A DNA stretch of 64,000 nucleotides from NCBI RefSeq assembly GCF_012932215.1, contig NZ_CP048788.1, forward strand, positions 62,001 through 126,000, written 5' to 3'. This document shows, piece after piece, positions 1 through 64,000 of this stretch (positions within the stretch are counted from its first letter, which is position 1; each line of letters begins with the position of its first letter). The notes under the pieces are model-generated. The model worked only from the letters and a program-made list of their open reading frames with translations. It ran no database searches and had not been told where the DNA came from. The stretch comes from Roseobacter ponti (lineage in GTDB: Bacteria; Pseudomonadota; Alphaproteobacteria; Rhodobacterales; Rhodobacteraceae). The position numbers were made by a program, and so were the translations under genes.

Positions 1-2
1 GG

Positions 3-1154
3 CTTAACCGTGCGATGCGTCACAAAGCCGGGCTTTTGCTGCCTGAGCGGCGTATCGGTCTTGCGGCACATGATTATCAGCAGGCGGTGGGCGCCACCGA
101 GGTCTGGCTCACACGCGCGATCCGGTCCGATGATGCGGAAACGGTCGCCTCACGCTGGCTTAACCGGCTTGGCAATCTTCTTGCAGGACTTGAGGGCAAT
201 GGCGGGGTAACGGCGCTGGAAGCGATGCGTCAGCGCGGTGCGGCGTGGCTCGCGCGCGCCGACGCTCTGGAGAAGCCGCGTCCTGTTCCCGCCGCCGCCC
301 GACCCTCGCCGAGACCCCCGCGCGCCGCCCGGCCCGATGCGCTTTCAGTGACCGAGATCAAACGGCTGATCCGCGACCCCTATGCGATCTACGCCCGTCA
401 CGTGCTGGGTCTGCGCCCGCTCGGCCCGCTGGTGCAAAGCCCGGATCACCTGATGCGCGGCATCGTGGTGCACGATATTCTTGAACAGTTTATCAAAGAC
501 ACGCTGGTAACGCCCGAAGCGCTGACGGCTGAGCATCTTTCGCATGTAGCGCAACAGATGCTGCGGGACGGTGTGCCCTGGCCTGCCGAGCGCACGCTGT
601 GGCAGGCGTTGCTGAACCGCACCGCACCCGGATTTGTCACTGCTGAGATTGCACGCAGGGCACGCGGCACGCCTGCCGCGCTGGAGGATGCCGCAACCGG
701 CAAACTGGTCTGGCAGGATCCCCCCTTTACCCTCACCGCGCGGGCTGACCGGATTGATCTCGCGCCGGATGGTGCGGCGCTGATTTACGATTACAAAACC
801 GGCAGCGTGCCCTCGCGCAAACAACAGGCGCAGTTTGACAAACAGCTGCTCATTGAGGCCGCGATGATCGAAGAGGGTGTGCTTGGTCTGGCGGATCCTC
901 ACCCGGTCAGAGAAGCGGTTTTTATCGGATTAGGCTCTGATATGAAGGAGGTTGCAGCACCCCTCGACGATGAACCTCCTGCGGTGGTGCTGGCAAAGCT
1001 GCGCGCGCTGATCAGAGCCTATCTTGATCCCGGACAGGGGTTCACCGCGCGCCGCATGATGGAAAAAGACGCCTATGGCAGCGATTATGATCTGCTGGCG
1101 CGTTTCGGCGAATGGGATGCCACGGACGCGCCGGTGCCGGAGGATCTGAAATGA
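3..1154 (+). CDS. addB: AddB, double-strand break repair nuclease subunit (5' truncated by window edge)
   Basis: C-terminal part of the AddB subunit of the AddAB helicase-nuclease, which resects double-strand breaks for RecA-dependent recombination. The reading frame is already open at the left edge, so the true start lies outside the window. The visible part carries a PD-(D/E)XK nuclease core: a typical alpha-helical lead-in (SVTEIKRLIRDPYAIYAR), then the catalytic strand IYDYKTGSVP near nt 784-813 and QFDKQL just after, matching the RecB-type nuclease motifs. Its stop overlaps the addA start as ATGA (1151-1154), so the two subunits are translationally coupled, as usual for this complex in alphaproteobacteria. 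The absent N-terminal portion would hold the inactivated helicase-like domain. Identification is firm from the nuclease motifs and the addA partner. Confidence 0.93.
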   Translation, partial: LNRAMRHKAGLLLPERRIGLAAHDYQQAVGATEVWLTRAIRSDDAETVASRWLNRLGNLLAGLEGNGGVTALEAMRQRGAAWLARADALEKPRPVPAAARPSPRPPRAARPDALSVTEIKRLIRDPYAIYARHVLGLRPLGPLVQSPDHLMRGIVVHDILEQFIKDTLVTPEALTAEHLSHVAQQMLRDGVPWPAERTLWQALLNRTAPGFVTAEIARRARGTPAALEDAATGKLVWQDPPFTLTARADRIDLAPDGAALIYDYKTGSVPSRKQQAQFDKQLLIEAAMIEEGVLGLADPHPVREAVFIGLGSDMKEVAAPLDDEPPAVVLAKLRALIRAYLDPGQGFTARRMMEKDAYGSDYDLLARFGEWDATDAPVPEDLK

Positions 1155-4100
1155 CTGCCCGCGATGAGGCGACCGAAGCACAGATTCGCGCCGCGCGCCC
1201 CGATGCCTCGACCTGGCTTGCGGCCAATGCCGGGTCCGGAAAGACGCGGGTGCTGACCGACCGGGTCGCACGTCTGTTGCTCGACGGTGTCGAACCGCAG
1301 CACATTCTGTGCCTGACCTATACCAAGGCTGCCGCTTCCGAGATGCAGAATCGCCTCTTCCGGCGCCTTGGTGCCTGGGCGATGCTGGAAGATGCGGCTC
1401 TCAGCGCAGCTCTGGCGGAGCTGGGCATTGACGGTGAGACCGGTGCAGACCGTTTGCGGGATGCGCGTACGCTTTTTGCACGCGCGATTGAAACGCCGGG
1501 CGGTCTGAAGATCCAGACGATCCATTCGTTCTGCGCCTCTCTGCTGCGCCGGTTCCCGCTGGAGGCGCGCGTCAGCCCGCAGTTCACTGAAATCGAGGAC
1601 CGCGCCGCCGACCTCCTGCGGGCGGAGATCGTTGAAGAAATGGCCGGCGGTCCGGACGCCGCACTGGTCGCTGAACTGGCCGAGCATTACAGCAACGAAG
1701 GTTTCACGGAGCTGACCGCGGATATTGTGCGATATCGTGAAGCCTTTGGCGCCCCGGTGCAGCGCGACGATCTGCTGGTGCTTTTCGGGCAGCCGCCGGA
1801 CCTCAGCGCCGCGCGTCTTGAGGCCGCTGTATTTGACGGGACCGAACAGGCGGTTCTGGACGAAGCAATCCCGGTGATGCTGGAAAAGGGCGGGAATGAT
1901 GCGACAGCTGCGCAGAAGCTCGCAGCCATTGGCGGGCTTAACCTCCGCAATATGCACTTGTTAGAGACGGTTTTTCTTTATGGGAAAAGTGCCGCAAATG
2001 CCTTCGGCTCCAAAGCGGGCAGCTTTCCGACCAAACCGACACGGACAAAAATCGCGCATCTCACGCCCGCGCTGGATGCCTTCGCAGACCGTATCGCTGA
2101 TGCCCGTGAGGCGCGCCTCGCGCTTGCGGCGGCGGCAAAATCGAAAGCGCTTCATAATTTCGCCGGGCGGTTTCTGGAATTATACGCAGCAGAGAAACTC
2201 AGGCGCGGCTGGCTCGATTTCGACGATCTGATCCTCAAGGCGCGCGCTTTGCTGCGCGACCCGGCTGTCGCCGCCTGGGTGCTCTTCCGGATCGATGGCG
2301 GCATTGACCACATCCTGGTGGACGAGGCGCAGGACACCAGCCCCGCGCAATGGGACGTGATCCGGCAGCTGGCAGCAGAATTTTACAGCGGCGCAGGCGC
2401 ACGGGGCAATCTTGCGCGCACGCTTTTTGTCGTGGGTGATAAAAAGCAGTCGATCTATTCCTTTCAGGGGGCTGATCCGCGCGAGTTTGACCGCATGGAG
2501 AGCGAGTTTGGCGCAAGGTTCACGCAAGCTGATCTGGCGTTTCAGCGCAAAGCGCTGGCCTGGTCTTTCCGTTCATCAGAGGCCGTTCTGCGGCTGGTTG
2601 ATGAAACCTTTACCGCCGAAGAGGAGGCCGGCTTCGGCGCTGATCCGCACCGCGCCTTCAAATCAGATCTTCCCGGGCGGGTGGATCTCTGGCCGCTCAC
2701 GCCCGAGCAGGAGGATGAGGACGACAGGGCCTGGCACGAACCGCTCGACCGGCGCGGCACACAGCATCACGATGTCGTTCTTGCGCGGCAGATCGCGGAC
2801 CGGATCGCGGATATGATCGCAACCGGTATGACCATCCCGGACGACAGCGGGCCGGGTGGTGCGCTCGTGCGCAGGCCGCTGCGGGCGGGGGATTTCCTCA
2901 TCCTCGTGCAGCGCCGCGGGACGCTTTTTTCTGAAATCATCCGCGCGTGTAAGAACGCAGACCTTCCGATTGCCGGTGCGGACAGGCTCAAGGTAGGCGG
3001 CGAACTGGCCGTCCGCGATCTGGCTGCACTGCTGGCGTTTCTTGCCACGCCGGAAGACAGCCTGTCGCTGGCTTCGGCACTGAAATCTCCGCTTTTCGGC
3101 TGGAGCGAGCAGGAGCTTTTCACCCTGGCGCAGGGGCGCGGGCCGCAGCATCTGTGGCAGGTGCTGCGGGATCAGCAGGCAAAGCACCCCGAAACGCTCG
3201 CCATACTGCACGATCTGCGCGCCAGTGTTGATTTTCTGCGTCCCTATGATCTGGTGGAGCGGATCCTGACCCGGCACAGCGGTCGCAGAAAGCTGCTCGC
3301 CCGCCTGGGGGCGGAGGCCGAAGACGGGATCAACGCGCTGCTCGCCCAGGCGCTGGCCTATGAGCGGACCAGTATCCCCAGTCTGACCGGATTTCTGGTC
3401 TGGATCGAAACCGATGATCTGGAAGTGAAACGCCAGATCGACACGGCCTCGGATCAGATCCGCGTCATGACGGTGCATGGTGCCAAAGGTCTGGAAGCCC
3501 CTGTCGTCATCCTGCCCGATGCCCGAAAACGCGATATTTCGATCAGTGACAGTATCCTCAGGATGGAAGACACACCGGTTTGGAAAACCCGCGCCGATGA
3601 TATGCCCGCCGGCATGTCGCAGGTTGTTGACGAGATGAAAGAAGCCCAGCGCCGTGAACGGCTGCGACTGCTTTATGTGGCTCTGACACGGGCGGAAAAG
3701 TGGCTGATTGTGGCGGCGGCGGGTAAGTTATCCGACCGGGGTGAAAGCTGGTATCAGATGGTCGAGGCCGCTCTGAACGCCGCCGGTGCAGAAGAGGCGG
3801 ATTTCTTCGGCATGCCGGTCCGGCGGCTCAGCCACGGCGACTGGGACGCGCTGCCGCTGATCTCCCCGGAGGCCGCCGTTGAAGAAGAAACCGCCCTGCC
3901 TGCGTTTTTCCGACAGCCGGCACCCGAGCCCCGCAGTATGGCCGAGACCCTGTCACCCTCAGACCTTGAAGGTGCAAAGGCGCTGCCCGGGGAGACCGGC
4001 CGGACCGAAGAAGAGGCCAAAGCTTACGGCACGCTTGTGCATCTTTTGCTTGAACATCTGGCTGGTGCGGGTGCCGAAGCCGGCGCCGCCCTCGCTCTGT

Positions 4101-4525
4101 CGCTTGCCGACGGTCATCCGGATGCAGAAGAGGCGCTTGCAGAAGCGCGCGCCGTCCTGGCCACAGCTGATCTGCAGTTTCTTTTCGGCGATGATGGTCT
4201 GGTCGAGGTGCCGGTGTCCGCCGATCTGGGCACCCGGCGGGTTTTCGGCACGATCGACCGGCTGATCGTAACCCGCGGGTCCGTTCTGATCGTCGATTTC
4301 AAAACCAACCGCGCGGTGCCCGGTCGCGCCGAAGACTGCCCGGAAGGCCTCTTGCGGCAAATGGGGGCCTATGCCCATGCGCTGGCGCAGATCTATCCGG
4401 ACCGGCGCATTGAAACGGCGATTTTGTGGACGGCGCGGTGCTCTCTGATGCGCCTGCCGCACGAAATCGTGAGGGACGCGCTGGCACGCACGCCATATCT
4501 TGACGCTGCGGCCCCGGGTACATAG
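1151..4525 (+). CDS. addA: AddA, ATP-dependent helicase/nuclease subunit A
   Basis: UvrD-like superfamily 1 helicase with a C-terminal nuclease domain. It is the motor subunit of AddAB, the alphaproteobacterial counterpart of RecBCD. The 1124-residue product shows Walker A AGSGKT (about residues 27-32), motif II DEAQDTS (about 391), [16 protein letters not shown] (motif III region), VHGAKGLE (about 775, motif V), [11 protein letters not shown] (motif VI) and the nuclease strand [13 protein letters not shown] (about 1045). An in-frame ATG 39 nt upstream (1112) exists, but it would overlap addB by 43 nt and adds a non-conserved leader. The ATG at 1151 gives the usual [11 protein letters not shown] start and a 4-nt overlap with addB. 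Length is normal for the family. Confidence 0.96.
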
Positions 4526-4560
4526 GTTCAGCGCTCAAGCACATGCCTCAGGAGACCATC

Positions 4561-4881
4561 ATGGCAACCCATGCAGTAACCGACGAGACCTTTGACGCTG
4601 AAGTCAAACAGTCCGACATTCCCGTTGTTGTCGATTTCTGGGCGCCCTGGTGCGGCCCCTGTAAACAGATCGGACCTTCTCTCGAAGAGCTGTCCTCCGA
4701 GATGGACGGCAAGGTCAAAATCGTCAAAGTGAACGTCGATGAAAACCCCAACGCCCCTGCCCAGATGGGTGTGCGCGGCATCCCGGCGCTGTTTATCTTC
4801 AAAGACGGACAGGTCGTCTCAAACATGGCAGGCGCCAAGCCGAAAGCGGCCCTGCAAAGCTGGATCGAAGACTCAATCTGA
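4561..4881 (+). CDS. trxA: Thioredoxin 1
   Basis: Small cytoplasmic disulfide reductase of 106 residues. The redox motif WCGPC is at residues 30-34 inside [11 protein letters not shown], and the cis-proline loop [11 protein letters not shown] follows, so this is a full-length canonical thioredoxin. It would supply electrons to ribonucleotide reductase, methionine sulfoxide reductases (an MsrA is encoded at 33.4-34.0 kb) and PAPS reductase. The ATG at 4561 is preferred over the one at 4543 because AGGAG (4550-4554) lies 6 nt before it. It follows addA by 35 nt on the same strand and is closed by a strong hairpin terminator at 4904-4930. Confidence 0.97.
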
Positions 4882-4903
4882 TTCTTTGCGGTACGGATTT
4901 TGA

Positions 4904-4930
4904 GGGCGCCCCGCTGCGGGGCGCCCTTTT
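4904..4930 (+). terminator. Rho-independent terminator after trxA
   Basis: Perfect 10-bp GC-rich stem (GGGCGCCCCG at 4904-4913, CGGGGCGCCC at 4917-4926) with a 3-nt loop, followed at once by TTTT (4927-4930). It lies 22 nt after the trxA stop and separates addBA-trxA from the hslV group. Confidence 0.9.
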
Positions 4931-5017
4931 CGCTGCGTTATCCATGCCCCGCGTCCGGCCCTTGTGCCACGCCGCCCTGGCCGCCATATAGGCCCTGCAA
5001 AAAGACAGGAGAGCATT

Positions 5018-5575
5018 ATGGCCCGCGAAGAGTTTCCCGGATGGCACGGCACTACGATTATCGGCGTCAAAAAGGGCGGCGAGGTTGTCATTGCCGGCGA
5101 CGGGCAGGTCTCTCTGGGCCAGACCGTAATCAAGGGCTCCGCGCGCAAAGTGCGCAGGCTCTCGCCCGGCGGCTATGACGTGGTCGCGGGGTTTGCGGGA
5201 TCTACGGCAGATGCCTTTGCGCTGCTCGAACGGCTGGAAGCGAAACTGGAAACGACGCCCGGGCAGCTGGCGCGCGCGAGTGTAGAGCTGGCCAAAGACT
5301 GGCGCACTGATAAGTATCTGCAGAAACTCGAAGCGATGCTGATCGTCTCGGACGGCGCGGAGATCTTTGTCATCACCGGCGCGGGCGATGTGCTGGAGCC
5401 TGAACATGACGTCACCGCCATCGGGTCGGGCGGCAACTATGCGCTCGCGGCGGCACGCGGCATGATGGACAGCGACCGGGACGCAGAAACCGTGGCGCGG
5501 GATGCAATGGCGATTGCCGCCGACATCTGTGTCTATACCAACGGCAATCTGACGGTCGAAAAGATCAGCAAATGA
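5018..5575 (+). CDS. hslV: HslV (ClpQ), ATP-dependent protease peptidase subunit
   Basis: Threonine peptidase of the HslVU (ClpQY) proteasome-like protease, which degrades misfolded and regulatory proteins after unfolding by HslU. The 185-residue product begins with an 11-residue propeptide ([11 protein letters not shown]) followed by [10 protein letters not shown]. Thr12 would become the N-terminal nucleophile after processing, the arrangement typical of alphaproteobacteria. The conserved [11 protein letters not shown] follows. The ATG at 5018 is chosen because AGGAGA (5007-5012) sits 5 nt upstream; the ATG at 4964 has no such signal. The stop overlaps the next start as ATGA. HslU lies 1.2 kb downstream, separated by a membrane-protein gene. 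Confidence 0.96.
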
Positions 5576-6636
5576 TCGGGCGCGACGACCTGCGCGCCTC
5601 GGTCGCCGCCGGCCTGCTGACAGAAGCGCAGGCGGCAGCGCTTACCTCGCTGGCGGACAGCCGGAGGGGTGCACGCGAAAACCTCGAGCCTGGCGACGAG
5701 CCCTTTGAGCTTTTTCGCGGTTTCAACGAGATATTCATCGTCGTAGGCCTGATTATCCTGACGACCGGCTGGATCGGTGTTGTCACCTTTGCCGCCATCG
5801 AGAACATCTCTGATCTGCGCAATGTACTCATCGGGTCTGGTCTGATCGGCGCGGTCGTCGTCTGGGCGCTGTCGGAGTATTTCATCCGCACCCGCCGGAT
5901 GGTCGCCCCGGCGATTGCTCTTTCGGTCATGTTTGCCGTGAATGCGGCCTATGGGTTTTCCGGCGGCATTGCCGAGCTTTTCATGGTGGCACAGGGTGAT
6001 ACCGACAGCCTGCCGCTGCCCCTGGCCCTTGCCACCGTGTCCCTGCTCATCTTCTGGTACCGTTTCAGGGTACCCTTTGCCCTGGCGATCATCGCGCTCG
6101 GTGCCTTTGGCGTATCCGTGCTGATCGCGGGCAATATGTCGGGCGCGCCGCAGGACATGCGTGATCTTTTTCTGCTCTCCGCGGACGGGCCCTTTGCGGT
6201 GATCACCCTGGTGCTGGGGCTGATCGTTTTTGCTGTCGCGATGCTTTTCGACATGTCCGATCCGCACCGCGTTACACGGCGCGCAGCCAACGGGTTCTGG
6301 CTGCATGTTGTGGCCGCCCCGGCACTGGTAAATACCATCGCGCTCAGCCTGATGGACCGGGACGCCGGCTGGTCGAACGCCGTGCTTCTGGGGGTGCTGG
6401 CTGTGGTCGCGATGATTGCGATCGTGATCGACCGGCGCTCGTTCCTGATCGCGGCTATCGGGTATATCGTGATCCTCAGCAACACGGTCTTTGACGAGCA
6501 GAGTGCTGTCTTTACCGTCCTGTTTCTGGGCATCTTTCTGCTGGTGCTTGGTGCGCGCTGGGAAAAGATCCGCGCACGGCTTATGCGTATTCTGCCGGGG
6601 TTCATTCCACGTGACAGGCTGCCGCCGTCAATCTGA
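5572..6636 (+). CDS. Polytopic membrane protein, DUF2157-like, between hslV and hslU
   Basis: 354-residue integral membrane protein whose start codon overlaps the hslV stop (ATGA), so it is translationally coupled to the peptidase subunit. A soluble N-terminal stretch of about 55 residues ([20 protein letters not shown] onward) is followed by roughly eight to ten hydrophobic segments, e.g. [17 protein letters not shown] and [17 protein letters not shown]. It ends in a basic tail ([14 protein letters not shown]). The N-terminal 'inactive helix then multi-TM' pattern resembles DUF2157 proteins, but I cannot confirm family membership by eye. No enzymatic motif is evident. Position suggests co-expression with the HslVU protease; any functional link is inference. 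Confidence 0.75.
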
Positions 6637-6732
6637 TATCCACGCTGCAAAGAGGCATGATTTCACCTTCGCGGTTGCGTTTCCGGCCTCACTCCTTACA
6701 TCGCTTCAGAGAACTGACTTCAGGATATTCCC

Positions 6733-8043
6733 TTGACTGACCTTACGCCCCGCGAAATCGTTTCCGAACTCGACCGGTTCATCATCGGCCAGAAAGACGC
6801 CAAGCGCGCTGTGGCAGTGGCCCTCAGAAACCGCTGGCGCCGCAAACAGCTGGGCGACGATCTGCGCGACGAGGTCTATCCCAAAAACATCCTGATGATC
6901 GGGCCCACCGGGGTCGGCAAAACGGAGATCAGCCGCCGGCTTGCAAAACTGGCGCGCGCACCCTTTCTCAAGGTTGAGGCCACCAAGTTTACCGAAGTGG
7001 GATATGTGGGACGCGACGTTGAACAGATCATCCGCGATCTGGTGGACAGCGCGATCACCATGGTGCGCGAGCACATGCGCGAGGACGTCAAAGCCAACGC
7101 GCACAAAGCCGCCGAAGAGCGCGTGATTTCCGCCATCGCCGGTGATGACGCCCGCGAAAGTACCCGCGAGATGTTCCGCAAAAAGCTCAAATCCGGCGAG
7201 CTGGATGACACGGAGATTGAGCTTGAGATCGCCGACAGTTCAAACCCCTTTGGCGCGATGATGGACATCCCCGGCCAGCCCGCAATGGGTGGCGGCATGA
7301 TGAACCTTGGCGATATTTTCGGCAAAGCTATGGGCGGGCGCACCACCCGAAAACGCATGACAGTGTCGCAAAGTTATGAGGTGCTGATCGGCGAAGAGGC
7401 CGACAAGCTGCTGGATGATGAAACAGTGACCCGCGCCGCCATCGAGGCGGTTGAGCAGAACGGGATCGTTTTCCTTGATGAGATCGACAAGGTCTGCGCC
7501 CGCTCGGATGCGCGCGGCGGTGACGTGAGCCGCGAAGGGGTACAGCGTGATCTGCTGCCGCTCATCGAGGGCACCACGGTCAGCACCAAACACGGGCCGG
7601 TCAAAACCGACCACGTGCTCTTTATTGCCTCGGGTGCGTTTCATATCGCCAAGCCCTCGGATCTGCTGCCCGAACTGCAGGGGCGTCTGCCGATCCGGGT
7701 GGAACTGCGCGCGCTGACCGAAGAGGATTTCGTGCGCATTCTTACCGAAACTGACAACGCGCTGACGCTGCAGTACACCGCACTGATGGGTACCGAAAAA
7801 GTCACCGTGTCCTTTACCGAAGAAGGCATCGCAGCACTCGCGAAAATCGCGGCTGACGTGAACCAGTCGGTCGAGAACATCGGCGCGCGGCGGCTTTATA
7901 CGGTCATGGAACGGGTCTTTGAGGAGCTCTCGTTTACCGCCCCCGACCGCGGCGGCGAAGAGATCGTGGTCGATGCGGAGTTTGTAGACGCCAACCTGGG
8001 CGAGCTGACGAAATCCACGGATATCAGCCGCTACGTGCTTTAA
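6733..8043 (+). CDS. hslU: HslU (ClpY), ATPase subunit of the HslVU protease
   Basis: AAA+ unfoldase that recognises substrates and threads them into HslV. The 436-residue product carries the characteristic start [16 protein letters not shown], Walker A GPTGVGKT (residues 57-64), Walker B VFLDEIDK (about 247-254), the pore-loop region with [13 protein letters not shown], sensor sequences and the conserved C-terminus ISRYVL. The I-domain insertion (about 110-240) is present, with a Met/Gly-rich stretch. The start is TTG at 6733, with AGGA (6722-6725) 7 nt upstream; this gives the family-standard N-terminus, and no ATG serves. It follows the membrane-protein gene by 96 nt. Confidence 0.96.
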
Positions 8044-8082
8044 GGCTTCCCATCGGGCCGTGGTCCTGCAACACCTCTGCGC

Positions 8083-9309
8083 ATGGGCTACATCCGCTTT
8101 CTGATCGACAACCGGCTGTTTCTGCTGGCGGGGTTTTTGCTGACCTTCACCTCGTCTTACGGGCAGACCTATTTCATCTCGCTCTTTGCAGGAGAGATCA
8201 AAGAGACTTTTGGTCTGACGGATGGCAGTTGGGGTGGCATCTATACCATCGGTACCACGCTCTCGGCGCTGACGATGATCTGGGCCGGCGCGCTGACTGA
8301 TCGTTTCCGGGTGCGGCATCTGTCGCTGGGCGTAATGGTTCTGCTTGCGATGGCCTGCGTGGCGATGGCCCTCGTGCCGACGGGGTTTCTGCTGGTGTTT
8401 GTCGTCTATGCCCTGCGCCTGACGGGTCAGGGGATGATGTCACAGCTCAGCGCAGTTGCAATGTCGCGCTGGTTCGTCGCCGCGCGCGGGCGGGCGATTT
8501 CGCTGGCCTCTATGGGGTTTGCCGCGGGCCAGGCGCTTTTGCCGGTGATTTTCGTGGCCCTGCTGGTACGCTTTGACTGGCGCATACTCTGGGTTCTGGC
8601 GGCGGTCTGCATTCTTGTGACGATCCCGGTGATGCAGATGCTGCTGCGCCAGGAACGCACACCGCAATCCATGTCGGAAAGCACGCAGAGCCTTGGGATG
8701 GGTGGCCGTCACTGGACGCGTGCGGAGCTGCTGCGCCATCCGCTTTTTTACATGCTGATCCCGCTCATTCTGGGGCCTGCCGCATGGGGCACGGCACTGT
8801 TTTTTCAGCAGGTACACCTGACAGAGGTCAAGGGCTGGAGCCTTGTGTCCTATGTGGCGCTGATGCCGATATATACGCTGGCGACAATCGCTTTTACGTT
8901 CATCACCGGCTGGGCCGTGGACCGGATCGGCGTGAAATGGATCGTGCCGTTTTATCTGGTGCCCTTTGGTGTGTCGTTCCTGATCCTCGCTTATGCGGAT
9001 ACGATTTTCATGGCCGGTGTCGGCCTGACGGTGTTCGGGATCGGACAGGGAATGCAGGCCACGGCGATCACCGCTTTCTGGGCGGTTTTCTACGGCACGC
9101 GCAATCTGGGGTCGATCAAGGCGGCCGCAGCGGCGCTGATGGTTTTCGGCTCCGCCATCGGCCCGGGAATTACCGGCGCGCTTATCGATGCGGGAATCGA
9201 CTTTCCGCAACAGATGATTCCGATTGCCGCTTATTATTTCGCCGGAGCACTGCTGGCCGGCTTTGGCATCCTGCGCTATCAGCGTGATCTGCCTAGCGCT
9301 GCCGCCTGA
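8083..9309 (+). CDS. MFS transporter
   Basis: 408-residue major facilitator superfamily carrier with about 12 hydrophobic helices. The loop 2-3 signature region reads GALTDRFRVRHLSL, and a second half-repeat signature GWAVDRIGVKWIVP follows the central loop. No acidic or Arg-rich motif allows a substrate to be named; the best guess is an anion/proton antiporter-type MFS permease. It is 39 nt downstream of hslU and may be read from the same transcript, but no functional tie is evident. Its last 17 nt overlap the convergent smr-domain gene. Confidence 0.85.
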   Translation: MGYIRFLIDNRLFLLAGFLLTFTSSYGQTYFISLFAGEIKETFGLTDGSWGGIYTIGTTLSALTMIWAGALTDRFRVRHLSLGVMVLLAMACVAMALVPTGFLLVFVVYALRLTGQGMMSQLSAVAMSRWFVAARGRAISLASMGFAAGQALLPVIFVALLVRFDWRILWVLAAVCILVTIPVMQMLLRQERTPQSMSESTQSLGMGGRHWTRAELLRHPLFYMLIPLILGPAAWGTALFFQQVHLTEVKGWSLVSYVALMPIYTLATIAFTFITGWAVDRIGVKWIVPFYLVPFGVSFLILAYADTIFMAGVGLTVFGIGQGMQATAITAFWAVFYGTRNLGSIKAAAAALMVFGSAIGPGITGALIDAGIDFPQQMIPIAAYYFAGALLAGFGILRYQRDLPSAAA

Positions 9310-9895
9310 GATACACGTAATAGGCGCCGCCGCCGCCATGGCTGATATGCGCCTCAGAAATCTGCATCACCACACCGGCCAGCGGTTGCGTCGTCAGCCA
9401 TTGCGGCACCTGATGACGCAGCACGCCAAAGCGCACCGGGATCGGGCCGCCCTCGTCGCGATCTTTGCCCTTGCCGGTGATCACCAGCACCAGCCGTTTG
9501 CCGGATCCGTGCGCGGACATGATAAACCGGTTCAGCGCGGCATGCGCACGATCAAGCGTCATGCCGTGCAGATCGATCCGCCCCTCGGGTTTCAGCTTGC
9601 CGCGGTTCATTCTGCCAAAGGTTTTGCGGTCCATCTGCACCGGCGCCTTGCGCAGCCGGTCTGGCAGGGCCGGTGCCAGATCATAACCGGTTTTGCGCGA
9701 AGCAGGTCTGGGTGGCTGGATCGCATCGCCAAAAGCCTGGCGTGCTTTGCGCGGGGTCTGCGGCTTTTCCCTGCGGGCAGGTTTCGGGGCCACCGCATCA
9801 GGATCAAAGGTTTCGCGTTTATCGAGCCGCTCTGTGCGATCCGCGACCTGTTGCCAGAGCGCGATCTCCTCCGGGCGCAGTCTGCGACGGCTCAC
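9293..9895 (-). CDS. Smr/MutS2-type domain protein
   Basis: 200-residue protein with a basic, Pro-rich N-terminal half and a C-terminal Smr domain (about residues 105-195) containing the diagnostic DLHGMT motif and the later VLVITGKG / HGGGGAYYVYL segments. Smr domains bind or cleave branched or RNA substrates; stand-alone proteins of this kind (YdaL/SmrA-like) have poorly defined roles. The start is GTG at 9895, overlapping the mltA stop by 4 nt (GTGA), so it is the last gene of the tim44-mltA-smr minus-strand operon. This trio is a recurring alphaproteobacterial arrangement. Confidence 0.88.
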   Translation of the reverse strand: MSRRRLRPEEIALWQQVADRTERLDKRETFDPDAVAPKPARREKPQTPRKARQAFGDAIQPPRPASRKTGYDLAPALPDRLRKAPVQMDRKTFGRMNRGKLKPEGRIDLHGMTLDRAHAALNRFIMSAHGSGKRLVLVITGKGKDRDEGGPIPVRFGVLRHQVPQWLTTQPLAGVVMQISEAHISHGGGGAYYVYLRRQR

Positions 9896-10950
9896 TGTGC
9901 GTCCTCCGGCAACAGAGCATAGGCCCTCTGAATGGGCAGCAGCACAACCATCCGCCCGGGGTCGCTGAGCCGCCCGGCCGCACGCCCTGCGTCATCGCCG
10001 GTGCCGAAAAAAATATCTGCCCGCTGCGCGCCCTTGATGGCAGAGCCGGTGTCCTGGGCAATCATCAGGCGGCGCAGCGGATCTGTGCCGTCTTTTTCGA
10101 TCCAGACCGGTGCGCCGAGCGGTGTGAACGCCGGATCAACCGCAATGGTCCGCATCGGCGTGACCGAGCGGTTCATCGCACCAAGCGGGCCGAGATGCGC
10201 AGGCACTTCGCTGACTTCGCGGAAAAACACATAAGACGGGTTGTGATAAAGCAGCGCCCTACCCTCAACCGGGTTACGCCGTACCCAGGACCGGATAACA
10301 TCGGCGCTTACCTGATGCGCCTCATAGACGCCACGGCGCACCAGTTCTTTGCCGACCGAGCGATAGGGGTGCCCGTTTGCACCGCCATAGCCCACGCGGA
10401 TTTTACCACCGTCGGGCAGGGTAATCCGGCCCGAGCCCTGGATCTGCAGAAAGAAAAGCTCCACCGGGTCAGCGACATATGCGATCTCCAGACCACGCCC
10501 GGCCAGCAGATCATCCTCCAGCAGTTCCTCGCGGGAAAACCACTCCTCAGCCTCCAGTGCTTCGGGCGGCATGGCATAGACCGGATACCGGTACCGCGCG
10601 TCCGGGGTCAGCGCGCCTTTGAGTTCCGGTTCGAAATACCCGGTGAACAGCATATCTGCATCATCTTCAATCAGCACCGGCCGGAAAAACAGCTCAAAAA
10701 ATGTCCGCGGCTCGGGATTGCTGGTGGCATAGGCACAGACCGCCTGCCAGTCGGGCGCGGTCAGATCGGGACAGGTCTGGTTGAAGACGTCAAAGGCCGC
10801 GGCATGATCATCCGCGGCCCATCCATCGAGATCATCAAACGACAATATCTGCGTGCGGATGTCCGGCATCGCGGGATCAGCCATGAAAACCAGCCCCGCG
10901 CATGCCGCGCAGACCGCCGCACTCAGGCGTCTGTGGATACCAGCAACCAA
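9892..10950 (-). CDS. mltA: Membrane-bound lytic murein transglycosylase A
   Basis: MltA-family enzyme cleaving the MurNAc-GlcNAc bond of peptidoglycan with 1,6-anhydro product formation. The 352-residue product has a short N-terminal export signal (RRLSAAVCAACAGLVF), the MltA beta-barrel region with TGYFEPELKG and YPVYAMP, and the C-terminal 3D domain with AQDTGSAIKGAQRADIFFG, holding the catalytic-type aspartates. No lipobox cysteine is obvious, so it may be periplasmic rather than a lipoprotein. The start at 10950 is TTG and overlaps the tim44 gene by 28 nt; the next ATG (10884) would destroy the signal sequence, so TTG is favoured with moderate certainty. Confidence 0.88.
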   Translation of the reverse strand: MVAGIHRRLSAAVCAACAGLVFMADPAMPDIRTQILSFDDLDGWAADDHAAAFDVFNQTCPDLTAPDWQAVCAYATSNPEPRTFFELFFRPVLIEDDADMLFTGYFEPELKGALTPDARYRYPVYAMPPEALEAEEWFSREELLEDDLLAGRGLEIAYVADPVELFFLQIQGSGRITLPDGGKIRVGYGGANGHPYRSVGKELVRRGVYEAHQVSADVIRSWVRRNPVEGRALLYHNPSYVFFREVSEVPAHLGPLGAMNRSVTPMRTIAVDPAFTPLGAPVWIEKDGTDPLRRLMIAQDTGSAIKGAQRADIFFGTGDDAGRAAGRLSDPGRMVVLLPIQRAYALLPEDAQ

Positions 10951-11582
10951 TTCGGATCATCCGCGCCCATGGTCCGCGCAAAGGACCAGGTGTCTTTCTG
11001 CCGCTTGATTTCGGTTGTGCTGCCTTCGATGATCTCACCTTCGGCATTGCGCACCGCCGATGTCATCTCGCTGGTAAAGCGGATGGTCAGCTCAGCCTCG
11101 TTTGTGTCGCGGTCAAAAGTGGCATCCATGAGCTTAATCTCACGCACACCGATGAAGTTGGCCTCGATCGTCAGGCCGGCGTCTTCGCGTGCGGCCACAC
11201 CGTCAACGAAAGAATCATAGATATCTTCCGCGAGAAACGGCTGGATCTGATCGAGCTCGCCGTTCTCATAGCCCATGACGATCATCTCATAAGCACCACG
11301 CGCACCGCCAAGGAATTCGGTAACGCTGAACGACGGCTCAACACGCTTCATTTCGGCAAGCGCCTTTGCCTCATCACTGCCGTCATCGACGTGATCGGTA
11401 ATATCAAGATCGGGTCCGCCTTCGATAACTTCGAAGTCGCGGCCCGCGCGCCGGTCGGTTACGGGTTTCTGCGAGGGCGGTGCTTCGAATCCGTCGCGGG
11501 TCCCAAGCACGTTTTTCAGACGCAGAATCAAAAAAACAGCGATGCCTGCAAGGACAAGAAGCTGTATCAGGGACGAATTCAT
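10923..11582 (-). CDS. Tim44/TimA-family membrane-anchored protein
   Basis: 219-residue protein with one N-terminal membrane helix (LIQLLVLAGIAVFLILRL, residues 5-22), an acidic linker, and a C-terminal Tim44-like alpha+beta domain (about residues 85-217; SVTEFLGGARGAYEMIV, then the FTSEMTSAVRN and DTWSFARTM segments). Bacterial Tim44 homologues (TimA) are described in alphaproteobacteria as inner-membrane proteins of the envelope. The ATG at 11582 gives the anchor helix at the start; longer frames upstream are not conserved-looking. It is first in the minus-strand operon and divergent from fxsA across about 105 nt. Confidence 0.87.
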   Translation of the reverse strand: MNSSLIQLLVLAGIAVFLILRLKNVLGTRDGFEAPPSQKPVTDRRAGRDFEVIEGGPDLDITDHVDDGSDEAKALAEMKRVEPSFSVTEFLGGARGAYEMIVMGYENGELDQIQPFLAEDIYDSFVDGVAAREDAGLTIEANFIGVREIKLMDATFDRDTNEAELTIRFTSEMTSAVRNAEGEIIEGSTTEIKRQKDTWSFARTMGADDPNWLLVSTDA

Positions 11583-11687
11583 AAAAACCTCATGCGGGGT
11601 ACGATGTGGAAACGGAGCCGGTCTGCTCTTATGTAGGTGCGGGGCACGCCCAAGTCCACTGCCGGTGCCATGAAAGGAAGTATCAAA

Positions 11688-12179
11688 ATGTGGCTCTTTA
11701 TAGCCTTTCTCGCGGTTCCGCTGATTGAAATCACACTTTTCATCCAGATCGGCGGCGCAATTGGTCTCGGATGGACCCTTGCAACGGTTGTTATCACAGC
11801 CGTCATCGGCACTGTTCTGGTGCGCAATCAGGGGGCGCTGGCGCTCACACAGCTGCGCGCGTCGTTTTCCGATATGAAAGATCCGACAGAACCACTTGTC
11901 CACGGTGCGATGATCCTCTTTTCCGGCGCTTTGCTGCTGACGCCCGGGTTTTTTACCGATGCCATCGGTTTTCTGCTGCTGATCCCCGGGGTGCGCACGG
12001 CTGTTTTCGGCGCGATCCGCGCCCGGGTAAACATTCAGACCATTGGGCCCGGCCCGCGCGACGGATTTCAGGAAACCCGGCGGGCGCATTACCAGAATGA
12101 CGTCATCGAAGGCGAGTATTCCGAAGCCGGACCCGAGGACGATACGCCGTCGGGTCCGTCCGGCTGGACCAGGCATTGA
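11688..12179 (+). CDS. fxsA: FxsA family membrane protein
   Basis: 163-residue cytoplasmic membrane protein with the FxsA signature: the first hydrophobic segment WLFIAFLAVPLIEITLFI, the second (ATVVITAVIGTVLVRNQG) and a third (GFFTDAIGFLLLIPGVR), followed by an acidic hydrophilic tail. FxsA in E. coli modulates exclusion of phage T7; the housekeeping role is unknown. I place the start at the ATG at 11688 because AAGGAAG (11674-11680) lies 7 nt upstream and MWLFIAF is the usual N-terminus; ATGs at 11670 and 11637 are less likely. Divergent from tim44 and 59 nt upstream of secB, a gene order also seen around the Caulobacter origin. Confidence 0.88.
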   Translation: MWLFIAFLAVPLIEITLFIQIGGAIGLGWTLATVVITAVIGTVLVRNQGALALTQLRASFSDMKDPTEPLVHGAMILFSGALLLTPGFFTDAIGFLLLIPGVRTAVFGAIRARVNIQTIGPGPRDGFQETRRAHYQNDVIEGEYSEAGPEDDTPSGPSGWTRH

Positions 12180-12238
12180 GAAGCCCCCGCCAAGCTGCTA
12201 AGCACGCGCTGATTTTATTTTCCCGTCAGGAGTAACCA

Positions 12239-12742
12239 ATGGCAGACGAACAACCGCAAGCGCAGCCGAACGGGCAGGAACAGGTTCAGGCCCCGCAGAT
12301 GCGCGTCCTTGGTCAGTTCATCCGTGACATGTCTTTTGAAAACATCATGGCCCAGAAGGGCGCGCCGGCTGATACGACGCCGGACGTTCAGGTGCAGGTC
12401 AATCTGGACGCCAAGAAGCGCTCGGCCGATAATCAGTACGAGACATCGATCAAACTGAACGTAACATCGAAGGCGAAAGAAGGTGACACCACGCTTTTCG
12501 TGCTCGAAATCGATTATGCCGGTATTTTCCATGTCGAGAACGTGCCCGAAGATCAGCTGCACCCATTTTTGCTGATCGAATGCCCGCGGATGATCTTTCC
12601 GTTTCTGCGCCGGGTTGTCAGCGACATCACCCGCGACGGTGGTTTCCCGCCGCTGAACCTTGAAAATATTGATTTCCTGTCGCTCTACCGCAATGAGATT
12701 GCGCGCCGCCAGGCCGCCGAGACACCCAAAGCCGACGCCTGA
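12239..12742 (+). CDS. secB: SecB, protein-export chaperone
   Basis: Tetrameric cytoplasmic chaperone that keeps preproteins unfolded and delivers them to SecA. The 167-residue product has a Gln/Pro-rich N-terminal tail, the SecB core beginning VLGQFIRDMSFENI, and the conserved segment LLIECPRMIFPFLRRVVSDI with GGFPPLNLENIDF. Length is normal for alphaproteobacteria. The ATG is preceded by CAGGAGTAACC, a good ribosome-binding site. The gene is convergent with dnaQ, with only 2 nt between stops, and shares a small hairpin there. Confidence 0.96.
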   Translation: MADEQPQAQPNGQEQVQAPQMRVLGQFIRDMSFENIMAQKGAPADTTPDVQVQVNLDAKKRSADNQYETSIKLNVTSKAKEGDTTLFVLEIDYAGIFHVENVPEDQLHPFLLIECPRMIFPFLRRVVSDITRDGGFPPLNLENIDFLSLYRNEIARRQAAETPKADA

Positions 12743-12756
12743 CCTCAGGCCTTTTT
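12737..12756 (+). terminator. Possible weak terminator after secB
   Basis: Inverted repeat GCCTG/CAGGC (12737-12741 and 12746-12750) with a 4-nt loop, followed by CTTTTT (12751-12756). It spans the secB stop and the end of the convergent dnaQ gene. The stem is short, so this is tentative. Confidence 0.4.
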
Positions 12757-13431
12757 CCACACAGCATCGTCGCCCAGCTTTGCCACAAAGGCGGCATGGG
12801 CGGCGGCTTCTTTCTCAGAAAGACGGGATGGCAGGGCGGTCGGACGGGGTCTCGGCGTCCATTCGGGCGCTGCGTCACTGCCCGGTTTCTGACTGTCACC
12901 CGACAGGCCGAAATCAGGCTGCCGCCCCCCGATCAGTTCCAGATACACCTCTGCCAGGATTTCACTGTCGAGAAGCGCGCCGTGCAGCGTGCGCGATGAA
13001 TTATCGATATTGAACCGCCGGCAAAGCGCATCAAGCGAGGCGGGCGATCCCGGGAAGCGTTTGCGCGCGATTGCCAGCGTATCTATTGCCTGCTCCCAGG
13101 GGATCTGCGGCAGTTTCATCCATTTCAGTTCAGCATTGAGGAATTTAATGTCGAATGCCGCGTTGTGAATGACCAGCTTTGCATCACCGATGAAATCCAG
13201 AAAGGCCCGACCGACCTCGGCAAATTTTGGTTTATCGGCAAGAAATTCATCTCCAAGACCGTGCACCTGAAAGGCATCCTCCGGCATGGCGCGTTCGGGA
13301 TTGATATACTGATGGTACGTGCGCCCGGTGGCCATATGGCCCATCAGCTCAACTGCGCCGATTTCAACGATCCGGTCGCCGGTTTCGGGATCAAAGCCGG
13401 TCGTTTCCGTGTCCAGAACGATCTCACGCAT
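12745..13431 (-). CDS. dnaQ: DNA polymerase III epsilon subunit (3'-5' proofreading exonuclease)
   Basis: Proofreading exonuclease of the replicative polymerase. The 228-residue product has the DEDDh exonuclease motifs: Exo I VLDTETTGFDP (D7, E9), Exo II (VIHNAAFDIKFLN) and Exo III (HGALLDSEILAEVYLEL, with H and D). The Ala/Pro-rich C-terminal tail is expected for polymerase alpha-subunit binding. It overlaps coaE by 8 nt and is the last gene of the run maf-aroE-coaE-dnaQ. Family length and motifs are complete. Confidence 0.95.
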   Translation of the reverse strand: MREIVLDTETTGFDPETGDRIVEIGAVELMGHMATGRTYHQYINPERAMPEDAFQVHGLGDEFLADKPKFAEVGRAFLDFIGDAKLVIHNAAFDIKFLNAELKWMKLPQIPWEQAIDTLAIARKRFPGSPASLDALCRRFNIDNSSRTLHGALLDSEILAEVYLELIGGRQPDFGLSGDSQKPGSDAAPEWTPRPRPTALPSRLSEKEAAAHAAFVAKLGDDAVWKKA

Positions 13432-14014
13432 TGGTCATATTCTCCCTGATCTGCCTGACGATATTCTGAACCTGCGCGCGGGCATGTTCAACCGTATCAG
13501 TGATGATCACATAATCAGAACGCGCGCGTTTTTCGGCATCGGGCAGCTGTTTATCACGGATCTGTGCAAACTGCTCCGGCGTCATCGTGCCACGGTCCAG
13601 TACACGTTTCTCCTGTATTTCCCCCGGAACAGAGACACATGCAACCGCATCGACAAGCCTATCCCCGCCGGTCTCGAAGAGCAGCGGGATATCGAGGACG
13701 GAAATGTCTGCGGTGGTCTCTGTCAGGAACGCGGCGCGATCGGCCGCAACAAGCGGGTGCACGATCGCTTCGATGCGTTTGAGCGCGTCCGGATCGCCGG
13801 CAATAATGCCGCGCAGGGCATCACGGCTGACAGCGCCGTCCGTGATGGCCTGCGGTAACGCGTCCTGTAACGGCCCGACCGCGGCTCCGCCTTTTACGTA
13901 AAGCCGATGCACGGCAGCATCCGCGTCCCAGACTGCGCAGCCTTCTTCAGCGAACATCTTCGCCGTCGTTGATTTGCCCATCCCAATGGAACCGGTGAGC
14001 CCCAGGATGAACAT
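13424..14014 (-). CDS. coaE: Dephospho-CoA kinase
   Basis: Last step of coenzyme A synthesis: phosphorylation of dephospho-CoA. The 196-residue product starts FILGLTGSIGMGKSTTAKMF, with the P-loop GSIGMGKS at about residues 8-15, and continues with VWDADAAVHRLY (substrate Asp) and the lid region DIPLLFETGGD. The start is fixed at 14014 because the ATG overlaps the aroE stop as TGATG; the 19 residues upstream in the same frame are not family-like. Translationally coupled on both sides. Confidence 0.95.
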   Translation of the reverse strand: MFILGLTGSIGMGKSTTAKMFAEEGCAVWDADAAVHRLYVKGGAAVGPLQDALPQAITDGAVSRDALRGIIAGDPDALKRIEAIVHPLVAADRAAFLTETTADISVLDIPLLFETGGDRLVDAVACVSVPGEIQEKRVLDRGTMTPEQFAQIRDKQLPDAEKRARSDYVIITDTVEHARAQVQNIVRQIRENMTNA

Positions 14015-14847
14015 CAGCCGAGCACCGCATCGCGCAGGGCGTCGGTGACCTCGGGGCGATGTCCGAACCATCTTTCAAACCCCGGAACGCCCTGATGCAG
14101 TAGCATGCCCAGACCATCAACCGTGGCACAGCCCCGCGCAGCGGCCGTTTCAAGAAGACCCGTTCGCAGCGGCGCATAGACAAGGTCAGTGACCAGCGTT
14201 TCAGGTCGCAGACCTGAAAGGTCGATCTCCAGTGGTGGTTTGCCGGTCATCCCCAGCGACGTGGTGTTCACGATCAGATGCGCGGGTTCGACGGCATCCC
14301 GCGCGTCAGCCCACCCGATGACTGTTATTTTTGCCCCGAAGGCCGCGCGGAGTTCATCCGCACGGGCGCGGGTCCGGTTGGCCAGATAAATTTCCGGGAC
14401 ACCAGCATCCAGCAGAGCGACAATCACCGCACGGGCGGCCCCACCGGCCCCCAGAACCAGCGCCGGGCCGGATTCCGGCCTCCAGGCCGGTGCGCCCTGG
14501 CGCAGATTGGCCATGAAGCCGTATCCATCTGTATTATCTGCATGAATACGCCCGTCCGGCAGGAACGTCAGAGTGTTTGCCGCACCGATTGACCTCGCGG
14601 TCTCGCTGATTTCATCCGCAATCTTCAGAGCGGCTTCCTTATGGGGGATCGTCACGTTTGCCCCGACAAATCCGGCGCGCGGGAGGGTGTGTAACACGGT
14701 CTCCACATCTTCTGGCGCTACGTTCATGGGCACGTAAAACCCGGCAATGTCGTACCTGCGCAACCAGTAGCCGTGCAGCTGCGGGGACCGGGAGTGCGCG
14801 ATAGGCGATCCGATCACGCCTGCCAGCGGGATGTTTTCTGTGGTCAT
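14014..14847 (-). CDS. aroE: Shikimate dehydrogenase (NADP+)
   Basis: Reduces 3-dehydroshikimate to shikimate in the chorismate pathway. The 277-residue product has the substrate-binding start GVIGSPIAHSRSPQLHGYW, the catalytic Lys in NVTIPHKEAAL, the Rossmann glycine motif LGAGGAARAVIVAL and the NADP-selective NRTRARADELR, followed by VNTTSLGMTG. Full length. It overlaps maf by 4 nt (ATGA) upstream and coaE by 1 nt downstream. Confidence 0.95.
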   Translation of the reverse strand: MTTENIPLAGVIGSPIAHSRSPQLHGYWLRRYDIAGFYVPMNVAPEDVETVLHTLPRAGFVGANVTIPHKEAALKIADEISETARSIGAANTLTFLPDGRIHADNTDGYGFMANLRQGAPAWRPESGPALVLGAGGAARAVIVALLDAGVPEIYLANRTRARADELRAAFGAKITVIGWADARDAVEPAHLIVNTTSLGMTGKPPLEIDLSGLRPETLVTDLVYAPLRTGLLETAAARGCATVDGLGMLLHQGVPGFERWFGHRPEVTDALRDAVLG

Positions 14848-15443
14848 TGTTCGAGATCTCCCCGCAGGGTGAGCCAGGACAAAAGCTCCAGCAACGGCAG
14901 ACCCAGCACATTGAAATAGTCGCCTTCAATCCGGTGAAAAAGCCGCACGCCTTCCTCTTCGAGTTTATAGGCGCCGACAGATTGGCGGATGCTGTCCCAG
15001 TTCCGCGCAACATATCCGGCGATATAAGCATCCGTCGCGGCGCGCATATACAGCCTGACCTGGCCCACGTGACGCCAGATCGCTTCGCCGTTTTCACAGA
15101 CCACCGCCGCCGACATAAGCTGATGCCGGCCACCGCGCAGTGCGTGCAGCTGGGCAATGGCATCCTCCGGCGTCTCAGGTTTGGACATCAGCGCTCCCTT
15201 GTGATCAAGCACCTGGTCGCAACCAAGCACCAGTGCGCCAGGGTTCTTTTCACTGATCCTGCGGGCTTTGAGCTCGGCCAGCGCGTCGGCGATATCCCGC
15301 GGCGGCGCGTCTTCGGCCAGAAGAGCCACACGCACCATCTCTTCGTCGACCCGCGCCGGGACAACACTGAATTCCACGGCGGCCTGACGCAGAAGCTGCG
15401 CGCGTATCTCGGATCCGGAGGCGAGGATCAGGGGCGTTGGCAT
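14844..15443 (-). CDS. maf: Maf-family nucleotide pyrophosphatase
   Basis: Nucleoside triphosphate pyrophosphatase of the Maf/YceF type, thought to hydrolyse modified or non-canonical nucleotides. The 199-residue product contains LILASGSEIRAQLLRQA (phosphate-binding start), VVPARVDEE, the catalytic LVLGCDQVLDHKG and the late DSIRQSVGAYKLEEEG motif. The ATG at 15443 gives the standard MPTPLILASGS start; a 24-residue upstream extension of the frame is not conserved. It is the first gene of the minus-strand run and flanks the putative origin, matching the maf-aroE-coaE-dnaQ side of the Caulobacter origin region. Confidence 0.92.
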   Translation of the reverse strand: MPTPLILASGSEIRAQLLRQAAVEFSVVPARVDEEMVRVALLAEDAPPRDIADALAELKARRISEKNPGALVLGCDQVLDHKGALMSKPETPEDAIAQLHALRGGRHQLMSAAVVCENGEAIWRHVGQVRLYMRAATDAYIAGYVARNWDSIRQSVGAYKLEEEGVRLFHRIEGDYFNVLGLPLLELLSWLTLRGDLEQ

Positions 15444-15575
15444 GTGAATAAACCTGTGTGCGGGACGCTGGAGTGTTACTGCATTTCTTCTGGGCAAATT
15501 GCCGGTGCGACGCAAGTCCCGGCCCGGGTGCTCATCTCACCAGGTCCGGCGGATTTCACCCCCGTGCGGGTAAGG

Positions 15576-15617
15576 ATAAACCGGCCGGTGTGCATAATAC
15601 CTCTTCCACCGGTTTAT
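15576..15617. repeat. Inverted repeat embracing the first DnaA box
   Basis: Perfect 9-bp arms ATAAACCGG (15576-15584) and CCGGTTTAT (15609-15617), 24 nt apart. Together with the two opposed DnaA boxes they give this 47-bp segment near-dyad symmetry. Confidence 0.7.
15589..15597 (-). promoter_or_regulatory. DnaA box (exact TTATNCACA)
   Basis: Minus-strand TTATGCACA, a full match to the E. coli DnaA consensus TTATNCACA. It faces the box at 15614 across 16 nt. Confidence 0.65.
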
Positions 15618-15622
15618 GCACA
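15614..15622 (+). promoter_or_regulatory. DnaA box (exact TTATNCACA)
   Basis: Plus-strand TTATGCACA, directly followed by GATTC (15623-15627), a GANTC site of the kind methylated by CcrM in alphaproteobacteria. Its left part is within the right arm of the inverted repeat 15576-15617. Confidence 0.65.
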
Positions 15623-15754
15623 GATTCCTACAATGCCAGGTGATGAACTCAATAACCAACCATCTGATTTTTATTGTTTAAAAAATTTCATACCGATCTG
15701 TTAATTTATGGGTCTGAAACTGTTCACCTGTGGGAAACGCCCCTGGTAAACCGT

Positions 15755-15763
15755 TAATCCACA
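15755..15763 (+). promoter_or_regulatory. DnaA-box-like site (one mismatch)
   Basis: TAATCCACA differs at one base from TTATCCACA. It lies between the two AT-rich tracts of the intergenic region. Confidence 0.45.
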
Positions 15764-15846
15764 GAAATCCGTGACACTACCTACATCATCATCCTTTTCT
15801 CTTTCTTTATTAATTATTAAGAGAGACGGACCGACGGGGGCCCGGA

Positions 15847-16296
15847 ATGACTGATCTGCTCTTAAACGCCTATCCCTGGATCAAGGCATTTCATATCATG
15901 GCGGTGATCGCCTGGATGGCCGGGCTTTTTTATCTGCCTAGGCTCTTTGTCTATCACACCGAACAGGTGGGCACGACGGGCGAGACCCATCAGATGTTTC
16001 AGGATATGGAACGACGCCTGCTGCGCGCGATCATGAACCCGGCGATGATTGCCACCTGGGTCTTTGGTCTGTGCATGGTCTTCACGCCGGGCATTGTGAG
16101 CTGGGATCAGATCTGGCCCTGGACCAAGGCCGGTGGTGTGCTGGGGATGACCTGGTTTCATCACTGGCTGGGACTGCGGCGCAAAGAGTTTATCGCAGGC
16201 GAAAACACTCTGACCGGCCGGCAGTACCGGATGATGAACGAGGTCCCCACAGTCCTGATGGTGCTGATCGTTCTGTCGGTGGTTGTGCGGTTCTGA
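15847..16296 (+). CDS. hemJ: HemJ, protoporphyrinogen IX oxidase
   Basis: Membrane-bound enzyme oxidising protoporphyrinogen IX to protoporphyrin IX, the penultimate step of haem synthesis; it fits with ferrochelatase and HemW elsewhere in this window. The 149-residue product has four hydrophobic segments, a conserved His in WIKAFHIMAVIAWMAGLFYLP (AFHIMAVIAWM core), the RLFVYH motif and the late WFHHWLGLRRKEF. These match the HemJ (UPF0093) family, including the histidines proposed to bind haem. GGGGG at about 15835 lies before the ATG. First gene rightward from the putative origin. Confidence 0.93.
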   Translation: MTDLLLNAYPWIKAFHIMAVIAWMAGLFYLPRLFVYHTEQVGTTGETHQMFQDMERRLLRAIMNPAMIATWVFGLCMVFTPGIVSWDQIWPWTKAGGVLGMTWFHHWLGLRRKEFIAGENTLTGRQYRMMNEVPTVLMVLIVLSVVVRF

Positions 16297-16330
16297 TTGA
16301 CAGGGGCGGGCGGGCCGATTATCTGATTTC
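16297..16330 (+). promoter_or_regulatory. Possible promoter ahead of rho
   Basis: A perfect TTGACA (16297-16302) directly follows the hemJ stop. No good -10 lies at 17 nt: the best are GATTAT at 14 nt or TATCTG at 17 nt. About 90 nt of untranslated leader would precede rho, as expected for an autoregulated rho. Weak evidence. Confidence 0.3.
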
Positions 16331-16417
16331 CACCACCCCGTCCGGGGATGGCGCAGACCTTACATTTCTGAATTCTCGCTGCGGGCCGCCAGGCCATGCG
16401 GCTTTGCGGGTATCTCC

Positions 16418-17716
16418 ATGACAACTGACACGATCGACACCAACGAACCAATGGAAACGCTGAACCTGGCGGATCTCAAGCGCAAGTCGCCCAAAGACCT
16501 GCTTTCCATGGCCGAAGATCTGGAGATCGAAAACGCCTCGACGATGCGTAAGGGCGAGATGATGTTCCAGATCCTGCGCGAACGCGCGGATGAGGGCTGG
16601 GAGATTTCCGGAGATGGCGTGCTTGAAGTACTCCAGGATGGTTTCGGATTTCTGCGTTCTCCGGAGGCGAACTATCTGCCGGGCCCTGATGACATCTATG
16701 TCTCACCTGAGATGATCCGCAAATATTCGCTGCGCACCGGGGACACTATCGAAGGTGTCATTAAAGCCCCTGATGACAACGAGCGGTATTTCGCGCTGAT
16801 CGATGTCACACAGATCAACTTCGAGGAGCCGGAGAAGGCACGTCACAAAGTGGCCTTTGAGAACCTCACGCCGCTCTATCCCGACGAGCGACTGACGATG
16901 GAAACGGATGATCCGACAACCAAAGACCGCTCCGCGCGGATTATTGATCTGGTATCGCCGATCGGTAAAGGCCAGCGATCACTGATCGTTGCACCGCCGC
17001 GCACGGGTAAAACGGTTCTGCTGCAGAACATCGCCAACTCGATCGAGAAAAACCATCCGGAATGCTATCTGATCGTGCTGCTTATCGACGAGCGGCCCGA
17101 AGAGGTAACGGACATGCAGCGCTCGGTGAAGGGGGAGGTTGTTTCCTCAACTTTCGATGAGCCAGCGACGCGTCACGTTGCAGTCTCGGATATGGTGATC
17201 GAAAAGGCCAAGCGCCTTGTTGAGCATAAACGCGATGTTGTCATTCTGCTGGATTCCATTACGCGACTGGGCCGGGCGTTCAACACCGTGGTGCCGTCCT
17301 CAGGTAAGGTTCTGACCGGTGGTGTGGACGCCAACGCCCTGCAACGCCCCAAGCGCTTCTTTGGTGCTGCACGGAACATTGAAGAGGGTGGTTCGCTGAC
17401 CATCATCGCCACCGCGCTGATCGACACGGGCAGCCGGATGGACGAGGTGATCTTTGAAGAATTCAAAGGCACCGGTAACTCCGAGATCGTGCTGGACCGT
17501 AAGGTTGCTGATAAACGTGTCTTCCCCGCGATGGACATTCTCAAATCCGGCACCCGGAAAGAAGATCTGCTCGTGGATAAGATCGATCTGCAGAAAACCT
17601 TTGTGCTGCGCCGTATTCTGAATCCGATGGGCACCACTGATGCCATCGAATTCCTGATCTCGAAACTCAAGCAGACAAAGAATAACGCTGAGTTCTTCGA
17701 TTCGATGAATACCTGA
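16418..17716 (+). CDS. rho: Transcription termination factor Rho
   Basis: Hexameric RNA helicase that terminates transcription. The 432-residue product has the Rho N-terminal domain ([19 protein letters not shown]), the cold-shock-like RNA-binding domain ([24 protein letters not shown], with core GFGFLRS), Walker A PPRTGKT (about 194-200), Walker [17 protein letters not shown] and the Q-loop region [18 protein letters not shown]. The ATG at 16418 is used; an ATG at 16451 is an alternative, since the first 11 residues are variable in the family. A 6-bp hairpin without a T-run (17720-17735) lies between rho and mnmE. Confidence 0.97.
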
Positions 17717-17747
17717 ATTACTGTTTAATAACAGTGAGTTAGTAGAA

Positions 17748-19031
17748 ATGGACACGATCTTTGCCCTGGCAACGGCGCAAGGCAGGGCCGGCGTATCGGT
17801 GATCCGGATTTCGGGTCCTGATGCGCTCGACGCGGCTCGGAAATTATGTGGGGACGTCCCAGGACCCAGGCATGCCGCGGTGAGAAAGTTGCGGGATACC
17901 TCCGGCGATCTGATTGATGAGGCGCTGGTGCTCAGTTTTTCCGGTCCGCAAAGCTTTACTGGTGAAGACGTTGTGGAATTGCAGGTCCACGGGAGCGTGG
18001 CGGTTGTGCGTGGTTGCCTGAAAGAGCTTGGCGCAATTGACGGATGCCGGCTGGCAGAGCCTGGCGAGTTCACCCGACGGGCTCTTGAAAACAACCGGCT
18101 GGATCTCGCGCAGGTCGAAGGGCTGGCCGATCTCATAGACGCGGAGACGGAGGGACAACGCCGCCAGGCCGTGCGCGTGTTCTCCGGTGCGTTAGGGGAA
18201 AAGGTTGAGATCTGGCGCCGTGATCTTATTCGCGCGGCGGCACTCCTCGAAGCGACAATTGATTTTGCAGATGAAGAGGTGCCCGTTGATGTGTCGCCAG
18301 AGGTGTCAGCACTTTTGGCCGCCACGGCGTCTGACCTTACGGGGGAGATTGAAGGGTCTTTTGTCGCTGAACGGATCAGGACAGGTTTCGAAGTCGCCAT
18401 TGTCGGCGCACCTAATGTCGGGAAATCGACTTTGCTCAATCGACTGGCGGGTAGGGATGCGGCGATTACGTCCGAGATTGCCGGAACGACGCGTGATGTG
18501 ATTGAAGTCAAAATGGATCTGGGGGGGCTGGCGGTGACATTTCTGGACACAGCTGGCCTCCGCGACAGTGAAGATCAGATTGAAGCGATTGGTGTTGAGC
18601 GGGCAGTTGAGCGGGCAGAGAAGGCTGACCTTCGCGTCTTTCTGACCGAGGGCGCCACTTTAAAGGTTTCTCCCGGGCCGGAAGATATCATCCTTGTCCC
18701 AAAGCAGGATGTATTGGTTGACGGCGTCCGGGGCGTTTCGGGCAGGACAGGTCAGGGTGTTACCGGCCTGATTGAGGACATTCGGGAAATTCTCTCGAAC
18801 CGATGCTCTTATGCTGGAATCGCGACGCATGAACGTCACCGGCTTGCAATGGAGCAGGCGCTGGCTGGTTTGAATGCAGCACAGGAGATCGTTGGTCGCG
18901 GGCCGGATCTCTATGATATAGCGGCGGAAGAACTGAGGTCGGCGATTCGAGCTCTTGAAGCGCTTGTTGGCCGGATTGATGTTGAAAACCTGCTGGATGA
19001 GATTTTCGCCAGCTTCTGCGTCGGCAAATAG
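17748..19031 (+). CDS. mnmE: MnmE (TrmE), tRNA modification GTPase
   Basis: With MnmG forms the complex that installs 5-carboxymethylaminomethyl (or related) groups on U34 of certain tRNAs. The 427-residue product has the N-terminal formyl-THF-binding domain ([19 protein letters not shown]), the helical domain, an inserted G domain with G1 GAPNVGKST (about 220-228), G2 TTRDVIE, G3 DTAGLRD, and the C-terminal FCVGK carrying the catalytic Cys. The G4 motif reads PKQD where NKxD is expected, so guanine recognition may be altered. Stops 14 nt before the mnmG start. The sequence is less GC-rich than its neighbours. Confidence 0.95.
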
Positions 19032-19036
19032 TGGAG

Positions 19037-19052
19037 TGTTTCACGTGAAACA
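19037..19052. promoter_or_regulatory. parS: parS centromere site 1
   Basis: TGTTTCACGTGAAACA is a perfect 16-bp palindrome identical to the canonical parS sequence bound by ParB. It spans the gap after mnmE and the first codons of mnmG, with the mnmG GTG start at its centre. The cognate parA and parB genes are 2.5-4.2 kb downstream. Confidence 0.93.
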
Positions 19053-20907
19053 ATTTGACGTCCTCGTGATTGGCGGCGGTCATGCCGGGGCCGAGGCAGC
19101 CCATGCGGCGGCACGTTGTGGCGCGCGCACTGCTCTGGTGACCATGTCAGAGGCCGGAATTGGCGTTATGTCGTGTAACCCGGCGATCGGTGGTCTGGGC
19201 AAAGGACATCTTGTGCGGGAGATTGATGCCCTGGATGGCGTTATGGGGCGGGTCGCGGACAAAGCCGGCATCCAGTTTCGTCTGCTTAACAGGCGCAAGG
19301 GTCCGGCTGTGCAGGGTCCGCGGGCACAATCTGATCGCGAGATTTATCAACGGGAAATGCATTCTGAGACCGTTCGTCAGCGAAATCTTACCATTATCAC
19401 TGGTGAAGTGACCGATTTCCTGTTGCAGGGCACAAAGGTGACCGGTGTTGTGCTTGCAGATGAAAGTGAGATCGCATCGCAAACAGTCGTCCTGACGACA
19501 GGGACTTTTCTGCGTGGAGTCATTCACATCGGAGATGTTTCGCGCTCTGGTGGGCGTATGGGTGATCGTGCCTCAATAAAGCTCGCAGATCGCGTGGACA
19601 GCTTTGAACTGCCCACGGGGCGTCTGAAGACCGGCACGCCACCGCGCCTTGATGGCAAAACCATCAACTGGGATGTTCTGGAAGAGCAGCCAGGTGATGA
19701 TGATCCGGTCCTTTTTTCGTTTTTGTCAAAGGGCGTCACTGCGCGGCAGGTTTCGTGTGGAATTACCCATACGAATGAGAAAACACATGATATCATTCGC
19801 GAAAATCTCGAGAAGTCGGCGATGTACGGCGGTCATATCGACGGCGTGGGCCCGAGATACTGCCCTTCTATCGAAGATAAGATCGTGCGGTTTGCTGATA
19901 AAAGCTCGCATCAGATATTTCTTGAGCCGGAGGGGTTGAACACAAATACAGTATATCCGAACGGTATCTCAACCTCCCTGCCTGAAGGGGTCCAGCTGGA
20001 GTATGTCCGGTCGATAAATGGCCTGGAGAATGCCGGTATCATTCAGCCAGGGTATGCGATTGAGTATGATTACGTCGATCCGCGGGTGTTAAATGCGACG
20101 CTGGGTCTGGACAGTGTCCCCGGGCTGTATCTTGCTGGTCAGATCAACGGGACAACCGGTTATGAGGAGGCTGCCGCTCAGGGGATGGTTGCCGGGCTAA
20201 ATGCGGCCGCCGCCGCAATGGGACGTGGTAAGATCATATTTTCAAGGGCTGAAAGCTATATCGGGGTTATGATTGACGATCTGACAACCCGGGGTGTGAC
20301 GGAGCCTTACCGGATGTTCACCTCGCGCGCCGAATTCAGGCTGTCTCTGCGGGCGGATAATGCTGATCAGCGTCTGACGCCAAAGGGAATTGCAATTGGA
20401 TGTGTTGGTGCGGACCGTGCCGCTGCGTGGTCACAAAAGCATGAAGCGCTTGAGGCGGCGCGGAATATGATGACCGATACAACGTTTACTCCATCGGAGG
20501 CGGCAGCGGCTGGCATGCGGATTAACCAGGACGGTTCCCGCAGGACAGTAATGGAATTACTGGCATTTCCGGATGTTGGTTTTGACATTGTCGAAAAGAT
20601 TGATACGCGTTTAGCCGAAGTGCAGCCTGAGATACGCCGCCAGATGGAACGTGAAGCGCTTTATGCGAATTATATTGAGCGTCAGCAGCGCGACATTGCG
20701 TTGCTACAGAAAGATGAGGCGCTCACAATTCCCGCTGACTTTGATTACAGCTCTCTTGATGGTTTGTCGAAAGAACTGCAGGTGAAGCTTACGCGGGCTC
20801 GTCCTGAGACGCTTGCGCAGATGGGGCGTGTTGACGGGATTACGCCTGCGGCGATGACCATTGTTCTGGCGCGCCTGCGCCAGGTCAAAAAGCGCAGATC
20901 CGCATGA
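19045..20907 (+). CDS. mnmG: MnmG (GidA), tRNA uridine-5-carboxymethylaminomethyl modification enzyme
   Basis: FAD-dependent partner of MnmE in wobble-uridine modification. The roughly 620-residue product begins [18 protein letters not shown] (dinucleotide-binding GGGHAG), followed by [37 protein letters not shown] and the second signature [13 protein letters not shown], with a C-terminal helical MnmE-binding domain. The start is GTG: at 19045 (GGAG at 19033-19036, 8 nt upstream) or 19036 (adding Val-Phe-His, a common N-terminus in relatives). The parS palindrome covers this start. The stop overlaps rsmG as ATGA. Confidence 0.95.
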
Positions 20908-21518
20908 ATACAAAGGCGCCTCCTGATATTGATGTTTCACGTGAAACATCTGAGCGGCTCGCTGCATTTCATGATCTGGTGCTTAAATGGAACCCTCGGA
21001 TAAATCTGATATCTAAATCGAGTGCTCCTGATCTGTGGAACCGCCATATATGGGATTCGGCCCAGGCTTATCCGCTTGGCGGAGACTGGCGTACCTGGCT
21101 GGATATCGGAAGCGGGGGAGGATTTCCCGCCGTCATCATTGCAGTCCTTGCAAAAGAACGGAACTCCGCCGGTCATATCATCATGATTGAAAGCGATCAG
21201 CGCAAGGCCGCGTTTCTCAGGACGGTCATACGAGAGCTTAATCTGAGTGCCTCAGTACAGGTATCCCGGGTTGAAGCTGCTGCACCTGTAGGCGCCGACG
21301 TAATTTCTGCCCGCGCGCTTGCTGATCTGACGGAGCTTATCGGGTATGCTGAGCGCCATCTTAATCCTGAGGGCCGCGCCGTCTTTTTCAAAGGCGAAAC
21401 CTGGGAAAAAGAGGTCGCCAGAGCACAGGAAACCTGGTCATTTTCCATCACATCGCATAAAAGTAAGACGAACCCCGCTGCTGCCGTTCTTGAGATAAAG
21501 GAAATCAAGCGTGTCTGA
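20904..21518 (+). CDS. rsmG: RsmG (GidB), 16S rRNA m7G527 methyltransferase
   Basis: SAM-dependent methyltransferase that makes 7-methylguanosine 527 in 16S rRNA. The 204-residue product has the family start around [16 protein letters not shown], then [17 protein letters not shown] (SAM-binding motif I), a Glu/Asp pair in [13 protein letters not shown], and [13 protein letters not shown]. The segment [10 protein letters not shown] near the N-terminus is encoded over a second parS palindrome (20933-20948). The ATG at 20904 overlaps the mnmG stop; the end overlaps parA by 8 nt. Base composition is visibly AT-richer than parA: my hand count for 21001-21060 is 26 G/C of 60. Confidence 0.95.
20933..20948. 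promoter_or_regulatory. parS: parS centromere site 2
   Basis: A second perfect TGTTTCACGTGAAACA, extended to an 18-bp palindrome by flanking A/T (20932-20949). It lies inside rsmG codons 10-16, encoding the Asp-Val-Ser-Arg-Glu-Thr stretch, 1.9 kb from site 1 and 0.6 kb from parA. Confidence 0.94.
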
Positions 21519-22320
21519 CCTGTCGCGTCCTCAAGGCCCTAAAATCATTGCAGTTGCGAACCAGAAGGGGGGCGTTGGCAAGACGACGACCACCATCAAT
21601 CTTGCCGCGGCACTCGCCGAATCCGGTGCGCGGGTGCTGGTCATTGATCTGGATCCCCAGGGAAATGCGTCCACCGGTCTCGGGATTGAGATGGAAGACC
21701 GGGAATTCACCACCTATGAGCTTTTGCTTGAGGATATTGATCTGGGGTCGGTCATTTTGCCGACGGTGACGCCCAATCTGATGATCGTGCCGGCGACGGT
21801 CGATCTGAGCTCAGCGGATCTGGAGCTGATGTCGAACGAAAAGCGCAGTTTTCTGTTGCATGATGCGCTGCGCCAGACGCGGATGGATGATTTCAATCTC
21901 GACTATATCCTGATCGACTGCCCGCCATCGCTGAACCTGCTGACCGTTAACGCGATGATTGCGGCGCATTCGGTGCTGGTGCCGCTGCAAAGTGAGTTTT
22001 TCGCGCTGGAAGGTCTGTCTCAGCTGATGCTGACGATCCGCGAAGTGCGCCAGACAGGAAATAAAAACCTGCGCATCGAGGGCGTGCTGCTGACGATGTT
22101 CGATCAGCGCAACAACCTGTCGACGCTGGTCGAACAGGACGCGCGCGACAATCTGGGAGAACTGGTGTTTGAAACACGTATCCCCCGCAATGTACGGGTC
22201 AGCGAAGCGCCGTCTTATGCCATGCCGGTGCTGACCTATGATACCGCGTCCAAGGGGGCGCAGGCCTACCGCGCGCTGGCGCAGGAAATTATGCATAAAA
22301 ACAAAGCCAAAGTGGCGTGA
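21511..22320 (+). CDS. parA: ParA, chromosome partitioning ATPase
   Basis: Walker-type ATPase that moves ParB-parS complexes during chromosome segregation. The 269-residue product carries the deviant Walker [10 protein letters not shown] (residues 19-27), Walker A' ([15 protein letters not shown]) and Walker [16 protein letters not shown], with no N-terminal DNA-binding extension, as expected for chromosomal ParA/Soj. The start is GTG at 21511, 8 nt inside rsmG; the ribosome would be supplied by coupling. Followed by parB. Confidence 0.96.
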
Positions 22321-22331
22321 GGGAGCGGGAC

Positions 22332-23222
22332 ATGTCGGGTGGAACAGAGCGCAAACGTGGTTTGGGACGGGGGCTTTCTGCCCTGATGTCGGATGTGGCG
22401 GACACCGAGGAGCGCGCCGCCACAGGCCCCGCAGCAGCCGAGCGGAAAATCCCTATCGAACAGATTTCGCCGAACCCGGATCAGCCGCGCAAGCGCTTTG
22501 CGGATGGCGATCTTGATGATCTGGCGGCTTCGATCAAAGAAAAGGGGGTCATCCAGCCCCTGATCGTACGGGCGCTGGCAAACGGACGCTATGAGATTGT
22601 TGCGGGGGAGCGACGCTGGCGCGCAGCACAGATGGCAAAGCTGCATGAACTGCCGGTCATCGTGCGGCAGTTTTCCGATGTTGAAGTGCTCGAAGTGGCG
22701 ATCATCGAAAACATTCAGCGCGCCGATCTGAATGCGGTGGAAGAGGCCGCCGGCTACCGGCGGCTGATGGATGAATTTGGTCACACTCAGGAGAAGATGG
22801 CCGAGGCGCTTGGCAAAAGTCGAAGCCATATTGCGAACCTGCTGCGGTTGCTGAACCTGCCGGAATCAGTTCTGGACATGGTCCGCGGCGATACGCTGAG
22901 CGCGGGACATGCGCGGGCGCTGATCGGTTCCGACGACCCGCTGGCGCTGGCAAAGCAGATCATCAAAGGCGGGCTGTCCGTGCGCGCCACGGAAGCGCTG
23001 GTGAAAAAGGCCCAGGCCGGCGGTGACGAGGACAAACCGAAGAAAGCTGCTCCACCTGCGAAGGATGCAGATACCAAAGCGCTTGAGGGGGATCTTTCCG
23101 CGACGCTGGGGATGAAGGTTGAGCTTACCCATAAGCCGGGCGGCGAAAAGGGGCAGATAACACTGCACTATTCATCGCTGGAAGAGCTGGATGAGCTTTG
23201 CCGGATCCTGAGCGGAAACTAA
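22332..23222 (+). CDS. parB: ParB, chromosome partitioning CTPase/DNA-binding protein
   Basis: Binds parS and spreads as a CTP-dependent clamp. The 296-residue product starts with the typical KRGLGRGLSALMSD tail that stimulates ParA, then ISPNPDQPRKRF, the CTP-binding GERRWRAAQ, ENIQRADLNAVEEA, and the helix-turn-helix (TQEKMAEALGKSRSHIANLLR), with a C-terminal dimerisation domain (ITLHYSSLEELDELCRIL). The ATG at 22332 is chosen over the GTG at 22317 because GGGAG (22321-22325) is 6 nt upstream. Its stop overlaps the convergent hemW stop by 4 nt. Two matching parS sites are upstream. Confidence 0.96.
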   Translation: MSGGTERKRGLGRGLSALMSDVADTEERAATGPAAAERKIPIEQISPNPDQPRKRFADGDLDDLAASIKEKGVIQPLIVRALANGRYEIVAGERRWRAAQMAKLHELPVIVRQFSDVEVLEVAIIENIQRADLNAVEEAAGYRRLMDEFGHTQEKMAEALGKSRSHIANLLRLLNLPESVLDMVRGDTLSAGHARALIGSDDPLALAKQIIKGGLSVRATEALVKKAQAGGDEDKPKKAAPPAKDADTKALEGDLSATLGMKVELTHKPGGEKGQITLHYSSLEELDELCRILSGN

Positions 23223-24388
23223 GTGCTCAGGAGGTCGGCCAGCACGGCATTCAGCACCATAAGCCCATGTTCTGAAACAGTAATTCTGTCTTCTGTCACG
23301 TAAATCATTCCGATATCACTCAGATGCCGGATGCGACCGGGATCAAGTGGCCCACCGTTGAGCTTTTCATAGCGGGAGAGGCTGACGCCCTCCTCAAGAC
23401 GCAATCCCATCAGCAGAAACTCACTGGCCTGGTCTTCCCGGCTCAGACGCTGCCTCGGTTTTTCAGTGGCGCTGGTATCGACAGCGGCAAGCCATCGCGC
23501 CGGGTTTGAGTAACATTCGGTCGCGTATCGTGCGCCATCTGATGTCAGTCGCCCGTGTGCGCCGGGCCCGATCCCGATGTAATCACCGTAGCGCCAGTAG
23601 ATCAGGTTGTGCCGGGACTGCGCGCTGTCGCGGGCGTGGTTTGAAACCTCATAGGCGGGCATGCCCTCAGCGCCACAAATGTCGCGGGTCAGCGCATAGA
23701 GATCCGCGCTCAGATCATCGTCGGGCAGGTCGCGCAGCTTGCCGGCGTTGTAGCGATCCCCGAAAGCGGTGCCCTGTTCAATGGTCAACTGGTAAAGCGA
23801 CAGGTGGTCCACCGCCATTGACAGGGCAGAGCGCAGTTCCGCATCCCATTCCGCGAGGGACTGCCCCTGGCGGGCATAGATGAGATCGAAACTGACCCGG
23901 GCAAAAGTGTCCCGCGCGATATCGAAGGCGGCCATGGCTTCCTGCGCGGTGTGAATGCGGCCCAGCCGGCGCAGATCATCGTCGTTCAGCGCCTGGATGC
24001 CCATGGAGATGCGGTTCACACCGCCGTCGCGATAGGCCCGGAACCGTCCGGCCTCGACCGAACCGGGGTTCGCCTCAAGCGTGATCTCCAGATCATTTGC
24101 CACCGGCCAGAGCCTGCGAATTTCGGTGATGATCGCGGCAACGGTGTCCGGGTCCATCAGGCTGGGCGTGCCACCACCGAAGAATACCGCGTTCAGCACC
24201 CGGCCGGGCGTTTCAGCCGCCGCGCGTCGCAGTTCGGTCAGATAGGCCGCAGCCCAGGCCGCCTGGTCGATGCTGCGCGATACGTGACTGTTAAAGTCGC
24301 AATAGGGACACTTTGCCTCGCAGAATGGCCAGTGGATGTAGAGCCCGAAGCCGCCTGTCTGCCAGTCCTCAGCCAAAGCAGCCGGCAA
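23219..24388 (-). CDS. hemW: HemW, radical SAM haem chaperone (HemN-like)
   Basis: Radical SAM protein that binds haem and is proposed to insert it into target proteins; often mis-called oxygen-independent coproporphyrinogen oxidase. The 389-residue product has YIHWPFCEAKCPYCDFNSH (CxxxCxxC cluster motif), FFGGGTPSLM, EANPGS, VNRISMGIQ and GPGAHGR, and lacks the N-terminal extension of true HemN, which supports HemW. The start is TTG at 24388, overlapping rdgB by 20 nt; TTG at 24376 is an alternative. End of the rph-rdgB-hemW minus-strand operon. Confidence 0.9.
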   Translation of the reverse strand: MPAALAEDWQTGGFGLYIHWPFCEAKCPYCDFNSHVSRSIDQAAWAAAYLTELRRAAAETPGRVLNAVFFGGGTPSLMDPDTVAAIITEIRRLWPVANDLEITLEANPGSVEAGRFRAYRDGGVNRISMGIQALNDDDLRRLGRIHTAQEAMAAFDIARDTFARVSFDLIYARQGQSLAEWDAELRSALSMAVDHLSLYQLTIEQGTAFGDRYNAGKLRDLPDDDLSADLYALTRDICGAEGMPAYEVSNHARDSAQSRHNLIYWRYGDYIGIGPGAHGRLTSDGARYATECYSNPARWLAAVDTSATEKPRQRLSREDQASEFLLMGLRLEEGVSLSRYEKLNGGPLDPGRIRHLSDIGMIYVTEDRITVSEHGLMVLNAVLADLLST

Positions 24389-24980
24389 TCAGTTTCCGGA
24401 AGGCATCGGCGCGGTGGCTCACCCTGTTTTTCTCTGCCGGGTCCATTTCGGCAAAGGTCACGTCGTACCCGTCGGGCATGAACATCGGGTCATAACCGTG
24501 TCCGGTTCCGCCCCGGATCGGCCAGACAAGCGTGCCGTTTACGCGGCCTTCAAATACCTCTTCGTCACCGCCGGGCCAGGCCAGAACAAAGGTGGCACGG
24601 AACCGGGCGCGCCAGGGCTGCGGCACACCCCTGGCCACGAGCAGGTCATGCGTTTTCTGCATCGCCATCATAAAATCGCGCCCGTCCGGCGTTTCGGCCC
24701 AGTCGGCGGTATAAACGCCCGGCTGATCGTCGAGCCCCTCGACTTCGATGCCAGAATCGTCAGCCAGTGCGGGCAGGCCGGTGCCCGCGACAGCTCCGCG
24801 GGCCTTGATCCGGGCGTTGCCGACGAATGTATCCTCGGTTTCTTCGGGTTCCGTCAGCTCCATCGCGGCAGCACCCACAACCTCAACGCCGTGCGGCGCA
24901 AAGAGCTGTTCCATCTCTTCGAGCTTGCCCGCGTTATGGGTCGCGATCAGGATGCGTTTGCCCTCGAAGCGTCGTGTCAT
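24369..24980 (-). CDS. rdgB: RdgB/HAM1, XTP/dITP pyrophosphatase
   Basis: House-cleaning enzyme removing ITP, dITP and XTP from nucleotide pools. The 203-residue product shows the family start [14 protein letters not shown], then [31 protein letters not shown], and the late [13 protein letters not shown] and [12 protein letters not shown] motifs. Complete length. It overlaps rph by 4 nt (ATGA) and hemW by 20 nt, so the three genes are coupled. Confidence 0.95.
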
Positions 24981-25690
24981 GAAGTGGCGGCTTTCTGTGC
25001 TGAGACCAGTTCGCTCACGCCCTTTTCGGCGAGATCCAGCAAAGCATTCATCTGATCTCGTGAATAGGTCGAGCCCTCAGCACTCATCTGCACCTCAATG
25101 AGCTGTTTTGAGCCGGTCATTATGAAATTACCGTCAACCCCGGCCTCGGAGTCCTCCGGATAATCCAGGTCGAGAACCGGCTGGCCGGCATATATGCCGC
25201 AGCTGATCGCGGCCACCGGATCGGTCAGCGGGTCACTGATCACATCACCGGCCTTCATCAGTTTGTTCACAGCGAGTTTAAGGGCGATCCAGCCGCCGGT
25301 GATCGAGGCACACCGGGTGCCGCCGTCAGCCTGGAGCACATCGCAATCAACAGTGATCTGACGCTCACCCAGGGCCACACGATCGACGCCGGCGCGCAGA
25401 GAGCGTCCGATCAGCCGCTGGATCTCGACGGTGCGGCCGCCCTGTTTGCCGCTTGCGGCTTCACGGCGCATGCGGGTGTTGGTGGCGCGTGGAAGCATGC
25501 CGTATTCTGCCGTGACCCAGCCAAGACCGGAACCCTTGATGAACGGCGGTACGCGGTCTTCGATGGTTGCGGTGCAGAGCACATGCGTGTCGCCCATGCG
25601 GATCAGCGCGGAGCCTTCGGCGTGTTTGGTGAAACCTGTTTCAATGGAAACAGCGCGCATTTCGTTCAGTTCTCGGCCGGAAGGGCGCAT
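24977..25690 (-). CDS. rph: Ribonuclease PH
   Basis: Phosphorolytic 3'-5' exoribonuclease trimming tRNA and structured RNA 3' ends. The 237-residue product contains [57 protein letters not shown] and the phosphate-site [16 protein letters not shown]. Complete, with no C-terminal truncation of the kind seen in E. coli K-12. AAAGGAT lies just before the ATG. Divergent from hrcA across 113 nt, an arrangement widespread in alphaproteobacteria. Confidence 0.96.
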
Positions 25691-25752
25691 GGGATATCCT
25701 TTTTATATGCGTCTCTCCGATACAGGGGCGGCGGGCCCTGATGCAACCCCGA

Positions 25753-25780
25753 TTGAATTCCGCGCGATCTGTGCTTTTAT
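25753..25780 (+). promoter_or_regulatory. Possible hrcA promoter
   Basis: TTGAAT (25753-25758), 16 nt, then TTTTAT (25775-25780), 23 nt before the hrcA ATG. No CIRCE inverted repeat (TTAGCACTC/GAGTGCTAA) is present here. Weak match. Confidence 0.3.
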
Positions 25781-25803
25781 GTGTGCTCGGTCAGGAAACG
25801 GTT

Positions 25804-26868
25804 ATGAATGATAAGGCGGATATCCTCGGAGAGATGAACGATCGCTCGCGCGAGGTGTTTCGCCGTGTGGTTGAGGGCTATCTTGCGGATGGCGCACCGG
25901 TGGGCTCGCGCACGCTGACGCGGGACTTTTCGGAAAAGGTGAGTGCGGCGACGATCCGCAACGTCATGCAGGATCTGGAGTATCTGGGTCTTCTCGACAG
26001 TCCGCACATCAGCGCGGGACGGATCCCGACCCAGCAGGGGCTGCGCATGTTTGTTGATGGCCTGCTGGAAATCGGCGATCCCGATGATCACGACCGTGAG
26101 CAGATCGATGCCACCATGGGATCGAACTCGGAAGATGTGAGCGGGCTGCTGGACCGGGTGGGGTCTGCACTGTCGGGCGTGACGCGGGGCGCATCGCTGG
26201 TGATGACACCCAAACGCGAGGCGCCGATCAGGCATATCGAATTTGTCTCTTTGTCGCCTGACCGGTCGCTGGTTGTGCTGGTCTTTGCTGACGGACATGT
26301 GGAAAACCGGCTGTTTACCCCGCCGCCGGGACAGACGCCCAGCTCCATGCGGGAAGCTGCGAATTTCCTCAATGCGCTGATTGAAGGGCGCACGCTCAGT
26401 GAATTGCAGGGGGTGATCGCCGCACAGATTTCCACCCGCCGGCAGGAAATCGATTCGCTGGCGCGTGCGCTGGTGGAAAGCGGGCTGGCCGTCTGGGAAG
26501 GCGAAGGCGATCAGATCGAGCGGCTGATCGTGCGCGGGCGGGCCAATCTGCTCAGCGGGGGCGGTGAAGAAGAAGACCTGGAGAAGATCCGGCAGCTTTT
26601 CGATGATCTGGAACGCAAGCGTGATATCGCGGAATTTCTTGAACTGGCTGAGGAAGGCGAAGGCGTTCGCATTTTTATCGGCTCAGAAAACAAACTTTTT
26701 TCACTTTCGGGTTCCTCTCTGGTGGTTTCCCCATATATGAACTCGGATCGGAAGATCATTGGCGCCGTGGGTGTCATTGGTCCGACGAGACTGAATTACG
26801 GACGCATTGTGCCGATTGTGAATTACACGGCGCAGCTGGTCGGAAAGCTGATTTCAGACCGAAAGTAG
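25804..26868 (+). CDS. hrcA: HrcA, heat-inducible transcription repressor
   Basis: Repressor that binds CIRCE elements ahead of groESL and related chaperone genes. The 354-residue product has an N-terminal winged helix (SREVFRRVVEGYL to GLLDSPHISAGRIPTQQG), a central GAF-like domain and the C-terminal GAVGVIGPTRLNYGRIVPIV signature. The ATG at 25804 is chosen for AGGAAA (25793-25798) 5 nt upstream and for the family-like N-terminus; the ATG at 25741 is not supported. It is followed by grpE, 9 nt between stop and start, the usual alphaproteobacterial hrcA-grpE pair. Confidence 0.95.
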   Translation: MNDKADILGEMNDRSREVFRRVVEGYLADGAPVGSRTLTRDFSEKVSAATIRNVMQDLEYLGLLDSPHISAGRIPTQQGLRMFVDGLLEIGDPDDHDREQIDATMGSNSEDVSGLLDRVGSALSGVTRGASLVMTPKREAPIRHIEFVSLSPDRSLVVLVFADGHVENRLFTPPPGQTPSSMREAANFLNALIEGRTLSELQGVIAAQISTRRQEIDSLARALVESGLAVWEGEGDQIERLIVRGRANLLSGGGEEEDLEKIRQLFDDLERKRDIAEFLELAEEGEGVRIFIGSENKLFSLSGSSLVVSPYMNSDRKIIGAVGVIGPTRLNYGRIVPIVNYTAQLVGKLISDRK

Positions 26869-26877
26869 GGGTTGATG

Positions 26878-27441
26878 ATGGCAGAACCTAAGAACGAAGA
26901 GTTCCTGGACGATATTGATGACGCAGAGGCCGAGGCTTTTGCGGAAGATATGGCCGAGATTGATGACGAGGCCGTGGAGCTGGAAGAAATCAAAGCCGAG
27001 CGGGATGAGTACCGGGACCGGTTCATGCGCGCGCTTGCGGATGCCGAGAATGCACGCAAGCGTTCGGACAGAGACCGCCGGGAGGCCGAAAATTATGGCG
27101 GCTCCAAACTGTCGCGGGATATTCTGCCCGTCTATGACAATATGAAGCGGGCGATCGAGACAATCACCGACGCGCAGAAGGAAGCCAACTCGGCGCTGAT
27201 CGAGGGAATTGAGCTGACGATGCGCGAGCTGCTCAGCGTGTTCAAAAAGCACGGCATTGAGGTGATCGCGCCGCAGGTCGGTGATCGGTTTGACCCCAAG
27301 CAGCACCAGGCAATGTTTGAAGCACCAGTGCCGGATACCAAAGCGGGTGACATCATTCAGGTCGCTGCCGAAGGGTTCATGCTGCACGACCGGCTGCTGC
27401 GTCCTGCGCAGGTCGGGGTGTCATCGACGCCGGCGAAGTAA
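26878..27441 (+). CDS. grpE: GrpE, nucleotide exchange factor for DnaK
   Basis: Releases ADP from DnaK to drive the Hsp70 cycle. The 187-residue product has a very acidic N-terminus (residues 1-40), a long coiled coil (ERDEYRDRFMRALADAENAR), and the C-terminal beta-domain ending with the signature IIQVAAEGFMLHDRLLRPAQV. Three consecutive start codons occur (TTG 26872, ATG 26875, ATG 26878); AGGGG at 26867-26871 is best spaced for 26878. dnaK itself is not in the window. Confidence 0.94.
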   Translation: MAEPKNEEFLDDIDDAEAEAFAEDMAEIDDEAVELEEIKAERDEYRDRFMRALADAENARKRSDRDRREAENYGGSKLSRDILPVYDNMKRAIETITDAQKEANSALIEGIELTMRELLSVFKKHGIEVIAPQVGDRFDPKQHQAMFEAPVPDTKAGDIIQVAAEGFMLHDRLLRPAQVGVSSTPAK

Positions 27442-27469
27442 GGCTTACAACAGTTTCTGAGACCTTAAG

Positions 27470-27498
27470 AGAGGCGGTCAGGATCTGGCCGCCTCTTT
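27470..27498. terminator. Bidirectional terminator between grpE and mutS
   Basis: AGAGGCGGTCA pairs with TGGCCGCCTCT (27470-27480 / 27486-27496, one wobble pair, 5-nt loop), followed by TTT on the plus strand. It overlaps the mutS stop. It serves grpE directly and could act on mutS transcripts, whose strand is followed by a shorter T-run. Confidence 0.65.
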
Positions 27499-30114
27499 CA
27501 GTTTATAGAGCAGATCGAGCGCTTCTCGCGGGGTCAGCTCATCGGGGTGGATGTCTTCGAGGGTTTTCTCAAGCTCTGACGTTTTCTGCGGTGCGGGCGG
27601 TGGCGGCGGTGTCGCAGCAAAGAGCGGCAGGTCATCAATCAGCGTTTTTTGCGTGACGCCGCCTTCGCGCTCACCCTTTTCCAGTGCGTCGAGCACGACG
27701 CGCGCCCGGGCGATCACGGCAGGTGGCAGCCCGGCGAGTTGAGCGACCTGGACACCATATGAGCGGTCGGCTGCACCTTTACGGACCTCATGCAGGAAGA
27801 TCACTTCGCCTTCCCACTCCTTAACGGCGACAGTGGCGTTTTCGACGCCGGTAAGCTTGCCCGCAAGCGCCGTCATTTCGTGGTAATGGGTGGCGAAAAG
27901 CGCGCGGCTTTTGTTTACGTCGTGAAGATGCTCAAGCGTGGCCCAGGCGATGGAAAGCCCGTCATAGGTTGCCGTGCCGCGGCCGATCTCATCCAGGATC
28001 ACCAGAGCGCGGTCATCAGCCTGGTTAAGGATGGCCGCGGTTTCCACCATCTCGACCATAAAGGTCGAGCGGCCACGTGCGAGATCATCTGAGGCGCCGA
28101 CGCGGCTGAAAAGCTGGCTGATCAGACCGATATGCGCGTCAGCCGCAGGCACAAAGCTGCCCATCTGCGCCAGGATTGCAATCAGCGCGTTCTGGCGCAG
28201 GAAGGTCGATTTACCGGCCATGTTCGGGCCGGTCAGCAACCAGATCTGTGCGTCATCGCCGCCCGCGCTCAGGGCACAGTCGTTGGCGATGAAGGGCTCG
28301 CCCGATTGCTGGCGCAGCGCGTGTTCCACAACCGGATGACGTCCGCCGGTGATTTCAAAACAACGGCTGTCGTCCACCCGCGGGCGGATCCAGTTTTCAG
28401 CAACCGCCAGTTCTGCTAGGGCCGCGGCAGTATCCGTCTCCGCCAGGGCCGCGGCGGTCCGGGCCACCGGTCCGGCAGACGACAGAACGGCCTGCCGGAG
28501 TTCTTCAAACAGACGCTTTTCAATCTCCAGCGCACGGGAGCCCGCGTTGAGGATCTTCGTCTCCATCTCGGAAAGCTCGACGGTGGTGAAACGCACCTGG
28601 CTGGCCGTTGTCTGTCGGTGGATAAACGTCTCTGACAAAGGCGCGGACAGCATTTTATCCGCATGGGTCGAGGGAGTTTCGATAAAATATCCCAGAACGT
28701 TGTTGTGTTTGATTTTCAAAGACGAAATGCCTGTGTCAGAGACGTATTCCTTCTGCATGCGGGCAATGACTCCCCGGCCTTCGTCACGCAGCTGGCGGGC
28801 CTCGTCAAGATCTTCGTCAAGACCGGCTGCAATAAAACCCCCGTCCCGCGCGAGGAGGGGCGGTTCGGCAATCAGCGCCGTGTCGAGGAGGTCAATAAGC
28901 GCGCCGTGACCATCGAAATCAGCGATCGCTGCTTGCTGCAAAGAGGGCAGGTCACCGGTCTGCAGATCCTGCCTGAGATGCTGCGCCTGTGTGAGACCGT
29001 TGCGCATGGCGGCGAGGTCGCGCGGGCCGCCCCGGTCGAGCGACAGACGCGAAAGCGCACGGTCCAGATCCGGCACGCGTCGCAGCTGATCACGGGTCTT
29101 CTGCCGCAGAGCGTTGTCATCAGCAAAATATCCGGCCGCGTCGAGGCGCATATGGATCGTATCCAGATCCCGTGACGGGCTGGACAGACGCCGCTCCAGC
29201 AGTCGCGCGCCGCCTGCTGTAACCGTACGGTCGAGCACCGACAGCAGCGAGCCCGCCCGACCGCCGGACAGGGCCTGGGTCAGCTCCAGATTGCGGCGGG
29301 TCGCGGCATCGATCTGAACGGTGCGGGCCTCTGCCTCCCTGCGTGGTGGCCGCAGCAGGGGCAGCTGTCCTTTCTGCGTGATGTCGAGGTATTGCAGAAC
29401 GGCACCCATGGCCGACACCTCAGCGCGGGAGAAATTAGCCCAGGCATCCAGCGTGCTGACCCCGAATAGTGCGCAAAGGCGCTGCTCACCGCCCGTACTG
29501 TCAAAGGCGGAACGCGCAAGGCCGGTAAGAGCGATGCCGAAATCCTCTGCAGTTTCGCGCAGGCCGGGCTCACTGCTTTCCGAAACGATTAGTTCTGAGG
29601 GTGCCAGCCGCGCCAGTTCCGGCCCAAGCCGCAGCGGGCTCAGCGGCATGACATGAAACGCGCCCGTCGAGATGTCGACCCAGGCGAGCGCCTGAGCATC
29701 CCGCACTTCGGCGAAAGCGGCGAGAAAATTGTGCCGGCGCGCTTCAAGCAGGCTCTCTTCGGTCAGCGTGCCGGGCGTCACAAGACGCACGACATCGCGC
29801 TTTACCACTGATTTAGAGCCTCTTTTCTTTGCTTCCGCCGGGCTTTCCAACTGTTCGCAAACGGCCACACGGAAGCCTTTACGGATCAGCGTCAGAAGAT
29901 AGCCTTCGGCTGAATGCACCGGCACGCCGCACATGGGGATATCCTCGCCGTCATGCTTCCCGCGTTTGGTCAGCGCGATATCCAGCGCTTCGGAGGCGTT
30001 CACCGCATCCTCGAAAAACATCTCGTAGAAATCGCCCATCCGGTAGAACAGCAAGGCGTCCCGGTACCCGGATTTGATCTCGAGAAATTGCGCCATCATC
30101 GGCGTGACGGTCAT
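27478..30114 (-). CDS. mutS: DNA mismatch repair protein MutS
   Basis: Recognises base mismatches and small loops and recruits MutL. The 878-residue product has the N-terminal mismatch-recognition domain with the Phe-x-Glu-type motif in RMGDFYEMFFEDA, connector and lever domains, and the ATPase domain with Walker A GPNMAGKSTFLRQ (about 629-641), Walker B LVILDEIGRGTATYDG and the HYHEMTAL segment. Full length with a C-terminal HhH/dimerisation region ending in a Pro-rich linker and DELTPREALDLLYKLK. Convergent with grpE, divergent from the malic enzyme gene. Confidence 0.97.
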   Translation of the reverse strand: MTVTPMMAQFLEIKSGYRDALLFYRMGDFYEMFFEDAVNASEALDIALTKRGKHDGEDIPMCGVPVHSAEGYLLTLIRKGFRVAVCEQLESPAEAKKRGSKSVVKRDVVRLVTPGTLTEESLLEARRHNFLAAFAEVRDAQALAWVDISTGAFHVMPLSPLRLGPELARLAPSELIVSESSEPGLRETAEDFGIALTGLARSAFDSTGGEQRLCALFGVSTLDAWANFSRAEVSAMGAVLQYLDITQKGQLPLLRPPRREAEARTVQIDAATRRNLELTQALSGGRAGSLLSVLDRTVTAGGARLLERRLSSPSRDLDTIHMRLDAAGYFADDNALRQKTRDQLRRVPDLDRALSRLSLDRGGPRDLAAMRNGLTQAQHLRQDLQTGDLPSLQQAAIADFDGHGALIDLLDTALIAEPPLLARDGGFIAAGLDEDLDEARQLRDEGRGVIARMQKEYVSDTGISSLKIKHNNVLGYFIETPSTHADKMLSAPLSETFIHRQTTASQVRFTTVELSEMETKILNAGSRALEIEKRLFEELRQAVLSSAGPVARTAAALAETDTAAALAELAVAENWIRPRVDDSRCFEITGGRHPVVEHALRQQSGEPFIANDCALSAGGDDAQIWLLTGPNMAGKSTFLRQNALIAILAQMGSFVPAADAHIGLISQLFSRVGASDDLARGRSTFMVEMVETAAILNQADDRALVILDEIGRGTATYDGLSIAWATLEHLHDVNKSRALFATHYHEMTALAGKLTGVENATVAVKEWEGEVIFLHEVRKGAADRSYGVQVAQLAGLPPAVIARARVVLDALEKGEREGGVTQKTLIDDLPLFAATPPPPPAPQKTSELEKTLEDIHPDELTPREALDLLYKLKEAARS

Positions 30115-30249
30115 AGAGCCCCCCGGCGGTTTGCGCCGACCTTACAAATGCCGCAGGCGGACGGAAAGCCTCAAATGGCGCCTGCTTGAGGCATCCTGGC
30201 CTGCGGTGTAATGCTTGGTGTTCCGGAAGTTCACACAAGGCCGATCATC

Positions 30250-32505
30250 ATGTCCAAATCCCGCGTTACGCCCGAAGAGGCGCTTGCTTTCCACCTGGAG
30301 CCGACGCCGGGTAAGTTCGAGATCCAGGCCACGGTGCCGATGACGACGCAACGCGATCTGAGCCTTGCCTATTCGCCCGGGGTGGCGGTGCCCTGCGAGG
30401 CGATCGCGGAGAACCCCGAGACGGCCTATGACTACACCAACAAGGGCAACCTGGTGGCGGTGATTTCCAACGGGACGGCTGTGCTGGGTCTGGGGAACCT
30501 CGGGGCGCTGGCGTCCAAGCCGGTGATGGAAGGCAAGGCGGTTCTGTTCAAGCGGTTTGCCGATGTGAACAGCATCGATATCGAGCTTGATACTGAAGAT
30601 CCGGATGAGTTCTGCCGGGCTGTCAGGCTGATGGGGCCGACCTTTGGCGGGATCAACCTGGAAGACATCAAGGCGCCTGAGTGTTTCATCATCGAGCAGC
30701 GCCTCAAGGAAGAAATGGATATCCCGGTCTTTCACGATGACCAGCATGGCACGGCAGTGATCTGTGCGGCCGGGCTGATCAATGCGTTGCATCTGTCTGA
30801 GAAAAAGATCGAAGATGTGCGGATCGTGCTGAACGGTGCGGGGGCGGCCGGCATCGCCTGTCTTGAGCTGCTGAAATCCATGGGCGCGCAGCATCAGAAC
30901 TGCATCATGTGCGACACCAAGGGCGTGATTTACCAGGGCCGCACCGAGGGTATGAACCAGTGGAAATCCGGACATGCGGTGGCCACCGAACTGCGCACCC
31001 TCGAAGAGGCGATGAAAGGCGCGGATGTGTTCCTTGGTGTCTCTGTGAAAGGCGCGGTGACCCAGGCGATGGTCGAAAGAATGGCCGAGAACCCGGTCAT
31101 TTTCGCCATGGCGAACCCTGATCCCGAGATTACACCGGAAGAAGCGCATGCAGTCCGCCCCGATGCGATCGTTGCAACAGGGCGCAGCGATTATCCAAAC
31201 CAGGTCAATAACGTGCTTGGCTTTCCCTATCTTTTTCGCGGGGCGCTCGACATCAATGCCCGGGCGATCAACGACGAAATGAAGATTGCCTGTGCCCACG
31301 CGCTGGCCAATCTCGCCCGCGAGGATGTGCCCGACGAGGTGGGTCTGGCCTATGGTAAAAACCTGACCTTCGGGCGTGACTACATTATCCCCACGCCGTT
31401 TGATCCGCGGCTGATCTGGCGCATTCCGCCGGCTGTTGCCCATGCCGGGATGAATACCGGCGCGGCACGGCGGCCGATTATCGATATGGACGCCTATGAG
31501 GTATCACTAAAGGCACGTATGGATCCGACCGCGAGTATTCTGCGCGGGATTAATGCGCGGGCGCGGGCAAATCAGGCGCGCGTGATCTTTGCCGAAGGTG
31601 ATGACCCGCGGGTGTTGCGCGCGGCGGTGATGTACCAGCGCTCAGGTCTTGGCAAAGCGCTTGTTGTCGGGCGCGATGACGATGTGCGCGAAAAGCTCGA
31701 CAAGGCGGGGATGGGTGATGCCGTCCGGGAAATCGAAGTGGTGAATGCAGCGAGGACGCAGCACCTCGATACCTACAAAAACTTTCTCTATGACAGGCTG
31801 AAACGCGGTGGTTTCGATGCGCAGGACATTCACCGTCTCGCCGCGCGCGACCGGCATGTGTATTCGGCGCTGATGCTGGCACACGGTCACGGCGATGCGC
31901 TGGTCACCGGTGCAACGCGTAAATCGGCCCATATCATGGACCGCATTAACCATGTCTTCGATGCCAATATCGAAAGCGGGGCGGCGGGGATCACGGCGCT
32001 GCTGCACAAAGGGCGGATCGTGTTTATCGCGGACACTCTGGTGCATGAGTGGCCGGATGAAGAAGATCTCGCCAATATCGCGGAGCGTGCGGCCACTGTG
32101 GCACAGAACATGGGGCTTGAGCCGCGGGTGGCATTCGTGAGTTTTTCCACCTTTGGCTATCCGGTGTCAGAGCGGGCGGAGAAGATGGCCAAGGCGTCAG
32201 ATGTGCTCGACCGGCGCGGCGTGAGCTTTGAATACGAAGGCGAGATGACGGTTGACGTGGCGCTGAACATGAAATCCCAGGCCGGGTATCCGTTTTCACG
32301 GCTCACGGGGCCTGCGAATATCCTGGTCGTACCGGCGCGGCATTCCGCGAGCATTTCGGTCAAGCTGATGCAGGAGATGGCGGGCGCCACGGTGATCGGG
32401 CCGATCCTTGCGGGTGTGGACGGGTCGATCCAGATCTGTTCGACGGTGTCCACAGCCAATGACATCCTGAACATGGCGGTTCTGGCCGCCTGCAAGGTCG
32501 GCTGA
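30250..32505 (+). CDS. maeB: NADP-dependent malic enzyme with phosphotransacetylase-like domain
   Basis: Oxidative decarboxylation of malate to pyruvate with NADPH formation. The 751-residue product is the large two-domain form: malic enzyme catalytic part (SLAYSPGVAVPC, FHDDQHGTAV), a Rossmann region (VLNGAGAAGIACLELL), and from about residue 430 a phosphate acetyltransferase-like domain (RVIFAEGDDPRVLRAA to the end), which in characterised homologues is regulatory and responds to acetyl-CoA. The ATG at 30250 gives the usual N-terminus; AAGG lies 9 nt upstream. The stop overlaps the next ATG as TGATG. Confidence 0.95.
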   Translation: MSKSRVTPEEALAFHLEPTPGKFEIQATVPMTTQRDLSLAYSPGVAVPCEAIAENPETAYDYTNKGNLVAVISNGTAVLGLGNLGALASKPVMEGKAVLFKRFADVNSIDIELDTEDPDEFCRAVRLMGPTFGGINLEDIKAPECFIIEQRLKEEMDIPVFHDDQHGTAVICAAGLINALHLSEKKIEDVRIVLNGAGAAGIACLELLKSMGAQHQNCIMCDTKGVIYQGRTEGMNQWKSGHAVATELRTLEEAMKGADVFLGVSVKGAVTQAMVERMAENPVIFAMANPDPEITPEEAHAVRPDAIVATGRSDYPNQVNNVLGFPYLFRGALDINARAINDEMKIACAHALANLAREDVPDEVGLAYGKNLTFGRDYIIPTPFDPRLIWRIPPAVAHAGMNTGAARRPIIDMDAYEVSLKARMDPTASILRGINARARANQARVIFAEGDDPRVLRAAVMYQRSGLGKALVVGRDDDVREKLDKAGMGDAVREIEVVNAARTQHLDTYKNFLYDRLKRGGFDAQDIHRLAARDRHVYSALMLAHGHGDALVTGATRKSAHIMDRINHVFDANIESGAAGITALLHKGRIVFIADTLVHEWPDEEDLANIAERAATVAQNMGLEPRVAFVSFSTFGYPVSERAEKMAKASDVLDRRGVSFEYEGEMTVDVALNMKSQAGYPFSRLTGPANILVVPARHSASISVKLMQEMAGATVIGPILAGVDGSIQICSTVSTANDILNMAVLAACKVG

Positions 32506-33377
32506 TGACGATATACAATCTGGGCTCGATCAACGCGGATAACGTATATGCGGTGCCGCATCTGCCGGCCCCGGGGGAGACGCTGGCGGCAACCGGCCTG
32601 CGCAACGGTCTGGGCGGTAAGGGCGCCAATATGTCGGTGGCCGCAGCCCGTGCCGCGGCGCGCGTTGTGCACATCGGCGCGGTCGGACCCGACGGGCGCC
32701 GGGCTGTGGAACGGCTGCTGGAATATGGTGTCGACACCCGCCATATCGCGCAGGTTGCTGAGGTGACCGGGCACGCGAACATTTATGTTGATGCCGCCGG
32801 AGAGAATGTGATCATTCTGTGCGCCGGCGCCAACCACGCCGTTCCTCATGCAGAGATTGCAAAAGCCCTGAGCAGTGCGAACGCCGGGGATTTTTTCGTA
32901 ACGCAGAATGAGACCAACGCCCAGGCAGAGGCTGCCAGGATGGCGCATGATCTGGGGCTCCGGGTTGTCTATGCAGCAGCGCCTTTTTCAGCGGGCGCCG
33001 TGCAGGCAGTGATGCCGGTGCTTGATCTGCTGGTGCTGAATGCCGTTGAGGCAGAGCAGCTTTGCGTAGAAACAGGCTCTGATACAGGCGATCTGCCGGT
33101 GCGGGACGTCATGGTGACCCGTGGCGGAGAGGGATGCATCTGGTACACCGCAGGCGCCGCGCCACAGGTTTTTCCGGCCATTCCGGTGACGCCGGTCGAT
33201 ACCACCGGGGCCGGCGATACGTTTACCGGGTATCTTATTGCGGGACTTGATCGCGGCATGCCGATGGCTCAGGCGATCGGTCTGGCAACCCGGGCCGGGG
33301 CACTGATGGTCATGCGTCACGGCACCGCGGATGTGATCCCCGATCTCAAAGTGATCGAGGAGTTTGCGTTCCGCTGA
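32505..33377 (+). CDS. PfkB-family carbohydrate kinase (ribokinase-like)
   Basis: 290-residue sugar or nucleoside kinase of the ribokinase superfamily. The N-terminal strand IYNLGSINADNVY, the substrate-side motif GGKGANMSVAAAR (ribokinase/PfkB signature 1) and the C-terminal catalytic motif DTTGAGDTFTGYL (anion hole and catalytic Asp) are intact. Overall it looks like ribokinase, but the substrate cannot be fixed from sequence alone. It starts within the malic enzyme stop codon (TGATG), so it should be co-translated with that gene. Convergent with msrA, with no gap between stops. Confidence 0.88.
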   Translation: MTIYNLGSINADNVYAVPHLPAPGETLAATGLRNGLGGKGANMSVAAARAAARVVHIGAVGPDGRRAVERLLEYGVDTRHIAQVAEVTGHANIYVDAAGENVIILCAGANHAVPHAEIAKALSSANAGDFFVTQNETNAQAEAARMAHDLGLRVVYAAAPFSAGAVQAVMPVLDLLVLNAVEAEQLCVETGSDTGDLPVRDVMVTRGGEGCIWYTAGAAPQVFPAIPVTPVDTTGAGDTFTGYLIAGLDRGMPMAQAIGLATRAGALMVMRHGTADVIPDLKVIEEFAFR

Positions 33378-34040
33378 TCAGCTGCCGGCAAAGGGCGCGT
33401 CCGCACCCCAGAGTTCTTTCACGCGTTTGTCGCGTCCACAGGCATCGCGATAGGCTTTGTAGGCCGAGGACTGACGTTTTGGACCAAAACGTGTGAGGAC
33501 AAGCCTGTCACCTTTGTAGTAATCCTGGTGATAGTCCTCGGCGGGATAAAACGTACCGGCCGGCAGCACCGGCGTGACAACGGTCTGGCCAAGTGCCTGT
33601 TCGGCGGCCGCAATTGCGCTTGCAGCGGCGCGTTCGGCCTCCGGTGTGTCAGCGAAAACAGCCGTGCGGTAGCTGTCGCCGCGGTCACAGAACTGCCCGC
33701 CGGCATCGGTGGGATCGACGGAGCGCAGGAAGAGATCAAGCAGTTTTTCGCGTGTGACCACAGCAGGGTCAAACCGGATCTCCACTGCCTCGTAGTGGCC
33801 GGTGTCGCCTCCTGTGACCTCCTTGTACGTCGGGTTTGCGGTGGTGCCGCCGGTATATCCTGATACCACTTCGCTGACACCGCTGACGCGTTCGAAATCA
33901 GCCTCGACACACCAGAAACAGCCGCCGGCAACCACCAGCGTTTCCTGTGTCTGTGCATGGCCGGTTTTCGACTGCGCGAAAAGACCCAGCGCGATCATGC
34001 CGGCAAGAGCCACGGATTTCATTGTATAGAGTCTGAGCAT
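33378..34040 (-). CDS. msrA: Exported peptide methionine sulfoxide reductase MsrA
   Basis: Reduces methionine-S-sulfoxide in oxidised proteins. The 220-residue product has an N-terminal signal sequence (MKSVALAGMIALGLFAQ, cleavage near AQT), then the catalytic VVAGGCFWCVEADFERV (GCFWC), SGYTGGTTANPTY, GHYEAVEI, the QFCDRGDSYRTAVF motif and a C-terminal Cys (RDACGRD) for recycling. The signal indicates a periplasmic enzyme. The ATG at 34040 is chosen because AAGGAG ends 7 nt upstream; longer frames to 34094 are not needed. Confidence 0.93.
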   Translation of the reverse strand: MLRLYTMKSVALAGMIALGLFAQSKTGHAQTQETLVVAGGCFWCVEADFERVSGVSEVVSGYTGGTTANPTYKEVTGGDTGHYEAVEIRFDPAVVTREKLLDLFLRSVDPTDAGGQFCDRGDSYRTAVFADTPEAERAAASAIAAAEQALGQTVVTPVLPAGTFYPAEDYHQDYYKGDRLVLTRFGPKRQSSAYKAYRDACGRDKRVKELWGADAPFAGS

Positions 34041-34231
34041 ATCATGTCTCCTTTGTGGCAAGACTGCCGTGCGGGGCTGTCCGTGACAACTCACGCCGGC
34101 GCGAGGTCACGGCCTGGTGAACGCAGGTGAGCGGTGGCCTTGCACCGGAGCGCATTCCCGGGTCAGTCTGAAACAATCACGCCGGGGCAAATGCTGTGCC
34201 GGACCGGCCGCTGAAACATAAGGAAGCTGAA

Positions 34232-34927
34232 ATGCGCATCGCGATGTGGTCCGGCCCCCGCAATCTCAGCACGGCGATGATGTACAGCTTTGCCGCGCGC
34301 GGCGATTTCACCGTTATGGATGAGCCCTTTTACGCGCCCTATCTTGCGGCATCCGGTGCGGAACATCCGATGCGTGACGAGATCCTGGCCGCTCATGAAA
34401 ATGAGCCGGACAAAGTGGTAAAGATCTGCGCCGCCCCGGTTAAGACGCCGCATCTTTACATGAAACACATGCCGCATCATATGCTTGCGGGATTTCCGCT
34501 GGACTGGGCCCGTGACTGTGTGAACGTCCATCTTATCCGCCACCCTGCACGCGTTATCGCAAGCTATGCGGCCAAGCGCGAGCATCCGAGCCTCGAAGAC
34601 ATCGGCTTTTTGCAGCAAAAGGCGCTTTATGACCGCCTGGGCGGGGTGGTCATTGACGGCACTGATATCCGGGCGAATCCTGAGAGCATGCTGCGTGCAC
34701 TTTGTGAGGCGATCGGTTTGCCCTTTGATCCGCAGATGTTGCACTGGCAGGCGGGGCCCCGGGCCGAGGACGGCGTATGGGCCGCGCACTGGTACGGGGC
34801 TGTGCACCGGAGCACCGGGTTTGCCGGCGCCGAAGCAGCACTGCCGGAACTGACCGGCGAAAACGCGGCACTTTGTGAGGCGGCTTTGCCCGCTTATCTG
34901 GCGATGAAATCTTATTCTCTAAAATAA
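34232..34927 (+). CDS. Sulfotransferase-family protein
   Basis: 231-residue protein with the N-terminal PAPS-loop-like motif MWSGPRNLSTAMMYSFAAR, a later segment VHLIRHPARVIASYA that matches the 3'-phosphate binding region of sulfotransferases, and an Arg/His-containing middle. Such short sulfotransferase-like proteins are common in roseobacters, and their acceptors are unknown. The ATG at 34232 is preferred over the GTG at 34196 because AAGGAAG (34220-34226) is well placed. Isolated on the plus strand between msrA and a small periplasmic protein gene; no promoter is obvious in the 191-nt gap upstream. Confidence 0.8.
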   Translation: MRIAMWSGPRNLSTAMMYSFAARGDFTVMDEPFYAPYLAASGAEHPMRDEILAAHENEPDKVVKICAAPVKTPHLYMKHMPHHMLAGFPLDWARDCVNVHLIRHPARVIASYAAKREHPSLEDIGFLQQKALYDRLGGVVIDGTDIRANPESMLRALCEAIGLPFDPQMLHWQAGPRAEDGVWAAHWYGAVHRSTGFAGAEAALPELTGENAALCEAALPAYLAMKSYSLK

Positions 34928-34990
34928 ACTGAAACTATTCCGGGACCGGTTTCGTGATTGTTGCATCAACACCAACAGGAGACCGAGACT

Positions 34991-35404
34991 ATGAGAAATT
35001 CAGTTGCCACAATGTTTGCCCTTTGCCTGACCGCCGGTGCCGCCGGTGCGGACGGGCATGCCGCCCCGATGGTCGACGCGATGAACCAGGACGTGTCCAA
35101 CGGCATCGTCAGCGCGGAAAAGGTGATGGCGGGTGAAAACGGCTGGCTCGTGGTGCACCGCACGGATGCCGAAATGAAACCGGGCCCCGTTGTCGGTTAT
35201 GCGCCACTGCGTGCAGGGGCGAACACCGATGTGGCCGCGATCCTTCAGGAAGATGTGGCGAGCGGTGACATGCTGATGCTTATGGTGCATTCCGAGGCAG
35301 GTGGTACCGCGACAGGTGTGTTTGAATACACGCTGGGCGCCAAAGAAGACGGACCGATCAAGCCCGACGGCAAGCTGGTCATGCAGGTCATCACAGCCGA
35401 CTGA
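34991..35404 (+). CDS. Small secreted protein, DUF7282-like
   Basis: 137-residue exported protein. A signal peptide (NSVATMFALCLTAGAAGADG) is followed by a single compact beta-type domain with ENGWLVVHRTD, VVGYAPLRAG, MLMLMVHSEAGG and DGPIKPDGKLV; this spacing of 'V-V-H' strands and the late 'DGPI' turn resembles DUF7282 periplasmic proteins. No catalytic residues are recognisable. AGGAG (34977-34981) lies 9 nt before the ATG. It follows the sulfotransferase-like gene by 63 nt and is closed by the terminator at 35428-35460. Function unknown. Confidence 0.75.
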   Translation: MRNSVATMFALCLTAGAAGADGHAAPMVDAMNQDVSNGIVSAEKVMAGENGWLVVHRTDAEMKPGPVVGYAPLRAGANTDVAAILQEDVASGDMLMLMVHSEAGGTATGVFEYTLGAKEDGPIKPDGKLVMQVITAD

Positions 35405-35427
35405 CCCCGTCTCCGCCGCAGTCAAAG

Positions 35428-35460
35428 GACCCGGGTCGCAGCGATGCACCCGGGTCTTTT
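35428..35460. terminator. Terminator between the small secreted protein gene and argG
   Basis: GACCCGGGT (35428-35436) pairs perfectly with ACCCGGGTC (35448-35456) around an 11-nt loop, followed by TTTT (35457-35460). It lies between two convergent genes; the minus strand also has a short T-run, so it may serve argG too. Confidence 0.85.
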
Positions 35461-35464
35461 GCGG

Positions 35465-36685
35465 TCAGGATTTAAGCCGGCGCTCGCGTGCTGCCAGCAG
35501 TTTCAGGCGCAGCGCATTGAGCTGAATGAAGCCTGCCGCATCTTTCTGATCATAGGCGCCGGCGTCATCTTCAAAGGTGACGTGGGCCTCGGAGTAAAGC
35601 GACCGGTCAGACCAGCGCCCGACGGTGCGCACGTGCCCTTTGTAGAGCTTCAGACGCACAGTGCCCTGCACATGGGTCTGGCTGGCGTCGATGGCGGCCT
35701 GCAGCATCGTGCGCTCGGGGCTGAACCAGAAACCGTTGTAAATGAGTTCGGCATAGCGCGGCATCAGCTCGTCTTTGAGGTGCATCGCGCCGCGGTCGAG
35801 TGTGATCGATTCAATCGCCCGGTGCGCTTCCAGCAGCAGCGTGCCGCCGGGGGTTTCGTAGATGCCGCGTGATTTCATGCCCACAAACCGGCCTTCGACC
35901 AGATCGAGCCGTCCGCAGCCATGCTTGCCACCCAGTTCGTTAAGTTTTGTCAGGATCGTCGCAGGGCTCATCGCCTCGCCGTTGATGCTGACCGCGTCGC
36001 CTTTTTCAAAGCCGATCTCGACGTATTCGGGCGTATCGGGCGCCTCTTCGGGGCTGACGGTGCGCTGATAGACGTAATCGGGCGCATCGACCGCCGGGTC
36101 TTCGAGCACTTTGCCTTCTGAAGAGGTATGCAGCAGGTTGGCGTCGACCGAAAACGGTGCCTCGCCGCGTTTGTCCTTTGCAATCGGGATCTGATTTTTC
36201 TCAGCAAAATCAATAAGCTTAGTCCGGCTGGTCAGATCCCACTCGCGCCAGGGCGCGATCACCTTAATCTCAGGGTTCAGAGCATAGGCGGCAAGCTCGA
36301 AACGCACCTGATCGTTGCCCTTACCGGTCGCGCCATGGGCCACCGCATCCGCGCCGGTTTCGGCGGCAATCTCGACCAGACGTTTGGAAATCAGCGGGCG
36401 GGCAATGGAGGTGCCCAGCAGATATAGCCCCTCATAGACCGCATTGGCGCGGAACATCGGAAAAACGAAATCGCGCACGAATTCCTCGCGCAGGTCCTCG
36501 ATGTAGATGGCGCTCGCGCCCATCATCTCGGCCTTGGCGCGGGCGGGTTCGAGCTCTTCGCCCTGACCAAGATCGGCGGTAAAGGTCACAACTTCGCAGC
36601 CGTATTCCGTCTGGAGCCATTTGAGGATGATTGATGTATCAAGACCGCCGGAGTAGGCGAGCACAACTTTTTTGGGCGCAGACAT
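35465..36685 (-). CDS. argG: Argininosuccinate synthase
   Basis: Condenses citrulline and aspartate in arginine synthesis. The 406-residue product has the ATP pyrophosphatase P-loop AYSGGLDTS (residues 10-18), [26 protein letters not shown] and the C-terminal region with the [20 protein letters not shown] segment core EAHRAIESI. The start at 36685 is supported by AAGGAAG in the correct position on the minus strand and by the family N-terminus; the much longer open frame to 37255 is antisense to ilvA. Divergent from ilvA across 138 nt. Confidence 0.97.
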
Positions 36686-36823
36686 GAAATCTTCCTTTTC
36701 GATGTGTGACGCCGCGTAGCGGTTTTCGCGGGCAGGGGCAAGATTGAAGCCATCGTTGACCCGGAGCGGGGCAGCACTTATCGACGGGGATGAACAGGAG
36801 CGCATCCGGATTGTGAGGACTAT

Positions 36824-38056
36824 ATGACAGAGGCTTTTCGCACGCGTGCGGATGCGGCAACCGAGGCCATGCGCGCGGTTTTTCCGGCCACCCCGCTGAT
36901 GCGCAACGATCTGCTGTCGGCTAAATATGATGCGGACATCTGGCTCAAGCGGGAAGACCTGAGCCCGGTGCGCTCTTACAAACTGCGCGGCGCATTCAAT
37001 GCCATGCGCAAGGTTATCCCCGACCAGCAGATGTTCGTCTGTGCCAGTGCGGGAAACCACGCACAGGGCGTTGCTTTTATGTGCCGTCATTTTGCGGTGC
37101 GCGGCGTGGTGTTCATGCCGGTGACGACGCCCGAGCAGAAAATTATGAAAACTCGGATGTTCGGCGGTGAATATGTCGAAGTGCGGCTGGTCGGTGATTA
37201 TTTCGACCAGACCCTCGCTCAGGCCCAGGCATTCTGTGCGCAGGAGAAGGCGCATTTTCTGTCGCCCTTTGATGATGAGGATGTGATTGAGGGACAGTCC
37301 TCCGTTGCTGCCGAAATCCAGAAACAGCTCGGCCGGTTGCCCGACCGGATTGTGCTGCCTGTGGGCGGTGGTGGTCTGTCTGCGGGCACGCGCAGTTATT
37401 TCGGCGATAAGGTGTCCTATACGTTTGTCGAACCGTCGGGCGCCAAAAGCCTTGCGTCCGCCCTCGCGGAGGGCGCGCCGGTGGATGTCTCGCCGATCAA
37501 CAGTTTCGTTGACGGTGCGGCTGTCGCGAAACTGGGTGCGCGCACCTTTGAAAAGCTGAGCGATGTCGCGGCGTCAGAAGTTATCCACCTGTCCGAAGAC
37601 CGGATCTGTGGCACCATTGTCGAGATGCTCAACGTCGAAGGCATCGTGCTGGAGCCTGCCGGCGCGCTGGCGATTGAGGCACTGGGCGAGATTGCTGACC
37701 TGATCCGTGGCAAAACCGTGGTCTGTGTGGCCTCGGGCGGTAACTTTGATTTCGAACGGTTGCCCGAAGTCAAAGAGCGGGCGCAGCGCTATGCCGGGCT
37801 GAAGAAATATTTTATCCTGCGGTTGCCTCAGCGGCCCGGCGCGCTGAAGGATTTTCTGCAGACGCTTGGCCCGCACGACAACATTACCCGGTTTGAATAC
37901 ATGAAGAAATCAGCGCGGAATTTCGGGTCGGTGCTGATCGGTATCGAGACCGATCATTCCCGTAATTTTGCCGAGATGTTCCGGCGTATTGAGGACGCCG
38001 GGTTTACCTATACTGACATCACAAATGACGAAACGCTTGCGCAGTTCGTGATCTGA
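36824..38056 (+). CDS. ilvA: Threonine dehydratase (threonine ammonia-lyase), biosynthetic
   Basis: PLP enzyme converting threonine to 2-oxobutanoate, the first step toward isoleucine. The 410-residue product has the PLP lysine in [11 protein letters not shown] (K53), [12 protein letters not shown], the phosphate loop [10 protein letters not shown] and a single C-terminal ACT-like regulatory domain (about residues 330-410, starting [16 protein letters not shown]). The shorter, one-ACT form is typical of this lineage. TGAGGA lies before the ATG. An SDR gene follows 3 nt after its stop. Confidence 0.93.
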
Positions 38057-38059
38057 CCG

Positions 38060-38872
38060 ATGGAGCCGGGCGGTAAAATCGCGGTGATCACGGGTGGTGC
38101 CAGCGGCATCGGAGCGGCGCTTGCTGCGCAGATGATCGCCCGGGGGGCACGGGTGACGATTGCTGATCTGGACGAGGGTGCGGTGCAGACACGGGCGGCG
38201 GCGCTGGGCTGCGCGGGCTGTGTCTGTGACGTGCGATCCGAGGCGGATATCGTCGCGCTGATTGACGCAGTACGCGAGGAGCAGGGCGAGGTTGATATTT
38301 TCGTCTCTAACGCTGGCCTTTTTGAGCCTCAGCCCGGACATGCGGCATCGGCGCCTGATGCCGTCTGGCAGCAGAACTGGGCGGTTCATGTGATGGCGCA
38401 TGTTTACGCAGCCCGCGCCCTGCTGCCCGGGATGATCGAACGGGGATCGGGGTATTTTGTGAACATCGCGTCGGCTGCCGGTCTGCTCAATCAGGTCGGT
38501 AACGCGGCCTATTCCGCAAGCAAACACGCCGCCGTCAGTTTTGCCGAATCGCTCGCCATCAGCCACGGTGATCAGGGCATCGGGGTTTCGGTTGTCTGTC
38601 CGCAATATGTGGCGACGCCACTCATCGGGCTTGATGATGCCGACGCCGGGGCGCACGCATCCCTGCTGACAGCCGCAGAAGTGGCGGAGGTAATTCTGGA
38701 CGCCGTCCTGGCGGAGCGGTTTATGGTGCTGCCCCATGGCGAAGTGGCTGCGTTTTTTGCTAAGCGCGCAGCGGACCCTGAGAGATGGATTGCTGGCATG
38801 CGCCTTTTTAATGCCCGCGCCGAGGCGCTTAAGACCGGCGGCGATCTTCCGGCTTATTACAGTTTGCTCTGA
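38060..38872 (+). CDS. Short-chain dehydrogenase/reductase
   Basis: 270-residue SDR oxidoreductase. It has the cofactor motif TGGASGIG (residues 11-18), an Asp after strand 2 (ADLDEGA) that points to NAD(H) preference, NAG in the fourth strand (VSNAGLF), the catalytic Ser in NIASAAG (about 138) and YSASKHA (Tyr-x-x-x-Lys, about 152-156). Substrate unknown. Only 3 nt after ilvA, so probably co-transcribed, but a role in isoleucine metabolism is not implied by sequence. Its last 16 nt overlap the convergent Hpt gene. Confidence 0.88.
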   Translation: MEPGGKIAVITGGASGIGAALAAQMIARGARVTIADLDEGAVQTRAAALGCAGCVCDVRSEADIVALIDAVREEQGEVDIFVSNAGLFEPQPGHAASAPDAVWQQNWAVHVMAHVYAARALLPGMIERGSGYFVNIASAAGLLNQVGNAAYSASKHAAVSFAESLAISHGDQGIGVSVVCPQYVATPLIGLDDADAGAHASLLTAAEVAEVILDAVLAERFMVLPHGEVAAFFAKRAADPERWIAGMRLFNARAEALKTGGDLPAYYSLL

Positions 38873-39192
38873 TCCGAGGTGCGCTCGGCGACTTCGTTCA
38901 GAAAGTAAGCGCGCGACTGCTGGTAACAGGCGACAAGCCCTGGCACATCAACAGTGTCTGATCCAGCAACCTTACTCTCACCGTCCCGGCACAGCTCAGA
39001 AAACTTACGAAAGCCCAGATTGAGCGCGCTGCCCTTGAGGAAATGCAGACGTTCAGCAAGAGTTTCGCGCGGGCTGCCCGGGAGCCCGTCGATTTCTCCG
39101 TCGACTTCCTCGAGGAATAATTCGATCACCTCATCAAAGTCTTCTGCGCCTACCTCGCTTTGAAGCGCGCAGACACGGTCCCAGTCAATCAT
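38857..39192 (-). CDS. Hpt (histidine phosphotransfer) domain protein
   Basis: 111-residue single-domain protein. The signature LHFLKGSALNLGFRKF holds the phospho-accepting histidine (about residue 50) within a four-helix bundle; conserved Lys and Gly follow it as in Hpt domains. It would shuttle phosphoryl groups between a hybrid histidine kinase and a response regulator. No kinase is nearby, but the divergent neighbour 147 nt away encodes a receiver-PP2C protein, a natural partner. GAGGAG lies before its ATG. Confidence 0.85.
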   Translation of the reverse strand: MIDWDRVCALQSEVGAEDFDEVIELFLEEVDGEIDGLPGSPRETLAERLHFLKGSALNLGFRKFSELCRDGESKVAGSDTVDVPGLVACYQQSRAYFLNEVAERTSDQSKL

Positions 39193-39339
39193 CCTGCGCT
39201 CCTCGTCCGCCGGTGCAAGAATGACCGCAAAGTCCTAAAAGAGCGTTAGCGCCTGACCAGCATCCCGTTTCCGTAAACCTTCACCCATCCTTAAGGGTAA
39301 GACGCGTATGAGGGGAGGGTTGCAAAAACCCGAATTGAA

Positions 39340-40629
39340 ATGTCCCTGACGACGACCCGAAATAACAAAGACTACACGCCGGCGGGCACTGCCGATGCCC
39401 GTCTTGTGCTGGTTGTTGATGACAGCAAACTGCAGCGGCGCATTCTGAGCAGCTCGCTGACCCGCTGGGGATACGAGGTGATGGAGGCAGAAAGCGGGAT
39501 GCGCGCGCTGGAGCTTTGTCGCGAAAGGCCGCCCGAACTGGTGCTGAGCGACTGGGTCATGCCTGGCATGACGGGCATCGAATTCTGCCAGAAATTCCGC
39601 GAGATGACTGACGAGAATTACGGATACTTCATTCTGCTGACGTCCAAGAGCGACAAAAACGAAGTGGCACAGGGACTGGACGCGGGAGCCGATGATTTTC
39701 TCACCAAGCCGGTGGATGGCAATGAGCTTCGCGCACGCATGACCGCAGGGGAACGCATCCTCGAGATGCAGCGGGAACTCACAGCGAAAAATCAGGTGAT
39801 CACCGAAACGCTCGATGAGCTGCAACGCGTTTACGATTCGCTTGACCGTGATCTGATTGAGGCGAAAAAGCTTCAGCAGTCTCTGGTTAAAGAGCGGCAG
39901 AAATCATTTCCCGGCGCTGAGCTTTCCCTGTTGCTGCGCTCCAGCGGTCATGTTGGCGGCGACCTCGTCGGCTATTATCCGGCTGCACCCGGGCATCTTG
40001 GTCTCTTTGCCATCGACGTTTCGGGGCATGGTATCAGCTCGGCACTGATGACAGCCCGGCTGGCCGGATATCTGTCGGCAAGCGCGCCGGACCAGAATGT
40101 CGCCCTGCAAAAGCAAAGCGACGGCTCCTACATCTCGCGCGCGCCCGCCGAGGCGATCGAAAAGCTTAACGAACTGGTGCTCGATGAGATGGAGACCGAG
40201 CATTATTTCACGCTGCTGCTGGCGGATATCGATCTGGCCACCGGTCATGTTGTGCTGGGCCAGGCCGGGCATCCGCATCCGGTGATACAGCGCGCGGACG
40301 GTACGATCTGGCAGGACGGCACCGGCGGGTTTCCGGTCGGGCTGATGTCGGGCGTGACCTTTTCGCAGTTTGAACTTGCGCTGGACCCCGGCGACCGGCT
40401 TCTGATCCTGTCGGACGGGGTCACGGAATGTCCGGGCCGGGGCGACGAAATGCTGGGCGAATCCGGGCTTACCCGAATGTTGCAGGGCATGCCGGAGGTT
40501 CGCGGACCCGATCTCTTCCGTGTTCTGATAGAAGAGCTGACGGTGTTTGCCGGCAATTCGGAATTTCCCGATGATGTGTCCGGGATCCTGATCGAATTCA
40601 GCGGCCCTGACGGGAAAAATACCGGCTGA
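39340..40629 (+). CDS. Response regulator with PP2C/SpoIIE-type phosphatase output
   Basis: 429-residue protein: receiver domain (residues 20-140; acidic pocket VVDDSK, phospho-Asp 71 in LSDWVMPGMTG, Lys in DFLTKPVDG), a coiled-coil linker (about 140-190) and a SpoIIE/RsbU-like PP2C phosphatase (about 195-425; GGDLVGYY, AIDVSGHGISSALMTA, GQAGHPHPV, LLILSDGVTE, DDVSGILIEF), with the metal-binding aspartates visible. Such proteins dephosphorylate anti-anti-sigma factors. The layout resembles Pseudomonas HsbR but lacks its C-terminal kinase domain. Divergent from the Hpt gene; the end overlaps the convergent Nudix gene by 32 nt. No strong ribosome-binding site is seen. Confidence 0.9.
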   Translation: MSLTTTRNNKDYTPAGTADARLVLVVDDSKLQRRILSSSLTRWGYEVMEAESGMRALELCRERPPELVLSDWVMPGMTGIEFCQKFREMTDENYGYFILLTSKSDKNEVAQGLDAGADDFLTKPVDGNELRARMTAGERILEMQRELTAKNQVITETLDELQRVYDSLDRDLIEAKKLQQSLVKERQKSFPGAELSLLLRSSGHVGGDLVGYYPAAPGHLGLFAIDVSGHGISSALMTARLAGYLSASAPDQNVALQKQSDGSYISRAPAEAIEKLNELVLDEMETEHYFTLLLADIDLATGHVVLGQAGHPHPVIQRADGTIWQDGTGGFPVGLMSGVTFSQFELALDPGDRLLILSDGVTECPGRGDEMLGESGLTRMLQGMPEVRGPDLFRVLIEELTVFAGNSEFPDDVSGILIEFSGPDGKNTG

Positions 40630-41047
40630 CGAACAACCGGTCGCCGTCGTTGCCCAAAGCCACGGTGGCCTCGTCAGGGGACAGGACAAGCGACACATGA
40701 TCGGGTTCGGAAGGCTCACGCACCTGATAAACAGGCCGCGCGACGTAAACATGGCAGATTTTTTCCGCCCAGAGATCGTACTCCGGCATATAGGCAAACC
40801 GCCGGAATGCTCCCAGCCTGCGCGGAGCGGCAATCCGCCAGCCGGTCTCTTCCATCACTTCGCGGTGCAGCGCCCGGGGTGCACTTTCGCCCGGATCGAT
40901 TCCGCCACCGGGAAGCTGCATGTCCGGCGTCTCACCCAGTTGGCACGTCAGCAGGAGCCGCCCGCCCAGAGGCAGCACCGCGTAAGCGCCTGGTCGCATG
41001 ACGTACTTCTGCTCTGCACCAGGCGCATGGCCGACCCGTCTGATCAT
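40598..41047 (-). CDS. Nudix hydrolase
   Basis: 149-residue Nudix family hydrolase. The Nudix box is GGGIDPGESAPRALHREVMEETGWRI, with core motifs GIDPGES and REVMEETGW at about residues 35-60. The substrate is unknown: the box and the 'PGAYAVLP' start are shared by many clades. The ATG at 41047 is preferred, with AGAGGG 9 nt upstream; the ATG at 41068 lacks a signal. It is divergent from hslO and shares 32 nt with the convergent receiver-PP2C gene. Confidence 0.82.
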   Translation of the reverse strand: MIRRVGHAPGAEQKYVMRPGAYAVLPLGGRLLLTCQLGETPDMQLPGGGIDPGESAPRALHREVMEETGWRIAAPRRLGAFRRFAYMPEYDLWAEKICHVYVARPVYQVREPSEPDHVSLVLSPDEATVALGNDGDRLFVSRYFSRQGR

Positions 41048-41128
41048 ACTGGCTGACCCTCTTTCCATTCGGGTTGTGACGCTTATATGGACGCGGTATG
41101 CCAACTGCCTGGCAATAAGGAAACCCCG

Positions 41129-42118
41129 ATGACACACGGACAGCAGATCGCGTGGGACGACACGGTCCTGCCATTTCAACTTGATGCCAGTGATATCCGT
41201 GGCCGTGTTGCACGGCTGGACGGTGCGCTGAACGGTATCCTGAAACAGCATAACTACCCGCCTCAGGTCGAAGCGCTGGTGGCGGAGATGGCATTGCTGA
41301 CCGCGCTGATCGGGCAGACCATCAAGCTGCGCTGGAAACTCCAGCTGCAGGTGCAGTCCAAGGGTGCCGTCCGCATGATCGCCACGGACTATTATGGTCC
41401 GGAAAAAGAGGGCAGTCCGGCCCGTATCAGAGCCTATGCAAGCTATGATGCCGACCGTCTGACCGATGAGGCCCCCTTTGATCAGGTGGGTGAGGGATAT
41501 TTTGCCATCATGATTGATCAGGGCAAGGGCATGACCCCCTATCAGGGGATTACCCCGCTCGCGGGCGGGTCGCTGGCGGCCTGTGCCGAAGCTTATTTTG
41601 CGCAGTCCGAACAGCTGCCGACGCGGTTTTCGCTGAGCTACGGGCAATCCACAGAGCCCGGCGTCGCCGAGCACTGGCGTGCCGGTGGTGTGATGCTGCA
41701 GCACATGCCCAAAGCCTCGCCCTTTGTCGCGCGCGGTGAAGGCAGCGGCGAGGTTCTGACAGCCGGCGATATCGTGCATGGCGATGAGGCCGAAAACTGG
41801 GGCCGGGTGAACATCCTGCTTGATACCGTCGAGGAGATGGAGCTGATCGGTCCGGCGCTGCCGCCCAATGACCTGCTCATGCGTCTCTTTCACGAGGAAC
41901 AGCCGCGGGTATTCGATACGCAGACGGTGCGCTTTGGCTGCACCTGCTCTGAGGATCGCGTGCGTCAGAGCCTGTCGATCTATTCTTCGGCGGACATCGA
42001 AACGATGACCACAGATGCGGGGCGCGTAACGGCTGACTGTCAGTTCTGCGGCGCGCATTACGATCTCGATCCGGCAACCGTCGGATTTGAGGCGGAAAAG
42101 AGCGACGATGACACCTGA
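41129..42118 (+). CDS. hslO: Hsp33, redox-regulated chaperonin
   Basis: Holding chaperone activated by oxidation and unfolding. The 329-residue product has the Hsp33 N-terminal substrate-binding domain and the C-terminal zinc-binding redox switch: CTC (about residues 271-273) and CQFC (about 305-308), giving the CxC...CxxC set, followed by the AHYDLDP tail. The ATG at 41129 is preferred over 41087: AAGGAAA lies about 7 nt upstream. Overlaps the following CoA pyrophosphatase gene by 11 nt; the pair with cca is a common alphaproteobacterial cluster. Confidence 0.94.
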   Translation: MTHGQQIAWDDTVLPFQLDASDIRGRVARLDGALNGILKQHNYPPQVEALVAEMALLTALIGQTIKLRWKLQLQVQSKGAVRMIATDYYGPEKEGSPARIRAYASYDADRLTDEAPFDQVGEGYFAIMIDQGKGMTPYQGITPLAGGSLAACAEAYFAQSEQLPTRFSLSYGQSTEPGVAEHWRAGGVMLQHMPKASPFVARGEGSGEVLTAGDIVHGDEAENWGRVNILLDTVEEMELIGPALPPNDLLMRLFHEEQPRVFDTQTVRFGCTCSEDRVRQSLSIYSSADIETMTTDAGRVTADCQFCGAHYDLDPATVGFEAEKSDDDT

Positions 42119-42704
42119 AACGGATGCGATCCGGGCGGCCCTTTCCCGCCCGGGCCGCGCGTCATCCGATTTTGATCTGAACCCGGGCTCCGTGCTGCCA
42201 GAGGGGCGCAGGCTGCGACCGGCCGGCGTGCTGGCGCCGGTAATGGTCGAAAACGGTAATCTGCGACTGTTGCTGACCAAACGATCCTCCGCACTGAAGC
42301 ATCACCCGGGACAGATAGCCTTTCCCGGCGGCAGCCAGGATCCCGCCGATGCCGACGTCACGGCCGCGGCGCTGCGCGAAGCACACGAAGAGATCGGGCT
42401 GCCGCCGGACCACGTCGAGGTGCTTGGTCATCTGCCCCCGCATGAGACGGTGACGGGCTTTCTTGTGACGCCGGTGATTGGTCTGGTGCGCAATTCATTC
42501 GAGATCAGGCCTGAGCCCGGCGAAGTCGAGGAAGTTTTCTCTGTCCCGCTCGCCCATGTGCTGGACGCGCGCAATTTTGTCATCGAAGGCCGGATCTGGC
42601 GCGGCACACGTCGGTCTTATTATGCGGTCCCCTACGGGCCCTATTACATCTGGGGCGCAACTGCGCGTATGTTGCGGGCATGGACCGAGCAGATGAAACC
42701 CTGA
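42108..42704 (+). CDS. CoA pyrophosphatase-type Nudix hydrolase
   Basis: 198-residue Nudix enzyme. LTKRSSALKHHPGQIAFPGG precedes the box GGSQDPADADVTAA...REAHEEIGLP; the 'LLTxRs..L..H.GQ.aFPGG' lead-in is the clade marker of CoA pyrophosphatases (NudL/YeaB), which cleave CoA to 4'-phosphopantetheine and 3',5'-ADP. The ATG at 42108 lies 11 nt inside hslO; the TTG at 42087 is an unlikely alternative. It overlaps the cca gene by 25 nt. Role assigned from the family motif, not tested. Confidence 0.88.
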   Translation: MTPETDAIRAALSRPGRASSDFDLNPGSVLPEGRRLRPAGVLAPVMVENGNLRLLLTKRSSALKHHPGQIAFPGGSQDPADADVTAAALREAHEEIGLPPDHVEVLGHLPPHETVTGFLVTPVIGLVRNSFEIRPEPGEVEEVFSVPLAHVLDARNFVIEGRIWRGTRRSYYAVPYGPYYIWGATARMLRAWTEQMKP

Positions 42705-43858
42705 TCCCTCCTGGCACGGCCTGGCTGCACGACCCCGCGACGCGGGCGGTGTGCGACGCCATCACTGCAGAGGGGGCTTCGATTTACTTCGTCGGCGGCG
42801 CCGTGCGGGATGCTCTGCTGGGCGTCCCCGGTGCTGATGTTGATCTTTCCACGGATGTGCTGCCGGAGGAGACAGAACGCCTGGCGAAAGCGGCTGGTCT
42901 CAGGACCGTACCGACAGGGATTGAGCATGGCACGGTAACCGTCATTTCGCAGGGACGTGGATTTGAGGTCACGACATTCCGGCGCGATGTGCAAACCGAT
43001 GGCAGGCGCGCGGTGGTGTCTTTTTCGCGTGATATTCAGGACGATGCCAGGCGACGGGATTTTACGCTGAACGCGCTTTATGCGACACCTGATGGCGGGC
43101 TCGTCGATCCGCTGGGTGGCCTTGAAGACTGCCTCGCGCGGCGCATCCGTTTCATCGAGGACGCAGATAAACGCATTCGTGAGGATTTTCTGCGCATCCT
43201 GCGGTATTTCCGGTTTCATGCCTGGTACGCGAATCCTGCGGAAGGGTTTGACACCGACGCGATGGATGCAATTGCACGCAATACCGCCGGGTTAGAGACA
43301 CTTTCTGCTGAACGGACCGGAGCGGAGATGCGACGCCTGCTGGCGGCTCCTGATCCTGCGCCGGCGATTGCTGCAATGCGTCAGACCGGTGCCCTGCTGC
43401 AGGTTCTGCCTGAGGCGGATGACCGGTTCCTCGCCCCGCTTGTGCATCTTGAAACGCTGACCGGGCAGGCACCCGACGCAATCCGCAGACTTGCGGTTCT
43501 GGGCGGCGAGAACCCCGCAGACCGTCTGCGGCTCAGCCGCAAAGATGCGCGTGAACTTGCTCAGATCAACCGCGCGCTTGCTGAGGGAACACCCCTGACG
43601 GAACTGGCCTGGCGCGAGAACGTGGCGCTGGCCGTTTCGGTGATGCTGCTGCTGCACGCTATGAGCGGGACGCCCCCTGATCCGGGCATTCTCCCAACGC
43701 TGGAGCGCGCGGCGGAGGCTGTCTTTCCGGTGACCGCCGCCGACCTGATGCCGGCCTGCAAGGGCGCGGCGCTGGGCGCACGGCTCAAAGCGCTGGAAGC
43801 GCGCTGGATTGCCTCCGGTTTCAGCCTCAGCCGTGAAGATTTGATGACAGGGGAATGA
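42680..43858 (+). CDS. cca: CCA tRNA nucleotidyltransferase / poly(A) polymerase family
   Basis: Class II nucleotidyltransferase that adds or repairs the 3' CCA of tRNA. The 392-residue product has FVGGAVRDALLG (residues 38-48), the catalytic DVDLST (53-58), RRDFTLNALY, and the template-site region DLRIRE-like EDFLRILRYFRFHAWY, with a helical C-terminal body. The ATG at 42680 sits inside the preceding Nudix gene, so coupling is likely. A poly(A) polymerase role cannot be excluded by eye, but gene length and context favour CCA addition. Last gene of the hslO-nudix-cca group. Confidence 0.9.
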   Translation: MDRADETLIPPGTAWLHDPATRAVCDAITAEGASIYFVGGAVRDALLGVPGADVDLSTDVLPEETERLAKAAGLRTVPTGIEHGTVTVISQGRGFEVTTFRRDVQTDGRRAVVSFSRDIQDDARRRDFTLNALYATPDGGLVDPLGGLEDCLARRIRFIEDADKRIREDFLRILRYFRFHAWYANPAEGFDTDAMDAIARNTAGLETLSAERTGAEMRRLLAAPDPAPAIAAMRQTGALLQVLPEADDRFLAPLVHLETLTGQAPDAIRRLAVLGGENPADRLRLSRKDARELAQINRALAEGTPLTELAWRENVALAVSVMLLLHAMSGTPPDPGILPTLERAAEAVFPVTAADLMPACKGAALGARLKALEARWIASGFSLSREDLMTGE

Positions 43859-43863
43859 GCGCC

Positions 43864-43900
43864 TCGACAAAGCGGCACATTTATTGCTAGAATGGCAATA
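43864..43900 (+). promoter_or_regulatory. Promoter with operator-like inverted repeat ahead of the ABC exporter pair
   Basis: TCGACA (43864-43869, 5/6 match to -35), 18 nt, then TAGAAT (43888-43893, 5/6 match to -10). The -10 is within the spacer of a perfect inverted repeat TATTGC / GCAATA (43882-43887 and 43895-43900), so a dimeric repressor bound there would block polymerase. The transcript would have a leader of about 125 nt before the first exporter gene. Confidence 0.45.
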
Positions 43901-44024
43901 TCAGAGTGGAGGAATACGAAGTGTATCGCGGGATCTGGAACAGCTGAGGCTGGCATAACCCTTTCCGTCAGGCCCGTCCCCGGTGCCTGAGCACTTTTCG
44001 ATATTCTGTACCAAGGCTCCTGAT

Positions 44025-45863
44025 ATGTTCCGCTATTTTGAAAGACTCGTTGACCCCTACGTCGCGTATTCCGAAACCAATGAGCCGCCGCAAAAGCTCT
44101 GGCCGTTCATGCGCGACTATGCGCAACCCTTCCGCCGTGTGTTCATTCTCGCCGCGATCATGTCGGTCATCGTGGCCGGTATCGAGGTCGGTCTGATCTA
44201 TTACATGGGTCGTGTCGTGGACCTGCTCAGTGGTGATCCGGCGCTGGTCTGGGAAACCTATGGCACTGAGCTTATTCTCGTTGCGCTCTTTATCCTCTTT
44301 GTCCGTCCGGTGCTGCAGGCCGCGGATGCGATGCTGCTCAATAACACCATCCTGCCCAATTTCGGCACGCTGATCCGCTGGCGGGCGCACCGGCATGTGC
44401 TGCGCCAGTCGGTGGGCTGGTTTGAGAACGATTTCGCCGGACGCATCGCCAACCGCATCATGCAGACACCGCCCGCCGCCGGTGAAGTGGTGTTTCAGGT
44501 CTTTGATGCGATCTCCTTTTCGCTGGCCTATATGCTTGGGGCCGCGATTCTGCTCAGCACGGCAGATCCGCGGTTGCTGTTGCCGCTGCTGGTCTGGTTT
44601 GCGCTTTATGGTCTGCTGGTGCACTGGACGGTGCGCCGGGTCAGCCCCGCGTCGCAGGCCTCGTCGAATGCACGCTCGATGGTCACGGGCCGCGTGGTCG
44701 ACGCCTATACCAACATCCATTCGGTCAAAATGTTCGCGCATCACGATCAGGAAGTGGATTACGCCCGCGAAGCAATTGAGCATGCCCGCGACACGTTCCA
44801 GAAAGAAATGCGCATCTACACGATCATGGACGCGACGCTTGTGGCGCTGAACGGGATCCTGATCGTGAGTGTTGTCGGCTGGGCCATCGCACTCTGGGTA
44901 CAGGGCGAGGCGAGTGTGGGTGTCGTGGCGGCGGCCACCGCGCTGACGCTGCGGCTCAATGCGATGACCGGCTGGATCATGTGGGCGCTGACCACGTTTT
45001 TCCGCGAACTCGGCGTTGTTGCCGAAGGGATGGAGACCATCGCACAGCCGCTTGAGCTGGTGGATGAGGCAGAAGCCAGACCGCTTCACCTGACCAGTGG
45101 TGAGATCGTGCTGAAGGATCTCAGCCATCATTACGGGCGGGACACAGGCGGGCTGGATGGTGTGAATCTGACCATCCGTCGCGGTGAAAAGATCGGCCTC
45201 GTCGGCCGTTCAGGTGCCGGTAAATCGACCCTCGTAAAGCTGCTTTTGCGGTTTTACGACGTGGAACGCGGAGCGATTCTGATCGACGGCCAGGACATCA
45301 GCAAGGTGACCCAGGACAGTCTGCGCCGCGCCATCGGCATGGTGCAGCAGGACAGCTCACTGATGCACCGGTCGGTGCGCGACAATCTGCTTTATGGGCG
45401 GGACGACGCTACCGAAGAGGAGATGATCGCTGCTGCCCGTCAGGCCCAGGCGCATGATTTCATCCTCGATCTGCAGGATCCGGAGGGCCGAAAGGGTTAT
45501 GACGCGCAGGTTGGTGAACGTGGCGTGAAGCTCTCGGGCGGACAACGCCAGCGGGTGACACTCGCACGGGTGATCCTGAAAAACGCGCCAATCCTGCTGC
45601 TGGATGAGGCGACAAGTGCACTCGACAGCGAGGTTGAGGCGGCCATTCAGGATACGCTTTACGGCATGATGGAGGGCAAAACCGTGATCGCCATCGCGCA
45701 CCGGCTCTCCACGATTGCGCAGATGGACCGTATCCTGGTGCTGGATCAGGGCCGGATCGTTGAAGACGGCACACACGACGCGCTTTTGGCCGCTGGCGGG
45801 CTATATGCAGATTTCTGGACCCGGCAATCGGGTGGATTTCTGACCATAGAAGGTGACGCGTGA
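44025..45863 (+). CDS. ABC exporter half-transporter (membrane + ATPase), first of a pair
   Basis: 612-residue half-transporter of the MsbA/multidrug exporter type: an N-terminal membrane domain of six helices (about 30-330) and a nucleotide-binding domain with Walker A GRSGAGKST (about 395-403), signature LSGGQRQR (about 503) and Walker B ILLLDEATSALD (about 523). The ATG at 44025 gives the typical MFRYFERLVDPY start; AAGG lies about 10 nt upstream, and the GTG at 43983 is less likely. The stop overlaps the next start (GTGA), so this is probably one half of a heterodimer. Substrate unknown; lipid or drug export is a family-level guess. Confidence 0.9.
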   Translation: MFRYFERLVDPYVAYSETNEPPQKLWPFMRDYAQPFRRVFILAAIMSVIVAGIEVGLIYYMGRVVDLLSGDPALVWETYGTELILVALFILFVRPVLQAADAMLLNNTILPNFGTLIRWRAHRHVLRQSVGWFENDFAGRIANRIMQTPPAAGEVVFQVFDAISFSLAYMLGAAILLSTADPRLLLPLLVWFALYGLLVHWTVRRVSPASQASSNARSMVTGRVVDAYTNIHSVKMFAHHDQEVDYAREAIEHARDTFQKEMRIYTIMDATLVALNGILIVSVVGWAIALWVQGEASVGVVAAATALTLRLNAMTGWIMWALTTFFRELGVVAEGMETIAQPLELVDEAEARPLHLTSGEIVLKDLSHHYGRDTGGLDGVNLTIRRGEKIGLVGRSGAGKSTLVKLLLRFYDVERGAILIDGQDISKVTQDSLRRAIGMVQQDSSLMHRSVRDNLLYGRDDATEEEMIAAARQAQAHDFILDLQDPEGRKGYDAQVGERGVKLSGGQRQRVTLARVILKNAPILLLDEATSALDSEVEAAIQDTLYGMMEGKTVIAIAHRLSTIAQMDRILVLDQGRIVEDGTHDALLAAGGLYADFWTRQSGGFLTIEGDA

Positions 45864-47692
45864 ACATCAGCGACCGGATCGACGCATTCCGCCCGGCAGA
45901 GGGGCCGCCGCCCGAAAGCCTCGGCGCGTTCATGCGCTGGTGTCTGTCCGGGGCCTGGCCCGCGCTCTGGCTGGCGGCGTTCTTTTCGGCCGCCGCAGGT
46001 GCAATGGAGGCGGGCACCGCGCTGATCCTCGGCATGGTCATTGATGCGACGGCGGCGAGCGGTCCCGAGGCGTTCTTTTCAGGCCCCAATCTGGCGGTTC
46101 TCGCGGGGGCCGTGGCATTTTTCCTGATCGCGCGGCCGCTCCTCTTCGGGTTGTCGGCCTCGGCGAACGCGATTGTCGTGCAGCCCAATGTGAACCCGCT
46201 TGTGCTCTCGCGTCTGCACCGCTGGACGCTGGGCCAGACCGTCGGGTTTTTCGACGATGATTTCGCCGGCCGCATTGCGCAGAAACAGATGCAGACGGCG
46301 CGGGCGGTCACCGATGTGGTCTCTGAACTGATCAACGTTGTGGCCTTTGCACTGGCCTCGCTTCTGGGGTCGATCGTCCTGCTGCTGGCCATCGACTGGC
46401 GCGTGGCGCTGGGGTTCGGTGTCTGGCTCATCGCCTATTTCGCCATGATCCGCTGGTTTCTGCCAAAGATCAGGGCGCGGTCTGCGGGGCGTGCGGGCGC
46501 ACGGGCGATGGTGTCGGGGCAGGTGGTTGACACGATCACCAATATCAAAACCGTCAGGCTATTTGCCCATGACGATCACGAGGATCGCGCGGCCCTTGGT
46601 GCGATGAAGTCGTTCCGGGCGCGGGCGCTGGAGTTCGGGTATCTTGCGGCGGGCTTCCGCTTTGCGCTGATGTCGCTGGCGGGTCTTTTGCCGGTCATCC
46701 TGCTTGGAGGCACCGTTCTGCTCTGGCAGGGGGGGCAGGCCACGCAGGGAGATATCGTCGCCGCCGGTGCCATCGCGATCCGCATCGCGCAGATGACCGG
46801 CTGGGTCAGTTTCACGCTGATGCAGATCTACGCCAATATTGGCGAGATCGAGGATGGTGTGCGCACACTCACCCCGCGCAACCGGCTGGAAGACGCGCCC
46901 GATGCACGGGATCTGACGGTGACTGAGGGCCGGATCGTTCTGCAGGATATCGGCTTTGCTTACGGGCGGGATAAAGGCGGGGTTCAGGACATCTCGATCG
47001 AAATCCGTCCGGGCGAAAAACTGGGGATCGTGGGTGCCTCGGGTGCCGGCAAATCGACGCTCGTTTCCCTGCTTTTGCGTCTCTATGAACCGGAAGAGGG
47101 TCACATTGAGATAGACGGACAGGACATCTCGCAGGTCACGCAGGCGAGCCTGCGCCGCAATATCGGCATGGTGACCCAGGAGACGGCGATGTTTAACCGC
47201 TCGGCGCGCGACAACATCGGGTACGGCAATCCGGGTGCGACGGATGAGGACGTGATGGCAGCCGCGCGCAAGGCCGAAGCGCATGAGTTCATTCCCGATC
47301 TCCAGGATCACAAGGGTCGCACCGGCTATGACGCGCATCTGGGCGAGCGCGGGGTGAAGCTTTCTGGCGGGCAGCGGCAGCGGATCGCACTTGCCCGCGC
47401 CATTCTGAAAGATGCGCCGGTTCTGGTGCTTGATGAGGCCACCAGCGCGCTCGACAGCGAAGTCGAGGCTTCCATCCAGACCGCGCTCGAACGGGTGATG
47501 GAAGGTAAAACCGTGCTGGCCATTGCGCACCGGCTTTCTACGCTGACGGAGATGGACCGGATTGTTGTTATGGACGCAGGCCGGATCGTTGAAGATGGCA
47601 GTCACAGTGAATTGCTGGCGCGCGGCGGGCTTTACGCACAGTACTGGAATCTTCAGTCCGGCGGGTTTATCCGGACAGAGGCAGCAGAATAG
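45860..47692 (+). CDS. ABC exporter half-transporter, second of a pair
   Basis: 610-residue half-transporter paralogous to the preceding gene: membrane domain (about 25-330) with its own FDDDFAGRIAQKQMQ loop matching the first protein's FENDFAGRIANRIMQ, then Walker A GASGAGKST (about 392-400), LSGGQRQR and VLVLDEATSALD. The start is GTG at 45860, in a 4-nt overlap with the first gene. The close similarity shows a tandem duplication and suggests the products work as a heterodimer. Both ATPase sites look intact, with Glu after Walker B in each, so neither is visibly degenerate. Confidence 0.9.
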   Translation: MNISDRIDAFRPAEGPPPESLGAFMRWCLSGAWPALWLAAFFSAAAGAMEAGTALILGMVIDATAASGPEAFFSGPNLAVLAGAVAFFLIARPLLFGLSASANAIVVQPNVNPLVLSRLHRWTLGQTVGFFDDDFAGRIAQKQMQTARAVTDVVSELINVVAFALASLLGSIVLLLAIDWRVALGFGVWLIAYFAMIRWFLPKIRARSAGRAGARAMVSGQVVDTITNIKTVRLFAHDDHEDRAALGAMKSFRARALEFGYLAAGFRFALMSLAGLLPVILLGGTVLLWQGGQATQGDIVAAGAIAIRIAQMTGWVSFTLMQIYANIGEIEDGVRTLTPRNRLEDAPDARDLTVTEGRIVLQDIGFAYGRDKGGVQDISIEIRPGEKLGIVGASGAGKSTLVSLLLRLYEPEEGHIEIDGQDISQVTQASLRRNIGMVTQETAMFNRSARDNIGYGNPGATDEDVMAAARKAEAHEFIPDLQDHKGRTGYDAHLGERGVKLSGGQRQRIALARAILKDAPVLVLDEATSALDSEVEASIQTALERVMEGKTVLAIAHRLSTLTEMDRIVVMDAGRIVEDGSHSELLARGGLYAQYWNLQSGGFIRTEAAE

Positions 47693-47711
47693 TTTTCCGC
47701 AGGACGGGTAT

Positions 47712-48941
47712 ATGACCGGGTACAGAATTTCGCGGCTGGGGCTGCAGGGCGATGGCGTGGCCGGGGGGCCGGTCTTCATCCCGCTGACGCTGCCGGGCGA
47801 AGAGGTCGAGGCAGAGGTCATCGACGGACGTGCGCGGGATGTGAAAATCATCACGCCCTCGGACCGGCGGGTCGCAGCGCCCTGTGCGCATTTCCGCTCC
47901 TGTGGTGGCTGTCAGCTGCAACATGCTGACGATGATTTCGTTGCTTCGTGGAAAACGGATGTGGTGCGCAATGCGCTGAAAGCCCACGGAACAGAGGCTG
48001 TTCTGCGCCCCATCCTGACCTCTCCTGCGGGGTCGCGCCGGCGTGCCGGTTTTGCTGCGCGCCGGACGAAAAAAGGTGCTATGGCAGGCTTTCACGGGCG
48101 CGCGTCAGATACGATTATCGAGATACCCGGCTGTTTGTTGCTGGCACCGGACGTGCTCGCCGGGCGCGAGGTTGCCGAGGCGCTGGCGCTGGTGGGTGCC
48201 AGCCGGAAGACAGCATTGTCGGTGATGGTGACCGGTGCGGAAAACGGGCTTGATGTTGCGGTGAGCCATGGCAAACCGCTCGACGGGCCGCTGCGCCAGC
48301 AGCTGGCGGCGATCTGTGAGAGCAAGAAGCTTGCACGGCTCACCTGGGAGGATGAGGTGGTCGCGATGCGGGAACCCCCGGTGCACAGCATCGGTGCAGC
48401 ACAGGTGTCCCCGCCGCCGGGCGCCTTTCTGCAGGCCACACTGCACGGGCAGCAGGTGCTGACGGATGCTGTGCTGGAAGTCACGAGAGGGGCCCGCCGT
48501 GTTATCGATCTCTTTGCCGGCTGCGGGACCTTTTCGCTGCCGCTTGCACAGCATGCCGAAGTCCACGCAGTCGAGGGCGAGGCTGCCATGCTTGCCTCTC
48601 TTGATGGCGGCTGGCGGCACGCAAAGGGGCTGAAAGCCATCACAACAGAAACGCGGGATCTTTTCCGCCGCCCGCTGATGCCCGATGAGTTGCGCAGAAC
48701 CGGGGCGGTTGTTCTTGATCCGCCGCGCGCCGGGGCCGAAGCACAGATTGCTGAGCTGATTAAGTCGGATGTCGCAAAAGTCGCTTATGTCTCCTGCAAC
48801 CCGGTGACGTTTGCGCGCGATGCGGCGGTGCTCGTCGCGGCGGGCTGGTCGGCGGACTGGGTGCAGGTTGTCGATCAGTTCCGCTGGTCCAGCCATGTTG
48901 AGCTTGCGGGCAGCTTTACGGCCCCCCATATGCAGGGCTGA
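47712..48941 (+). CDS. TrmA/RlmD-family RNA (uracil-5-)-methyltransferase
   Basis: 409-residue methyltransferase. It has an N-terminal TRAM-like part, a 4Fe-4S-type cysteine set (C58, C64, C67 in CAHFRSCGGCQLQH, and a later Cys near residue 140 in EIPGCLLL), the SAM motif DLFAGCGTFSLPLA (about 265-278) and the catalytic VSCNPVTFARD (about 362-372). This is the RlmD/RlmCD pattern: m5U in 23S rRNA. Which uridine is modified cannot be read from sequence. The ATG at 47712 gives the family start; the longer frame back to 47562 overlaps the ABC gene and is not needed. Confidence 0.88.
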   Translation: MTGYRISRLGLQGDGVAGGPVFIPLTLPGEEVEAEVIDGRARDVKIITPSDRRVAAPCAHFRSCGGCQLQHADDDFVASWKTDVVRNALKAHGTEAVLRPILTSPAGSRRRAGFAARRTKKGAMAGFHGRASDTIIEIPGCLLLAPDVLAGREVAEALALVGASRKTALSVMVTGAENGLDVAVSHGKPLDGPLRQQLAAICESKKLARLTWEDEVVAMREPPVHSIGAAQVSPPPGAFLQATLHGQQVLTDAVLEVTRGARRVIDLFAGCGTFSLPLAQHAEVHAVEGEAAMLASLDGGWRHAKGLKAITTETRDLFRRPLMPDELRRTGAVVLDPPRAGAEAQIAELIKSDVAKVAYVSCNPVTFARDAAVLVAAGWSADWVQVVDQFRWSSHVELAGSFTAPHMQG

Positions 48942-48961
48942 CCTCAGACAGGGAGACTATG

Positions 48962-49741
48962 ATGAATTTCCGGCAGCGACTGGACGACTGGCTGAGCCAG
49001 ACCTGGGTCACCAATCTCGTCGTTGCGGTCATTCTGATCAATGCCGTGGTGCTGGGCATGGAGACATCACAGGCGCTGATGGCCGAGGCCGGGCCGCTCA
49101 TCCTGGCACTGGATCAGGCCTGTCTTGCGTTCTTTGTCGTTGAAATCGCTTTGAAAATCATTGCCCGGGGATGGCGGTTTTTCAAAAGCGGCTGGAATGT
49201 TTTTGATCTGCTGATCGTCGGGGCTGCTCTGGCGCCGGCGTCACAGGGGCTGTCGGTGCTGCGGGCGCTGCGGATCCTGCGGGTGCTGCGCGTCATTTCG
49301 GTGGCCCCAAGGCTGCGACGTGTGGTCGAAGGCTTTATTACGGCGCTGCCCGGCATGGGCAGTGTGTTTCTGCTCATGGCGATCATTTTCTACATCGGAG
49401 CGGTGATGGCCACCAAGCTCTTCGGATCAAGTTTCCCCGACTGGTTCGGCTCGCTGCCGCAGAGCGGATACACGCTTTTCCAGATCATGACCCTTGAGAG
49501 CTGGTCCATGGGCATCGTGCGCCCGGTGATGGAGGTTTATCCCTATGCCTGGGCGTTTTTCGTGCCCTTTATTATGGTCACGACCTTCGCGGTGGTGAAC
49601 CTGCTGGTCGGTCTGATCGTCAATTCAATGCAGGATGCGCATCACGAAGAGGCAGGCGCGGTCACCGATGCCTATCGCGATGAGGTGCTGCACCGGCTGA
49701 TCGCAATTGAGGAAAGGCTGGATAAAAAACCGCCGGTCTGA
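48962..49741 (+). CDS. Bacterial voltage-gated sodium channel (NaChBac/NavMs type)
   Basis: 259-residue six-helix ion channel. The S4 voltage sensor LRALRILRVLRVISVAPRLR (about 97-118) has arginines at three-residue intervals. The selectivity filter TLESWSM is at about residues 177-183, with the ion-coordinating Glu179; the same filter is known from NavMs, and NavSp is a described channel from a roseobacter. The pore helix S6 (FFVPFIMVTTFAVVNLLVGLIV core NLLVGLIV) is followed by a short coiled coil (VLHRLIAIEERLDKK). Such channels form homotetramers. ATG at 48959 or 48962; GGGAG (48951-48955) fits the second better. Likely sodium-linked motility or osmotic physiology in a marine cell. Confidence 0.93.
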   Translation: MNFRQRLDDWLSQTWVTNLVVAVILINAVVLGMETSQALMAEAGPLILALDQACLAFFVVEIALKIIARGWRFFKSGWNVFDLLIVGAALAPASQGLSVLRALRILRVLRVISVAPRLRRVVEGFITALPGMGSVFLLMAIIFYIGAVMATKLFGSSFPDWFGSLPQSGYTLFQIMTLESWSMGIVRPVMEVYPYAWAFFVPFIMVTTFAVVNLLVGLIVNSMQDAHHEEAGAVTDAYRDEVLHRLIAIEERLDKKPPV

Positions 49742-49759
49742 CGAAAAAGTGAAGTTTGA

Positions 49760-49789
49760 TTAACCGGTTTCTCATGCTATCGGTAGAAT
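49760..49789 (+). promoter_or_regulatory. Possible promoter of the L,D-transpeptidase gene
   Basis: TTAACC (49760-49765), 18 nt, TAGAAT (49784-49789, 5/6), about 55 nt before the ATG at 49845. AT-rich DNA follows (TATAAATAATCG). Confidence 0.4.
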
Positions 49790-49844
49790 ATAAATAATCG
49801 AGAGCAGTACGCCGCAAAGGCGAAAAACACGGGACAGCAGAAAA

Positions 49845-50342
49845 ATGCGTCGCAGAGATATGTTACTCGGCACCGCAGCGACATTTTCGCTCGGGGCCTG
49901 TGCAGATTCAAAATTCCGCCGGTACACAGGACCGGAAGTCACCATGGTTTACGTCAACAAGAGCGCGCGTCGGATGCATCTTCTGCATCATGATACCGCG
50001 CTCAGCAGTTATGACATCCACCTTGGTTTCGCCCCTGAGGGCCACAAGCAATTCGAGGGTGACGGTAAAACGCCCGAGGGCACTTACCGGATCGACCGGC
50101 GCAATCCGAACAGCGATTTCCACCTGTCGCTGGGGATTTCATATCCTAACGTCAACGACGTGCAGGTTGCCCGCGCGATGGATAAATCACCGGGCGGTGA
50201 TATTTTCATCCACGGACAGCGGCATCCCCGCAAGCCTGACGGCAAAGACTGGACATGGGGCTGCATCGCCGTGACCAATGACGAGATCGAAGAGATCTAC
50301 GCCATGGTTGCCGATGAAACGCTGATTGTTCTGAGCGCCTGA
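49845..50342 (+). CDS. L,D-transpeptidase (YkuD) lipoprotein
   Basis: 165-residue exported protein with a lipoprotein-type signal: RRRDMLLGTAATFSLGAC ends in a lipobox (SLGAC), so Cys19 is probably acylated. The YkuD domain shows the active-site region IFIHGQRHP and WTWGCIAVTNDEI, with the nucleophile Cys at about residue 140 and the upstream His. The enzyme would crosslink peptidoglycan peptides via meso-diaminopimelate or attach proteins to the wall. It lies with a second YkuD gene and a CAP lipoprotein gene in 1.8 kb. Confidence 0.87.
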   Translation: MRRRDMLLGTAATFSLGACADSKFRRYTGPEVTMVYVNKSARRMHLLHHDTALSSYDIHLGFAPEGHKQFEGDGKTPEGTYRIDRRNPNSDFHLSLGISYPNVNDVQVARAMDKSPGGDIFIHGQRHPRKPDGKDWTWGCIAVTNDEIEEIYAMVADETLIVLSA

Positions 50343-50344
50343 GA

Positions 50345-50893
50345 TCAGAACGCGTTGCGCGAGACCTGCGGGGCAAAGACATCGGCGCCCATGATCAGGG
50401 TCCACCAGATTTTGCCGTTGGACTCCTGAAACCAGGCGAACCCCATTTTATTCGCACGCGGCGACAGGATCACCCGGCGGGTGTCTTCCTGGTCCATCCA
50501 GGCGGCAAGGGTTTCAAGCTCGGTCTCATAGGTCTCTGAGATTGTCTCTCCCACGAGGTTACCCGGAAAGCCCACGCGCCGGATCCGGTCAATCGGGGAG
50601 GATCCGTCAGATCCGAAATGCCAGGGTCGGTTCTGATTGGACATATCGCGCGAATGGGTCGCCGCTGCGGCATTCAGCTGTGAATCAAGCTCAACCGGAG
50701 GGCGCGATGACGCGGCCCGCAGCGCATTTACAGCATCCAGTATGCGGAACTGTATTTTGGACGTGTCGGAATTTTTGATCCGATAGAGCTGCGGCAGCGG
50801 TTTACCGTCTGAGCCCAGACGGTTTGCGGTTGGCGCGCCACAGGCGACAAGCAGGGTACTGAGTACCAGTAAAATTGTTGTAAGACGGATCAT
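50345..50893 (-). CDS. CAP/SCP-domain lipoprotein
   Basis: 182-residue protein with a lipobox-type signal (LVLSTLLVACGAP, Cys18) and a CAP/SCP (PR-1-like) domain: NALRAASSRPPVELDSQLNAAA, then ATHSRDMSNQN (His) and ETISETYETELETLAAWM, ending with the GFAWFQES strand. Bacterial CAP proteins are secreted; functions are mostly unknown. The minus-strand stop is 2 nt from the convergent YkuD gene, so it is between two L,D-transpeptidase genes. Confidence 0.82.
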   Translation of the reverse strand: MIRLTTILLVLSTLLVACGAPTANRLGSDGKPLPQLYRIKNSDTSKIQFRILDAVNALRAASSRPPVELDSQLNAAAATHSRDMSNQNRPWHFGSDGSSPIDRIRRVGFPGNLVGETISETYETELETLAAWMDQEDTRRVILSPRANKMGFAWFQESNGKIWWTLIMGADVFAPQVSRNAF

Positions 50894-51052
50894 GGCACAC
50901 TCCTGCTAAGCCGTTGCAGCACATAGCCTGCCGTGCGTGGTAATTCAAACTCACTTTAGCGTATTGCCGCCTGATGACATCTCTTTGATTTGCGACTGAT
51001 GCTCTTACGCAATAATGTCGCCGCTGAATCTTATTTTGCCTGGAGGCATCTC

Positions 51053-51661
51053 ATGTCTGATAAAAAGACGTTTCATCAAAGCCGCCGGTCTTTTCTGGCC
51101 GGGTCTGCAGCGATGCTTGCAACCCCTGCGATCGCCCAGGATCCGGGGTCTGTAAACTCCACGACCACAACCATTGGTGAGCGTGATCTGACAGAAACTG
51201 TACGCCGTAATGTGTCGAGCTTTCGGACGCTCGACTGGCAGCCGTATTTCTCGAATCTCAACAATGGTGCGATTCTCGTCGATATCGACAGCCGCGCCCT
51301 GCATTACTGGGAAGAAGGCGGATTTTATAAACTTTATCCGTCCAGCGTTCCGCTTTCTGAGGAGCTGACCCGCCGCGGCCGCACCAAAGTGACCCGCAAA
51401 GTCGAAGGGCCAAGCTGGCGTCCGACGCCCTCCATGCTGGAGCGTAACCCCGAATGGCCGGAATATATCGGCCCGGGTCCGGACAACCCGCTGGGTACAC
51501 ACGCGCTCTATCTCAGCTGGACCTACTACCGGATCCACGGGACCCACGACACACGCAAAATCGGGCGTCAGTCGTCCAACGGCTGCATCGGTCTTTACAA
51601 CGAACATATCTCCGAACTTTTCAGCTATGCACAGGTCGGTACACAGGTGTTGCTAATTTGA
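51053..51661 (+). CDS. L,D-transpeptidase (YkuD), second
   Basis: 202-residue exported protein. The signal has a twin-arginine-like start (SRRSFLAGSAAMLATPAIAQ) without a lipobox. The YkuD domain contains the family ending RIHGTHDTRKIGRQSSNGCIGLYN; the nucleophile Cys lies in SSNGCIGL. It is longer than the 49845 protein and has a different N-terminal spacer, so the two are not simple duplicates. TGGAGG (about 51041) precedes the ATG at 51053. Intergenic DNA at 50894-51052 shows no obvious promoter. Confidence 0.88.
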   Translation: MSDKKTFHQSRRSFLAGSAAMLATPAIAQDPGSVNSTTTTIGERDLTETVRRNVSSFRTLDWQPYFSNLNNGAILVDIDSRALHYWEEGGFYKLYPSSVPLSEELTRRGRTKVTRKVEGPSWRPTPSMLERNPEWPEYIGPGPDNPLGTHALYLSWTYYRIHGTHDTRKIGRQSSNGCIGLYNEHISELFSYAQVGTQVLLI

Positions 51662-51702
51662 CGACATGGTGCCGTTTTTGCGGAATAAAATCCGAATCCG
51701 GT

Positions 51703-51732
51703 TTGCAAACGTGCTGCTATGCTGTTTAGAAA
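51703..51732 (+). promoter_or_regulatory. Weak promoter candidate for the small membrane protein gene
   Basis: TTGCAA (51703-51708), 18 nt, TAGAAA (51727-51732). About 70 nt of leader would precede the ATG at 51802. Confidence 0.3.
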
Positions 51733-51801
51733 TGAACCACGAGGTAAGTCTTGGGCGCGTGCTATCGCGGTGCGAAGCACGCCTTTTCTGGAGGTTATGA
51801 T

Positions 51802-51975
51802 ATGAAAAAACTCGTTCTCGCAGCTGCACTGACAGCCGCAGCATCGACAGCTTTTGCAGGTTCGCTTGAAGAGCCCGTCGTTGAAGCGCCTGTCGTCGTA
51901 GAAGAAGCAAACGGTTCGTCTGTAGGTATCCTGCTGCCGATCATTCTTCTCGCGATCGTTGCTGCTGCGCTGTAA
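51802..51975 (+). CDS. Small signal-peptide plus single-TM protein
   Basis: 57-residue product: signal peptide KKLVLAAALTAAASTAFAG, a short acidic, Val/Pro-rich linker (EEPVVEAPVVVEEA), and a C-terminal hydrophobic helix (VGILLPIILLAIVAAAL). GGAGG (51790-51794) is at good spacing (7 nt) from the ATG, and a strong terminator follows at once, so this is a genuine monocistronic gene despite its size. Similar small proteins occur widely in Rhodobacteraceae, often near ferrochelatase; the function is unknown. Confidence 0.8.
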   Translation: MKKLVLAAALTAAASTAFAGSLEEPVVEAPVVVEEANGSSVGILLPIILLAIVAAAL

Positions 51976-51995
51976 TCTTTACAGCGACGCAAATT

Positions 51996-52026
51996 AAAAA
52001 GGCGGCGCTGATGTGCCGCCTTTTTT
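51996..52026 (+). terminator. Rho-independent terminator after the small membrane protein gene
   Basis: AAAAAGGCGGC (51996-52006) pairs with GCCGCCTTTTT around an 8-nt loop, with T-run TTTTTT at 52021-52026. The A-rich left arm also gives a T-run on the minus strand, so it can terminate hemH transcripts too. Confidence 0.92.
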
Positions 52027-52063
52027 ACGTCTGATGGTCAGAAACTGACGCGCTGAGATCGAA

Positions 52064-53134
52064 TCAACCGATCCAGCCTTTCAGGTTATCGCTGATCACA
52101 TTCGACAAAGCTTCAATATGAGCGTCATTGTCATTCAGGCAGGGAATATAGGTGAAATGCTCACCGCCCGCCTCTTCAAAGCTCTCTTTGATCTCTTCGT
52201 TAATCTCTTCAAGTGTCTCGATGCAGTCTGCGGAAAACGCCGGTGCGCAGACGGCGATGTTCTTTTTGCCGGCTTCTGCCAGGCGCGCGACTTCCTCGAC
52301 GGTATAGGGCTGCAGCCACTCTTCAGGGCCGAACTTTGACTGGAATGTCGTGGTGATCTCGGTGTCATCCCAGCCGAGGCGCTCTTTCAGCAGCCGCGTC
52401 GTTTTCTGGCACTGGCAGTGATAGGGATCACCTTCCATCAGATAGCGGATCGGCACACCGTGATAGGAGCAGACAAGAATATCCGGCTTTTTTTCGAGCC
52501 CGGCATAGGCGGTTTCAATCGATTGCGCGAGCGCCTCAATATAATCGGGCCGGTCGAAATAAGGCTCAACGGTCCGTGTTACGGGCTGCCACTTCTCATA
52601 GGTCAGCGCGCGGAAAAACTCGTCATTTGCGGTGGCTGAGGTGGCGCCCGCGTAATGGGGATAAAGCGGGAAAAACAGAATCTTACGGCACCCTGCCGCT
52701 GTCATCTCGGCCACTTTTGACCGGGTCGACGGGTTGCCATAGCGCATGCAGAAATCGACCATCACCTCGTCGCCATAGCGTTCCTGCATGGTTTCTGCGA
52801 CCCGCGCTGTCTGTGCCTTTGTGATTGTCATCAGGGGGCTTTCGCCCTCGTCCTCATTCCAGATCGATTTGTAAGCCGCGCCGCTGGAAAACGGACGTTT
52901 GCTGAGGATGATCAGTTGCAGCAGCGGTTGCCAGATCCAGGGGCTGTAATCGATCACCCGCCGGTCCGACAGAAACTCGTTCAGATAGCGGCGCATGGAC
53001 CAGTAATCGTAGTTGTCCGGCGTGCCGAGGTTGGCAAGCAGGATGCCGGTTCTTGGCCGGGCGACTTCGGGATGGTCTGCCGCAGCACTTGCGGGGCGCA
53101 CCATCACCGGTGTTGTGGAGCTGCTGTCCAACAT
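52064..53134 (-). CDS. hemH: Ferrochelatase
   Basis: Inserts Fe2+ into protoporphyrin IX, the last step of haem synthesis (HemJ is encoded at 15.8 kb). The 356-residue product has TGILLANLGTPDN, RRYLNEFLSD, ILFFPLYPHYAGAT, the catalytic His in VCSYHGVPIRY and the C-terminal CAPAFSADCIETLEEI, holding the conserved Asp/Glu. The ATG at 53134 is chosen: GAGG lies 8 nt upstream. A TTG at 53194 would extend it by 20 residues and overlap the upstream gene by 4 nt. Convergent with the small TM protein gene. Confidence 0.94.
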   Translation of the reverse strand: MLDSSSTTPVMVRPASAAADHPEVARPRTGILLANLGTPDNYDYWSMRRYLNEFLSDRRVIDYSPWIWQPLLQLIILSKRPFSSGAAYKSIWNEDEGESPLMTITKAQTARVAETMQERYGDEVMVDFCMRYGNPSTRSKVAEMTAAGCRKILFFPLYPHYAGATSATANDEFFRALTYEKWQPVTRTVEPYFDRPDYIEALAQSIETAYAGLEKKPDILVCSYHGVPIRYLMEGDPYHCQCQKTTRLLKERLGWDDTEITTTFQSKFGPEEWLQPYTVEEVARLAEAGKKNIAVCAPAFSADCIETLEEINEEIKESFEEAGGEHFTYIPCLNDNDAHIEALSNVISDNLKGWIG

Positions 53135-53190
53135 GGGAATGACCTCAGTATTCGCGATATCCCGCTGAGATAGACGGTTTTCAGCGGGGG

Positions 53191-54009
53191 TCAATCAGGC
53201 AAACGGGTTTCCGGCACGCGCAGGGCATCCGCCAGCCGCTCTTTTGCGGAGCCGGGACGCAGTGGTTTCTGCTGGCTGTCGTCAGGTGCCCAGCCCGTCA
53301 GAAAGACCATCTCAAAGGTCGCGGTGACCTTTTCGGCGGGGGTTGCAAAGTGCTGGTGGTAAAGGTCTGCGGTCCGGTCAAAGAGTGCGCGGGGCGCTGT
53401 GTTGCGCGGCCTGGCGGCGAGCGCGCTGGTCTCGCCCATGGCCCGCAGGTCGTGCATCAGATGCCGGGCGTCGCGGTATTCGGCCTTCATCGGCAGACTG
53501 TCGGCCACCGGCAGGGCAAGGCCGGCGCGCTGCAGGAGTGCGCCAAGATCGCGGATCTCTCCCATCGGTGCGATTCGCGGCGACAGACCGCCGGTCAGGG
53601 CAATTTCCGCCTCGCCGAGGCAGCGGCGCAGCTCATCTAGGGTCTGGCCACCCAGTGCCACCGCAATCAGCATCCCGTCGGGGCGCAGTGCCCGGCGACA
53701 CTGAATAAGCTGCCCGACGGGGTCGTTGGCCCAGTGCAGCGACATCGAATGTATAACCAGATCAAAGGCTTTCTCATCCAGGGGCAGCGTTTCATCATCG
53801 GCGCAGATTGTCGCCTCCGGCAGCCGTTCTCTCCAGATGCCCTCGAAGGGCGTCACGACAGCAATCCTGGTAAACGCCCTGTTAACCATTTCCAGGCGAT
53901 CCTGAATTTCGTCTGCTGCCTGAACCTGCAAAAAAAGATCTCTGATGCGCGCGCGTGCGCGATGCATCTGCAACGCTCTGGTGTCAGTCAGTATTTTTGG
54001 TGCGGTCAT
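53191..54009 (-). CDS. SAM-dependent methyltransferase, NDUFAF5/BioC-like
   Basis: 272-residue class I methyltransferase. The N-terminal region ILTDTRALQMHRARARIRD and the following MSLHWANDPVGQLIQCRRAL signature (after DLVIHS) resemble the NDUFAF5/BioC-like clade; in mitochondria NDUFAF5 acts in complex I assembly. The SAM-binding glycine motif is weak: the expected GxGxG is not evident, only VTPFEGIW. Its role here is uncertain. The ATG at 54009 overlaps the opposite-strand ATG of the comF frame (CATG), so the divergent promoters must lie inside the genes. Confidence 0.78.
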   Translation of the reverse strand: MTAPKILTDTRALQMHRARARIRDLFLQVQAADEIQDRLEMVNRAFTRIAVVTPFEGIWRERLPEATICADDETLPLDEKAFDLVIHSMSLHWANDPVGQLIQCRRALRPDGMLIAVALGGQTLDELRRCLGEAEIALTGGLSPRIAPMGEIRDLGALLQRAGLALPVADSLPMKAEYRDARHLMHDLRAMGETSALAARPRNTAPRALFDRTADLYHQHFATPAEKVTATFEMVFLTGWAPDDSQQKPLRPGSAKERLADALRVPETRLPD

Positions 54010-54025
54010 GGCGGAGAGATATAGG

Positions 54026-54757
54026 GTGGCACAGCTTAGTTTACAAACCGCAGTCCAGACGATTTTCCCGGCTCGCTGTCTGAGCTGCGGCGACCGGGTG
54101 GATGGTGATTTCGGGCTGTGTGGCAGCTGCTGGCGGGACACCGGATTTATCGGTGGCGCGATCTGCGACACCTGCGGCACGCCACTGCCCGGCGAGGACA
54201 GCCAGGACACACTGAAATGTGATGAATGTCTGCGCGTGGACCGACCGTGGTCGCGTGGTCGGGCGGCGCTGGTTTATCGCGATGTCGGGCGGCGCATGGT
54301 GCTGGCATTAAAACACGGGGACCGGCAGGAGATCGCGGGGCCGGCGGCTCTGTGGATGAGCCGGGCCATCGCCGATCTGCCGAAAGAGAACCTTCTCGTG
54401 GCGCCTGTTCCGCTGCACTGGACCCGTCTTCTCAGGCGCCGCTACAACCAGGCGGGCCTTCTGGCACAGGCGCTGTCGCGTCATGCGGGCCTGCCGGTCT
54501 GTCCTGATCTGCTGATCCGGCACCAGCGTACGGAGACCATGGAAGGCAAGAACCAGGAGCTGCGTTTCAGCTCCGTAAAAGGGGCGATCAGGGTCCATCC
54601 GCGGCGACGCCACCGCATCGTCGGGCGACCGGTTCTGATTGTGGATGATGTTCTGACCACAGGAGCCACACTGGCCTCCGCGGCTGACGCCTGTATTGCG
54701 GCAGGGTCAGGGCCGGTATACGTGGTGGTACTGGCACGGGTGGCAAAGGATACCTAA
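54026..54757 (+). CDS. comF: ComF family phosphoribosyltransferase-like protein
   Basis: 243-residue protein. An N-terminal zinc-ribbon-type Cys set (CLSCGD, CGSCW, CDTCG, CDECL) is followed by a phosphoribosyltransferase fold with APVPLHWTRLLRRRYNQAGLLA and the PRPP loop VLIVDDVLTTGATLASA. ComF acts in natural competence (DNA uptake) where studied. The start is uncertain: GTG at 54026 with GGAG (54013-54016) upstream, or ATG at 54008, which would overlap the divergent methyltransferase start by two bases. Gene context with the methyltransferase and grxC is usual in alphaproteobacteria. Confidence 0.85.
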   Translation: MAQLSLQTAVQTIFPARCLSCGDRVDGDFGLCGSCWRDTGFIGGAICDTCGTPLPGEDSQDTLKCDECLRVDRPWSRGRAALVYRDVGRRMVLALKHGDRQEIAGPAALWMSRAIADLPKENLLVAPVPLHWTRLLRRRYNQAGLLAQALSRHAGLPVCPDLLIRHQRTETMEGKNQELRFSSVKGAIRVHPRRRHRIVGRPVLIVDDVLTTGATLASAADACIAAGSGPVYVVVLARVAKDT

Positions 54758-54792
54758 GTTCCTGTCCAGCGCTATGCCAAAGGACAGGACCT

Positions 54793-55050
54793 ATGAAAAC
54801 CGTTGAAATCTACACCTCGCCGCTCTGTGGTTTCTGCCACGCCGCTAAACGCCTGCTCAGCCAGAAAGGCGTCGAATTCACAGAATTCGATGTGCTGGCC
54901 AGTCCGGACCGCAAGCCCGAGATGATAAAGCGTGCAAACGGCAGCCGGACCGTGCCGCAGATCTTTGTGGGTGATGACCACGTGGGCGGATGTGACGAGC
55001 TCTATGAGCTCGAGCGCGCGGGCAAACTCGACAGTCTTCTGGCCGCGTGA
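54793..55050 (+). CDS. grxC: Glutaredoxin 3
   Basis: 85-residue dithiol glutaredoxin. The active site is CGFC (C12, C15) in place of the classic CPYC, and the TVPQIF cis-proline loop and GGCDELYELE glutathione-binding segment are present. It reduces disulfides and glutathionylated proteins with glutathione. The stop overlaps the next start (GTGATGA region: TGA 55048-55050 and ATG 55050), so it is coupled to the amidase-family gene. Confidence 0.93.
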   Translation: MKTVEIYTSPLCGFCHAAKRLLSQKGVEFTEFDVLASPDRKPEMIKRANGSRTVPQIFVGDDHVGGCDELYELERAGKLDSLLAA

Positions 55051-55883
55051 TGAAAATCGCGCTTATTCAGCTTAACGTCTCAGATGACCCGGTGGCCAAC
55101 CTTGAGATTACACTTGGCTATGTAAAAAAGGCTGTGGCCGCGGGTGCGGCCTTCGTGCTGACGCCCGAGGTTACCAACTGCATTTCCACCAGCCGGTCAC
55201 ATCAGCGCGATGTGCTGCAGCACGAGGATGACGATATTACGCTCAAAGCGCTGCGGACGGCGGCGAAAGAGCATGAAATCTGGCTGCTGATCGGCTCGCT
55301 GGCGCTGAAAACCGAAGATGAAGACGGGCGGTTTGCCAACCGGTCGTTCATGATCAGCCCGACGGGTGAGATCGTCGCGCGTTATGACAAGATCCATATG
55401 TTCGACGTGCAGGTCACCCCTGAAGAGACCTGGCGCGAATCCGAAGGGTATCGCCCGGGCGGACAGGCTGTGGTCGCGCAGACGGATTTCGGCAAAGTGG
55501 GGATGACCGTCTGCTATGATGTGCGTTTTCCTTTGCTGCACAATGCACTTGCGCGCCACGGGGCGCAGATCCTGACGGTGCCGGCCGCGTTTTCTCCGGT
55601 GACGGGGGCGGCGCACTGGCATGCGTTGCTGCGGGCGCGGGCGATTGAAACCGGGTGCTATGTTCTGGCGCCTGCCACGACCGGTGAGCATGCGAGTGCC
55701 GCCCATAAGACCCGGAAAACCTATGGTCATTCACTTGTTGTGTCCCCCTGGGGCGAGGTTCAGATTGACGCAGGGTCTGATCCCGGCGTTTACATGACCG
55801 ACCTCGATATGGGATTAGTTGAGGAGGCGCGGCGCAAAGTGCCCGCGCTGACGAACGCCAGAACATTTAACGGACCGGGATGA
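55050..55883 (+). CDS. Carbon-nitrogen hydrolase (nitrilase superfamily)
   Basis: 277-residue amidase-fold hydrolase with the Glu-Lys-Cys triad: Glu in VLTPEVTN (about residue 40), Lys in RYDKIHMFD (about 114) and Cys in VCYDVRFPLL (about 154). The shape resembles Nit1/Nit2-type deaminated-glutathione or omega-amidases, which would fit its link to glutaredoxin, but the substrate is inference. The ATG at 55050 overlaps grxC by one base; GTG at 55047 is the other option. The stop overlaps the MarR gene as ATGA. Confidence 0.88.
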   Translation: MKIALIQLNVSDDPVANLEITLGYVKKAVAAGAAFVLTPEVTNCISTSRSHQRDVLQHEDDDITLKALRTAAKEHEIWLLIGSLALKTEDEDGRFANRSFMISPTGEIVARYDKIHMFDVQVTPEETWRESEGYRPGGQAVVAQTDFGKVGMTVCYDVRFPLLHNALARHGAQILTVPAAFSPVTGAAHWHALLRARAIETGCYVLAPATTGEHASAAHKTRKTYGHSLVVSPWGEVQIDAGSDPGVYMTDLDMGLVEEARRKVPALTNARTFNGPG

Positions 55884-56323
55884 ACGACGAACGCAACGCC
55901 CTGACCATATCACTGTTCAGTGAAATTCTGGCGGCCGATCAAATGGTGCGGGCGCGGCTCAGCAAGGTGTTGCCCAAGGGCATGGAGATCTCGCACTTTT
56001 CAGTTCTTAACCATCTTGCCGGACATTCCGAAGAGCGCACACCGGCCCAGCTCGCCGAGACATTTCACGTCACCCGGGGGGCAATGACCAACACGCTGAG
56101 CAAGCTGGAATGGGCCGGATATGTTCATATCCGCCCGGACTGGGACGATGCCCGCCGCAAGCTGGTCGCGATCAGCACCGCAGGACGGCAGGCGCGCGAC
56201 CAGGCGGTGGGATCGATCACGCCGGTTATCAACCAGGTGGTCGAAAAGCTTGGCGATAAACAGGTGCGCGAGGCGCTGCCGCTGCTGCGCGAGTTGCGCC
56301 GGCAGCTTGGCGACAACCCTTAG
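55880..56323 (+). CDS. MarR-family transcriptional regulator
   Basis: 147-residue winged-helix regulator: [43 protein letters not shown] contains helices and wing (core [16 protein letters not shown] and [11 protein letters not shown]). Dimeric DNA-binding proteins of this family usually repress adjacent genes and respond to small molecules; the target here is unknown, and the coupled amidase gene is a candidate. The start overlaps the amidase stop. Convergent with ubiG, 4-nt overlap. Confidence 0.87.
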
Positions 56324-57066
56324 GCGGGCTTCAGGCTCGCCGTGACATAGTTCACGCTCAGGTCACGATCCGACAGTTTCCAGGACCAGCTCACAGGATT
56401 GAACACAAACCCCTTGCGGTCCACCGGCTCAAGGCCCGCATCCCGCATCAGGGCATAAAGCTCGTCAGGGGTGATGAACTTTGACCATTCATGGGTGCCT
56501 TTGGGCAGCCAGCGCATCACGTGCTCGGCACCGATGATTGCCATCACATATGATTTCGCATTCCGGTTCAGCGTTGAACAGATGTGCAGCCCGCCCGGTT
56601 TCAGCAGCTGCCGGCAGGCGGTCAGATAATCGATGGGCGAGGCCACGTGTTCGACCACTTCCATATTCAGCACGACGTCGAACTCTTCGCCCGCTTCGGC
56701 CATCGCCTCGGCGGTGGTGTGACGGTAATCAATCTCTAACCCGGACTGTTCTGCATGAATCTGAGCGACGGGGATGTTGCGCCCGGCGGCGTCTGCGCCC
56801 ACGACATCTGCCCCCAGCCGCGCCATCGGCTCCGCCAGCAGCCCGCCCCCGCAGCCGATATCAAGGATGCGCAGCCCGGAAAAGGGCTTCGCCGCCTTCA
56901 GATCGCGGTCAAATTCGCCGGCGATCTGCTGCGTGATATAGTCCAGACGGCACGGATTAAGCATGTGAAGCGGTTTGAATTTACCGTTCTCATCCCACCA
57001 TTCCGCCGCCATCGCCTCAAATTTCGCAATTTCTCCGGCGTCGACGGTCGATTGAAGCGCTTGCAT
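56320..57066 (-). CDS. ubiG: UbiG, ubiquinone 3-O-methyltransferase
   Basis: Catalyses both O-methylations of ubiquinone biosynthesis. The 248-residue product has the N-terminal [23 protein letters not shown] motif [29 protein letters not shown] (motif II region) and the late [14 protein letters not shown] that marks UbiG. The ATG at 57066 (MQALQ) is preferred to the one at 57078: GGAG lies 6 nt before it. Divergent from the peptidase gene; 48 nt between starts. Confidence 0.95.
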
Positions 57067-57114
57067 TCCACTCTCCATATGATCATCTGCGATTTGGTAC
57101 TATATAGGCGGGTA

Positions 57115-58086
57115 ATGGATAAATTCAGCGACCAAAAGCGCGCAGTGCAATATCTGTATCCGCCGATCGACCCGTTCGATCAGCGCATGCTGGATGTGGG
57201 CCAGGGTCACCGGGTTTATGTGGAGCAGTGCGGCAGGCCCGACGGCGTGCCGGTTGTGGTGCTGCACGGCGGACCGGGGGGCGGCTGCAGCCCGGCGATG
57301 CGGCGTTATTTTGACCCTGAAATATACCGCGTGATCCTGTTTGATCAGCGTGGCTGTGGCCGGTCGCGGCCGCATGCCAGCGTGACGCATAACACGACCT
57401 GGCATCTGGTGGATGATATCGAGCTGATCCGGCGCGAGCTTGAGATCGACGACTGGATCGTTTTCGGCGGCAGCTGGGGGGCAACGCTGGCGCTGATCTA
57501 TGCGCAGGCGCATCCCGATCACGTGCGCCAGCTTGTGCTGCGCGGTGTTTTCCTGATGACGCAGCGCGAGCTTGACTGGTTTTATGGCGGCGGTGCCGGC
57601 AAATTCTGGCCCGAGGTCTGGGCGAAATTTACCTCGCTTATTCCCGAAGACGAGCGTGATGATCTGATCGAAGCGTATCGTCGCCGTTTGTTCTCTGGCG
57701 ATATGACGATCGAGACACGGTTTGCCCGCGCCTGGTCGGCCTGGGAAAACGCGCTGGCCTCGATCTATTCCTCCGGCAATACCGGAGAGAGCCCGGGTGA
57801 GTATGCGCGGGCCTTTGCCCGGCTGGAGAATCACTATTTCGCCAACGCGGGCTTTCTGGAATTTGACGGCCAGATCCTTGCCCACGTCGGGCGGATTGCG
57901 CATATCCCGGGCGTCATTGTGCAGGGCCGGTACGACATGATCTGCCCGCCGGACAGCGCTTATGCACTTTCGGAGGCCTGGGATAGTTGTGAGCTCCGAA
58001 TGGTGCGCAACGCTGGTCACGCCTTGTCAGAGCCGGGGATCAGTGCAGAACTGGTACGCACCATGGACCGGATCGCAGGACGATGA
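57115..58086 (+). CDS. pip: Proline iminopeptidase (S33 family)
   Basis: 323-residue alpha/beta-hydrolase that removes N-terminal proline from peptides. It has the oxyanion HGGPGGG (residues about 44-50), DQRGCGRSRPH, the nucleophile motif FGGSWGATLAL (Ser of GxSxG), and the C-terminal Asp (GRYDMICP) and His (NAGHAL). Complete, and consistent with the family's roughly 320 residues. AGGCGGG lies just before the ATG at 57115. The stop overlaps the next gene by 4 nt (ATGA), coupling it to a short peptide-binding-like protein. Confidence 0.93.
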   Translation: MDKFSDQKRAVQYLYPPIDPFDQRMLDVGQGHRVYVEQCGRPDGVPVVVLHGGPGGGCSPAMRRYFDPEIYRVILFDQRGCGRSRPHASVTHNTTWHLVDDIELIRRELEIDDWIVFGGSWGATLALIYAQAHPDHVRQLVLRGVFLMTQRELDWFYGGGAGKFWPEVWAKFTSLIPEDERDDLIEAYRRRLFSGDMTIETRFARAWSAWENALASIYSSGNTGESPGEYARAFARLENHYFANAGFLEFDGQILAHVGRIAHIPGVIVQGRYDMICPPDSAYALSEAWDSCELRMVRNAGHALSEPGISAELVRTMDRIAGR

Positions 58087-58979
58087 CGCGACAGACACAT
58101 ATGGACAGGCGGGCGCTCTTTGCCTCGGGTGCGGCGGCGGCCCTGCTGGCGGCCTCGGGAGTTTCTGCGCAACCCGCGCCACAACGCGGCGGGCGGCTGC
58201 GGCTGGCGTTGTCGGGGGCCACGCGCGGCGACAGTTTTGATCTGCGGCACGCGGCGGATTCGGGGCTCTTTATGCAGGTGGCAACCGCGGGTCTTGTTTT
58301 TGATGCACTGACCGAAGTGGCGGCCGACGGCACGCTGCGTGGTGAACTTGCCACCGGCTGGCGCAGCAATGCCGACGGATCCCGCTGGGAATTTGATCTG
58401 CGCAGCGATGCGGTATTCCACAACGGATCGGACTTTACCGCGCAGGATGTCGTGGCCAGCTTTGGTGCGCATCTCTCGACACTTCTGTTTGACGTCACAG
58501 GACTTGAGGCGACCGGCCCCCACGGTCTGGTGATGACACTGGCGCAGGGTGATCCCGATCTGCCTTTCCGCCTGAGCGCGCCGGAACTGGTGATCCTGCC
58601 GCTTGGTCCTGACGCTGAATTTGCCGAAGGCGTGGGAACCGGTCTTTACCGGCTGCACAAATTCGACGCCGGGCGGCACCTTGTCGCGCATCGTGTCGGG
58701 GCCCACTACAAAGACGGCCGCGCGGGCTGGTTTGACAGTGTGGAGCTGGTATCGCTGACCGCTGATGCCGTGCGGGCCGAGGCGCTGCGCGATCATCTGG
58801 TGGATGCTGCTGATCTGACCCATGTGGACGGACTGGGAGATCTCGACGGGCTGCGCGTGCTGCCCGAAGAGCACTTTATGACCTCGGCGGTTGATGACTG
58901 TATCGCGCTGCCGGGGCAGATCGGGCGGCGCTGGCCGCTGGACAATCTGCGCGCTGCGGAACGGTGGTGGATGGCCTGA
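58083..58979 (+). CDS. Short solute-binding protein, family 5 (peptide ABC transporter-like)
   Basis: 298-residue exported protein with an N-terminal signal that has a twin-arginine-like DRRALFASGAAAALLAASG. The following sequence (LFDALTEVAADGTLRGELATGW, WEFDLRSDAVFHNGSDFTAQDVVASF) matches the first lobe of SBP_bac_5 dipeptide/oligopeptide-binding proteins, which are normally about 500 residues. Only the N-terminal half is present, so it may not bind peptides by the usual two-lobe clamp. Coupled to the upstream proline iminopeptidase. No permease or ATPase genes adjoin it. Confidence 0.78.
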   Translation: MTRQTHMDRRALFASGAAAALLAASGVSAQPAPQRGGRLRLALSGATRGDSFDLRHAADSGLFMQVATAGLVFDALTEVAADGTLRGELATGWRSNADGSRWEFDLRSDAVFHNGSDFTAQDVVASFGAHLSTLLFDVTGLEATGPHGLVMTLAQGDPDLPFRLSAPELVILPLGPDAEFAEGVGTGLYRLHKFDAGRHLVAHRVGAHYKDGRAGWFDSVELVSLTADAVRAEALRDHLVDAADLTHVDGLGDLDGLRVLPEEHFMTSAVDDCIALPGQIGRRWPLDNLRAAERWWMA

Positions 58980-59014
58980 ACCGATCAGGGGTTGCGGCGA
59001 CTTTGCGACGGGTC

Positions 59015-59097
59015 TATATGATTGCCAACAGCGGCGCTTCCGGGTCCAAACCGAAAGCACCACCGGAAAGTGTAACGGGCCGCGCGCCCGTTTTTTT
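59015..59097 (+). terminator. Leader hairpins and terminator ahead of rimP
   Basis: AACGGGC (59074-59080) pairs with GCCCGTT (59086-59092), with a T-run to 59097, a typical intrinsic terminator 27 nt before the rimP start. Upstream a smaller inverted repeat TTCCGG (59038-59043) / CCGGAA (59063-59068) and a weak -10-like TATGAT (59017-59022) are seen. Because only 26 nt separate the T-run from the rimP ATG, any rimP promoter must lie upstream, so this is either a plain terminator for the solute-binding gene with another promoter further up, or an attenuator. Confidence 0.7.
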
Positions 59098-59123
59098 GTG
59101 CCCGGATAAAACCTGAAAGTACC

Positions 59124-59714
59124 ATGTCAAACGACCTGATTGCCAAAGCAGCTATCGACCGCCGTATGGCCGAGATCATCACCCCCGTCATTGAGGATAT
59201 GGGGTTTGAGCTGGTGCGCGTGCGACTGATGTCGGGCAAGAGCACGACGCTGCAGATCATGGCCGACAAACCCGACGGCGGGATCGAGGTCGATGACTGT
59301 GCCGAGATCAGCCAGGCTGTAAGTGCGGTTCTGGATGTCGAGGATCCGATCCTCGATGAATATACGCTTGAAGTATCAAGCCCGGGCATCGACCGTCCGC
59401 TCACCCGGATCAAAGATTTCGAAGCCTTTGAAGGCTATGAGGCAAAGATCGAAACCGCCGAGACCATCGACGGCCGCCGCCGCTTTAAGGGTGAGCTGGC
59501 CGGTGTCGAAGGAGATGAGGTGCTGATCAATGTGACCGAGGGCACGATCGGGCTGAAGTTCGACTGGCTTAGTGATGCCAAGCTCGTGCTGACCGATGAC
59601 CTGATCAAGGAAATGCTGCGCCAGCGCAAAGCGTCCGGTGCAATCGACGAAACCAAATTCGATGAAATCTCTGACGAATCAGAGAGCGATACGTCCGCTG
59701 AGGGAGACCAATAA
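59124..59714 (+). CDS. rimP: RimP, ribosome maturation factor
   Basis: Required for 30S subunit maturation. The 196-residue product shows the RimP start [15 protein letters not shown], the conserved [16 protein letters not shown] and [14 protein letters not shown], and the C-terminal SH3-like domain with an acidic tail. It is the first gene of the conserved rimP-nusA-ylxR-infB cluster. Stops flush before nusA (ATG at 59715). A terminator-like hairpin directly upstream could control it. Confidence 0.94.
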
Positions 59715-61334
59715 ATGGCCATTACATCTGCAAACCAGCTTGAGCTTTTGCAAACCGCCGAGGCTGTGGCGCGCGAAAAAATGATCGACCCCGGGCTGGT
59801 CGTCGAAGCGATGGAAGAATCGCTCGCCCGTGCCGCCAAATCGCGTTACGGCGCGGAAATGGACATCCGGGTGCACATTGACCGTAAAACCGGCCGTGCG
59901 ACATTCACCCGTGTGCGCACCGTGGTCGAGGAAGAAGAGCTCGAGAACTATCAGGCCGAGTTCACCGTCGAGCAGGCAAAGCAGTACATGGAAAACCCCG
60001 AAGTGGGTCAGGAATTCATCGAAGAGGTCCCGCCCGTCGAAATGGGCCGGATCGCGGCTCAGTCCGCCAAGCAGGTGATCCTGCAGAAGGTGCGCGAAGC
60101 CGAGCGTGACCGCCAGTTCGAGGAATTCAAGGACCGCGCGGGCACGATCATCAACGGTCTGGTCAAGCGTGAGGAATACGGCAACGTCATCGTCGATGTG
60201 GGCGCGGGCGAAGCCATTCTGCGCCGCAACGAGAAGATCGGCCGGGAATCGTATCGCCCCAACGACCGGATTCGCGTCTATATCAAAGACGTGCGCCGCG
60301 AGCAGCGCGGGCCGCAGATTTTCCTGAGCCGGACAGCGCCTGAATTCATGGCCGAGTTGTTCAAGATGGAAGTGCCCGAGATCTATGACGGCATCATCGA
60401 GATCAAGGCCGTGGCCCGCGACCCGGGCAGCCGCGCCAAGATCGCCGTGATCTCTTATGACAACTCCATCGATCCCGTCGGGGCCTGCGTGGGTATGCGC
60501 GGCAGCCGGGTTCAGGCAGTGGTCAACGAACTGCAGGGTGAGAAAATCGATATCATTCCGTGGAATGAAGATCAGCCTACGTTCCTTGTGAATGCTCTGC
60601 AGCCTGCGGAAGTCAGCAAGGTGGTTCTCGATGAGGAGGCCGGCAAGATCGAAGTTGTGGTGCCCGAAGAACAGCTGAGCCTTGCCATTGGCCGTCGTGG
60701 TCAGAACGTGCGTCTCGCGAGCCAGCTCACCGGACTGGACATCGATATCATGACCGAAGAGCAGGAAAGCGCGCGCCGCCAGGCCGAGTTCGAACTGCGC
60801 ACCAAGCTCTTTGTCGACAATCTGGATCTTGATGAGTTCTTTGCGCAACTTCTTGTTTCTGAAGGCTTTACCAATCTGGAAGAGGTGGCCTACGTTGAGC
60901 TGGACGAGCTTCTGGTCATTGATGGTGTGGACGAAGACACCGCCAACGAGTTGCAGGCCCGGGCGCGTGATGTCCTTGAGGCACGCAACAAGGCGGCACT
61001 TGATAACGCCCGCAGCCTTGGCGTCGAGGACAGCCTGGTTGAATTTGAAGGCCTCACTCCCCAGATGATTGAAGCGCTGGCAAAGGACGATGTGAAAACC
61101 CTTGAGGATTTCGCGACCTGCGCCGACTGGGAACTGGCCGGTGGCTGGACGACAGAAAACGGCGAGCGTGTGAAAGACGACGGGGTGCTTGAACCCTTCG
61201 ACGTATCTCTGGAAGAAGCACAGGACCTGATTATGACAGCACGTGTGATGCTGGGCTGGGTTGATCCGGCCGATCTGGAAGCAGAGGCCGAGGCCGAAGC
61301 GGAAGGCGAAGAGACGGAGGAAACCGGGGTCTGA
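59715..61334 (+). CDS. nusA: NusA, transcription elongation/termination factor
   Basis: 539-residue NusA: N-terminal RNA polymerase-binding domain (1-130), S1 domain (about 135-200), two KH domains (about 205-345, RVQAVVNELQGEKIDIIPW and SLAIGRRGQNVRLAS) and two C-terminal acidic/helix-hairpin-helix repeats (about 350-520). It binds polymerase and nascent RNA, affecting pausing, termination and antitermination, and is known to control its own operon in enterobacteria. A Glu-rich tail ends the protein. ylxR follows 22 nt after the stop. Confidence 0.96.
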   Translation: MAITSANQLELLQTAEAVAREKMIDPGLVVEAMEESLARAAKSRYGAEMDIRVHIDRKTGRATFTRVRTVVEEEELENYQAEFTVEQAKQYMENPEVGQEFIEEVPPVEMGRIAAQSAKQVILQKVREAERDRQFEEFKDRAGTIINGLVKREEYGNVIVDVGAGEAILRRNEKIGRESYRPNDRIRVYIKDVRREQRGPQIFLSRTAPEFMAELFKMEVPEIYDGIIEIKAVARDPGSRAKIAVISYDNSIDPVGACVGMRGSRVQAVVNELQGEKIDIIPWNEDQPTFLVNALQPAEVSKVVLDEEAGKIEVVVPEEQLSLAIGRRGQNVRLASQLTGLDIDIMTEEQESARRQAEFELRTKLFVDNLDLDEFFAQLLVSEGFTNLEEVAYVELDELLVIDGVDEDTANELQARARDVLEARNKAALDNARSLGVEDSLVEFEGLTPQMIEALAKDDVKTLEDFATCADWELAGGWTTENGERVKDDGVLEPFDVSLEEAQDLIMTARVMLGWVDPADLEAEAEAEAEGEETEETGV

Positions 61335-61356
61335 TCGCAGACCCCGGAGGTTCCGG

Positions 61357-61977
61357 ATGGGTCGCGGTGGCGCCTCAAAAGACCGCGTGGACGGTCCTGA
61401 CCGCAAGTGCATTGCCACGGGTGAGGTGCAGCCAAAGTACGGGCTGATCCGTTTTGTGGCCGGGCCGGATGGCCAGCTGGTGCCGGACATACTGGGAAAA
61501 CTGCCGGGACGCGGGATCTATGTCTCCGCGTCACGCGTTGAACTGGAGAAGGCTGTGAAAAAGGGGCTCTTTGCACGCGCCCTGAAGCAGCAGGTAAGCG
61601 TGCCGGAGGATCTTGTTGACGAGGTCGAACGGCAGCTGGCGCACCGCGTGGTTGAGCTTGTGTCGCTGCAACGCAAGGCCGGTAAGGCGGTTGCGGGATA
61701 CGAAAAGGTTAAAAGCTGGCTGCAGATGGAAGAAGCCGAAGTGCTGATCCAGGCCAGTGACGGATCCGGACGCGGCAAGTCCAAGCTGAGCACGCCGCAT
61801 TACGGGTCATATATAGGCTGGCTGACAGCTGATGAATTGGGTTTGGCATTCGGACGCCAAACTGTGATACATGGGGCGCTCGCCTCTGGTGGACTCACGC
61901 AACGTGTTGTAGAGGAAGCCCAAAGACTTAAAGGCGTGCGCGAAAACGAGGGTGGCAAGGGCCATCCGAAAGGATAG
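61357..61977 (+). CDS. YlxR (DUF448) / L7Ae-like RNA-binding protein
   Basis: 206-residue basic protein. The N-terminal DUF448/YlxR domain is seen in DRKCIATGEVQPKYGLIRFV and PGRGIYVSASRVELEKAVKK; from about residue 100 a second part (VVELVSLQRKAGKAVAGYEK, AEVLIQASD) resembles the L7Ae-type RNA-binding fold. The two-domain form is common in alphaproteobacteria. GGAGG (61346-61350) lies 6 nt before the ATG at 61357. The position between nusA and infB is conserved. Confidence 0.88.
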   Translation: MGRGGASKDRVDGPDRKCIATGEVQPKYGLIRFVAGPDGQLVPDILGKLPGRGIYVSASRVELEKAVKKGLFARALKQQVSVPEDLVDEVERQLAHRVVELVSLQRKAGKAVAGYEKVKSWLQMEEAEVLIQASDGSGRGKSKLSTPHYGSYIGWLTADELGLAFGRQTVIHGALASGGLTQRVVEEAQRLKGVRENEGGKGHPKG

Positions 61978-61986
61978 ACGAGCTTC

Positions 61987-64000
61987 ATGAGCGATACTGA
62001 CGGCAAAAAAACATTGGGTTTGCGCGGCAACGCGCGTCCGGGCAACGTAAAGCAGAGCTTTAGCCACGGACGGACCAAGAACGTCGTGGTTGAAACCAAA
62101 CGTAAACGCGTTGTGGTGCCCAAAGCCGGTGCGACCAAATCCGCCGGTACATCAGGCGCGGCGGGCGGTGATCCGTCCCGACGCCCCGCAGGGATCACTG
62201 ATGCGGAGATGGAGCGCCGGCTCAAGGCCGTGCAGGCCGCTAAAGCGCGCGAGTCCGAAGAAGCAGCCGAGCGTGAGGCCGAAGAAAAGGCGCGCGCCGA
62301 AGACCGCGAGCGCCGTCGGGCTGAACAGGAAGAAAAAGAGCGCGAGGAGCGTGAGCGCGAGGAAAGCCTCAAGGCCAAGGCCCAGGAAGATCAGCGTCGG
62401 AAGGATGAAGCCGAAGCAGCCGCCAAGGCTGCTGCGGCCCCTGCCGAAGAGCCCGTTGTCCAGCGTCCCGCGCGCGAGAAAGCAGCCCCCGAGGCCGCAC
62501 CGCGTAAACAGCAGGATCGTGACCGCGACACCAACAAGCGTGGCAAAGGCGGCGACGACAACCGCCGCTCCGGCAAGCTGACCCTGAACCAGGCGCTTTC
62601 GGGTGGTGAGGGCGGACGTCAGCGGTCGATGGCTGCAATGAAGCGCAAGCAGGAGCGGGCGCGGCAGAAAGCCATGGGAGGCCAGGTCGAGCGCGAAAAG
62701 GTTGTGCGTGACGTGCAGGTCCCAGAGGCCATCGTGGTCTCTGAGCTGGCCAACCGGATGACCGAGAAGGTCGGCGAGGTTGTCAAAGCACTGATGAACA
62801 ACGGCATGATGGTGACGCAGAACCAGACAATCGATGCGGACACCGCGGAACTGATCGTCGAAGAGTTCGGCCACAAGGTTGTGCGGGTTTCTGATGCCGA
62901 TGTCGAGGACGTGATCAAAGAGGTTGAGGACGACGACAAGGATCTCTCGCCGCGTCCGCCGGTCATCACCATCATGGGTCACGTTGACCACGGCAAAACG
63001 TCTCTGCTCGATGCAATCCGGAACGCCAAGGTCGTCGCCGGCGAAGCAGGCGGGATCACCCAGCACATCGGTGCCTATCAGGTGAAAACCGAAGGCGGCC
63101 AGCTGCTGAGTTTCCTCGATACGCCGGGCCACGCGGCCTTTACGTCCATGCGTTCGCGCGGTGCTCAGGTGACGGATATCGTGGTCCTGGTGGTTGCGGC
63201 CGATGACGCCGTGATGCCGCAGACCATTGAAGCCATCAACCACGCCAAGGCAGCCAAGGTGCCGATGATTGTGGCGATCAACAAGATCGACCGCCCCGCG
63301 GCTGATCCCAACAAGGTCCGGACAGACCTGCTGCAGCACGAAGTGATCGTGGAGCAGATGTCAGGTGACGTGCAGGATGTCGAAGTCTCTGCCATTACCG
63401 GTCAGGGCCTCGATGAACTGCTCGAAGCGATCGCGCTGCAGGCGGAAATTCTGGAGCTGAAAGCCAACCCGAACCGCGCCGCTGTCGGTGCGGTGATCGA
63501 GGCGCAGCTTGATGTAGGCCGCGGCCCGGTTGCGACTGTTCTGGTTCAGAACGGCACGCTGCGTCAGGGTGATATATTTGTTGTTGGTGAGCAGTACGGT
63601 AAGGTCCGTGCGCTGATCAATGACAAGGGCGAGCGCGTGAAAGAGGCCGGTCCGTCCGTGCCTGTCGAAGTGCTCGGCCTGAACGGTACACCCGAGGCGG
63701 GCGATGTGCTGAACGTGACCGGTACCGAAGCGCAGGCGCGTGAAATCGCGGAATACCGCGCGAACGCTGCCAAAGACAAACGCGCAGCCGCCGGTGCGGC
63801 GACAACGCTTGAACAGCTTATGGCGAATGCCAAGGCCGATGAGAACGTCTCCGAGCTGCCCATTCTGGTGAAAGCTGACGTGCAGGGTTCTGCCGAGGCG
63901 ATCAACCAGGCGATGGAAAAGATCGGCAACGACGAGGTCCGCGTGCGCGTGCTGCACTCAGGTGTGGGCGCGATCACCGAGACCGACGTTGGCCTGGCCG
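61987..64000 (+). CDS. infB: Translation initiation factor IF-2 (3' truncated by window edge)
   Basis: The first 671 residues are visible; the frame stays open to the window end. A Lys/Glu/Arg-rich N-terminal region (residues 1-230, [19 protein letters not shown]) is followed by the IF2-N-like [10 protein letters not shown], a G domain with G1 GHVDHGKTS (about 330-338), [12 protein letters not shown] (switch I), [26 protein letters not shown] (G4) and [15 protein letters not shown] (G5), and domain II. IF-2 positions initiator tRNA on the 30S subunit and drives subunit joining. The ATG at 61987 is 9 nt after ylxR. Confidence 0.96.

Follow-up and report, generated by a model that had tools for sequence, protein, structure and literature searches.

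A probable chromosomal origin between maf and hemJ in Roseobacter ponti and a possible variant of the DnaA-trios in Alphaproteobacteria

The window analyzed here is a stretch of 64,000 nucleotides (C1:62001-126000) from Roseobacter ponti, the genome of which consists of two contigs with 3,962,631 bases, 3,861,689 of them in contig C1. At positions 15443 to 15846 of the window (C1:77443-77846), a gap separates two divergent genes, as the preliminary description of this DNA had it: maf on the left (14844 to 15443, minus strand, PF02545) and hemJ on the right (15847 to 16296, plus strand, PF03653 and TIGR00701). Pfam matches identified maf, aroE, coaE, an RNase_T exonuclease (dnaQ), secB, hemJ, and rho (16418 to 17716, plus strand, PF07497, PF07498, and PF00006) near the gap, and mnmE, mnmG, rsmG, and the ParB domain exceeded the NCBIfam cut-offs in the window (parB, 22317 to 23222, plus strand, above the cut-off of TIGR00180). 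The parA-like ATPase (21511 to 22320, plus strand) was assigned from ParA-family matches below the curated cut-offs and from its position before parB. The two blocks known to flank the Caulobacter origin, maf-aroE-coaE-dnaQ-secB and rho-mnmE-mnmG-rsmG-parAB, are both in place, parA being the weaker assignment. A scan of the whole window with Rfam gave no match. The contig itself starts with dnaA (its product confirmed as DnaA by a match to solved DnaA structures), followed by what appear by eye to be dnaN, recF, and gyrB. By HemJ, the nearest named relatives belong to Roseobacter, with 96% to a Roseobacter MAG.

The Caulobacter/Rickettsia type of alphaproteobacterial origin has the order hemE, origin, RP001/PPRP. 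The window resembles this type in that the gap lies beside the same two gene blocks and has few, weak boxes, but its junction lacks hemE and PPRP, and no TTAA-N7-TTAA CtrA site was found anywhere in the window. The only match to PF01208 (HemE family) in the genome is at C1:3490456, not beside the gap, and PF03618 (PPRP) has no match in the genome; with both genes missing there, hemJ is the neighbor. This had been regarded as unusual, a judgement that does not hold within the family, where the order maf-gap-hemJ was found in 109 of the 110 Rhodobacteraceae loci fetched. These loci were chosen by HemJ (the best 30, the window included as L021, plus 80 that were kept), and the single exception, which was excluded, is a locus at a contig end without maf (L090). 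In other families of the class, hemE lies upstream of hemJ in 36 of 40 sampled loci, the other 4 having no hemE match. A long open reading frame (ORF) lies between maf and hemE in 25 of the 28 loci of other Alphaproteobacteria that have both genes, although some of these ORFs have the opposite orientation and probably do not represent genes; all 10 of those scanned, chosen for their PPRP-like look, matched PF03618.

Four DnaA boxes were found at the gap. The first, TTATTCACA (15443 to 15451, minus strand), is an exact box of the TTATNCACA type that overlaps the first base of maf and had been overlooked before. The other three, two exact copies of TTATGCACA (15589 to 15597, minus strand, and 15614 to 15622, plus strand) and one TAATCCACA (15755 to 15763, plus strand), are those already announced in the preliminary description. 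Exact TTATNCACA occurs 3 times in the window versus 0.64 expected, a count reached in 1 of 100 shuffles, and 46 times in the whole genome versus 32 for the reversed control pattern. The sites at 15443, 15589, and 15614, which lie within 180 bp, are the only three among those 46 that fall within 200 bp of each other. Exact boxes are clustered more densely in the maf-hemJ gap than anywhere else in the genome; a locus with far denser boxes had been named earlier as evidence against an origin here, and none with denser exact boxes turned up genome-wide. The AT-rich runs that had been noted are also present: the gap has a GC content of 48% and contains the most AT-rich 60-mers of the window (15649 to 15710, starting at 15649 to 15651, 46 of 60 A/T), without sequence conservation across 13 aligned Roseobacter-group gaps (mean max-frequency 0.51). 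Repeats in the gap amount to two short inverted pairs, with no direct repeats, and neither CtrA nor IHF patterns were found within it. A GANTC motif (15623 to 15627) directly follows the box at 15614 to 15622, a possible methylation site beside a DnaA box.

Two exact parS sites (TGTTTCACGTGAAACA) lie 3.2 and 5.1 kb to the right of the gap, at 19037 to 19052 and at 20933 to 20948, and they are the only places in the genome that match the 14-base core with at most one mismatch. Both sit at the start of a coding gene (mnmG and rsmG, respectively).

GC skew, sampled in 20-kb pieces every 200 kb, was positive in 9 of 9 samples from 200 kb to 1.8 Mb and negative in 7 of 7 from 2.0 to 3.2 Mb (near zero from 3.0 Mb), and the samples at 3.4, 3.6, and 3.8 Mb were at zero or deviated from it slightly in either direction; skew is weak along the left arm. 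A skew minimum at the gap, proposed earlier as a check of the origin, was not recovered when all bases were used, since in a densely covered stretch that begins at 3.5 Mb, crosses the contig joint, and ends at 126 kb (lacking the final 1,689 bases of C1) the cumulative minimum was at C1:3841250, approximately 98 kb to the left. The switch appeared at the gap only with 4-fold degenerate sites and the gene strand modelled (428 crudely called ORFs in the same stretch), when the best change point was C1:77847, the first base of hemJ, with a log-likelihood ratio (LLR) of 70.6. Mean 4-fold skew goes from -0.018 (62.0 to 77.7 kb) to +0.141 (77.7 to 95 kb), but the peak is broad, with LLR values of 66.4 to 67.7 at 45 to 50 kb (45.0, 50.0, and 50.5) and of 66.7 to 68.8 at 76.8 to 83.5 kb (76.8, 81.0, and 83.5). 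The distance of the all-base minimum and the breadth of this peak count against an origin in the gap, as does a dif-like site (C1:1797832-1797855, a single match with 3 mismatches) approximately 210 kb away from the position that faces the gap across the chromosome. An origin located elsewhere, at dnaA (C1:1) or near C1:3841250, with the gap left as an old synteny mark, would fit the all-base minimum and the 4-fold skew, which has small positive values at C1:1-30000 (+0.049) and at 3.80 to 3.862 Mb (+0.011). However, the change-point LLR drops to 55.0 near 3,841,300 and to 50.2 at dnaA, exact TTATNCACA is absent from the contig start to 19.4 kb and from 3.73 Mb to the contig end, and the parS sites and the box cluster are found at the gap and not at those places, so that such a location seems very unlikely. 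The minimum at 3,841,250 is possibly noise of the weak left arm or the trace of an old rearrangement. Considering gene order, the box cluster, the nearby parS sites, the broad skew switch of the strand-aware analysis, and the conservation described below, the earlier proposal that the maf-hemJ gap is the chromosomal oriC is very probably correct.

The 109 gaps (some from the same species, named and unnamed; 96 after dereplication for statistics) are 358 to 475 bp long, with medians of 409 bp for length and 0.471 for GC content. In the 79 named loci, strict boxes number 45 in 32,712 bp of gap sequence versus 8 in 916,686 bp of flanks, a 158-fold higher density. Even so, strict boxes had to be rejected as a conserved feature, since they are missing from 60 of the 109 gaps, a count that also speaks against the origin reading. 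What is conserved differs from box to box. Among the 13 aligned Roseobacter-group gaps (the window included), the place of the box at 15443 is box-like in most, and the two TTATGCACA places are box-like with varied letters, a variable box being recognizable by eye in 12 of 13 gaps at 15589 (lost in L112) and in all 13 at 15614. In the TAATCCACA box, 9 of 9 letters are invariant in these gaps. The best-kept part of the gap is this box together with a spacer, a period-3 tract, CTACCTACATCATCATCC (15777 to 15794, plus strand, 10 of 18 letters invariant), interpreted here as bottom-strand DnaA-trios, and a T-rich and then AT-rich stretch (15795 to 15823, plus strand, 11 of 29 letters invariant, mean max-frequency 0.89) that is likely the unwinding region. 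Over the whole family, 45 of the 109 gaps need two or more mismatches to anchor TAATCCACA; gaps were therefore anchored on the tract first and then on the box alone to avoid circularity.

The same element is found in other surroundings. In a sample of 120 genomes of the family (R. ponti included), 92 have a close HemJ, 20 have weak matches only, and 8 have none. Of 22 genomes searched, two with only weak maf matches (G069 and G090) were set aside, and in the remaining 20, those with weak HemJ matches (L283 to L302), maf is followed by rho across 433 to 574 bp. Exact TAATCCACA is present in 7 of these 20 gaps, and 11 combine a box with 4 or more of 5 C-first units, versus 0.8 expected from shuffles; the other 9 did not pass. 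The element is common to positions before hemE (other Alphaproteobacteria), before hemJ, and before rho (where no close HemJ was found). Taken with the junctions of the other families, this shows that the neighboring genes were lost or moved while the gap stayed. In the window the element ends 24 nt upstream of the hemJ start codon, which would suit a promoter or a leader belonging to the next gene, but with hemE, hemJ, or rho following it depending on the lineage, this explanation is extremely improbable, and a hemJ leader in particular was rejected.

The basal unwinding system of B. subtilis (BUS) comprises DnaA-boxes 6/7, a GC-rich motif, and DnaA-trios (PMC8287927, PMC10721633, PMC8235120); the sequence between box and trios is GGCC (PMC8235120), described as a GC-rich 5-mer in PMC10316083, and a trio 3'-GAT-5' reads 5'-CTA-3' on the opposite strand (PMC8235120). 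The alphaproteobacterial element resembles it in having one or more boxes, a GC-rich spacer, a period-3 tract, and an AT-rich region on the same strand, with a GGCC-like 4-nt spacer in relatives. The weak box KMRTCCCSM of C. crescentus (PMC8235120) is also similar to upstream boxes of the sampled Alphaproteobacteria, such as TAATCCCCG. In the window itself the tract has five C-first units starting at 15781, 17 nt past the TAATCCACA box, and one base more than in most close relatives, and unlike in the BUS no second tandem box is visible by eye between 15764 and 15776.

The register of the tract could be fixed on the box in 70 of the 109 gaps (58 dereplicated), of which 48 have a T-run landmark, with the box near in 19 and far in 29; the other 10 were dropped. 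In the 19 box-adjacent gaps, positions +1 to +4 read G (84%), G (58%), C (68%), and C (84%). They are followed by C at +5, +8, +11, +14, +17, and +20 (74, 68, 79, 95, 84, and 79%), by A at +6, +9, +12, +15, and +18 (53, 95, 89, 74, and 74%), and the last base of the unit is usually A or T. In the 29 gaps with the box one step upstream, C is found at +14 (97%), +17 (83%), +23 (66%), and +26 (62%), and +20 is mostly A (69%). Given the GGCC-like 4-nt spacer and the C-first units after the box in relatives, strand, order, and register all agree with the BUS. The longest period-3 runs after the box exceed those of shuffles with z values of 17.4 for C, 15.4 for A, and 12.3 for T in 86 of the 96 dereplicated Rhodobacteraceae gaps, and of 14.3, 6.6, and 3.4, respectively, in 26 of 36 loci of other Alphaproteobacteria (single letters, not dinucleotides, were shuffled). 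The base after C in the C runs is A in 143 cases, T in 64, C in 22, and G in 3 in Rhodobacteraceae, and A in 41, T in 40, C in 41, and G in 4 in the other Alphaproteobacteria, in counts that select tracts by C and are hence biased for C and unbiased for the other two positions.

A simple repeat of low stability, melting readily without DnaA reading its individual bases, would agree with the adjoining T-rich run, with units that vary by lineage (CTA, CAA, CCA, and CAT), and with the variable length of the tract. Nevertheless, slippage would not hold the phase with the box, whereas in the box-set register C recurs every third base from +5 to +20 in the 19 dereplicated gaps, and C runs exceed single-letter shuffles both within and outside Rhodobacteraceae. 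We consider this explanation unlikely.

More serious is the possibility that the tract consists of ordinary DnaA-trios with a middle adenine, read in an A-W-C register (top-strand middle T) after a spacer of approximately 8 nt, and that the code is unchanged. T runs would mark the middle adenine on the captured strand, and they are above shuffles in Rhodobacteraceae, as given above; in the A-W-C register the middle T at +10, +13, +16, and +19 reaches 53, 63, 63, and 84%, and 209 of 281 A-N-C units have it. The published rule for the BUS (a box, a spacer of 0 to 16 nt, and at least three trios with middle adenine, (NAN)3) is passed by 89 of the 109 gaps versus 24.0 in shuffles, but a C-first rule by only 48 versus 0.6, which also argues against a changed code. 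Several observations point the other way. In the A-W-C register the uncaptured base (C, 79 to 95%) would be more strongly conserved than the middle one, contrary to what the structure predicts; the CAA/CCA tracts of other Alphaproteobacteria (L153, L156, L183, and L185) have hardly any middle T, in line with the low z value for T next to that for C outside Rhodobacteraceae; and the 4-nt GGCC-like spacer favors the C-first register. An unchanged code remains a substantial minority possibility in our judgement. In the window, the TAATCCACA box passes neither rule within 16 nt, and the box at 15589 passes the published one weakly, with 3 trios (seen in 24% of shuffles). The failure at TAATCCACA, like the 17-nt distance of the C-first run and its extra base, counts against a changed code. 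It counts against the origin reading as well, as does the fact that a loose pattern, CCACA-N3-20-CATCATCATC, has four matches in the genome, so that the gap is not unique (the reversed control has none). The other three places are C1:2552479, C1:3286501, and C1:3571856.

In the B. subtilis structure, Arg202 and Glu228 hold the guanine of the trio, and Asn187 and Glu183 hold its middle adenine; C is also functional in the middle, while G and T work poorly (PMC10721633). In an alignment, the DnaA of R. ponti has K at 202, E at 228, and Tyr instead of Asn at 187. Residue 228 is E and residue 202 is K or R in all sampled sequences, so the contacts to the trio guanine are kept in the Alphaproteobacteria as in the BUS. 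At residue 187, by contrast with B. subtilis, nearly all sampled Alphaproteobacteria have Tyr or Phe: 28 Y and 2 F in 30 Rhodobacteraceae, and 26 Y, 2 F, and 1 R in 29 distinct other Alphaproteobacteria (after repeated genomes, L225 to L228, were removed by hand). The 24 best-scoring loci of other classes of the phylum, several of which share a genus, have T in 11, N in 11, and A in 2, and E. coli has Q; the equivalent residue is N in Thermotoga maritima and Q in A. aeolicus. The presence of T and A in other proteobacteria, where Asn is not general, weakens the link between Tyr187 and the trios. Most alphaproteobacterial trios also differ from those of the BUS in lacking the middle adenine on the captured strand, and the T that stands there in Rhodobacteraceae is poorly used by the DnaA of B. 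subtilis.

Taken together, these patterns suggest, tentatively, that Alphaproteobacteria use a changed DnaA-trio code. The first guanine may still be captured, through the retained contacts at 202 and 228, with an aromatic residue in place of Asn187; the middle base might be free in the class as a whole, in which A, T, and C are about equally frequent on the top strand, and in Rhodobacteraceae the captured-strand middle could be mostly thymine (3'-GTW-5'). We lean slightly to the changed code over the canonical A-W-C reading, because the C-first register conserves the structurally captured bases and lets the free one vary, while the other register does the reverse, and because of the CAA/CCA tracts mentioned above. 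The origin itself is ordinary; the trio variant is the point of interest. If the variant is real, origin opening in a whole class would rest on base contacts unlike those of Bacillus, and a class-wide candidate with a matching change in a contact residue would make the base-capture model testable by swapping one residue and one base.

Base contacts for DnaA origin opening have been described for Bacillus (PMC10721633), where it was also suggested that DnaA homologs might read a range of sequences, and the BUS authors suspected deviant trios lacking the middle adenine (PMC8287927). No account of alphaproteobacterial trios or of Tyr at 187 was seen in the portions consulted of the DnaA-trio literature, including PMC8287927, PMC10721633, PMC8235120, PMC10225481, and PMC10316083. 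The DUE of T. maritima, with its TAG eTrio, is similar in having trinucleotide repeats near the boxes that are needed for single-strand binding by DnaA (PMC10316083), but, unlike the Alphaproteobacteria, it retains TAG, that is 3'-GAT-5' (PMC10316083), along with Asn at the 187 position. Origins of the same family have been predicted by Ori-Finder in 101 of 109 strains with DnaA boxes, GC disparity, and nearness to parAB as criteria (PMC6699656), criteria close to those applied here; the text examined from that study does not contain the junction genes or a trio element.

We infer, with good though somewhat lower confidence than for the origin as such, that the gap is an oriC with a BUS-like opening. 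DnaA would bind the boxes at 15443, 15589, 15614, and 15755, and an oligomer might then spread rightwards from the invariant TAATCCACA onto the bottom strand of the tract at 15777 to 15794, as at the Bacillus BUS, and open the T-rich stretch to about 15823, the presumed place of unwinding. Helicases would load there, forks would travel out in both directions, and the new origins would be moved apart by ParB bound to parS at 19037 and 20933. The components read directly from the DNA are the boxes, the tract, the parS sites, the skew switch, synteny, and conservation. A box followed by GGCC and C-first triplets is also a candidate mark for locating alphaproteobacterial origins that have few strict boxes, such as the gaps of this family without any. 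Many relatives have a second tandem box, and which of the two is retained seems to depend on the lineage, the upstream one in Roseobacter-like gaps and the downstream one in Rhodobacter-like gaps (L065, L067, and L116 compared with L051 to L058).
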